A stretch of DNA of 35,901 bases from Caryophanales bacterium (GTDB lineage: Bacteria > Bacillota_I > Bacilli_A > RFN20 > CAG-449), in NCBI GenBank assembly GCA_029006735.1, contig JAQXGN010000020.1, positions 1 to 35,901 on the forward strand, given 5' to 3'. Position numbers and translations under genes: made by a program. Position 1 is the stretch's first letter; each line of letters opens with the position of its first letter. This document shows positions 1-35,901 of this stretch, one piece after another. The notes beneath the pieces are model-generated. The model had not been told where the DNA came from, made no database searches, and was given only the letters and a program-made list of their open reading frames with translations.

Positions 1-18
1 TTATCTTTCAATTTATAA
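1..18 (+). CDS. tnpB: TnpB C-terminus, cut by the window edge
   Basis: The first 18 bases read L-S-F-N-L-stop in frame 1. This is exactly the C-terminus of the complete TnpB at 8390-9475. The same structured right-end sequence follows at once. I infer that a second IS605-type element, or a remnant of one, lies to the left of the window on the + strand. How much of its tnpB survives cannot be seen. Confidence 0.5.
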   Translation, partial: LSFNL

Positions 19-139
19 AATTATTATTACTACGGTAGGAACTATCGAAAGTTACGCTAGGGGAGAATATGTAAGAGGCATTTATGTCCTGTGTTCGCTG
101 AACCTAGAATCTTGTGACTTTAGTCATGAGAGTGTTCAA
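10..139 (+). ncRNA. omega RNA / IS605 right end, copy 1
   Basis: This 130-base block matches copy 2 (the right end of the complete IS605 element) with one mismatch, and copy 3 with only a 3-base insertion in copy 3. It starts at the last tnpB codons and ends at TTCAA, after which the three copies diverge. Visible structure includes AACT/AGTT, a CTAGG (57-61)/CCTAG (103-107) long pairing, GTTC-GCT-GAAC, and a 9-bp terminal hairpin around TGACT-TT-AGTCA (with two G-U pairs). A hairpin just inside a TCAA right cleavage site is typical of IS608-like elements. In TnpB systems the RNA from this end carries the guide, taken from the flank just after the conserved end. The guide here would start at position 140. 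Confidence 0.8.
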
Positions 140-140
140 T

Positions 141-172
141 AAAAATAAAATAGCAGTGCCAGCTATTTTAAA
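141..172 (-). terminator. Intrinsic terminator of the VWA lipoprotein operon
   Basis: On the minus strand AAAATAGC/GCTATTTT form an 8-bp stem (147-154 with 162-169) followed by a T-rich run, just after the stop at 192. The conserved end of omega RNA copy 1 abuts the T-run side directly. Confidence 0.75.
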
Positions 173-191
173 GGTTTTTTAAGAATTTTAA

Positions 192-1655
192 TTACTCTTT
201 ATCTGATAATGTTTTTGCTTTATTTACTAATTCATAGAATTGAACTTTTAAATAATCCTTTTTAAATGACGCATGTTGATTAAATATTTCCATAACTTGA
301 TTATAAGTTGATTTACCTTTATATTTTGAATCTCTTAGTAATAATCCAAATTCTGCGACTATTGAAGCAAAAATATGATTATCAGAAGGATTATCGCTAA
401 AAACTCCACATAAAGTTACAATTTCTTGTTGCTCATTAGATTCTACATCTTTATATCTTAAAGTTGCGTTAAATAGCGAATCAAAGTCTTCTAATGTATA
501 GATTTCATATAATGCAATAGTAGTTCTATTTGAATATATTTCACCTGCATCAACATCTGAATTATTAAAATCTTCATTGCTCATCATTCGATTTTCATAA
601 CCAATTAATCGATACTTTTCAACTTTATTTGAATCAAAATATATTTGAATTTTTGCATCTTTAGCTACTATTTGTGTAATTGAATCAATATTTCCTCCAA
701 AGACTCTTTCAACTTCTTGTTCATCATCAATGTAGAATACATTACCATTTCCATTAAGGGCTAATTCTTGCATTCTATTATCTTTATAATTTCCCATACC
801 GAAGCCAAAACAAGATAACGATACTCCACTATTTAATTCTTCTTGAACTAATTCTTTTAATCCTTCAACAGAAGATACACCAACATTAAAATCACCATCT
901 GTTGCAAGTAAAATTTGATTCATACCACCAGTAATAAAATGTTTTTTTGCTAATTTATATGCACTTTGAATTGCACTATGTCCATTTGTCGATCCACTAG
1001 CATTTAATGAATTAATCGCATATTTTAATTTTAAATTTTCTGATCCTTTAGCTCCATCTACTATAGTTGCTTCTTTACCAGAATATACTACTATAGATAC
1101 TCGATCATTTTTATTTAATTTATCCACGAGCATATTAAAGCCTTTTTTTACTAAAGGTAATTTATTTTTTGAACCCATTGATCCAGAAACATCTATTAAG
1201 AAGACATAATTATTTCCTGAATATTCTTCATATTTACATTCCTTAGTTTTAACTGCAATTGATGCTAATTTAGCTTCTTCATTCCATGGACAAGAAGATA
1301 ATTCAGAAAATACACAAACATTTTCATCTTCTTTACAAATATAATCATAATCAAAATAATTAATCATTTGTTCAATATTAACCTGATCAAAAGATGGAAG
1401 TATTCCATTATTAAGATAGCTTCTAATATTTGAATATGCTGCACCTGAGGAATCTAATGAGAAAGTAGATAATGGATTTTCTTTTGCATCTACAAAATCA
1501 TTTTCCTCTATTTCAAGATATTCATCTTCATTATAAATATCTTCAGTAGCTTCTTCGAACCATAATGGAGGGATAGCATTCCCCATCATATTTGATCCAC
1601 TACAACTTGTTAACAATAATAAGATAGGAAAAATGATGATTTTATTTAATTTCAT
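192..1655 (-). CDS. VWA-domain lipoprotein, YfbK-like
   Basis: A secreted lipoprotein of 487 aa. It has a signal peptide with a lipobox (L-T-S-C, Cys18 is the anchor) and an acidic linker (about 35-60). An N-terminal region typical of the YfbK family follows at about 60-145, then a von Willebrand A domain from about 150. The metal-ion site is complete: DxSxS as DVSGSM at 155-160, a downstream Thr in GSTNGHSA, and the TDGD motif. The C-terminal part resembles the DUF3520 tail of the same family. The protein probably binds a partner at the outer membrane face; the ligand is unknown. An AAGGAG site precedes the ATG. It is the last gene of an operon behind a membrane-anchored XRE regulator and a broken lipoprotein gene, so it may take part in envelope sensing. 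The family call is firm, the role is not. Confidence 0.85.
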   Translation of the reverse strand: MKLNKIIIFPILLLLTSCSGSNMMGNAIPPLWFEEATEDIYNEDEYLEIEENDFVDAKENPLSTFSLDSSGAAYSNIRSYLNNGILPSFDQVNIEQMINYFDYDYICKEDENVCVFSELSSCPWNEEAKLASIAVKTKECKYEEYSGNNYVFLIDVSGSMGSKNKLPLVKKGFNMLVDKLNKNDRVSIVVYSGKEATIVDGAKGSENLKLKYAINSLNASGSTNGHSAIQSAYKLAKKHFITGGMNQILLATDGDFNVGVSSVEGLKELVQEELNSGVSLSCFGFGMGNYKDNRMQELALNGNGNVFYIDDEQEVERVFGGNIDSITQIVAKDAKIQIYFDSNKVEKYRLIGYENRMMSNEDFNNSDVDAGEIYSNRTTIALYEIYTLEDFDSLFNATLRYKDVESNEQQEIVTLCGVFSDNPSDNHIFASIVAEFGLLLRDSKYKGKSTYNQVMEIFNQHASFKKDYLKVQFYELVNKAKTLSDKE

Positions 1656-1670
1656 ATAGTATTAATCTCC

Positions 1671-2285
1671 TTACTTTAATTTAATATTGTAAGTATCAAT
1701 AAAACTGTTAAACTCCATTTCTTGATTATTAAAATCATGAATTAAATTATCATGTTTAATAAATTCATATTTTTTCATTGGTAAAGCAAAAAAATACATT
1801 TTCCCATTAGTTAGTTTTCTTGCAATAAAAGGAATATATAATTCAATAACAACAACACTAACATTAAATTGATTAGGGTTTTCTATAGAAATCATGCACT
1901 TTTCTTTAGTTTTATTTTCCTTGAGAGATAAATCTTCTATACCATAATCTTCCTTAAGTATATCGATATTATCTTTTATGCAATGATATGCTTAATCAAT
2001 TAATGAATCATCAACTTCTTCTTTACATTTATATAAATATTGATGTTCATATTGAACAATGAAACTTAATGCATTATTTACGCCAAATAACTCTTCGTAA
2101 TAATAATTTAATCTACTTTCATCATATTTTTGATAATATAAAACATATTCATCATCCCTTGCTAATTCAACGTTATTCATTCCATCAAAAATATTGTCTT
2201 CTGGAGAATTATTTCCAACTCCAGCACATCCAACAAATACTAAGCAAGAAAGTATACAAATAATTAATTTAATAAATCTTTTCAT
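1671..2285 (-). pseudogene. Small lipoprotein gene split by one in-frame TAA
   Basis: Two open stretches (2285-1992 and 1895-1671) lie in the same reading frame. Only a TAA stop at 1992-1994 and 32 sense codons (starting A-Y-H-C-I-K) separate them. Read through, they give one protein of about 204 residues. It has a lipoprotein signal (M-K-R-F-I-K start, lipobox V-G-C), a Tyr-rich acidic middle and a hydrophobic stretch near V-S-V-V-V-I-E-L. No known domain was recognised. The gene starts 13 bases after the XRE regulator, has an AAAGGAA site, and ends 15 bases before the VWA lipoprotein, so it is the middle gene of the operon. A single nonsense mutation is the simplest reading. Alternatives are a sequencing error, or a functional 97-aa truncated lipoprotein. 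Confidence 0.75.
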
Positions 2286-2298
2286 TGTTTTATTCCTT

Positions 2299-3024
2299 TT
2301 ATTCTATTAATGAGATTTGACCATTAACTTCATCAATACGATAATCAAAAACGAATTCTTTGAAATCTTTAAAATCATTTAAATCATTAACTGGTTCAAC
2401 ATTTAATTCAAATAATGCAATTCGACTATTATCTAATATTATTTCTTTTTTCTTATTTAAATAAGAAATTAATGAACTTTGATTATCATTATTTATATAA
2501 AAGTATTGAATAGAATAAGTTAAATTGATTGTAATAGGACTTTTAAAATATGTTTTTTCTTGAAGTTCAACTTTACCATAGATAGTTAATTTACTACCTT
2601 CATTGACACTACGATAAATCGGAGTAATAACAAGATAGTCTTGATAATTTGAATTATCTAAAACACAAATTGTATCTTCTATTATTAATCGAGACTTTAT
2701 CTCATTTAAAACAATATAACTTGTAGTGATAAATACTAGAAAAGCCAGAATCGATGTACTTACAATTAAAAGCACTGGTTTTTTTCTTTTTTCAATGACA
2801 ATAGGCTCTTCTTTCCTTTTTTCTCCAGAATACAATTCGTCAATTGTAACACCTAATGCATCTGCTAGCAACGGCATAAGGTTAATATCTGGAAGTGTTT
2901 CTCCTACTTCCCATTTAGATACGGCTTTATTGGTAACGCCGAGTTTTCTTCCAAGTTCATCTTGAGTCAACCCACATTCACTACGCATCTTATAGATAAA
3001 TTCACCAAATTTGTATTTATCCAT
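2299..3024 (-). CDS. XRE-family regulator with one membrane segment
   Basis: The 241-aa protein has an N-terminal HTH_3 domain (about 8-62, with T-Q-D-E-L-G..KAVSKWE as the recognition region). A basic linker, one membrane helix (about 84-105) and a C-terminal domain of about 135 residues follow. The C-terminal domain should lie outside the cell. This is a single-pass, membrane-tethered regulator whose outer domain could sense an envelope signal and alter DNA binding inside. It leads an operon with two lipoprotein genes, which are plausible partners or targets. AGGAGG precedes the ATG by 5 bases. The outer domain was not recognised. Confidence 0.85.
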   Translation of the reverse strand: MDKYKFGEFIYKMRSECGLTQDELGRKLGVTNKAVSKWEVGETLPDINLMPLLADALGVTIDELYSGEKRKEEPIVIEKRKKPVLLIVSTSILAFLVFITTSYIVLNEIKSRLIIEDTICVLDNSNYQDYLVITPIYRSVNEGSKLTIYGKVELQEKTYFKSPITINLTYSIQYFYINNDNQSSLISYLNKKKEIILDNSRIALFELNVEPVNDLNDFKDFKEFVFDYRIDEVNGQISLIE

Positions 3025-3080
3025 CTTGTCCTCCTACCTTTACTATACAAAAAAATTATATTTTTGTAGCTAGAACTATA

Positions 3081-3095
3081 TCTCTTAACAAGAGA
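3081..3095. promoter_or_regulatory. Palindrome upstream of the XRE-lipoprotein operon
   Basis: TCTCTTAACAAGAGA is a perfect 6-bp inverted repeat with a 3-base spacer, about 57 bases before the XRE start. The promoter itself is unclear: TATAAT-like and TATAGT-like hexamers lie at 3042-3060, but without a good -35 at the right distance. The palindrome is a candidate operator for the XRE protein. This is inference from position and symmetry only. Confidence 0.35.
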
Positions 3096-3196
3096 ATTAG
3101 TATTTTTCTTTATTTTATAGTATTGCTAATATCGAGTTTTGTAAAGAAAAATCCATTATTAAATAATAAATATTGAGATTATTCCATATTTAAAAC

Positions 3197-3232
3197 AAAT
3201 TAAAAGGTCAAATGGTATAATCCATTTAACCT
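3197..3232 (-). terminator. Intrinsic terminator of the P-loop kinase gene
   Basis: An 11-bp stem (AGGTTAAATGG with CCATTTGACCT, one G-U pair) on the minus strand is followed by a T-rich run, 11 bases after the stop at 3243. Confidence 0.75.
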
Positions 3233-3242
3233 ATTACAATTT

Positions 3243-3824
3243 TTACCTACTTTCTAATTCATTTACAATTCTAACCATTGATTCATTGAATTCTTCATCA
3301 TTATTGTTATTAAAAATTAATAAATTATTAATGACTGTTGGCACTGAGAAATCTCTACTAGCGATATATTGATCCCAGTTTGCAATTTTCCAAATATCAC
3401 GATCAGAATTTCTCATGATCATTCTTTGTTTGCATACTTCAACTGAAGTATTTACCCAAACAACAACTAACTCAGCGTCGTGTTCTAAGCATCTATCTTC
3501 TAAATGTTTAATAAATGATGCACTTCTTACTTCTTTGGTGAATGGAGCGTTAATCAATACTAAATCCTCATAACGAATTGCTTCAAATGCTAAATCTAAA
3601 ATGCAATCATATTCTTCATTACGAATATATTTTTCAAAGAATTCACTTGATCTATTATATTCTTGATTAGCTACTAAGAATATTTGTTTACTTAATGTAA
3701 TCAATGTATCTTTATCTAAATAAACAACATGTTTTAAATTTTCTGCTAATTTTTTTGAAATGTAAGTTTTACCACAAGCAGGGGGTGATGAGACTAAAAT
3801 TAACTTCTTTCTATTCTTTACCAT
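3243..3824 (-). CDS. P-loop nucleotide kinase-like ATPase (AAA_33 type)
   Basis: A cytosolic P-loop protein of 193 aa from the chosen start. The P-loop is S-S-P-P-A-C-G-K-T at residues 12-20. A typical Walker A starts with Gly, which is replaced by Ser here as often seen in AAA_33/zeta-like kinases. Next come D-K-D-T-L (possible substrate-binding acid) and a Walker-B-like strand (V-V-V-W-V-N). R-M-I-M-R-N-S-D-R-D matches the lid region with paired arginines. The longer frame begins at 3875, but ATG 3824 has GAGGAAG at good spacing and is preferred. The gene stands alone between its terminator and the ABC transporter gene. The substrate is unknown: it may phosphorylate a small metabolite, sugar or tRNA. 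Confidence 0.7.
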   Translation of the reverse strand: MVKNRKKLILVSSPPACGKTYISKKLAENLKHVVYLDKDTLITLSKQIFLVANQEYNRSSEFFEKYIRNEEYDCILDLAFEAIRYEDLVLINAPFTKEVRSASFIKHLEDRCLEHDAELVVVWVNTSVEVCKQRMIMRNSDRDIWKIANWDQYIASRDFSVPTVINNLLIFNNNNDEEFNESMVRIVNELESR

Positions 3825-3999
3825 ATAAATCTTCCTCGGGATTATTATATATATTTTGTCCACTTTATTAAACAATTTTGACCAATTTTCCTTAAAAAAT
3901 TTATATTTTTTTCAACTATTGATTTAATAAGTAATTTCTATTTATGGATTTATAATAATCATTACTATTTTGGTCAATCTATATGTATGAAAATAGATT

Positions 4000-6693
4000 T
4001 TATTCACTTCTTAAAGCAACTACAGGATCTTGTTTTGCAGCTTTTGAAGATGGAGATAAACCAGAAATCATCGTTAATCCGACACTCAAAGCTATCATAA
4101 TAATTGCATTTAGTGGAGTTAGTATCGCAATATTTCTAATACCAAAAGCTGCATTGATTGATACTGATACAATAATCGATAATAAATAAGTTACACCTAC
4201 ACCAACTAATCCTGATGCTAACCCAATAATTAATGTTTCTGCATTGAATAAATGAGAAACATCTTTCTTTCTTCCTCCAAGAGCTCTAATGACACCAATT
4301 TCTTTAATTCTTTCTACAACAGAAACATAAGTAATAATAGAAATCATTACACAAGAGACAACTAATGATAATGCAGTAAAGACAATTAATGCTATTGTAA
4401 TTGCGTTAATCATTGTATTAATCATTGCAATAACTAAAGATAATGTATCTGTGTAAGTAATATCTTCTCGATTTTCTTTTAATAATACTTTTCCATTGCT
4501 CAATGTAATAGTTTCATCGCTATTCCAATTATCCATATAATTAAGAGCTAAATCTTTTTGATCAAAGTCAACTGGATAAACTGATACTTTAGTTGGTTTA
4601 TTACTTCCACCAACTTCATTTATTGATAATGTATATAAATTGTTATTATTTGATGAAGATTCTCCACTTCCTCCTGGCAACATACTTCCTAGAATTGACA
4701 TATAAATACTAGATGACGAATTACCAACAAATCCTTTACCATGTTCAATTGGATCATCCTTATATTGAAATGTATAATCATAATAAATCCCCATGTCTAT
4801 TGCAGCATTATTTACTGTAATAGTTCCACTGGTGATTGATTTATTTTCTTGAGTATTTATATATGTTGATAATTTAGAATTTGCGTTTTGTTCTAATACA
4901 TATTTTGTTAATTCTTCTGTATAAAAGAAGCCATTACTTAGACATCCATAAGATATGCTATCTTTTGGTTGTAAAATACCTACAACTTTTAATTCTAATC
5001 CATTTTGTAATCCATTGCCTTTATAAGAATAAGTAAATGGATTAAGACTCTTTAACGCTTCTATTTGTTGTTCTTCAAAAACTTCATCATTTGGATACCA
5101 TGTGAATCTTTTCCCTAGTAACTCTTCATATGCGAATTTGTCTTTATTTAAATCAGGATCATATAAAGGAGAATCCGTATGTCTAAATGCTTGATTCATA
5201 AATACATCTTGAGTGTAATAACCTAGTTCTGCTAGAAGAATATCAGATAATTCTTCATCCTTAGAAATTACAATCATTATTTCATCCTTGTTTTTAGCAA
5301 TTTTACCTGCTTTAACATCATATTGAGATAAGATGTAATCTTCATTTGAAGGTGCTTGCGATAAAATATTATTCATTTGGCCAATCAAATAACTATATTT
5401 TGCAAACTCAGTTTTATTTAATAAACTTGAATAGATATTTTTTACTGCAGATAAAGAAACATTCTCATATGTATTATCATCTTTATAAAAATCAACATAT
5501 ATATTGTTTGTTAAATCAAGACCATAATCAAACAATAATGCTGATATATATTCTTCCGGCATATCTAATAAATATTGAACATAATCTTCATTGATATCAT
5601 TTTTAATTAAAGCAGAATCCATCGCACCAAACCTATCAACTATATATTTGATTGTTGATTCAACATTAACAAAACCCGCCTCTTTAATTACATCAATCTT
5701 ATCACTAGTACTCATTTTACCCATAATAGTATTTAAGTCATAAGTTGACTCTGTAATTGTTATTGGATTGCCTGATAACATATCATCTTCCATTGAAGCA
5801 ATATATGCTTTTACACCCGTAGAAATAGCTAAAACAGCAGAAATACCAATAATACCAATTGATCCTGCAATAGAAGTAAGAATTGTTCTTTTTCTTTTGG
5901 AAAGAAGATTTTTTGTTGATAGTCTTATTGCTTGGAATAAACTCATTTTTGCTTTTGATTTCTTATTTAAATGCTCTTCATTCAATTCTTGGCATTCTTT
6001 GATTTCATCTTCTTCCGAAAAAGGATTAGTATCTTCTACAACCTCTCCATCTAATAAACGAATAATTCTTGAAGAATATTGCTCAGCTAAATCAGGATTA
6101 TGAGTAACCATGATAACTAATTTATCTTTAGCAACTTCTTTAATAATATCCATAATTTGGATACTAGTTTTTGTATCAAGTGCACCAGTAGGCTCATCAG
6201 CAAGAAGAATTTCTGGTTCATTCACTAATGCTCTAGCAATCGCAACTCTTTGACTTTGTCCACCAGATAATTGATTAGGTTTTTTATAGTATTCTTTAGA
6301 TAAACCTACTTTATCTAATGCTTTTTTAGCTTTTTCAATTCTTTCTTCTTTTTTCATACCGGAAATTGTTAAAGCTAATTCAACATTTTCTAAAACTGTT
6401 TGATGAGGAATTAAATTATAGCTTTGAAAAATAAAACCAATTCTTTGATTTCGATAAACATCCCAATCACGATCTTTAAACTCTTTTGTTGATTTACCCG
6501 CGATAAATAAATCACCTTCACTATATTTATCTAGTCCACCAATAATATTTAATGTAGTTGTTTTACCACACCCAGATGGTCCTAAAATTGATACAAATTC
6601 ATTTTTTCTAAATGATAAATTAATACCATTTAAAGCGACTAAAGTAGAATTTGCAACAGGATATATTTTTTTAATATTTTTTAATCTTAACAT
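4000..6693 (-). CDS. ABC transporter, ATPase fused to FtsX/MacB-type permease
   Basis: The 897-aa membrane protein combines an ATPase and a permease. The ATPase (1-235) has Walker A GPSGCGKT (38-45), the Q-loop in F-I-F-Q-S-Y, the signature LSGGQ (142-146), Walker B ILLADE (162-167) and H-loop V-T-H-N. It is of the LolD/MacB type. A first membrane helix lies at about 268-292, then an outer domain of about 450 residues rich in Asn, Ser and Tyr. Three more helices near 755-785, 810-840 and 860-885 form the FtsX core. Such proteins act as dimers in mechanotransmission, peptide export or lipoprotein handling and do not move ions. AGGAG precedes the ATG. The gene appears monocistronic. A weak hairpin at 3984-4007 (AATCTAT/ATAGATT) overlaps its stop. 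Confidence 0.88.
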   Translation of the reverse strand: MLRLKNIKKIYPVANSTLVALNGINLSFRKNEFVSILGPSGCGKTTTLNIIGGLDKYSEGDLFIAGKSTKEFKDRDWDVYRNQRIGFIFQSYNLIPHQTVLENVELALTISGMKKEERIEKAKKALDKVGLSKEYYKKPNQLSGGQSQRVAIARALVNEPEILLADEPTGALDTKTSIQIMDIIKEVAKDKLVIMVTHNPDLAEQYSSRIIRLLDGEVVEDTNPFSEEDEIKECQELNEEHLNKKSKAKMSLFQAIRLSTKNLLSKRKRTILTSIAGSIGIIGISAVLAISTGVKAYIASMEDDMLSGNPITITESTYDLNTIMGKMSTSDKIDVIKEAGFVNVESTIKYIVDRFGAMDSALIKNDINEDYVQYLLDMPEEYISALLFDYGLDLTNNIYVDFYKDDNTYENVSLSAVKNIYSSLLNKTEFAKYSYLIGQMNNILSQAPSNEDYILSQYDVKAGKIAKNKDEIMIVISKDEELSDILLAELGYYTQDVFMNQAFRHTDSPLYDPDLNKDKFAYEELLGKRFTWYPNDEVFEEQQIEALKSLNPFTYSYKGNGLQNGLELKVVGILQPKDSISYGCLSNGFFYTEELTKYVLEQNANSKLSTYINTQENKSITSGTITVNNAAIDMGIYYDYTFQYKDDPIEHGKGFVGNSSSSIYMSILGSMLPGGSGESSSNNNNLYTLSINEVGGSNKPTKVSVYPVDFDQKDLALNYMDNWNSDETITLSNGKVLLKENREDITYTDTLSLVIAMINTMINAITIALIVFTALSLVVSCVMISIITYVSVVERIKEIGVIRALGGRKKDVSHLFNAETLIIGLASGLVGVGVTYLLSIIVSVSINAAFGIRNIAILTPLNAIIMIALSVGLTMISGLSPSSKAAKQDPVVALRSE

Positions 6694-6762
6694 TCTATCA
6701 TCTCCTCTCTTATATATAATAACTATAATTATGTTAATTTGAAGTTAATTTATATAATTATT

Positions 6763-6795
6763 TAAAAAAGGTCTATTTAAATATATAAATAGACC
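6763..6795 (-). terminator. Intrinsic terminator of the SPFH gene
   Basis: GGTCTATTTA/TAAATAGACC forms a 10-bp stem (6770-6795) followed on the minus strand by six T. It lies just after the stop at 6806 and separates this gene from the ABC gene. Confidence 0.85.
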
Positions 6796-6805
6796 CCTCA
6801 AATTA

Positions 6806-7837
6806 TTATTGTTTATTTGATACTAAAGCACCAATCATACTTGACAAATCATCACTTGTTAATACTTCTGGTAATTTACCATCCCAAGTATCATAGAAAA
6901 CAATAGATAAAACCATATCTGCACATTCTTTATAAGTTAATGATGATTTCATGTTTTCATAAAGATTATTAATCATAGCTTCAACTTTTTCAACATAGAT
7001 AGATGCAGCATCACCTTCTGCTTCACCTTCCATTTTAATTGCATATGCTTGTGCATCTGCAAGAACCTTTTTTACTTCTGCTTCATTATTAGCAGTAATT
7101 AATTGTGCTTGAGCATCTAATTTTGCAATTTCAATTTCTTGTTGTGCTTTAGCAGCAGCTTGTAAAATATCTTCAACTTCTTTGCCACCATCAATATCAT
7201 CAAAAGCAACATCCACGATTGTAACAAAATAATTACAATATAATTCCTTTGCTAAATCATCTTTAAAATCGAGTCTTGCATTTTCTAATTCAGTCGATAA
7301 CAATTCAAAAATATCATATTTAATTGTGGAACTTTGTAAGCAAGATTTAACGATTGTATTTAATGCTGCATTAGGAATATCATCATTATTTGTTACTTTG
7401 AAGAATTTACCTGCATCTTGTTTTTCAATCTTATAAATAATTGATAATTCAAATGTTGCATATTGACCATCATTTGTTTGACCTGTAGTATTTACAATAG
7501 CACTTCTATTAGCAGTTGAAATTGTAGTGATATGTTCAAATATACTTTTTGTATGAAATCCCTCTGTATAAGTTCTTTCTTGAACACCACCATGGATTTC
7601 ATCATAAATAATACCTACGCTATTAGCAGGAATAGATATAAATAATCCGCCTAAAAGAAATAATGCACATACAAATGATAAAGGAATAAATTTATATGCT
7701 TTCTTTGTTTTTTCATATTGATAAGCTCCTCCTTTTAATTTTATCATTTTTCCTTTTTTGTCTAAAAAGACAGCGATAAATGTTGTAATGCCTAATGCAG
7801 TTACAACGGCAATGATTGTGAAAATTAATAATTTCAT
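6806..7837 (-). CDS. SPFH/band-7 (stomatin-like) membrane protein
   Basis: The 343-aa protein has two N-terminal hydrophobic segments (about 1-25 and 50-72). A band-7/SPFH domain covers about 73-220 (A-N-S-V-G-I-I, then the helix-strand pattern ending K-E-V-E-D-I-L). A long Ala/Glu-rich coiled coil at about 220-285 (AAAKAQQEIEIAKLDAQAQL) follows, as in prohibitin and flotillin relatives. These proteins form large rings or scaffolds in the membrane and guard proteases or lipid domains. AAAGGAGG precedes the ATG. The gene has its own leader with a likely metal-sensing riboswitch and terminator, and its own terminator downstream, so it is a single-gene unit. Domain class is sure; the link with manganese is inferred from the leader only. 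Confidence 0.87.
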   Translation of the reverse strand: MKLLIFTIIAVVTALGITTFIAVFLDKKGKMIKLKGGAYQYEKTKKAYKFIPLSFVCALFLLGGLFISIPANSVGIIYDEIHGGVQERTYTEGFHTKSIFEHITTISTANRSAIVNTTGQTNDGQYATFELSIIYKIEKQDAGKFFKVTNNDDIPNAALNTIVKSCLQSSTIKYDIFELLSTELENARLDFKDDLAKELYCNYFVTIVDVAFDDIDGGKEVEDILQAAAKAQQEIEIAKLDAQAQLITANNEAEVKKVLADAQAYAIKMEGEAEGDAASIYVEKVEAMINNLYENMKSSLTYKECADMVLSIVFYDTWDGKLPEVLTSDDLSSMIGALVSNKQ

Positions 7838-7876
7838 ATTTAATTTCCTCCTTTTTCCACATCATTATGAGGTCCT

Positions 7877-7996
7877 ATAAAAAAATAAAGACCATTAACA
7901 TAATGTTAATGATCTTGCTAAATCTTTTTATGGATTGTTAGTACCGAGATTCTATCTGTGTGACGATATACTAACCTAGTAAGCTACTCCTCATTT
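7877..7996 (-). promoter_or_regulatory. yybP-ykoY-like manganese riboswitch with terminator
   Basis: On the minus strand the leader contains GAGGAGTAGC near 7983-7992, ATCGTCA in the middle and AGCAAGAT near the end. These correspond to the conserved GGGGAGUAGC, CGUCA and AGCAAGACC elements I recall for the yybP-ykoY family. GTTAGTA and TACTAAC pair around the middle. The 5' AATGA can pair with TCATT to close P1. That same TCATT is the start of a strong terminator stem (AAGATCATTAACAT, 7888-7916, then T-run 7877-7887). P1 closure and termination therefore exclude each other, as expected for a Mn2+-induced ON switch. The SPFH gene starts 40 bases later. A covariance search against RF00080 would settle the class. 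Confidence 0.65.
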
Positions 7997-8100
7997 ACAA
8001 ATATATAATACCATATCGATAATTAATTATCAATAAATTTCGATGATTTTCATTCTGATTCTTATCAATAATTTAAAATATCTTATTCAAATTTTTTTTA

Positions 8101-8268
8101 GTAATATTAACGGCAATTCTTTCCACAGCCATTACCTTGTCCATTTTCTTTACATTGTCTTTCACCATAATTATCTTAGACGCCATCATTATATTCATCA
8201 TCGAAATCACCTTCACATTGATTATCTTCATAATTTTCACAAACACCATTATTATTTGCAAATTGTTG
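8101..8268 (-). pseudogene. Remnant of a Cys-rich acidic protein gene beside the IS605 right end
   Basis: Read on the minus strand from the transposon edge, one frame gives Q-Q-F-A-N-N-N-G-V-C-E-N-Y-E-D-N-Q-C, an Asp/Glu-rich stretch, an in-frame TAA, then D-N-Y-G-E-R-Q-C and G-N-G-C-G-K-N-C-R before TAA. The Cys spacing and acidic bias continue across the stop, so this looks like the eroded C-terminus of a small Cys-rich protein. No 5' part is visible on the other side of the element, where the tRNA terminator follows almost at once. The call rests on composition only. The longer frames on both strands here are Ile/Met/His-rich and look like shadows. Confidence 0.35.
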
Positions 8269-8398
8269 TTGAACACTCTCATGACTAAAGTCACAAGATT
8301 CTATGTTCAGCGAACACAGGACATAAATGCCTCTTACATATTCTCCCCTAGCGTAACTTTCGATAGTTCCTACCGTAGTAATAATAATTTTATAAATT
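8269..8398 (-). ncRNA. omega RNA / IS605 right end, copy 2
   Basis: This is the reference copy, lying directly at the 3' end of tnpB and overlapping its last three codons. It matches copy 1 over 130 bases with one change: an A at 8304 (minus strand) where copies 1 and 3 have C. That change weakens the CTAGG/CCTAG pairing. The 3' hairpin (TGACT-TT-AGTCA core) and the TTCAA end match the right-end architecture of IS608-like elements. The guide would begin at 8268 and read CAACAATTTGCAAAT. Confidence 0.8.
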
Positions 8399-9475
8399 GA
8401 AAGATAATTTAGCGTGATTCCTTATATTAATCGCCGCGTTGATATCTCTATCAATATTTAGTCCACAACAAGGACAAATATATTTTTCACTTTCACCAAC
8501 ATCATGCCTTCTTTGACAGCGTGAGCATATCTGACTAGAAGCATAATAACGATCTATTTTACATATTTGTTTATCATACATATTCGCTTTATAAGTAAGA
8601 AGTGAAACAAGTTTACCTAAAGAAGAAATAATCATCTTGTTTTTCTTTTTCTTGTTATCTTGTATTTGAAGTAATTGTTTAATATCTAAATCTTCCATAT
8701 AGATAACATCATTTTCTTTAACAAGAGAATAAGAAAACTTATGAAGATTATCTTGGATAATATTTTTTCTTCTTTGATATACCTTAGAAAGAATGATTCT
8801 TTGTTTTTCATATCTTTTTGAATCTTTATTTCTACGTGATAATCTACGATGTTCACGTCTACATCTTTTTTCTAGTTTAAATGCATTTTTAGGAAGATGA
8901 TATTTTATTCCTTCACTAGTTGTGATAAGCTTCCTTGTTCCTAAATCTATTCCTATTTCTTTTCCTGTCTTAGGTAAAGGAATAATATCAGTATCATAAA
9001 TAATACTAGCATAGAATTTTCCATCAAGATTTTGAGTAATTGTAACATTAATTATTTTATTATTTGAATCTACATAATTAGAGGAACATTTAACTAATCC
9101 TAATTTAGGTAATTTAATGTATCCATCATTAAAAGAAATATTACCGTTAGTCATATTTGTTTGATATGTTCTTTTTGATTTCTTCTTAGATTTGTAATGA
9201 GGAAAACTAGCTCGTTTTTGAAAGTGATTTCTAAAACCTTCAGATAGATTCTTACAAGCGTTTTGTAAGGAGAATTTATCTACTTCATTAAGAAATGGAT
9301 AATCGTTTCTAAGAAGAGTAATTTGTTTTTGTAATCTAAAACGATTATATTCTTTATTCTCTTTTGCATAATCAAGAAGAGTGTTATAAATAAATCTTGC
9401 ACAACCGAAAGATTTAATAATTAAATCTATTTGTTCTTTAGTTGGATATAGTCTAACTACAATACCTTTCTTCAT
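8390..9475 (-). CDS. tnpB: TnpB, RNA-guided RuvC-like nuclease of IS605
   Basis: At 361 aa this is a usual size for compact TnpB proteins. It starts with M-K-K-G-I-V-V-R-L-Y, the common TnpB opening. RuvC residues are present: Asp177 in G-I-D-L-G-T, Glu261 in Y-M-E-D-L, and Asp344 in D-R-D-I-N-A-A. The zinc ribbon (C-S-R-C and C-P-C-C-G) lies at about 317-337. A longer frame to 9610 overlaps tnpA, but ATG 9475 has AAGGGG at good spacing and starts one base after the tnpA stop, so it is preferred. TnpB cuts DNA guided by the right-end RNA and helps the element persist. The protein appears intact. Confidence 0.93.
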   Translation of the reverse strand: MKKGIVVRLYPTKEQIDLIIKSFGCARFIYNTLLDYAKENKEYNRFRLQKQITLLRNDYPFLNEVDKFSLQNACKNLSEGFRNHFQKRASFPHYKSKKKSKRTYQTNMTNGNISFNDGYIKLPKLGLVKCSSNYVDSNNKIINVTITQNLDGKFYASIIYDTDIIPLPKTGKEIGIDLGTRKLITTSEGIKYHLPKNAFKLEKRCRREHRRLSRRNKDSKRYEKQRIILSKVYQRRKNIIQDNLHKFSYSLVKENDVIYMEDLDIKQLLQIQDNKKKKNKMIISSLGKLVSLLTYKANMYDKQICKIDRYYASSQICSRCQRRHDVGESEKYICPCCGLNIDRDINAAINIRNHAKLSFNL

Positions 9476-9476
9476 T

Positions 9477-9869
9477 TTATTCCCCTTGACTTTGAATATA
9501 TTTAATAATGTTTTCTTTAAGATTATCGCTTGTTGTTGCAATATAATATGATGGAGACCAAATATAACCTTCCCATAGATGTTTTTGAATAACATTACGA
9601 TGCTTTGCATTTAATAATCTAGCGGAAACACCTTTTAATGTTTTCATAACTACTGGAATACTATCTTGAGGAGATAATCCTAGTAAGAGATGAACATGGT
9701 CTTCATCAGTATTGATCTTCACTATCTCAAAATCATTATCATTACAAATTTTAGTAATGATTGATATAAAATCATCCCTTATTTCATCTTTTAATATTCG
9801 CTTACGATATTTAACACACCAAATAATGTGAAAATATAAATCATAAACGTAGCCTCTTCCTTGTTTCAT
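9477..9869 (-). CDS. tnpA: TnpA, HUH/Y1 transposase of IS200/IS605
   Basis: This 130-aa single-strand transposase has the H-V-H motif at residues 58-60 and the catalytic Tyr124 with its conserved partner Gln128 (YxxxQ, in K-Y-I-Q-S-Q). These are the residues of the IS608 type. It acts as a dimer that binds end hairpins, cuts the left and right sites and moves a circular single-stranded intermediate. It is translationally coupled to tnpB, with one base between stop and start. Its own ribosome site (AAAGGAAGA) lies rather far from the ATG. Full length for the family, with no disruption. Confidence 0.93.
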   Translation of the reverse strand: MKQGRGYVYDLYFHIIWCVKYRKRILKDEIRDDFISIITKICNDNDFEIVKINTDEDHVHLLLGLSPQDSIPVVMKTLKGVSARLLNAKHRNVIQKHLWEGYIWSPSYYIATTSDNLKENIIKYIQSQGE

Positions 9870-10002
9870 AAATATAAAATTGTATCTTCCTTTGTTTATA
9901 TTATATCAAATTATATGACATATGCATAGGTATTTTTTTATGTTTATATCTTTGATATAAAAGTGAGAAAATTCTAGGACATATATATAAAAATTTTTGA
10001 AA

Positions 10003-10053
10003 ATAAAAAAAGAAACTCTAACTCTTGTATAAATACAAAAGACTGCGAGTTTC
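10003..10053 (-). terminator. Terminator of the tRNA unit
   Basis: GAAACTC/GAGTTTC arms (10012-10053) with an inner TTGTAT/ATACAA stem are followed on the minus strand by a long T-run. They lie 16 bases past tRNA-Leu. Confidence 0.8.
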
Positions 10054-10068
10054 ATTATTCAATCGATT

Positions 10069-10153
10069 TGGTGCGGGATACAGGACTTGAACCTGCACGA
10101 GTCACCTCACTAGATCCTAAGTCTAGCGCGTCTGCCAGTTTCGCCAATCCCGC
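10069..10153 (-). tRNA. tRNA-Leu (anticodon UAG)
   Basis: The acceptor stem GCGGGAT pairs with ATCCCGC. CCA is encoded (10069-10071). The anticodon stem CTAGA/TCTAG holds the loop CTTAGGA with anticodon TAG. A short variable arm (TGAGGTGACTCG) and the T-arm GGTTCAAGTCC are present. At 85 nt it is a class II tRNA as expected for Leu. Confidence 0.95.
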
Positions 10154-10169
10154 ATTAATATATCATATC

Positions 10170-10245
10170 TGGAGCGCCCGATACGATTCAAACGTACGAC
10201 CTTAACCTTCGGAAAGTTCTGCTCTATCCACTGAGCTACGGGCGC
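10170..10245 (-). tRNA. tRNA-Arg (anticodon CCG)
   Basis: A 76-nt cloverleaf with acceptor GCGCCCG/CGGGCGC, encoded CCA, D-arm GCTC..GAGC and anticodon loop TTCCGAA (anticodon CCG). The T-arm contains TTTGAATC. The anticodon stem is weak, with a G-A mismatch at 27-43 and a T-G pair at 31-39. It lies 16 bases upstream of tRNA-Leu and shares its terminator. Confidence 0.93.
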
Positions 10246-10252
10246 ACTGCAA

Positions 10253-10281
10253 GAATAATATTATCATAAATAGGTTTTTAT
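10253..10281 (-). promoter_or_regulatory. Likely promoter of the tRNA-Arg/tRNA-Leu unit
   Basis: On the minus strand TTGCAT and an extended -10 (TGATAATAT) are separated by 16 bases, just before tRNA-Arg. A second candidate with TATAAT lies farther upstream near 10307-10312. Confidence 0.45.
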
Positions 10282-10340
10282 GCAAACAATAATTAATATT
10301 TTTTTCATTATATCATCCCAGTAGAATCGACAATAATTGA

Positions 10341-10350
10341 CTCTACTACT
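10341..10350. promoter_or_regulatory. CTACTAGTAG palindrome, possible operator
   Basis: A perfect 10-bp palindrome sits about 35 bases before the -35 of the second XRE gene. AGTAGAAT occurs both beside it and again about 30 bases upstream. It could be an autoregulatory site for the XRE protein. Support is position and symmetry only. Confidence 0.35.
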
Positions 10351-10384
10351 AGTAGAATATACCTATTTTATAAATAAAATAAAC

Positions 10385-10413
10385 TTGACTATATCTCTTT
10401 TATTGCATAAAAT
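10385..10413 (+). promoter_or_regulatory. Promoter of the second XRE gene (leaderless layout)
   Basis: TTGACT (10385-10390) and TAAAAT (10408-10413) are separated by 17 bases. The ATG of the gene is at 10421, seven bases past the -10. Transcription should therefore start at or next to the first codon, and there is no Shine-Dalgarno site. Confidence 0.75.
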
Positions 10414-10420
10414 ATGAAAT

Positions 10421-11104
10421 ATGAAAAGCAAAAAAACAAATGACATTATTCCATCAAAGAACACTGAAATATCGAGTATTGAAGTAGAAGAAAAATTACG
10501 AAAAACTATTGCAATTAATTTAATCTACTACCGTAAGCTCCATGAAATTACGCAGGTTCAACTTGCGGAACTTTTAAATTACTCTGATAAAGCTGTATCT
10601 AAATGGGAAAGAGGCGATGGTGTTCCTGATATTTATATCTTAAATAAATTAGCAAAAATATATAATATTACTGTCAATGATTTAATTTATGAACACAAAA
10701 AGAAAAAACCTATTACTTTCTTTAGAAATAGATTTGTGATTTCTTTATTGTCTTTTGGTCTAGTTTGGTTTATTGCAACTATTTTTTATGTAATTTTTAA
10801 AATTATTAAAATAAACGTTTCTTCCTTTAACCCTAAAAATTGGGAACTATGGTATTTATTTATTTATGCAATCCCTTCTTCTAGTATTGTTGCATTGGTA
10901 TTTTCTAAATTATGGGGAAAAAGATGGCATAGATTCTTTGAAGTATCAGGAATCATTTGGGGAGTAGGATTAATTGTGTTTTTACAGCTCAAATCGTTTA
11001 ATGTCGACAATGCTTATTTATTTTGGTTTATTTGTGTCGCATTTGAAGTATTAACTCTTTTATGGTATTGCCTTAGAAGAAAAAAGAAGGAAGACAATCA
11101 ATAG
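10421..11104 (+). CDS. XRE-family regulator with four membrane helices
   Basis: In this 227-aa protein an HTH_3 domain (about 30-85; T-Q-V-Q-L-A-E-L and K-A-V-S-K-W-E-R) is followed by a Lys-rich linker and four predicted membrane helices (about 104-127, 142-162, 170-188, 197-217). Almost nothing lies outside the membrane. It is a membrane-bound DNA-binding regulator whose signal may be membrane state or a partner protein. The 29 residues before the HTH are polar and Lys/Glu-rich. The start codon lies only seven bases after a good -10 hexamer, so the mRNA is probably leaderless. The end overlaps the 3' end of patB by 32 bases in convergent orientation. Target genes are unknown. Confidence 0.85.
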   Translation: MKSKKTNDIIPSKNTEISSIEVEEKLRKTIAINLIYYRKLHEITQVQLAELLNYSDKAVSKWERGDGVPDIYILNKLAKIYNITVNDLIYEHKKKKPITFFRNRFVISLLSFGLVWFIATIFYVIFKIIKINVSSFNPKNWELWYLFIYAIPSSSIVALVFSKLWGKRWHRFFEVSGIIWGVGLIVFLQLKSFNVDNAYLFWFICVAFEVLTLLWYCLRRKKKEDNQ

Positions 11105-12245
11105 CCTTTTTCAAACGTGTCATCGCTTCGATGACATTTTTCTTTTGTGTCGCAATATTAAGTCTGATATATTTTTTACCATTTCCGCGGTAGCATTCTC
11201 CTTTAGATACAATTAGGCCGACATTTTCCTTCAAAAACTCTGCGAAAAGACTACTATCTTTGCAAATAGAAGAAACATCAATCCACATTAAATAAGTAGC
11301 TTTACTTGGAGTTACTTTTAATATTGGTAATTCTTTTTCAATATATTCTTTAACATATAGTTTATTCGTATATAAATATTGTCTTAGTTCTAATAACCAT
11401 TCTCTACCATAACTAAACGCTGCTACCATCGCATCTATTGCTGCAAAATTAGGCTCAGCGATTTCATCGTTATTAAATCCTCTTTCAATGCGTTCTTTTA
11501 TGTGTTTATTCGCACAATATACACAAGCGCCATGTACACTAGCAGCATTAAATGTCTTAGAAATAGAAATGCAAGAAATAGAGACTTTTTTAGCGATATC
11601 ACTAGCCTTAGCAAAAGGAACATACTCTAATCCTGGATCTAATAATTCGCAATGAACTTCATCAGAAATAATAGTAACTCCATTTGTTTCAGCTAATGAA
11701 GCGATACGATTGATCTCATCTTTAGTCCAAATATTACCACAAGGATTATGTGGATTACAAAATATCATTAATGTTGTCAAAGGATCCTTCATCTTATTTT
11801 CTAAATCCAACCAATCGATTGAATAAGTATTATCATCATTATTGATCATTTTAGATTCCACTACTCGTGCTCCATTATTAACAATTGAATTAAAAAAGAT
11901 ATTATAAGCAGGAGTTAAGACAATTACATTCTCATTTGGGTGAGTTAATCTTCTCACCATAGAAGAAATACTTGCAACAACGCCAGTAGTAAAAATTAAT
12001 TCATCTTTCTGCATTTCAAAATCATGATACTTTTTATACCAATCAATAATGGATTCATACCATTTTTCTGAAATACCATAATAACCTAATACACCTGTAT
12101 CCAATTTCTTTGAAATAGCATCTAGAATGACTGGACATGTCTTAAAATCCATGTCAGCAATCCACATAGGTAATTCATTATCATTTACACTCCACTTAAT
12201 TGAGTTTTCATTTTTTCTATTTGTTAATTCATCGAAATTATACAT
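11073..12245 (-). CDS. patB: PatB/MalY-type cystathionine beta-lyase (C-S lyase)
   Basis: The 390-aa protein is a PLP-dependent fold-type I enzyme. Lys230 in S-I-S-K-T-F-N is the PLP lysine. The early motif M-W-I-A-D-M-D-F and C-N-P-H-N-P-C-G are hallmarks of MalY/PatB, and S-D-E-V-H binds the cofactor. The family cleaves cystathionine or other S-substituted cysteines to give homocysteine or thiols, pyruvate and ammonia. It is the third gene of an operon with another aminotransferase and a DUF3737 protein, starting five bases after the latter. Full length. The exact substrate cannot be told from sequence. Confidence 0.9.
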   Translation of the reverse strand: MYNFDELTNRKNENSIKWSVNDNELPMWIADMDFKTCPVILDAISKKLDTGVLGYYGISEKWYESIIDWYKKYHDFEMQKDELIFTTGVVASISSMVRRLTHPNENVIVLTPAYNIFFNSIVNNGARVVESKMINNDDNTYSIDWLDLENKMKDPLTTLMIFCNPHNPCGNIWTKDEINRIASLAETNGVTIISDEVHCELLDPGLEYVPFAKASDIAKKVSISCISISKTFNAASVHGACVYCANKHIKERIERGFNNDEIAEPNFAAIDAMVAAFSYGREWLLELRQYLYTNKLYVKEYIEKELPILKVTPSKATYLMWIDVSSICKDSSLFAEFLKENVGLIVSKGECYRGNGKKYIRLNIATQKKNVIEAMTRLKKAIDCLPSFFF

Positions 12246-12250
12246 AGTAA

Positions 12251-13111
12251 TTACATTTTCTCCTTAATGATTATTGAAGTTTTATTAATATCAATTTTAT
12301 CTTCCTCCATAATTAATGTATTAACACCTAAACAAGTAATTTTTCCTGAAAAAGGGTTCTTAATACTATCTATAGAAGAATTAATTTCTGCATCAATATT
12401 TTTCGAATACTCAAATGATAAAGTCATGTCTTTCATTGTACAATTAATCATTTTTAAATTATTTATATAGCATAAACCTTGCAAAGATTCTAAATGGCAA
12501 TTAATGAAAGTAATATTAGATGTATTCCACGCCAAATACTCTCCTTTAATAGTCGAATCATATATAACTACATTATCACAATTCCAAAATGCATCTTTTG
12601 TATTCAATATTGCATTTCGAACAATAACATTTTTACATCCATCAAAAGCATAATTACCATCTATTTGGAGATTATTAATTTCAATATATTCACTACCTAA
12701 AGCAAAATAATCACCTTTTACTTTGATATTGTTTAAAGAAATATTTGAACAATACCATAAAGTCTCTTGAGCATTTAAAAAATCAACATTTTCCATTTTT
12801 AAATTATTAATTCGACGGAAATTCTTTTCTCCAATTATCAAAGTATTGATAATCTCAATATTATTAGAATACCAAACTCCTGCTCGAGCATTCTTAGTAA
12901 ATAAAGAATCATACATTTTAACATTATTACAATACCATAAAGGATATTTCCAATCAAAAGTAGTTCTAGTTAATAGTAAGTTATGACTTTCCTTTAAAGG
13001 TGATTCTCCATCATAAAAAAGAGTATCTTCAATAATCAAATCATGTACATTAAATAATGCTCTTTCTCCTTTATATTTTTCATTTTTAATAACCTTAGTT
13101 AAAACTTCCAT
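12251..13111 (-). CDS. DUF3737 right-handed beta-helix protein
   Basis: The 286-aa protein is built of irregular repeats with hydrophobic periodicity (N-N-V-K-M-Y-D-S-L-F, S-N-N-I-E-I-I-N-T-L and similar). Many W-Y-C-N-N and W-N-C-D-N turns recur, as in parallel beta-helix or pentapeptide-like folds. No signal peptide is seen, so it is probably cytosolic. It lies between two PLP enzymes with gaps of 5 and 14 bases, so all three are co-transcribed. DUF3737 is known next to patB-like genes in gut Bacillota. The function is not known; it may be a scaffold or partner of the lyase. Confidence 0.8.
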   Translation of the reverse strand: MEVLTKVIKNEKYKGERALFNVHDLIIEDTLFYDGESPLKESHNLLLTRTTFDWKYPLWYCNNVKMYDSLFTKNARAGVWYSNNIEIINTLIIGEKNFRRINNLKMENVDFLNAQETLWYCSNISLNNIKVKGDYFALGSEYIEINNLQIDGNYAFDGCKNVIVRNAILNTKDAFWNCDNVVIYDSTIKGEYLAWNTSNITFINCHLESLQGLCYINNLKMINCTMKDMTLSFEYSKNIDAEINSSIDSIKNPFSGKITCLGVNTLIMEEDKIDINKTSIIIKEKM

Positions 13112-13125
13112 TATTACATCCTCTA

Positions 13126-14280
13126 TTATAATGTTTGAATAAACCTTTCAAATCTATCCATTCCTTCTTTTAAATCTTCAATAGAATATGCATAAGATAC
13201 TCTTAAAAATCCTTCACCTTTTGAACCAAATGCTGTTCCTGGAATTACAATTACTTTCCCTTCAAAAACTAATCTAAGTGCAAATTCTTCACTTGATAAG
13301 CCAAATTTAGAGATATTAACAAAGCAATAAAATGCACCATAAGGAACATAACAATCAAGTCCCATATCTTTAAATCTTTGTAAAAGATATTTTCTTCTTA
13401 TTACATATTGTTCTTTCATCTTTTCAATATCATCATCACCATTTTTTAAAGCTTCTATACCTGCAAACTGTGATATTGTCGATACACATATTGCTGTATA
13501 TTGATGTACTTTAATCATTTGCTTAATGATATCTTTATCCGCGCAAACATAACCGAGTCTCCATCCAGTCATTGCAAATGACTTAGAAAAACCATTAATC
13601 AATACTACATGATTTTTCATTCCTTCAATAGAAGCAAGACTAACATGTTTTCCCTTATATGTTAATTCTGAATAAATTTCGTCTGATACAACGATTAAAT
13701 CATGCTTAATAACAATCTTAGCAATCTTTTCTAAATCTTCTTTTTCCATAATCGCACCCGTCGGATTATTTGGATAATTCATTACAAGCATTTTTGTTTT
13801 ATCGGTAATAACTTTTTCTAAGTCTTCTGGATCAATTTTAAAATTATTCTTTTCCTTAATATCGACAAATACTGGAACTCCACCAACTAATTTAACATTT
13901 GGTTCATAAGAAACATATCCTGGATTAGTCATAATTACTTCATCCCCTGGATTTAATAAAACCCTAAATGATAAATCAATTGCTTCTGAACCACCAAGGG
14001 TAACCAATATTTCTTCTTCGTTATAATCACAATCATATTTTCTTTTTACAAATTTAGATATTTCTTTTCTTAATTCTAATAAACCAGCGTTTGGAGTATA
14101 GAATGTATTTCCATTTTCAATGGCTTCAATCCCTTTTTGCGCAATATGTTTTGGTGTATCAAAATCTGGTTCTCCAACCGAAAGAGGAATCGCATCAGTC
14201 GCACCTAAAGATAAGTCAAAAAATCTTCTAATACCGGATGGTTTAATCTCTTTGACAACATCATTCAAATATTTATTCAT
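13126..14280 (-). CDS. Class I/II aminotransferase (AspC/PatA-like)
   Basis: From ATG 14280, which has AAGGAGGAA at 8 bases, the protein has 384 residues. A longer frame to 14316 lacks such a site. PLP Lys233 lies in N-G-F-S-K-S-F-A-M-T-G-W-R. Y-P-N-N-P-T-G-A and S-D-E-I-Y-S complete the family motifs. The final Arg binds the substrate carboxylate (F-L-R-V-S-Y-A). It transfers amino groups between aspartate, aromatic or branched amino acids and 2-oxoglutarate. First gene of a three-gene operon with DUF3737 and patB, which suggests amino acid or sulfur amino acid turnover. Exact specificity is unknown. Confidence 0.88.
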   Translation of the reverse strand: MNKYLNDVVKEIKPSGIRRFFDLSLGATDAIPLSVGEPDFDTPKHIAQKGIEAIENGNTFYTPNAGLLELRKEISKFVKRKYDCDYNEEEILVTLGGSEAIDLSFRVLLNPGDEVIMTNPGYVSYEPNVKLVGGVPVFVDIKEKNNFKIDPEDLEKVITDKTKMLVMNYPNNPTGAIMEKEDLEKIAKIVIKHDLIVVSDEIYSELTYKGKHVSLASIEGMKNHVVLINGFSKSFAMTGWRLGYVCADKDIIKQMIKVHQYTAICVSTISQFAGIEALKNGDDDIEKMKEQYVIRRKYLLQRFKDMGLDCYVPYGAFYCFVNISKFGLSSEEFALRLVFEGKVIVIPGTAFGSKGEGFLRVSYAYSIEDLKEGMDRFERFIQTL

Positions 14281-14380
14281 AGAAAGATTCCTCCTTATTA
14301 AATATAATAATATCAAAAATAATTAATTATTATATAAAAAATTGATTATTCATTAATAAATTTATTTACTACAAAAAAAC

Positions 14381-14390
14381 GTGATAAAAT
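14381..14390 (+). promoter_or_regulatory. Extended -10 of the epimerase gene
   Basis: GTGATAAAAT carries a TGn extension before TAAAAT (14385-14390). The start is 28 bases downstream with GGAGAG between. A weak -35 (TTTATT) lies 18 bases upstream. Divergent from the aminotransferase operon. Confidence 0.5.
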
Positions 14391-14418
14391 AATTTTGTAT
14401 ATTTTGGAGAGAAAAGAT

Positions 14419-15303
14419 ATGAAAGAAAAAATTGAAAATAAATATTTAAAAGTAGAAATTAATATGCATGGTGGATGCCTAGCATCTATTTATGATAAAA
14501 CTAATAATGAAGAATTATTATATCAAGTAGATTCAAGAGCTTGGAAAGGTCAAGATATTTGTATTTTCCCTTTTATCGCTAGATTAAAAAATAAAACATA
14601 TACTTATGAAGGTAACGAATATCATTTAGAGAATCATGGATTATGCCGCTATAATGATTTTATTGTCTTAGAAAAAAAAGAAGAATCTATCACAATAGAA
14701 TATCATTATGATGAAAACTCTTTAAAACAATACCCTTTCAAATTTCGTTTTATAGTAACTTATTCATTAAAAGAAAAAGAATTATTTGTTACTTACTTAG
14801 TAAAAAATATAGATAATAAAACAATGTATTTTGGTTTAGGAGCTCATCCAGCTCTAAAGATAGATTATATCGAAGAAGAAGATCATTTAAATACGGATGG
14901 TAACTATATTATTTTTGATGAAGAAAGAGATTTTTCTTTTTACCGATTAACAGATGATGGATCATTTGTCATTTCAAAAGAAGAATTAGGTTTTTATCAA
15001 GCTTTTGAAACTAGTAAAAAATTAATTAAGGAGTTTAAAACACTTATCCTTGATGCAAAAGGAATAAAAAATGTTACTTTACATAGAAAAAATGGTCGTG
15101 ATTTAATCTATCATTACCACACTGATATCGATTATATTGCGATTTGGTCATTCCCAGATTATGGAGACTATATTTGTATCGAGCCATGGAATTCTCTCCC
15201 AGATTTTCTCGATAATGATTTAGATATTTCAAAGAAAAAGTCACTTGTTCACCTTCAAGCAAACAGTGACTTTACATTATCTTACTCTTTAGAAATTAAA
15301 TAG
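14419..15303 (+). CDS. Aldose 1-epimerase, LacX-like
   Basis: The chosen ATG 14419 has GGAGAG upstream. The frame can be opened from a TTG at 14395, but that would place the ribosome site inside the gene. The 294-aa protein has the galactose mutarotase fold signs of the LacX-like subfamily: F-P-F-I-A-R-L, the catalytic His in E-N-H-G-L-C-R, His in G-L-G-A-H-P-A, and late Glu in C-I-E-P-W-N-S-L-P-D. It interconverts sugar anomers in the cytosol. It stands alone and ends three bases from the convergent nucleotidyltransferase stop. The specific sugar is unknown. Confidence 0.88.
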   Translation: MKEKIENKYLKVEINMHGGCLASIYDKTNNEELLYQVDSRAWKGQDICIFPFIARLKNKTYTYEGNEYHLENHGLCRYNDFIVLEKKEESITIEYHYDENSLKQYPFKFRFIVTYSLKEKELFVTYLVKNIDNKTMYFGLGAHPALKIDYIEEEDHLNTDGNYIIFDEERDFSFYRLTDDGSFVISKEELGFYQAFETSKKLIKEFKTLILDAKGIKNVTLHRKNGRDLIYHYHTDIDYIAIWSFPDYGDYICIEPWNSLPDFLDNDLDISKKKSLVHLQANSDFTLSYSLEIK

Positions 15304-15306
15304 AAA

Positions 15307-16218
15307 TTATTTTTCCCAAATTCCTTCTGGATAAACCTTTTCATCCATTAATTTTCTTAATGAATTTACAACATCCTCTTTATCTTCTCGATAGGTGATT
15401 CCATACCAAACAGCTTCTGTACCTAATACGCGAACACTTACTTCATTTTTTGCAATTAAAGAAGATACGAGTGTTGGAATTAAATATTCGCATTTATCTA
15501 AATTATTCTTATTTTCTTCCATAAAAGGAACAAAATTATCTTCAATATAATTCATGATATCTTTGGTGAAACAGAACATATTCATTGATACTAATGTATC
15601 TTTTGAAATAACACGATCATCGTCTTCATTATCAAGTGGACGCATATGAATTTTTCCATCAACTTTTTCAATTTTTGATTCAATTAAATATTGTAAATTT
15701 TTCTTATCATCAAATACTAAAACACCTCTTTTTACTGATCCATTCTCTGTCATAGTATTTGCAACATTATATGCAACATTCGCATATTTGGAAGATGCTC
15801 CTTTTGGTAATGAAGAAAGATAATCTGCTGCTACCTTAAATGCATCAACTCCATAATAATCATCCGCATTAATTATAATAAACTTATCTGATACTAAATC
15901 TTTTGCAGCTAAAATAGCTTGTGCTGTACCTAATGGTTTAACTCGATCAGATGGAATATGATATCCTTCAGGTAATAAATCTAATTTTTGGAATGCATAT
16001 AAGGTTTCAATCTTATCTTCGACTCTTTTTCCAATTGTTTCTTTAAAAATATGATAATTTTCTTCTTTTATGATGAAAATAACACGATTAAATCCTGCTC
16101 TTTTTGCATCAAAAATAGAATAATCAATAATAAAATTTCCATATTTATCGATTGGTTCAATTTGTTTTAATCCACCAAAACGAGAACCCATACCAGCTGC
16201 TAATATAACTAAATCCAT
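15307..16218 (-). CDS. Sugar/choline-phosphate nucleotidyltransferase family protein
   Basis: The 303-aa NTP-transferase fold protein has L-A-A-G-M-G-S-R-F-G-G-L-K-Q, the family's nucleotide-binding loop, in a form where the usual PKPL is replaced by K-Q-I-E-P. I-N-A-D-D-Y-Y-G carries the metal-binding acids. The C-terminal half (from about 220) differs from GlmU and RmlA. Such proteins are often beside LicA-type kinases and envelope genes. AGGAGG precedes the ATG by five bases. It probably activates a phosphorylated sugar or alcohol with CTP or UTP; the substrate is not clear. Single gene in this window. Confidence 0.82.
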   Translation of the reverse strand: MDLVILAAGMGSRFGGLKQIEPIDKYGNFIIDYSIFDAKRAGFNRVIFIIKEENYHIFKETIGKRVEDKIETLYAFQKLDLLPEGYHIPSDRVKPLGTAQAILAAKDLVSDKFIIINADDYYGVDAFKVAADYLSSLPKGASSKYANVAYNVANTMTENGSVKRGVLVFDDKKNLQYLIESKIEKVDGKIHMRPLDNEDDDRVISKDTLVSMNMFCFTKDIMNYIEDNFVPFMEENKNNLDKCEYLIPTLVSSLIAKNEVSVRVLGTEAVWYGITYREDKEDVVNSLRKLMDEKVYPEGIWEK

Positions 16219-16294
16219 AATTGCCTCCTAATTTCATAATAATTATATGATTTAAAAATAGTATTTTCAATGAATTATCTTATTTATCCAAATA

Positions 16295-16495
16295 CTATTG
16301 TTCTGTTGGATTATATCCTTCTTTAGTAACTAAATCAAATATTTCTTTTTTTGATAAAGAAGAAGTTACGCTCACTTTTTTAGTACTTAGATCTACAACT
16401 ATATCTTCATTACCTTCCACATTTAAAGCATTATAAACATGCTTAACACAATGAGAACACATCATATCTTTTACATAAAATTCTATTTTGTTCAT
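16295..16495 (-). CDS. copZ: CopZ-like copper chaperone from an internal start in copA
   Basis: The last 66 residues of CopA form a complete HMA domain beginning M-N-K-I-E-F-Y-V-K-D-M-M-C-S-H-C. The Met codon at 16495 has GGAGG (16504-16508) at eight bases, as good as any ribosome site in the window, and in frame with the fusion. A free CopZ could therefore be made from the same mRNA as the long ATPase. This start is inferred. The alternative is that the domain exists only as the CopA C-terminus. Confidence 0.5.
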   Translation of the reverse strand: MNKIEFYVKDMMCSHCVKHVYNALNVEGNEDIVVDLSTKKVSVTSSLSKKEIFDLVTKEGYNPTEQ

Positions 16496-18763
16496 TACTT
16501 TTTCCTCCGCTATTTCTTTTTCATTAATATCATAATTTAAATGTACTTTCTTAAAAAATTTAATCGTTAAAGCATTTATTACAACAGAAACACTTGAAAT
16601 ACTCATCGCAATACTTGCAATCATTGGATTCATTTTAAAGCCATTAATATAATATAAAAATCCAGTTGACAATATAATACAAATAGAGTTATAAAAAAAC
16701 GCCCAAAACAATCCTAATTTAATTGTATTTAATACTCTTTTTGATAAATTTATTACGTTAAATACATCTAATAAATCGTTATTCACTAATACTATGTCTG
16801 CACATTCTAAAGCAATATCTGAACCAGCACCAATCGCGATGCCTAAATCTGCACTAGTTAATGCTAATGCATCATTAACTCCATCACCCACCATTGCGAC
16901 TAAATGCTTATCATCCTTTTTTAAACTATTAATAATTCTTTGCTTATCTTGGGGATATACTTCAGAAAACACTTCTTCAATTCCTAATTCTTGAGCGATC
17001 TTATTAGCCACAATTTTATTATCGCCTGTAAGCATGACAACTCTTATTCCATTTCTTTTTAATAATTCAATCGCTTTTGAAGAAGTATTCTTCACTTGAT
17101 CTTTAATTGATAATATTCCTATTACTGTATCGTTTTTTGCGAAAATCAAAGGTGTTTTTCCCTCTTTTGAATACCTATTAATAATAGTGTTAACATCATT
17201 AGGAATCGCAAATGTTCGATTATTACCAATATAATAAACATCATTATTAAATTTACCTTTTACCCCTTGTCCTTCCATAGATTCAAATTCTGATACTTCT
17301 AATAATCTAGCGTTTTTATTTAAACAGTATCGACAAATTGATTCACCTAAAGGATGCTCCGATTTAGTCTCTAAAGAATATAAGATTGATAATATATTTT
17401 CTTCTTTTTTTAATTCAATAAAATCTATAACTTCTGGTCGACCATTTGTTATAGTACCTGTTTTATCTAATACGACCGTTTTAATACTATGTGCTTTTTC
17501 TAATATTTCCGCATTTTTGATCAATAGGCCATTTTCTGCACCTTTTCCTACTCCAACCATAATCGCAACTGGAGTTGCTAAACCTAATGCACATGGACAA
17601 GCAATCACTATTACAGTAATAGCAAAGTTAAAAGATAATTCAAAATCAACTTGCCCTTTTACTAAGTAAGATAATAATAGATTTAATGCAAAAGTAATTA
17701 ACGAAATAGTTAGAATAATTGATACAAAAATCCCAGAAATCTTATCTGCTAATTTAGATATTGGAGCTTTAGAAGAGCTTGCTTCTTCTACCAATTTAAT
17801 AATAGTATTTATTGATGTATCTTCACCAACTTTCTTCGCTTGAACTTTTATATAACCACTATTAATTATTGAAGAAGAAATAACCTCTTCACCAACAGTC
17901 TTTAATACAGGTAGAGATTCTCCCGTAAAAGAAGATTGATCAATTGAAGCTTGACCTTCTATTATTATTCCATCTACTGGTATCTTTTCTCCTTTTTTAA
18001 CAATAACTATATCATCAACTAATACATCACAAGCGTTAACTACTCTTTCCTGTCCTTCAATAAATAAAGTTGCTTCTAAAGGTGCTAATCCTATTAATTT
18101 AGTTAGTGAAGAGGTAGTTTTCTTTTTTGATAAGTTTTCAAGATATTTTCCTAAACTTACCATAGTTAAAATCATTCCCGCTGATTCAAAATACAAGTAC
18201 ATATGATATTCATTATGACCTAAAATAACCATTATTAAGCAAAATATTCCATATATTAAAGAACAAAAAGCCCCTAGAGCAATAAGCGTATCCATATTGG
18301 GTGAACCTTTAATTAATCTTTTAAACCCATTAATAAAATATCGACGATAGAAAACGACAATTGGTAATACTAAAATCAATTGAATCAAAGAAAACCCAAT
18401 AGGATTTTTCTCCATATTAATAATATTAGGAACTACCCATCCCCACATCATATGTCCCATAGAAACATACATTAATAACATTAATAAAACGATAGAAATG
18501 ATTAAAAGAAGGAAACTATAATCTTTTTTTGCCATATTAGATATCTTTTTCTCTTTTTTTAATATAGCTTCATATCCTTCATTGGATAAAATATGACAGA
18601 TTAAATCGATATTAACTTTCTTCTCATCGAATTCAACTTCCATAGAATTTGTTAATAGATTAACCTCGCAAGAAGATACTCCATTTATTTTACTTACTGC
18701 ATTATATACATTTCTTTCACATGATGCACATGTCATTCCTTTAACATCAAAACGTTCTTTCAT
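16295..18763 (-). CDS. copA: Copper-exporting P1B ATPase with N- and C-terminal HMA domains
   Basis: The 822-aa P-type ATPase exports copper. The N-terminal HMA domain (1-70) has G-M-T-C-A-S-C (Cys12, Cys15). Membrane helices flank A-C-P-C-A-L-G, the transport site. The phosphatase motif is T-G-E-S, phosphorylation D-K-T-G-T, nucleotide binding S-E-H-P-L-G, and hinge G-D-G-V-N-D-A. A second HMA domain (D-M-M-C-S-H-C) occupies the last 66 residues after a linker; most CopA proteins carry HMA only at the N-terminus. The gene begins one base after csoR, with AAAGGATG inside the csoR end as its ribosome site. The pair forms a copper-induced operon. Cu(I) is the expected ion; no sign of Zn/Cd motifs. 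Confidence 0.95.
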   Translation of the reverse strand: MKERFDVKGMTCASCERNVYNAVSKINGVSSCEVNLLTNSMEVEFDEKKVNIDLICHILSNEGYEAILKKEKKISNMAKKDYSFLLLIISIVLLMLLMYVSMGHMMWGWVVPNIINMEKNPIGFSLIQLILVLPIVVFYRRYFINGFKRLIKGSPNMDTLIALGAFCSLIYGIFCLIMVILGHNEYHMYLYFESAGMILTMVSLGKYLENLSKKKTTSSLTKLIGLAPLEATLFIEGQERVVNACDVLVDDIVIVKKGEKIPVDGIIIEGQASIDQSSFTGESLPVLKTVGEEVISSSIINSGYIKVQAKKVGEDTSINTIIKLVEEASSSKAPISKLADKISGIFVSIILTISLITFALNLLLSYLVKGQVDFELSFNFAITVIVIACPCALGLATPVAIMVGVGKGAENGLLIKNAEILEKAHSIKTVVLDKTGTITNGRPEVIDFIELKKEENILSILYSLETKSEHPLGESICRYCLNKNARLLEVSEFESMEGQGVKGKFNNDVYYIGNNRTFAIPNDVNTIINRYSKEGKTPLIFAKNDTVIGILSIKDQVKNTSSKAIELLKRNGIRVVMLTGDNKIVANKIAQELGIEEVFSEVYPQDKQRIINSLKKDDKHLVAMVGDGVNDALALTSADLGIAIGAGSDIALECADIVLVNNDLLDVFNVINLSKRVLNTIKLGLFWAFFYNSICIILSTGFLYYINGFKMNPMIASIAMSISSVSVVINALTIKFFKKVHLNYDINEKEIAEEKVMNKIEFYVKDMMCSHCVKHVYNALNVEGNEDIVVDLSTKKVSVTSSLSKKEIFDLVTKEGYNPTEQ

Positions 18764-18764
18764 A

Positions 18765-19025
18765 TTAGTTCATCCTTTGAAGTAAATAGGCGATTTCATC
18801 TATTTTTTCTTTTTTATCTTCTTCGCTTGTTGCATTTACTACACAACTTTGAAGATGTGCAGACACTATCTCTATGTTAATTTTCTTCAAAATCGCTATA
18901 CTTGCTAATAACTGATTTGAAATATTCATACAATAATCATCATTATTTATCATCTTTTCTATTCCATTTAGTTGACCTTGTACAGTATGTAATAATTTTA
19001 ATACTTTTTGTTTATCCGCCTTCAT
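18765..19025 (-). CDS. csoR: CsoR copper-sensing repressor
   Basis: The 86-aa all-helical DUF156 protein has the copper triad Cys32, His57 and Cys61 (Y-C-M-N and A-H-L-Q-S-C). Apo-CsoR binds a G/C-rich pseudo-palindrome and is released by Cu(I). Such a site, TACACCCCCCTAGGGTAT on the + strand, covers the transcription start and ribosome site of this gene (19029-19046). It therefore represses itself and copA. Full length for the family. First gene of the copper operon. Confidence 0.95.
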   Translation of the reverse strand: MKADKQKVLKLLHTVQGQLNGIEKMINNDDYCMNISNQLLASIAILKKINIEIVSAHLQSCVVNATSEEDKKEKIDEIAYLLQRMN

Positions 19026-19028
19026 AAA

Positions 19029-19079
19029 TACACCCCCCTAGGGTATCTATATTATATGAAGTAATCGATTAAATATCAA
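19029..19079 (-). promoter_or_regulatory. csoR-copA promoter and CsoR operator
   Basis: TTGATA (19074-19079) and TATAAT (19051-19056) are 17 bases apart on the minus strand. The operator at 19029-19046 (ATACCC-TAGG-GGGGTGTA on the minus strand) overlaps the expected start point and supplies the GGGGGG ribosome site. A repressor bound here would block both transcription and leader. Confidence 0.85.
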
Positions 19080-19080
19080 T

Positions 19081-19114
19081 AAAAAAAGAATCAAATTAGA
19101 TAACATAACTTGAT
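19081..19114 (-). terminator. Terminator overlapping the end of pheA
   Basis: An imperfect stem (ATCAAGTTA with TAATTTGAT) begins in the last pheA codons and is followed by seven T on the minus strand. Confidence 0.6.
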
Positions 19115-19911
19115 CCTAAAAACTTAATTTCATAATCTTCTTCTTGGTCGTTTAAAAATTTATATACCGTATCATATTGTTCTGTTGGAATAATAAACTC
19201 AATATAGAAATTATACTTACCAATTTCAGTTTTCTTTGGTCGAGAAATAATTGCTGATAAATTAATATTGCCATAATAAAATTTCTTTAATATTCCATAT
19301 AATAAACCTGCATGATCAAAGGTAGGTATGATAAATAATGAGACACGTATTTTTCTATTTTGCTCAAAATCATTATTAAATTTTTTCTTTAATACAACAA
19401 AACGAGTTTCATTCTCTTCATAATCAGTTACTCGAGGAATAAATAATGAAAAATCTTGATCGTTGATATGAGAAGGAACAATACTTGCTACTCCTTCTTC
19501 ATGCTTTTTTGCATTATTATATGATTCCATATTACTTTCTGTATTAATGATTTCAATATCATTATTCAATGAATTAATAAATTTTCGACATTGTCCATTC
19601 GCCTTAAATTGAACATATAATTTTTTAATATCTTTAATTGATTCACAATTTCCCACTAAATCAAAAGAAACAGGTGATTTTACTTCTTCCACAATATAGA
19701 CGTTTTCTTCATATAATAAATCTAATGTTCTTTGAACATATCCATCCAATGTATTTTCAATTGGTACAAGAGCAATATCATCTTCATTTTTTAAATGGGA
19801 TACAACTTCATCAATTGTTGAATAAGGGATTATTTCATCTTTTTCCTTTTTATACTTTAATGCAACAAGATAAGAAAAAGTTCCAATCGGACCTAACACT
19901 AATATTTTCAT
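19096..19911 (-). CDS. pheA: Prephenate dehydratase
   Basis: The 271-aa monofunctional enzyme converts prephenate to phenylpyruvate for phenylalanine synthesis. The N-terminal catalytic part has L-G-P-I-G-T-F-S, V-P-I-E-N-T-L-D-G-Y-V and the hallmark T-R-F (E-N-E-T-R-F-V-V-L). The ACT domain from about 190 contains the D-H-A-G-L-L-Y-G-I-L and S-R-P signature for Phe feedback binding. A GTG nine bases upstream opens the frame, but ATG 19911 has GAGG at eight bases. No chorismate mutase domain is fused. Single-gene unit between two terminators. Confidence 0.93.
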   Translation of the reverse strand: MKILVLGPIGTFSYLVALKYKKEKDEIIPYSTIDEVVSHLKNEDDIALVPIENTLDGYVQRTLDLLYEENVYIVEEVKSPVSFDLVGNCESIKDIKKLYVQFKANGQCRKFINSLNNDIEIINTESNMESYNNAKKHEEGVASIVPSHINDQDFSLFIPRVTDYEENETRFVVLKKKFNNDFEQNRKIRVSLFIIPTFDHAGLLYGILKKFYYGNINLSAIISRPKKTEIGKYNFYIEFIIPTEQYDTVYKFLNDQEEDYEIKFLGSSYVI

Positions 19912-19997
19912 TAATTGCACCTCTTCTTTCTTATTACGATTATAACTAATAGAGGAATTTTTACATAGTAAAATATCAAGTTTTATTGAAAAACTAT

Positions 19998-20023
19998 GAA
20001 AAAACTCATCTATTTAGATGAGT
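19998..20023 (-). terminator. Terminator of the DUF2188 gene
   Basis: ACTCATCTA/TAGATGAGT is a perfect 9-bp stem (20004-20023) followed by T6 on the minus strand. Confidence 0.85.
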
Positions 20024-20035
20024 CAATCAATAATA

Positions 20036-20245
20036 TTAATATTTTCTAATCTTTCCATCGAGGCCATGTAGCATTACAACTGCTTCATCTTCCCCTTTTC
20101 CTGCGCATAAGTGTTTTGCATACTCTAATGCTTCTTTTTGTGTATCAAACAACTTAATAACTTTGCTTGATCCTTGGATGAATACTTTCCATTCTCTTCC
20201 TTCATCACCTTCTCTTTTTGAGACATGATATATAGTTTTTGCCAT
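20036..20245 (-). CDS. DUF2188 small protein
   Basis: The 69-aa protein has the DUF2188 pattern: Y-H-V-S, W-K-V-F-I-Q-G-S-S-K-V-I, F-D-T-Q-K-E-A-L-E-Y-A-K, then L-H-G-L-D-G-K-I. It resembles a small alpha/beta fold. The function is not known. AAAGGAG precedes the ATG. Monocistronic, with its own terminator. Confidence 0.85.
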   Translation of the reverse strand: MAKTIYHVSKREGDEGREWKVFIQGSSKVIKLFDTQKEALEYAKHLCAGKGEDEAVVMLHGLDGKIRKY

Positions 20246-20326
20246 TATTACTTCTCCTTTTTTGCTTTATTAATTAAATTATAAAATTATTTTTTCTATT
20301 TGACAATATCAAAACTTAGCACTATT

Positions 20327-22993
20327 TTATCTATAATTCTTATACGAAGGATCAAGTTCAACTAATTCAGAAAAATTATCTATTTCAATAATATCTTCTT
20401 TCTTACATTCATTAATTTCTATTGCAAAATCATTTTGATAATAATAGAAAACAATCGTTTCCCAGAATTCTTGTTTACCACTAGCTGAAGCAAATACTTG
20501 AGGAATATATTCTCTTATTTTCTTACAGTCATTTTTATTCCAATAAGAAATCCCATACGCATTATAACAATTCACATTACCTTTTTTATAATCATAAGCT
20601 AATCCATCTTTACTTCTAAAAGACCAATCATCTGTTTCAAATACTTTCGCACCTAAATAATTTGATGAATAGTGATATTTAGAAATAATATATGGAGAAG
20701 AAATCATAAAATCAGCTTCGCAAATATACGTATTATCGACTAAAGGTAATACTTTCATTATCGATGAAATATTATTAGTTTTTGCATAGTCATCATTATC
20801 AATAAAATGAATAAACGGATATTTTTCTAATAATTCATCAAACATTTCTTTTTTATATCCACGAACAATATAAATATCTTTAATATCTTGTTTAATCAAT
20901 GCATCTAATAATGTATCAATAATTCTTACTCCATTAATTTTTACTAATGGTTTTGGTCGATATAAAGTAACTGGTGCCATCCTTGAGCCAAATCCTGCAG
21001 CTAAAATAATCGCTCTTGAAACTTTATATTCATCGAGTATTTTTAACCCTTCATCTGATATGTAGTAGTTGTTTTCATTTAAATAAATATAACCATTTGT
21101 TAAACATTTATTAATATCTTCAGTAAGTGTATTCCAAGAAAAACCCAATTCATTTGCTAAAAATCTAATTGATGTATTAACGCTTTTTTTCTCTACCAAA
21201 TACTTCATTAATTCAAATTGACCTCTGGTTAATTTAATATTTGTTTTTACTAACATGTCGGAATATTTTTTCGCAATACTATACCAATTATATAAACTCG
21301 AACCCATATCAGCATCCATTAATTCACGATATAAAGCCCATACAAACCAATAATAAGCAATAATAGCCACATAAGATAAGTAATGGTTTCTCAATGTTTC
21401 ATTATATTCATCTTTACAGTATTCTTTAATGAATCTTTCTGCTTCATCAAAATCATACATTGCATCAACAATATAATAACCTACATCAACGCCAGGATCA
21501 GATATACCTGAATATTCCCAATCAATTAATATTACTTTATCCTTTTGCATCATCCAATTGTATTTATATGTATCGCAATGACAGATACATTTCTTTACTC
21601 CATCATTTCTAATTCTTTCATAAAGAATACCAACTTTTGATTTCAAATCTTCAAAATCGCTCATTTGAATAGATGATTTTTCTTTGATTATTTTTTCTAT
21701 TTCTAAAGCTTCTTCCCAAGGTTTAAACTCCCAATTAATTGAATCATCCTGGATAGAATGAAGTTTTCTTAAGACTTCAATTACTTTTTTTGAATCATCA
21801 AAAGAAAGATAATCAGGTTCATAAAATTCTTCGACATAATAAGAAATTTTATAGCCTTCTAATTCATCCATATAAAGGAAAGTTGAATCAAAATCATTCT
21901 TTTTTGCAAATTCTAATACTTTCTTTTCATGTTCACGATTAATTATACTTTTTGTTCCTTCTCCTGGTTGCCTATAAACATATTTTTTATGATTAACTTC
22001 AAAAATAAATGATGTATTTGTTAATCCTTCATGAATAGGTTTAAAATTGATAATATCTTTTTCATCACATAGGAAAACTTTACAGATATTACTCATTATT
22101 TTACTTTCCGTATTATTAATATATTTTTCATCAAAGGCTCTTAATTCTTCAACAAAATCAAATTCAAATATTTTATCAGACGGATATCTTTTTATTGAAA
22201 ATGGTGGCAATTTTTTTAAGTTATCTTTTACTAATTTCTCCCAAAAAGCATTATCATATTCCCCATTATCATGTGCTTGTTCAATTAAAGATACCATCAT
22301 AGATGAGAATTCTTTGTCCCAATAAGAATGACCTAATAAAATAAGTCCTTTTGATAATCCTTTTTTCATCTTTATAATTTCATCTTTTGAATTAACTTCT
22401 ACATACATTTCATCGGTTTTTTTACTAGTTTCAATCGATGCATAAAAGGATTTATATTCATATAGATTAAATGGATTATCAATAAAATAATCATCACAGG
22501 AACAGATATATGAAGAATCTATATGTTTACGTGCTAAAAATAAAGATTCAATATTATTTTTCTTATTGAATGAAGGATTAATAATAATATTTATTCCATA
22601 TTTTTCTTTTAAATAAAAGAATGATTCTTTCTTATATCCTAAAACAACATATATATTTTTAATACCAGATTGTAATAATTGTTCAATTTGACGTTCAATC
22701 AATATTTCATTTTTTACTTTAAAAAGACCTTTTGGTTGTTCTAATGATAAAGGAACAAATCTACTAGAAGGACCTGCAGCTAGAATAATTGCATTCTTGA
22801 CTTTATATGGTTCTAAAGCTTTTAATCCTTTTTCACTTACTTGATCATCTTTAAGATAATCTTGCTCAGCTAAGTTTTTCATAATTGAAGAAATGCTTCC
22901 AATAGATAGATCTAATTGATCTTTCATCTCTCGATAAGATTTCTTACCATTTTGTAAAATATAAGTTAATATATCAAATTCATTTTTTTTCAT
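20327..22993 (-). CDS. Fusion: wHTH - LicC-like - LicA-like kinase - wHTH - LicC-like
   Basis: From ATG 22993 the protein has 888 residues. Domains in order: a winged helix (1-60), an NTP transferase (66-295, A-A-G-P-S-S-R-F and C-S-C-D-D-Y), a choline kinase-like APH fold (310-590, H-C-D-T-Y-K-Y-N and L-I-D-W-E-Y-S-G), a second winged helix (595-660) and a second NTP transferase (665-885, A-A-G-F-G-S-R, P-K-P-L and E-A-D-F). HTH-NTase-kinase proteins are known in Bacillota; the extra HTH-NTase half is unusual. Likely roles are phosphorylation of choline or ethanolamine and CTP activation for surface glycopolymers or lipids. Which NTase acts on which substrate is not clear. A GGGG stretch 10 bases upstream supports this start over 23011. 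Confidence 0.85.
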   Translation of the reverse strand: MKKNEFDILTYILQNGKKSYREMKDQLDLSIGSISSIMKNLAEQDYLKDDQVSEKGLKALEPYKVKNAIILAAGPSSRFVPLSLEQPKGLFKVKNEILIERQIEQLLQSGIKNIYVVLGYKKESFFYLKEKYGINIIINPSFNKKNNIESLFLARKHIDSSYICSCDDYFIDNPFNLYEYKSFYASIETSKKTDEMYVEVNSKDEIIKMKKGLSKGLILLGHSYWDKEFSSMMVSLIEQAHDNGEYDNAFWEKLVKDNLKKLPPFSIKRYPSDKIFEFDFVEELRAFDEKYINNTESKIMSNICKVFLCDEKDIINFKPIHEGLTNTSFIFEVNHKKYVYRQPGEGTKSIINREHEKKVLEFAKKNDFDSTFLYMDELEGYKISYYVEEFYEPDYLSFDDSKKVIEVLRKLHSIQDDSINWEFKPWEEALEIEKIIKEKSSIQMSDFEDLKSKVGILYERIRNDGVKKCICHCDTYKYNWMMQKDKVILIDWEYSGISDPGVDVGYYIVDAMYDFDEAERFIKEYCKDEYNETLRNHYLSYVAIIAYYWFVWALYRELMDADMGSSLYNWYSIAKKYSDMLVKTNIKLTRGQFELMKYLVEKKSVNTSIRFLANELGFSWNTLTEDINKCLTNGYIYLNENNYYISDEGLKILDEYKVSRAIILAAGFGSRMAPVTLYRPKPLVKINGVRIIDTLLDALIKQDIKDIYIVRGYKKEMFDELLEKYPFIHFIDNDDYAKTNNISSIMKVLPLVDNTYICEADFMISSPYIISKYHYSSNYLGAKVFETDDWSFRSKDGLAYDYKKGNVNCYNAYGISYWNKNDCKKIREYIPQVFASASGKQEFWETIVFYYYQNDFAIEINECKKEDIIEIDNFSELVELDPSYKNYR

Positions 22994-23101
22994 TAAAATT
23001 GCCCCAAACATCCTTATTATTAATTCATTTATATCATAACATATTATTAAAAAAATAAATAGACAAAAAAGTATATCTGTTCATTTTTTGTATATACGAT
23101 G

Positions 23102-23130
23102 TTGAAAACTGAACAAATCAAGAATAAAAT
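23102..23130 (+). promoter_or_regulatory. Promoter of the amidohydrolase gene
   Basis: TTGAAA (23102-23107) and TAAAAT (23125-23130) are 17 bases apart. Inverted TGTTCA/TGAACA arms overlap the spacer. The ribosome site AAGGAG lies just before ATG 23150. Confidence 0.75.
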
Positions 23131-23149
23131 ATAAGAAAAGGAGAATAAT

Positions 23150-24715
23150 ATGCACGTATATAAAGGTCAAATTTTAAGTGTAAATAAAAATAACGATGTT
23201 TTTTCTTATCTAGTTGAACAAAAAGGAAAAATCGTTTATGTTGGAAATAATTTACCAAATATTTATGAAAAAGAAAAAATTATTGATTTAAAAGATAAGG
23301 CATTAATTCCTAGTTTCGTTGATACTCACCAGCATTTTGCAAGTTTTGCTCTATTTCATTCTGGTCTAAATGTTATGAATGCTTCTTCAAATGAAGAAAT
23401 ACAAGAAATAATTAAAGATTTTGTTTCTAAAACAAAACAAAAAACAATTATATGTTTTGGAGCGTCTCCTTATTCAGTTAAAGAAAGACGATTAATCTGT
23501 AAGGATGAACTAGATAAAGTTTGTAATAAAAAAGAGATAATGGTTGTAAAATATGATGGACACGCTTGTATTATCAATTCATTACTACTCAACCGATTAA
23601 AAGACAAATTAGTTAATTTAAGAGGTTATCATGAAGATACTGGCGAAATGAATCAAGAAGCATTCTTTGTTTGTTTAAGTTATTTAACTAACTCAATCTC
23701 AATCCCTCAATTAGTCAAAAATATACAAAACGCCATGGACTATGAAGCAAGTAAAGGTATTACTATGGTCCATAGTGTAAGTGGTATCGGTTTCCCTTTA
23801 AACTTAGATATTAATTTAGAAAAATGGATTGGTAGGTCGGCTCAAAGTGGCTTCAAATTAAGGATTTATTCTCAAACAATGAATACAAAAGTTGTTACTA
23901 GACGTCACCTTCCTCGAATTGGTGGATGTTTTGAATGCGCGCTAGATGGTTGTTTTGGTTCTCAAGATGCTGCACTAAACGCCCCATATAATGGTACAAA
24001 CGATCAGGGTGTTTTATATTATAATGATGAAAAAGTAATTGATTTTTGTAAAAGAGCGAATCGATTAGGATTACAAATTGAAATGCATGCAATTGGTGAT
24101 AAAGCATTCGATCAAGCAACTAAAGCCTTAAAAGCATGCTTAGATGATTATCCTCGAGATGATCATCGTCATAGTATTATTCATGATTGTCTACCAACAA
24201 AAGAAGGTTTAGAAATCTGTAAAAAATATCATATTTGTATGCCAATACAAACTTCTTTCATTGATTGGAAGCAAGAACCGGAAGAATACTTAATATCAAT
24301 TTTAGGAGAAGAAAGAACAAGTAAATTAAATCCAACTAGAGATTTTTTATCTCATAAAATTGTTATCGCAGGAGGTTCTGACGCTCCTTGTACAGATCCA
24401 GATCCAATTATGTGGATGCATCAAGCAGTAAATCATACTAATAAAGCACAAGCTTTAACAATTCAAGAAGCATTAAAAATGTGTACATATAATGGTTATT
24501 ATATTTCCTTTGATGAAAAAGAATATGGGTCATTAGAAGTAGGTAAATGCGCCGATATGGTAATACTATCAAAAAACCCTTATTTAGTAGAAAAAGAAGA
24601 TATTAAAAATATAAAAGTAGAAAAAACCATCATTAATGGAATTCCTTATACAAAACAAAACCAATCTTTTGTAAAGGCAATTTTAAAAGGAATTTTCTCA
24701 AGAAACAAAATATAG
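23150..24715 (+). CDS. YtcJ-like metal-dependent amidohydrolase
   Basis: The 521-aa amidohydrolase 3 family enzyme has metal-site D-T-H-Q-H at about 58-62. Further ligands lie in M-H-A-I-G-D-K-A and I-I-H-D-C, and the catalytic acid in G-G-S-D-A-P-C. The N-terminal strand-rich part and the end (L-E-V-G-K-C-A-D-M-V-I-L) complete the composite beta-sandwich. No signal peptide. Family members hydrolyse cyclic amides or N-formyl compounds; the substrate is not predictable. Single gene with its own promoter and terminator. Confidence 0.88.
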   Translation: MHVYKGQILSVNKNNDVFSYLVEQKGKIVYVGNNLPNIYEKEKIIDLKDKALIPSFVDTHQHFASFALFHSGLNVMNASSNEEIQEIIKDFVSKTKQKTIICFGASPYSVKERRLICKDELDKVCNKKEIMVVKYDGHACIINSLLLNRLKDKLVNLRGYHEDTGEMNQEAFFVCLSYLTNSISIPQLVKNIQNAMDYEASKGITMVHSVSGIGFPLNLDINLEKWIGRSAQSGFKLRIYSQTMNTKVVTRRHLPRIGGCFECALDGCFGSQDAALNAPYNGTNDQGVLYYNDEKVIDFCKRANRLGLQIEMHAIGDKAFDQATKALKACLDDYPRDDHRHSIIHDCLPTKEGLEICKKYHICMPIQTSFIDWKQEPEEYLISILGEERTSKLNPTRDFLSHKIVIAGGSDAPCTDPDPIMWMHQAVNHTNKAQALTIQEALKMCTYNGYYISFDEKEYGSLEVGKCADMVILSKNPYLVEKEDIKNIKVEKTIINGIPYTKQNQSFVKAILKGIFSRNKI

Positions 24716-24758
24716 GTTATTAACCCTAAAAATTAATTTAAAGTATGCAAATTAAAAG

Positions 24759-24790
24759 AGCATATCAGGTAAATGATATGCTTCTTTTTT
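24759..24790. terminator. Bidirectional terminator between the amidohydrolase and membrane protein genes
   Basis: AGCATATCA/TGATATGCT (24759-24782) is a 9-bp stem with T-rich tracts on both sides. It lies between convergent genes. Confidence 0.85.
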
Positions 24791-24796
24791 TAGATA

Positions 24797-25225
24797 TTAT
24801 GCTTCCGTGTAAGTAACAATTTTTTTCTTTCTTAATGAAATGCAAGAAAGAACAAAGTTTGCAACTGAGATCATTAACAAATAATGGCCAATATATAATT
24901 GATTTGATTTAATTATTACCCAGCATAAAATGCAAATCATACCAATTAATGAAAAAGTGAAAATCATTTTCCTAAAATCTTTTACTTCATAAATTAATAA
25001 TAAAGAAAAGAAAACAATTGGTGATAAAAATAAGCTTGTTAATACAAAATTAATCATATATTCACCAAAGTCACTACTTCCAAGAACTAAAAATTTTAGA
25101 CAATCTAATACAGTAACTTGTGCTTCGTTATTAAAATTAAAATATGCATCTAACACTAACAATAAAACAAGTCCAACTAATATAATAGAAGTTAAAATAA
25201 CTTGTGCCTTTCTAATTTTGCTCAT
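24797..25225 (-). CDS. Small integral membrane protein, four helices
   Basis: The 142-aa protein has four predicted helices (about 8-28, 59-80, 88-107, 113-130) and an outer loop of about 30 residues after helix 1. A short Lys-rich tail ends it. AAAGGAG precedes the ATG. No family was recognised. It has its own unit, convergent with the amidohydrolase, and no informative neighbours. Confidence 0.7.
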   Translation of the reverse strand: MSKIRKAQVILTSIILVGLVLLLVLDAYFNFNNEAQVTVLDCLKFLVLGSSDFGEYMINFVLTSLFLSPIVFFSLLLIYEVKDFRKMIFTFSLIGMICILCWVIIKSNQLYIGHYLLMISVANFVLSCISLRKKKIVTYTEA

Positions 25226-25739
25226 AAAATACTCCTTTTACACTTAATATTATAAAACATTAATCAAATTATATCATTAGAATATTATCTCGTAATAAGA
25301 GAAATGTAAAAACAGCTAGTTTTTCCAATAAAAATTAGATATATCACATTATTTTGTAATATTGGAAACTTGTTTTGTGAGGTGTGATTATCTACATTTT
25401 TCAAAATAGTTAAGATAAAACGATAATAATCATTTATACTTGTCGATGATATGAAACAATAATCTTTGTTTCATCAAATTTTCTTTCTTTTAAATAAACT
25501 CCTTTTTTAGGAACTTTTACTAAATCATAATCTAAATTAATCAATAACAAGAATCCTTTTTTTGCTCAAATCCAAATAGTCCTATCAATATATTCAAAAA
25601 ACAATATGAAATAATATAATAAAAATATTATTATTTTTATAAAATATATAGTAATGGAAAATAGTTTTATTTATAATACATTTTAATAAAGAAGTATCTA
25701 ACGTATTTTTACGGGCAAATATTTCCATGGGAGATAAAA
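25226..25739. other. 514-base region with no convincing intact gene
   Basis: On the minus strand 25566-25434 is an open frame of 43 codons (A-K-K-G-F-L-L-L-I-N-L-D-Y to V-S-Y-H-R-Q-V-stop). It has AAAGGA near a TTG and looks like a real coding tail or tiny gene. TCCAATA/TATTGGA arms (about 25325-25370) and GTGATTATC-like repeats suggest structure to its left. The last 120 bases form the speA leader, with a TATAAT-like -10 at 25672-25677 and no clear -35. No RNA family was recognised. Confidence 0.4.
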
Positions 25740-27269
25740 ATGGAAAATAAAGATGTAGAAGAACAAAAAAGAACACCATACTTGGACGCATTAAAAAAAT
25801 ACGTAAGTGAGAATGTTAGTCCATTTGATGTTCCAGGACATCATATGGGAAATGTAGAAAATGATTTCAAAGACTTTGTTGGAGATTTAACATTTAAATG
25901 TGACGTAAATGCCCCTAGGGGATTAGACAATCTAAATCATCCACATGGAGTAATATTAGAAGCACAATCTTTAATGGCAAAAGCTTTTGGGGCAGATGAA
26001 GCATTCTTTTTAATTAATGGTACTTCTGCCGGTATTATGGCGATGATTTTATCTTGTTGTTCTGCTCATCAAAAAATCATTGTTCCTCGAAATTGTCATA
26101 AATCATGTATTAATGGATTAGTTCTTTCTGGAGCGACTCCAATTTTTATTTCACCACAATATGATTTTGATTTGGAAATCGCTAATCAACCTACAATTGA
26201 AGATTATAAAAAAGCAATTGATGAAAATCCAGATACACGTGCTATTTTTGTTATAAATCCTACTTATTTTGGTGCAGTACTCAATTTAAAAGAATTAGTT
26301 GATTATGCTCATGAAAGAAATATTTTAGTATTAGCAGATGAAGCTCATGGATGTCATTTTGGGTTTAATGAATATGGTCCGATGAGTGCTATAAAAGCAG
26401 GTTGTGATTTATCTGCAGTATCTTTTCATAAAACTGGAGGCTCTTTAACTCAATCCTCTGTATTGCTTAGACAAGGAGAAAGAATTTCTCATTATGAAAT
26501 ATCAAAAGCGCTCGCTTTAATTAATACTACTTCTCCATCAACTTTATTAATTGCATCTTTAGATGCAGCAAGAAAATATATGGCGATAAATGGTCAACAA
26601 AAATTGTTAGATGCAATAGAGTTAACTCGATATGCAGTAAAAAAAATAAATGAAATAGATGGTTTTAAAGCTCGTGATAAATCTTATTTTATCAATCAAG
26701 GAGCGTATGATTATGATGAAACTAAGATTGTAATTGAATTAGATAATCTTGATATTGATGGATTTACAGTATATAAACTCCTCAAAGATGAATATAATGT
26801 GCAAATGGAATTAGCAGAAACTTATGTAATTTTAGCAATTATCGCGATTGGATCAAAGAAAGAACATGTTGAAGCATTAATAAATGCTTTAGAAGATATT
26901 GCAAGAAAACATTATAAAAAGAATATCACTTATCCTAAATATCGATATGATAATCCATTCCCTAAAGGGATTGTTAGACCAAGGACTGCATATCATGCAC
27001 CTTTAAAAATTGTTCCACTTGAGGATGCTAAAAATTTGATTTCAAAAGAATCTATTATGATATATCCACCAGGAATTCCCCTTATTATTCCAGGAGAAGT
27101 ATTCACTGATGAAATCATAAAAAGAATTATTCAATATAAGAAAACAAACGCTACTGTTTTATCTGATTACGAAAATGATGTATCTGTAATTGATTTTGAA
27201 ACATGGGATTTATATGAAGTCCATAAAAAAGATTTGGAGGAATATTATGAGTCAATTAAAATTAAATAA
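25740..27269 (+). CDS. speA: Arginine decarboxylase (SpeA, Orn/Lys/Arg decarboxylase family)
   Basis: The 509-aa PLP decarboxylase has its PLP lysine in S-F-H-K-T-G-G-S at residue 231. D-V-P-G-H-H-M-G near the N-terminus, A-D-E-A-H-G-C-H-F binding the cofactor, and the short C-terminal domain (from about 385) complete the Bacillus SpeA type. The two following genes consume agmatine, so arginine is the most likely substrate. It is cytosolic. GGGAGA precedes the ATG. aguA starts inside its last codons, a 23-base overlap. First step of putrescine synthesis. Confidence 0.92.
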   Translation: MENKDVEEQKRTPYLDALKKYVSENVSPFDVPGHHMGNVENDFKDFVGDLTFKCDVNAPRGLDNLNHPHGVILEAQSLMAKAFGADEAFFLINGTSAGIMAMILSCCSAHQKIIVPRNCHKSCINGLVLSGATPIFISPQYDFDLEIANQPTIEDYKKAIDENPDTRAIFVINPTYFGAVLNLKELVDYAHERNILVLADEAHGCHFGFNEYGPMSAIKAGCDLSAVSFHKTGGSLTQSSVLLRQGERISHYEISKALALINTTSPSTLLIASLDAARKYMAINGQQKLLDAIELTRYAVKKINEIDGFKARDKSYFINQGAYDYDETKIVIELDNLDIDGFTVYKLLKDEYNVQMELAETYVILAIIAIGSKKEHVEALINALEDIARKHYKKNITYPKYRYDNPFPKGIVRPRTAYHAPLKIVPLEDAKNLISKESIMIYPPGIPLIIPGEVFTDEIIKRIIQYKKTNATVLSDYENDVSVIDFETWDLYEVHKKDLEEYYESIKIK

Positions 27270-28341
27270 TAATATTCTATCTGGTTATAATTTCCCTTTT
27301 GAAGGAAATAAACATAAAGCAACCATTATCCTTCTTCCATATCGAGAAGATACTTGGAGAGAAGAAGCTAAACCTGGACTAGATGTTTTTTATCAATTAG
27401 TAAGTATTATTTCTAAATATGAATTAGTTCATTTAATTGTTGATCCTTGTATTCCAAAAGAAAAATATAATCGCTTTATTATGAAAAATGTGAAGATTCA
27501 TGTTATTCCTTATAATGATGCATGGGCAAGAGATAATACCTTAATATACCTACAAAAAGATCACAAGAATCTTGCGATTGACTTTGGCTTCAATGCATGG
27601 GGAGGTCAAGTAGATGGATTATATCCAGATTATCAAAAGGATAATGAACTAGGAAAAAATCTTGCTTTAGAATTCGATGATGATTTTATTTCTATTAAAG
27701 ATTTTATTCTTGAAGGTGGATCAATTCATACTGATGGAGAAGGTACACTACTTACTACTGAAGCTTGTTTACTATCAAAAGGAAGAAATTCATCATTATC
27801 TAAGGAAGAAATCGAAGAGAAACTCAAAAAATGTTTAGGAATTAAAAAAATATTATGGTTGCCTCGAGGCATCTATAATGATGAAACAAATGAACATGTA
27901 GATAATGTTGCTTGCTTTTTAAAGCCTGGTGTGATTGCTTTAGCATCTTGTCATGACGAAAAAGACATTCAAAATAAATTCTATAAAATGGATTTAGAAT
28001 ATCTAAATTCTCAAGTTGATGCAAAGGGAAGAAAATTACATATCGTTGAAATAGAAACACCAATCGATTTAAAAATGAGTAAAAATGAAGCTGATGGATT
28101 AATCTTAACTGATGCGATTACTCGTCCTGAAGGCAATCGATTAGCAGCTTCTTATATCAATTTTTATCAAAGTGATAAATTTGTTATCGTTCCTAAATTC
28201 AATCATCCACTAGACGAAAATGCATACCAAATATTAAAAACATATTATAAAGAAAAAGATGTCTATCAATTAGAATCGCGTGAGATTCTTCTTGGTGGAG
28301 GAAACATTCATTGCGTAACTATGCAAATACCAAAGGAGTAA
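27247..28341 (+). CDS. aguA: Agmatine deiminase
   Basis: The enzyme hydrolyses agmatine to N-carbamoylputrescine and ammonia. ATG 27247 has GGAGG at seven bases and gives 364 residues. The frame opens farther upstream at 27190, inside speA. Family motifs include W-A-R-D-N, F-N-A-W-G-G, E-G-G-S-I-H-T-D-G, H-V-D-N-V-A and the catalytic Cys356 in G-G-G-N-I-H-C. Second gene of the speA-aguA-aguB operon, with a translational overlap. Intact and full length. Confidence 0.95.
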   Translation: MSQLKLNNNILSGYNFPFEGNKHKATIILLPYREDTWREEAKPGLDVFYQLVSIISKYELVHLIVDPCIPKEKYNRFIMKNVKIHVIPYNDAWARDNTLIYLQKDHKNLAIDFGFNAWGGQVDGLYPDYQKDNELGKNLALEFDDDFISIKDFILEGGSIHTDGEGTLLTTEACLLSKGRNSSLSKEEIEEKLKKCLGIKKILWLPRGIYNDETNEHVDNVACFLKPGVIALASCHDEKDIQNKFYKMDLEYLNSQVDAKGRKLHIVEIETPIDLKMSKNEADGLILTDAITRPEGNRLAASYINFYQSDKFVIVPKFNHPLDENAYQILKTYYKEKDVYQLESREILLGGGNIHCVTMQIPKE

Positions 28342-28348
28342 TATAATT

Positions 28349-29218
28349 ATGAGAAAAGTTACTGTAGCAGCAACACAAATGTCCATATCTTGGGACATAA
28401 AAGCAAATATTAAAAAAGCAGAAGAAATGGTTAGAAAAGCTGCAAAAAAAGGCGCTAACATCATTCTTCTACAAGAATTATTTATGACACCTTATTTTTG
28501 TCAAAAAGAAAAATACGAATATTTTGATTTAGCGATTGATAACATTTATGAAAGTGATTTTTATAAAACATTTTCTTCTTTAGCTAAAGAACTTAATGTA
28601 GTAATACCTCTTTCCTTTTTTGAAAAATGTGGTGTTGCTTATTATAATTCCCTTGTTGTTATTGATGCAGATGGCAATTCATTAGGATTATATCGAAAGA
28701 CTCATATTCCAACAGGTGAATGCTATGAAGAAAAATTTTATTTTACTCCTGGTGATACAGGATTTAAGGTATTTTCTAGTAAATTTGGTAAAATTGGTAT
28801 TGGCATTTGTTGGGATCAATGGTTTGTAGAAACTGCAAGAATTCTCACATTAAAAGGAGCAGAAATCTTATTCTTCCCTACTGCAATTGGTAGTGAACCT
28901 ATTTTACCAATTGATTCTTCTACACATTGGCAAAATGTCATGTGTGGTCATGCTGCAGGCAACATAATCCCTGTAGTAGCGTCTAATCGAATTGGAAAAG
29001 AAGAAGAAACTAATTCATCAATGACTTTCTATGGTTCAAGCTTTATCGCTAATGAAGAAGGAAGCAAAGTTGAAGAAATGAATAAAGTCGAAGAAGGATT
29101 TATTACTCATACCTTTGATTTAGATGAAATAAATAAAAAAAGAAGAGACTGGGGTATCTTCCGTGATAGAAGACCAGATACTTATAAAGAAATATTAAAA
29201 CAAGACGCTTCAAAATAA
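28349..29218 (+). CDS. aguB: N-carbamoylputrescine amidase
   Basis: The 289-aa nitrilase-fold enzyme has the Glu43-Lys117-Cys154 triad (L-Q-E-L, Y-R-K-T-H and G-I-C-W-D-Q). C-W-D-Q-W-F, W-Q-N-V-M-C-G-H and R-R-P-D-T-Y are characteristic of AguB. It releases putrescine, CO2 and ammonia. AAAGGAG lies in the end of aguA, eight bases upstream of which it ends. Third gene of the operon. No speD or speE is present here, so spermidine synthesis cannot be judged. Confidence 0.95.
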   Translation: MRKVTVAATQMSISWDIKANIKKAEEMVRKAAKKGANIILLQELFMTPYFCQKEKYEYFDLAIDNIYESDFYKTFSSLAKELNVVIPLSFFEKCGVAYYNSLVVIDADGNSLGLYRKTHIPTGECYEEKFYFTPGDTGFKVFSSKFGKIGIGICWDQWFVETARILTLKGAEILFFPTAIGSEPILPIDSSTHWQNVMCGHAAGNIIPVVASNRIGKEEETNSSMTFYGSSFIANEEGSKVEEMNKVEEGFITHTFDLDEINKKRRDWGIFRDRRPDTYKEILKQDASK

Positions 29219-29228
29219 TGAACAATAA

Positions 29229-29278
29229 AAAAGAACTATTTCTCATCAATAAATAGAGATAATAGTTCTTTTGTTTTT
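29229..29278. terminator. Bidirectional terminator between aguB and mscS
   Basis: AAAAGAACTATT arms (29229-29244 with 29256-29272, small bulge) are flanked by A/T-tracts on both sides. It serves both convergent genes. Confidence 0.85.
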
Positions 29279-30322
29279 CTATTCTTTTACTTGTTCTTCT
29301 AAGCCTTCAGATAATACTTTTTGCTCATTTGCAAATTCACTTGCTTCTTTCTTAACTGATTTTGTTGTTTTAAATTCTTGTTTTACTGCTTGAGAAATAA
29401 CAACTTGATCATAGCTTAAATCAATACCATAAGTTAAGAATAATTGACGATATTCTTTAAGAATATCTCTTTGAACTTGATAACGATCTTCTTCATGACA
29501 TTTTGCGACTAACTTAACTGCGATATTACTTGCTCCATAATAAGAAACGCCTTTATAAAATGGTCCTTCAATAATTTCTGGAATTTTTTCTTTAAATGAA
29601 TTTAGATTATCTTTAAGAATTTTTTCAATTAATTCAATTGGTGCGTCATAAGTAAATTCACAATCAACAATTGCAAGAGATAATTCACGAGATAGGTTGA
29701 CAACATTTTTAATATCTGAATTATTGATAATCTTGATATTTCCTGCTGCATCAATAATCTTTGTTGCACGAATACCAATTTCATTAACTGTTCCTCTAAA
29801 TCCATCTATAGAAACGATTTCACCTACATCATATTCATTTTCAAAAATAATGAATACTCCTGCAACAATATCAGCGATTAATGATTGACAACCAAGACCT
29901 ATGATAAGAGTAATAACACCAACTGATTCCCAAATTGCTCTTGTATTAACTCCAAATGCATTTAATACTAAGAAGATTAATGCAATTGCACTCCCATATT
30001 TAATTAGTCCATCTAATAAAGTGATAACTGTTTTTGCTCTATTTGATTTATTCATAATTTTTCTAAAGATAAATCTTAATAATCTAGACAAAGCGATAAC
30101 TACTGCGATTAGAATAATACAATGAACTAATACTTTATAATGTTCCATAAAGAGTGTTGGGAATTGTGTTATATCCCAAACATTCTCCTTTGCCCAAAGA
30201 GAAAATACATTATCAGCTGGTAAAGCTAGTTCAAGAATCATTATTGTCACAAATGCGACAAGTACAATAATACCTAATGATAAACTAATGATTGATGATA
30301 TTTTAATTTTTTTCTTTTCCAT
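29279..30322 (-). CDS. MscS-family mechanosensitive channel
   Basis: The 347-aa protein has membrane helices at about 13-35, 60-82, 103-125 and the pore helix (V-I-T-L-I-I-G-L-G-C-Q-S-L-I-A-D-I-V-A-G) before the beta domain with V-G-E-I-V-S-I-D-G-F-R-G-T-V. The vestibule domain and a Glu/Lys-rich C-terminal tail follow. It opens on membrane tension to release solutes. AAGGAGG precedes the ATG. It lies 14 bases behind the large surface-protein gene, so both are one operon. Gly/Ala packing in the pore is typical. Confidence 0.93.
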   Translation of the reverse strand: MEKKKIKISSIISLSLGIIVLVAFVTIMILELALPADNVFSLWAKENVWDITQFPTLFMEHYKVLVHCIILIAVVIALSRLLRFIFRKIMNKSNRAKTVITLLDGLIKYGSAIALIFLVLNAFGVNTRAIWESVGVITLIIGLGCQSLIADIVAGVFIIFENEYDVGEIVSIDGFRGTVNEIGIRATKIIDAAGNIKIINNSDIKNVVNLSRELSLAIVDCEFTYDAPIELIEKILKDNLNSFKEKIPEIIEGPFYKGVSYYGASNIAVKLVAKCHEEDRYQVQRDILKEYRQLFLTYGIDLSYDQVVISQAVKQEFKTTKSVKKEASEFANEQKVLSEGLEEQVKE

Positions 30323-30336
30323 ATACTATTCCTCCT

Positions 30337-32967
30337 TTATAATTCACTTGCTATTGTAAATGTATATGTATAATATAAATTGCCTTTTATCTCGACTAAA
30401 TCTGAAATAGTTTGTAATTTATTTGGACTTAACGATCCATTTAAATTACATTTTATTTCCTTACCAATCACATTTCCACTTACTTCAAATATATAAGTGC
30501 TTGATTGAGAATTTGTATAGTCATTAAATTGATAAGTAACACCATCTATGATTGCCAAATCTTCAAAATAGAAATGCTTATCGTTGTAGATAGTAATTGT
30601 TGTTTTATCTAGTTCAGCATTATATGACCCAGTTGCACTAACTGTATCAAAGTCAAAGACTAGACCACCAGAAGGATATTCTGAACTTAAATAATAATAG
30701 ATATCATTTTCTTTATATACATTATAGTAGTAGAAACTATAATATTGCATATCTACATTTTCTATACATGAAATTCTTTCATTTGATAATGCGTGGTAAC
30801 TACCATTGAAATTGATAATATTATATGATTCATCATAATCCGCAGTATTAAAGATTAACGCATCATAATATGACGATGTATTATTTTGACTTGTTACACT
30901 CATATCTCGATAAATATTAATTGTTCCATCATCATTATAAGTAACAATTGCATCTCCTGGGTTCGCAAACGATAATCCATCTAATGGTTGATATTTACTT
31001 TCTAAAGAACTTTTTCCTTCTAGTGTAATTGTTTTTGCTACTCCAAAAGGATTATTACTTTCATCATAAGCTTGTAGAGTAACACTACCTCCATCAGTAC
31101 GATTTAAGCAAGAGAATACTATTTCATTATTTCCAAGTTCAAATACTTTTTCATTCAATGCATCTCCTGATGGAACTCCATAAATCGCCTTTATCTTATA
31201 ACTAGATGGTAAGATATAATCTAGTTTATAAGTTAACTCAATTGCTTCTGATGACGTTAAAGCATAGTTCGCACTTATTTGGGTAACATCAAATTTATAA
31301 TTCAATGCTATATTAAATTCATCGATATTTACTATATGTTGATAACTATCTAAAGTTGGATCAGTGAATGTAATTGTACCCGTAATCTTAACATTATTTG
31401 GTTCACCTTCAATGAAATCAAGATTTATTTGATCTTCTATATAAGGAGAGTTAATCGAAATAGGATAAGTATTTGTCTCCGTTTCAATATTCAAATCAAT
31501 AACTGTGTTACTAGTATCATAAATAGAATCGAAACTATAATATAAGATAAACATATCATCGAAACCATATTCATTTTGGAAAGTAAGCTTAGGAACCTTA
31601 ATTCTACTATGATCACTAATCAATTGAGTGTCATATATTTTTTCCCCATCAGTGAATACACCAATATCAGAATATTCTAAATATAAATTTTCTATATTAG
31701 AAACTACTAAATCGACATTTGCATCCGTTCCTGAATAAGAAGCATATTCATTACCTAATTCATCGAGTGCTCTTACTTGGTATCGATAAATTTCTGGATA
31801 TTCACTAGTAAATCCAGTATTTATACTAACTGTGTATGTATTATCATCATTAAATGTGATTTGAGAATCTAATGGACTGATCTTACTATATGATGCTAAA
31901 TAATTAGAATTCAATGTATATTCAACTATTCCAGAATCATATAAATTATAATCATTTCCACCAAATGAATAATAAATCACAATTTGATATTTGTTCATTG
32001 TTGAATAAGCATCAAATTCACATTTAAAGTGATTATTACTATCGATAGTAGTTAATTCTACTACTTCATCTTTTATTAATTCACTATTAAGATATTGATT
32101 GAATTTAGATTTAATAATAACGCTGTCCGCACTTCCAATAATATCTCCTTCAATAGATACTTTACCAGGTGTAGAAGAATCAACAATTGAATATTTTGAA
32201 ATTAAAATATCTGGTAATCTATCTTGATAAGTACATTCAATTAACTCCGAATCATAGAACAAGACTAATTCATCATTTTCATCTAAATAAAATAACGAAA
32301 ATTGATAATATTTAATTATTGGTTCAATTGTTCCAGATAATAGGAATGAATGTTCTTCATTTAGTTCAACCACTAAATTTTCTTCTTTTTTTATTAAACC
32401 ATCATTATTCGAATACGAAATAGAAGCAAAAAAGGATAAATCAAAACTAATATCATATTCAATATGACCACCGAATTCGATAGTATCGTATTCACATGAA
32501 TAGAATAAAGATTCTTCAACAAAAGAAACAGAAACTTGTTTAGTTGGAGTAATAGGAACAACACCAATTGTAGCAGCCGAAACAACTGCGACTGTAGCAG
32601 TAAGCGCAGTAGATACTTGTCCAGCAATACTAGTAGAAGATGAAGCAATACTTGAAGAAGTTGAGGCAGTAGTTGAAACACCACTTTCTACTCCTTGAAC
32701 ATCACTAACATTATTATTTCCTATAGAATCTACTCCTTGATCTTTTATTGAATCTTTGATTTCATCTTCAATCTTCTTATCAAAAGAATTACTTTTCTTA
32801 ATAGATTTTTCTTCTTGGACATCATTAAAATACTCTTTTGGAGATTCAATTTCTAAAGGAGATTTCACTTGTTCTAAAACACGATACTCTTCTGCTTTAA
32901 ATGGGATAAATTCACTAAAAGTATTGTATTCTGCACTATCCAATTTGTTATATTCTTTGTCATCCAT
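30337..32967 (-). CDS. Large single-pass surface protein with beta-rich repeats
   Basis: The 876-aa protein begins with about 95 polar, acidic residues. A Ser/Thr/Ala-rich hydrophobic segment (about 99-139, core 113-139) acts as membrane anchor. About 735 residues follow, rich in Tyr, Asp, Asn and beta-strand patterns, with several Ig-like units separated by Y-S-F/Y-Y-F motifs. The N-terminus probably stays inside and the repeats face outside (type II). No LPXTG or lipobox. No known family. It is the first gene of the operon with mscS. The promoter (TTGTCA-N17-TAAAAT) ends nine bases before the ATG, so its mRNA is likely leaderless. Confidence 0.7.
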   Translation of the reverse strand: MDDKEYNKLDSAEYNTFSEFIPFKAEEYRVLEQVKSPLEIESPKEYFNDVQEEKSIKKSNSFDKKIEDEIKDSIKDQGVDSIGNNNVSDVQGVESGVSTTASTSSSIASSSTSIAGQVSTALTATVAVVSAATIGVVPITPTKQVSVSFVEESLFYSCEYDTIEFGGHIEYDISFDLSFFASISYSNNDGLIKKEENLVVELNEEHSFLLSGTIEPIIKYYQFSLFYLDENDELVLFYDSELIECTYQDRLPDILISKYSIVDSSTPGKVSIEGDIIGSADSVIIKSKFNQYLNSELIKDEVVELTTIDSNNHFKCEFDAYSTMNKYQIVIYYSFGGNDYNLYDSGIVEYTLNSNYLASYSKISPLDSQITFNDDNTYTVSINTGFTSEYPEIYRYQVRALDELGNEYASYSGTDANVDLVVSNIENLYLEYSDIGVFTDGEKIYDTQLISDHSRIKVPKLTFQNEYGFDDMFILYYSFDSIYDTSNTVIDLNIETETNTYPISINSPYIEDQINLDFIEGEPNNVKITGTITFTDPTLDSYQHIVNIDEFNIALNYKFDVTQISANYALTSSEAIELTYKLDYILPSSYKIKAIYGVPSGDALNEKVFELGNNEIVFSCLNRTDGGSVTLQAYDESNNPFGVAKTITLEGKSSLESKYQPLDGLSFANPGDAIVTYNDDGTINIYRDMSVTSQNNTSSYYDALIFNTADYDESYNIINFNGSYHALSNERISCIENVDMQYYSFYYYNVYKENDIYYYLSSEYPSGGLVFDFDTVSATGSYNAELDKTTITIYNDKHFYFEDLAIIDGVTYQFNDYTNSQSSTYIFEVSGNVIGKEIKCNLNGSLSPNKLQTISDLVEIKGNLYYTYTFTIASEL

Positions 32968-32976
32968 ATTAAAAAT

Positions 32977-33005
32977 ATTTTAATAGAACACATTTTGTTT
33001 GACAA
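32977..33005 (-). promoter_or_regulatory. Promoter of the surface protein-mscS operon
   Basis: TTGTCA (33000-33005) and TAAAAT (32977-32982) are 17 bases apart on the minus strand. Only nine bases separate the -10 from ATG 32967, and no Shine-Dalgarno site is present. Confidence 0.75.
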
Positions 33006-33029
33006 TAATATTTATAAATAAAAATATAT

Positions 33030-33068
33030 TTTTTTTATAAAAAAGCAGAAAATTCATTCATTTTCTGC
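33030..33068 (-). terminator. Terminator upstream of the surface-protein promoter
   Basis: GCAGAAAAT/ATTTTCTGC (33045-33068) is a 9-bp stem with a T6 run on the minus strand. It ends the small gene at 33096. Confidence 0.85.
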
Positions 33069-33095
33069 CTAATAAAAATCAATTTAATTTTTTAT

Positions 33096-33302
33096 CTATC
33101 TTTTCTTTTTAAGATAGAAGAAGTTCATTAGAATATATACTCCTAATAAACCAACAATTGTTCCGCATAAAATTAGATACATTGTTATCATTGGTACTAG
33201 AGTATCAAAGAAATAAATATTACAATCAATACTATCTTTAATTCCTTCAATTACTTTATTAAGAAATCCAACATTCTCTAATTCTTTAAATGAACCTCTC
33301 AA
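33096..33302 (-). CDS. Small membrane protein or truncated remnant
   Basis: The frame opens with TTG 33302 and has 68 codons, with one clear C-terminal helix (about 36-62) and a Lys/Arg tail. In the same frame the coding pattern extends upstream to about 33383 (S-N-V-L-G-F-F-L-V-T-Y-G-I-S-I-I), giving a second helix but no ATG or good ribosome site. It may be the 3' part of a two-helix protein whose start was lost. A terminator follows. Not recognised. Confidence 0.4.
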   Translation of the reverse strand: MRGSFKELENVGFLNKVIEGIKDSIDCNIYFFDTLVPMITMYLILCGTIVGLLGVYILMNFFYLKKKR

Positions 33303-33401
33303 TACCCTGTTTCGAATAATACTTATGCCATATGTGACTAGAAAAAATCCTAAAACATTAGAACCCAGTAAGGAATAAAACTAAATCAAGCTAAATGAAA
33401 A

Positions 33402-33446
33402 CCTCATCCAAGAGTTAATAGCTTAGGGGTGAGGCCATTTTTCTTT
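33402..33446. terminator. Terminator beside the ATPase pseudogene
   Basis: CCTCATCC (33402-33409) pairs with GGGGTGAGG (33426-33434). It is followed by CCATTTTTCTTTT on + and by TTTTCATTT on the minus strand, so it can act both ways. On the minus strand it directly follows the pseudogene. Confidence 0.65.
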
Positions 33447-33453
33447 TAAAATA

Positions 33454-33800
33454 CTATAAGTCAATCGATTCATCATTTAGTAAAAAATCTTTTAATACAG
33501 ATTCAAAATTATTACACATTTAGATTTCATCAATAAATATAAAATACTTTTCATCAGATTTAATATGATCAAAACATATTCATAAAGTTTATATGGATCT
33601 CTTAGTTTCTCAAAGCTTAGTCTGTCAAGTTCTATTGATATTATATTTTCTTTTTTAATACCTTTGGATAAGAAATAATCTCTAAAAATATGAAACAGTA
33701 AAAAAGATTTACCACATCTTCTTATGCCTGTAATAACTTTAATTAGCCCGCTATTCATTTTTCTAATAAGTTTATATAAATAATAATCTCTTTTAATCAT
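33454..33800 (-). pseudogene. Broken AAA ATPase (DUF4143 family N-terminus)
   Basis: From ATG 33800, with GGAG at eight bases, the frame reads M-I-K-R-D-Y-Y-L and Walker A G-I-R-R-C-G-K-S. After Y-E-Y-V the frame shifts; the next frame continues sensibly as H-I-K-S-D-E-K-Y, Walker B F-I-F-I-D-E-I, then TAA where Gln is usual, then M-C-N-N-F-E-S-V-L and an early stop at 33454. So one base was lost, one nonsense codon gained, and most of the protein (including the DUF4143 nuclease-like end) is gone. It is a distant paralogue of the intact gene at 34109-35329. Confidence 0.8.
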
Positions 33801-33879
33801 ATTCATTTCTCCACTGAATATTTGCAATATTTGCATTTTTCTTCACTAATAAAGATTAATTAATATATACACCATTCCC

Positions 33880-33918
33880 ATTAAATCGCAAGTTTAGATT
33901 AAATTAAATCGCAAGTTT
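33880..33918. repeat. Two direct 16-base repeats upstream of the ATPase pseudogene
   Basis: ATTAAATCGCAAGTTT occurs at 33880-33895 and 33903-33918 with no mismatch. The period is 23 bases, about two helical turns. AAATCG recurs a little farther on. The rest of the 33801-34108 stretch holds the terminator below and AT-rich sequence with no gene. Confidence 0.7.
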
Positions 33919-33997
33919 GGCAAGTGATAAATCGATATTTTGGATTTAAAATAATTATTACCAATCAATCTATTTGATATATAAGTTTTTAACGAAG

Positions 33998-34048
33998 AAA
34001 AAATCCCTAAGGGGCTTGATATTTGTATCAGACCAATTAAGGATTTTT
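33998..34048. terminator. Terminator of the DUF4143 ATPase gene
   Basis: AAAAAATCC and GGATTTTTT arms with an inner CTTGATA/TATCAG stem form a long hairpin. It has T-runs in both directions, about 60 bases past the stop of the intact ATPase gene. Confidence 0.7.
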
Positions 34049-34108
34049 TATCTAATTTCTAAATACTTATAATACTAGAACTTTTTTACTAAGATATTGC
34101 ATAATTTC

Positions 34109-35329
34109 TTAAGATAAAAATAAATCAGTTTTATGAGTCAAAAAATCAATAATATTTAAATGTGTAATTCCGTTTCTAGACATATCAATTGTATCAAGAC
34201 TTAAAACATATTTAGGGGATGCATCTTTAATCGGTGAAAAGGCGTTGAATTCTCTTTCTATTGTTTCCTCGCTTTCCATTACATACGCAACTTGAATAAA
34301 GCACTTTTTACCATTCTTAATTACAACAAAATCAACTTCTCCTTTATACGTTTTACCAACATATACTTCATAGCCTCTAGATAGCAATTCAACACATATT
34401 AAGTTTTCTAAAAATCTTCCACGATCATAATTGTTCGAGTTGGAATTTATTATTCTCATCCCATTATCAATTGCATAATATTTTGGATTAGATTTAAGAA
34501 TTTGTTTTCCAGAAATATTGTATCGATATATAGGTTTTATCAAAAATGATTTTTCCATCCTATCAAGATAGTTATATATTGATTTTATTGAACAGTACTC
34601 TACCCCACCGTTATTAGATTTTAAATAATTATATATTGATTCTGGATTAAACTCATTTCCAGCGTTTAGTAAAACATACGATGCTATTTTGTTGAATTTT
34701 ATCTTTTCTATTTCTGCATCTCTTGAAAATATATCTTTTTCACAAATATTGTTATACAATTCATTTAAATAAGCTTTGACATCATCCTTCGAATCTAAAT
34801 TAAATCTAAAAGGATATCCACCTAACTCTAAAAAGTCAGCAAAGTCATTTATTAATCTATTTCCTAATTCTTTTTTATATTGTTCGCTTTCTTCAAAGCA
34901 AAAAGGATAGATACTAAATTCAATTATCCTTCCCGTAAGTAATGTAGATATTTCAGATGATAACATTTTGGAATTTGAACCAGTAATAAATATAGAGCAA
35001 TCAAAAGACACTCTAAAAGAATTTATAGCTTTTTCAAATCCTGATACATGTTGAATTTCATCAAAAAAAAGATATTGTTTATTTGTCCCTTTGTGTTCTT
35101 TTACATATGTATTTAGTTTCTTATAATCAGATATTTCTTCAAAATCCAGATTTTCGAAGTTCATGTAGATTATATCTTGTTCGTCGACTCCTTTTTCCTT
35201 AAGTTCATTAATAATTAACTCTAACACTTTTGATTTACCAGCTCTTCTAGAACCTACTAACACTTTAATAATATCCAAATCATAAAAAGGTCGTATTTTT
35301 TCTAAGCACCTCTCTCTTTTAAGTAACAT
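34109..35329 (-). CDS. AAA ATPase with DUF4143 domain
   Basis: The 406-aa protein from ATG 35329 (GAGGTGA at seven bases) has Walker A G-S-R-R-A-G-K-S, Walker B Y-L-F-F-D-E-I-Q, sensor T-G-S-N-S-K and the family's T-G-R pair. A winged-helix region follows (about 215-285), then the DUF4143 restriction-like end with E-V-D-F-V-V and C-F-I-Q-V-A-Y (residues about 338-356, nuclease-like D/Q motif). This family is common and variable in gut bacteria; its role is unsettled (toxin, defence or transport control have been proposed). It has its own promoter and terminator. The longer frame to 35404 lacks a ribosome site. Confidence 0.88.
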   Translation of the reverse strand: MLLKRERCLEKIRPFYDLDIIKVLVGSRRAGKSKVLELIINELKEKGVDEQDIIYMNFENLDFEEISDYKKLNTYVKEHKGTNKQYLFFDEIQHVSGFEKAINSFRVSFDCSIFITGSNSKMLSSEISTLLTGRIIEFSIYPFCFEESEQYKKELGNRLINDFADFLELGGYPFRFNLDSKDDVKAYLNELYNNICEKDIFSRDAEIEKIKFNKIASYVLLNAGNEFNPESIYNYLKSNNGGVEYCSIKSIYNYLDRMEKSFLIKPIYRYNISGKQILKSNPKYYAIDNGMRIINSNSNNYDRGRFLENLICVELLSRGYEVYVGKTYKGEVDFVVIKNGKKCFIQVAYVMESEETIEREFNAFSPIKDASPKYVLSLDTIDMSRNGITHLNIIDFLTHKTDLFLS

Positions 35330-35347
35330 TGCAATCACCTCATTTGT

Positions 35348-35376
35348 ATTATATAAATAATTTTCAAAAATTACAA
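35348..35376 (-). promoter_or_regulatory. Promoter of the DUF4143 ATPase gene
   Basis: TTGTAA (35371-35376) and TATAAT (35348-35353) are 17 bases apart on the minus strand, with a short leader and GAGGTGA before ATG 35329. Confidence 0.75.
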
Positions 35377-35411
35377 ATATTTTTATTTTTTGTAAAATAA
35401 ACACATTGTTG

Positions 35412-35544
35412 AATTTATAAAATTATTATTACTACTACGGTAGGAACTATCGAAAGTTACGCTAGGGGAGAATATGTAAGAGGCATTTATGTCCTGTGTT
35501 CGCTGAACCTAGAATCTTGTGACTTTAGTCATGAGAGTGTTCAA
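35412..35544 (+). ncRNA. Solo omega RNA / IS605 right end, copy 3
   Basis: The sequence is identical to copy 1 apart from three extra bases (ACT) near 35430. It starts at the AATTTATAA shared with the last TnpB codons and ends at TTCAA. No tnpB or tnpA lies upstream; the neighbour is the divergent ATPase promoter. It sits exactly at the broken end of an ABC ATPase pseudogene. The TATAAA in its first bases could serve as a -10. The guide would start at 35545 (TTTTGGAATACAACGCCTAA). Confidence 0.8.
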
Positions 35545-35791
35545 TTTTGGAATACAACGCCTAAATTCCTTTTAACAACATTTATAACTTTATCAATATT
35601 ATGCCCACAGATATTAATAATTCCACTATCCTTACTCAACTAATCACACATTATATTAATAATTGTTGATTTGCCCGCTCCATTAACACCTTAAAATGCA
35701 AATAACTCCACTTTTTTACGCAAAAACTCAAGTTATTTACTGCTTTTAATTCAAAAAAAGATTTATGTAAGTTTTTAATTTCAATAATATT
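35545..35791 (-). pseudogene. ABC transporter ATPase remnant cut by the solo omega RNA
   Basis: On the minus strand the fragment reads I-I-E-I-K-N-L-H-K-S-F, then shifts frame to V-E-L-F-A-F, a TAA, the intact Walker A G-V-N-G-A-G-K-S-T, a TAG, then L-S-K-D-S-G-I-I-N-I and L-G-V-V-F-Q. It ends at the Q-loop, where omega RNA copy 3 begins. The start codon is also lost (AAT in place of ATG). At least one frameshift and two stops show that it is dead. No downstream half (signature, Walker B) is found in the window. Confidence 0.85.
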
Positions 35792-35797
35792 TTACTT

Positions 35798-35901
35798 CTA
35801 TAACCCTTCAATAATCTTATCTGCTTTTTTCTTAATCAAAAGATATAATAAGCCAGAAAAAAGTAGATTATTAATAATAAAAATACAGCTTATAATTAAA
35901 T
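35798..35901 (-). CDS. C-terminus of a membrane protein, probably the ABC permease
   Basis: The frame entering from the window edge reads about 34 residues, I-I-S-C-I-F-I-I-N-N-L-L-F-S-G-L-L-Y-L-L-I then K-K-K-A-D-K-I-I-E-G-L-stop. One membrane helix and a charged tail are seen. It ends just before the ABC ATPase remnant, so it is likely the permease of the same transporter. Whether the rest is intact is outside the window. Confidence 0.5.
   Translation of the reverse strand, partial: LIISCIFIINNLLFSGLLYLLIKKKADKIIEGL

Follow-up and report, generated by a model that had tools for sequence, protein, structure and literature searches.

It is very probable that the copA gene in the 35,901-nt stretch of DNA analysed here (the window) encodes two proteins. 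Comparison with related genes points to a csoR-copA-copZ operon in which copZ would be the in-frame 3′ end of copA, equipped with its own Shine-Dalgarno (SD) sequence and start codon, one mRNA thereby giving two products. Briefly, ribosomes starting at the beginning of copA would produce a pump to which the C-terminal HMA domain stays tethered, and ribosomes binding the SD in the linker would produce a free HMA copper chaperone of about 66 aa. We infer that initiation takes place at the internal ATG and that the free protein would accumulate and deliver Cu(I) to CopA; it would perhaps carry Cu(I) to CsoR as well.

The csoR-copA locus and its nested frame

The features of the locus are listed in Table 1. 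copA sits in a csoR-copA operon, and its product scores 542.8 bits against TIGR01511 (copper-translocating ATPase; cut-off 397), which places it among the P1B-1 Cu(I) ATPases. In the host genome (94% complete), an HMA search detected three HMA domains, two of them in CopA and the third in a further large ORF (807 aa), and no separate small HMA gene.

Table 1. Features of the csoR-copA region, with positions numbered along the window.
Feature	Positions	Strand	Basis or remark
copA, Cu(I)-exporting P1B-type ATPase, 822 aa, HMA at N- and C-terminus	16295..18763	-	ORF; PF00122, PF00702, PF00403 (two matches)
Nested copZ-like frame, 66 aa (MNKIEF...PTEQ) and stop	16295..16495	-	Frame and stop common to copA
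Internal in-frame ATG of the proposed free chaperone	16493..16495	-	8 nt after GGAGG (spacer 16503-16496)
Variable linker from last transmembrane region to C-terminal HMA	16496..16555	-	Contains the SD; boundaries approximate
Internal SD, GGAGG	16504..16508	-	Sole GGAGG on the copA coding strand; relatives have AGGAGG/GGAGG
csoR-like copper-sensing repressor, 86 aa	18765..19025	-	PF02583, 78.2 bits; ends 1 nt before copA
CsoR-operator-like palindrome ATACCCTAGGGGGGTGTAT, containing TACCCTAGGGGGGTGTA	19028-19046 (contained part 19029-19045)	-	Read from the sequence; unique in the window
Sigma-70-like promoter TTGATA-17-TATAAT for csoR-copA	19051..19079	-	11/12 consensus match

Upstream of csoR, the palindrome TACCCTAGGGGGGTGTA is predicted to act as a CsoR operator. 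The SD of csoR is very strong (−13.4 kcal/mol) and is overlapped by the operator-like palindrome, so that some bases would be common to operator and ribosome site. With regard to the promoter, the match in Table 1 is weak evidence, since promoter-like sites are no more numerous in the region around csoR-copA than in shuffled sequences. The window also contains, at 20327-23011 on the minus strand, an ORF of 894 aa; inspected by eye, it looks like several domains fused together and partly repeated, with winged-helix, nucleotidyltransferase and choline-kinase-like parts.

At the border of the C-terminal HMA domain, the minus strand reads GCG GAG GAA AAA GTA ATG AAC AAA ATA GAA TTT. The first-pass annotation of this DNA had described a GGAGG eight bases before the in-frame Met codon of this domain, which is exact by coordinates, and had predicted a 66-residue product from that codon, which agrees with the frame in Table 1. 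The product taken alone scores 43.9 bits against PF00403 (cut-off 24.8) and covers the profile almost end to end (positions 2-61 of 62), so that it belongs to the HMA family. The SD energy of the internal ATG is −9.5 kcal/mol, whereas the second-best in-frame ATG reaches −4.3 and the start of copA itself −4.7, and the arrangement of GGAGG and ATG in the window is beyond chance.

The PDB matches of the 66-aa product include the copper chaperones ScAtx1 and CopZ. Its metal motif is DMMCSHC, in which MxCxxC is kept and Asp stands in place of the usual Gly of GMxCxxC; most relatives have GMMCxHC in their C-terminal HMA domain. The Cu(I)-binding motif of CopZ, GXXCXXC, has been called invariant (PMC3817396), and the motif of the window does not conform to it. 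In addition, the product lies below the NCBIfam cut-offs for CopZ (best model NF047957, 45.4 bits versus 85). In view of the motif and these scores, it is termed CopZ-like rather than CopZ.

Conservation of the proposed internal start and origin of the nested frame

A C-terminal HMA domain on CopA had been regarded at first as uncommon, which proved to be wrong: it is present in most relatives of the same order, is widespread in anaerobic Bacillota and also occurs in Spirochaetota. A search of GTDB genomes gave at least 570 candidate fused loci, 80 of which were retained; Clostridia made up most of them, alongside Negativicutes, Bacilli, Treponema and others. A phylum-wide survey and Spirochaetota supplied further cases. 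Altogether, 163 fused copA genes were extracted and reduced to 134 non-redundant ones, mostly from Bacillota; as a profile built from fused genes was used to collect them, the sample gives no measure of how frequent the fusion is. Cultured species that carry the arrangement include Acetobacterium tundrae (L094), Acetatifactor muris (L061) and Megasphaera massiliensis (L095). For SD usage, the comparison covered copA genes and a small number of window genes.

In 119 of the 134 genes, an ATG precedes the CxxC motif by 6-15 codons. Among the other 15, six have an ATG somewhat further upstream, mostly with a clear SD, one (L035) has TTG preceded by AAGGAGG, and a usable internal start is absent from about eight. 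In another gene (L136), the start codon is GTG instead of ATG and the SD is preserved; its close relatives retain ATG. The SD energy at the 119 internal ATGs averages −9.34 kcal/mol, with 104 at or below −7, whereas the mean is −2.58 for the remaining 2,399 in-frame ATGs in these genes and −7.91 for the starts of copA themselves; plotted by position, the energy forms a single sharp peak 3-9 nt upstream of the internal ATG. The linker ranges from about 10 to 80 residues in relatives and, apart from the SD, is unalignable and conserved in neither sequence nor length. Its information content is about 0.3 bit per position, rising to 0.7-1.1 bit between −14 and −8, a stretch whose consensus includes GGAGG. 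The RNA is less folded near the internal start than near other in-frame ATGs (−3.6 versus −11.7 kcal/mol), of which the A-rich linker may be part of the cause.

The fusions from Spirochaetota (L214-L224) likewise have SD sequences of the AAGGAG/GGAGG type followed by ATG. Bacteroidota are known for making little use of SD sequences. Only one clearly fused copA was detected among 296 of their genomes (L105/L184), with the ATG kept and the SD absent; a fusion in a single genome, with an ATG lacking an SD, made this group uninformative as a natural control. Several CopA proteins have two or three C-terminal HMA domains (L096, L142, L147, L150 and L151), and no internal start was found before the second of these domains in L142, L147 and L151.

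It appears that the nested frame arose from a separate gene. In some relatives, copZ is a separate gene directly downstream of copA, and in L179 and L180 the two genes overlap by 4 nt. In L177 and L178, copZ overlaps the 3′ end of copA out of frame by some tens of bases, an overlap that is intermediate between separate and nested copZ. Two relatives have copZ in the frame of copA just past its stop; one of them (L031) reads GAA TAA AAG GAG GAA AGA ATC ATG and is one stop codon away from the fused form. Furthermore, the C-terminal HMA domain scored higher against a profile of adjacent CopZ proteins than against one of N-terminal HMA domains in all tests (median margin 26 bits), and held-out N-terminal HMA domains showed the opposite preference. 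A CopA tree with 148 rows has the internal start on nearly all deep branches, and the startless fused genes sit at dispersed tips, requiring 8 changes for 10 rows. The putative in-frame copZ nested within copA is ancient.

The separate, overlapping and contiguous genes show that a fusion happened, and the SD and ATG might accordingly be relics inherited from a separate copZ and now unused. This is improbable, given that the fusion is both ancient and widely distributed, and that in an otherwise randomised linker the SD has persisted along with its G-ending codons and the start codon; the TTG and GTG substitutes with the SD kept also point to use.

The occurrence of separate small HMA genes bears on the same question. 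Such a gene is present in six of the eight searched genomes whose fused HMA domain has no start, including one right behind copA (G127) and one small HMA match under the Pfam cut-off (G168). The other two (G285 and G253) yielded no other small HMA gene in the genome search and have no internal start, which indicates that a free chaperone is not always needed. Genomes without any other small HMA gene amount to 37 of the 66 that have the internal start, versus 3 of the 18 that do not (Fisher p=0.003, uncorrected for ancestry), in tallies of small HMA genes that were counted by hand and need not all represent CopZ; another small HMA gene is also present in 29 of the 66. Such a distribution would be expected if one free chaperone were required.

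According to one proposal, ribosomes are slowed by SD-like sequences inside genes, and the SD in the linker might therefore act on elongating ribosomes only, causing a pause before the last domain, with the Met being structural. Such a brake is very improbable as the full account, as it leaves unexplained the start codon at fixed spacing, its replacement by TTG or GTG and the missing separate copZ.

Codon choice and reading register at the internal SD

A further possibility is that the protein itself requires both K-E-E in its linker and a Met at the edge of the domain. K-E-E is indeed common before the Met, and a per-locus synonymous test in which the linker amino acids are held fixed gave a modest result (p<0.05 in 39 of 119 loci), although this test is conservative, because the linker residues are themselves set by the SD. 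Combined by Fisher's method, the first 105 loci gave a statistic of 474.5 with 210 degrees of freedom, for sequences that are not independent; owing to this shared ancestry, the complementarity and synonymous results are given as effect sizes and not as exact probabilities. A Stouffer combination of the per-locus p-values gave p=1 and was set aside, since single p-values equal to 1 break this combination.

The codons used for the linker residues are more informative. In the 69 loci with a K/Q-E pair before the internal ATG, both codons end in G in 61, whereas 10.2 would be expected from the codon usage of each gene and the maximum in 20,000 simulations was 24; elsewhere in the same genes, both codons of K/Q-E end in G in 12% of cases. 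In loci where GAG is rare, the figure is 38 of 43 versus 2.4 expected. In addition, the SD is read in different registers, as GAG G in 53 genes and as GGA GG in 11, which requires seven register changes on the tree; the GGA GG register (Q-G-G, K-G-G) is clearest in a second clade of Bacilli CopA. Thus, the linker peptide varies (KEE, QGG, KGG or ERRE) while the nucleotides persist. The choice of K/Q-E codons is the decisive evidence for the predicted internal start, and, together with the register changes, it largely rules out an amino-acid constraint on the linker, which is left extremely unlikely as an explanation.

Taken together, the start codon, its spacing, the codon choice, the registers and the TTG/GTG substitutes strongly support, by comparison of sequences, the internal ribosome site in copA that the first-pass annotation had proposed. 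It had suggested that conservation of GGAGG beyond coding need be looked for, which the G-ending K/Q-E codons provide, and had named as counter-evidence related genes that keep the HMA tail and lose the SD or the Met; these are the roughly eight startless genes, with the separate small HMA genes described above. In-frame nested genes are characterised by a start codon and SD that lie at the boundary of a domain and are conserved more than the coding sequence would demand; the copZ-like frame has these features and may be regarded as a candidate nested gene.

SD-like elements can stimulate −1 frameshifting, and slippery heptamers occur near 11 of the 119 internal ATGs versus 4.4% of control windows; a frameshift of the kind used by E. 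coli copA, yielding a chaperone or a truncated pump, is nonetheless exceedingly improbable here, since it would remove the C-terminal HMA domain rather than free it and would make the start codon superfluous, and no conserved slippery site was found at the 119 loci, where the surroundings of the internal ATG were searched.

Comparison with known systems

It was reported that copZ is absent from gut Firmicutes (PMC4938975). The nested gene would be a direct answer to the missing copZ, as annotation normally omits an in-frame gene located inside another. A two-product gene, giving pump and chaperone by internal initiation, is probably an ancient and common route to CopZ in anaerobic Bacillota and Spirochaetota and would explain such reports; the same arrangement appears to be conserved across many gut and anaerobic bacteria thought to have no chaperone. 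Literature searches in a library containing few subscription papers brought up no previous description of an internal copA start. More than 100 natural internal initiation sites, with lost, shifted and substituted versions, would also offer material on what such sites require.

In-frame internal starts are known from other systems. Some phage endolysins consist of two polypeptides by means of internal translation start sites (PMC9430671), but these are lysis enzymes, both products of which assemble into one enzyme. Cas11 is translated from an internal start within cas8/cas10d (McBride 2020, cited in PMC11899642). It resembles the arrangement proposed here in that an in-frame start yields the C-terminal portion of a larger protein as a subunit in its own right; it differs in serving CRISPR effector complexes, with no role in copper handling.

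With regard to copper systems, a csoR-copA-copZ operon has been described in Listeria monocytogenes (Corbett 2011, cited in PMC4938975). Its three functions, their order and the CsoR-type repressor are all shared with the window, whereas copZ is a separate gene in Listeria and the copZ-like frame of the window is nested in copA. In E. coli, programmed −1 frameshifting in copA produces CopA(Z) (Meydan 2017 and Drees 2017, cited in PMC7558416; PMC5009743). From a single copA, E. coli obtains its pump together with a small, soluble copper chaperone of the HMA type, as is proposed here for the window; the E. coli product, however, is the N-terminal HMA domain, released by a truncating frameshift, while that of the window copA would be the C-terminal HMA domain, made from an in-frame internal SD and start codon. 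If true, this would be a second independent route from one copA to both pump and chaperone, after the frameshifting of E. coli.
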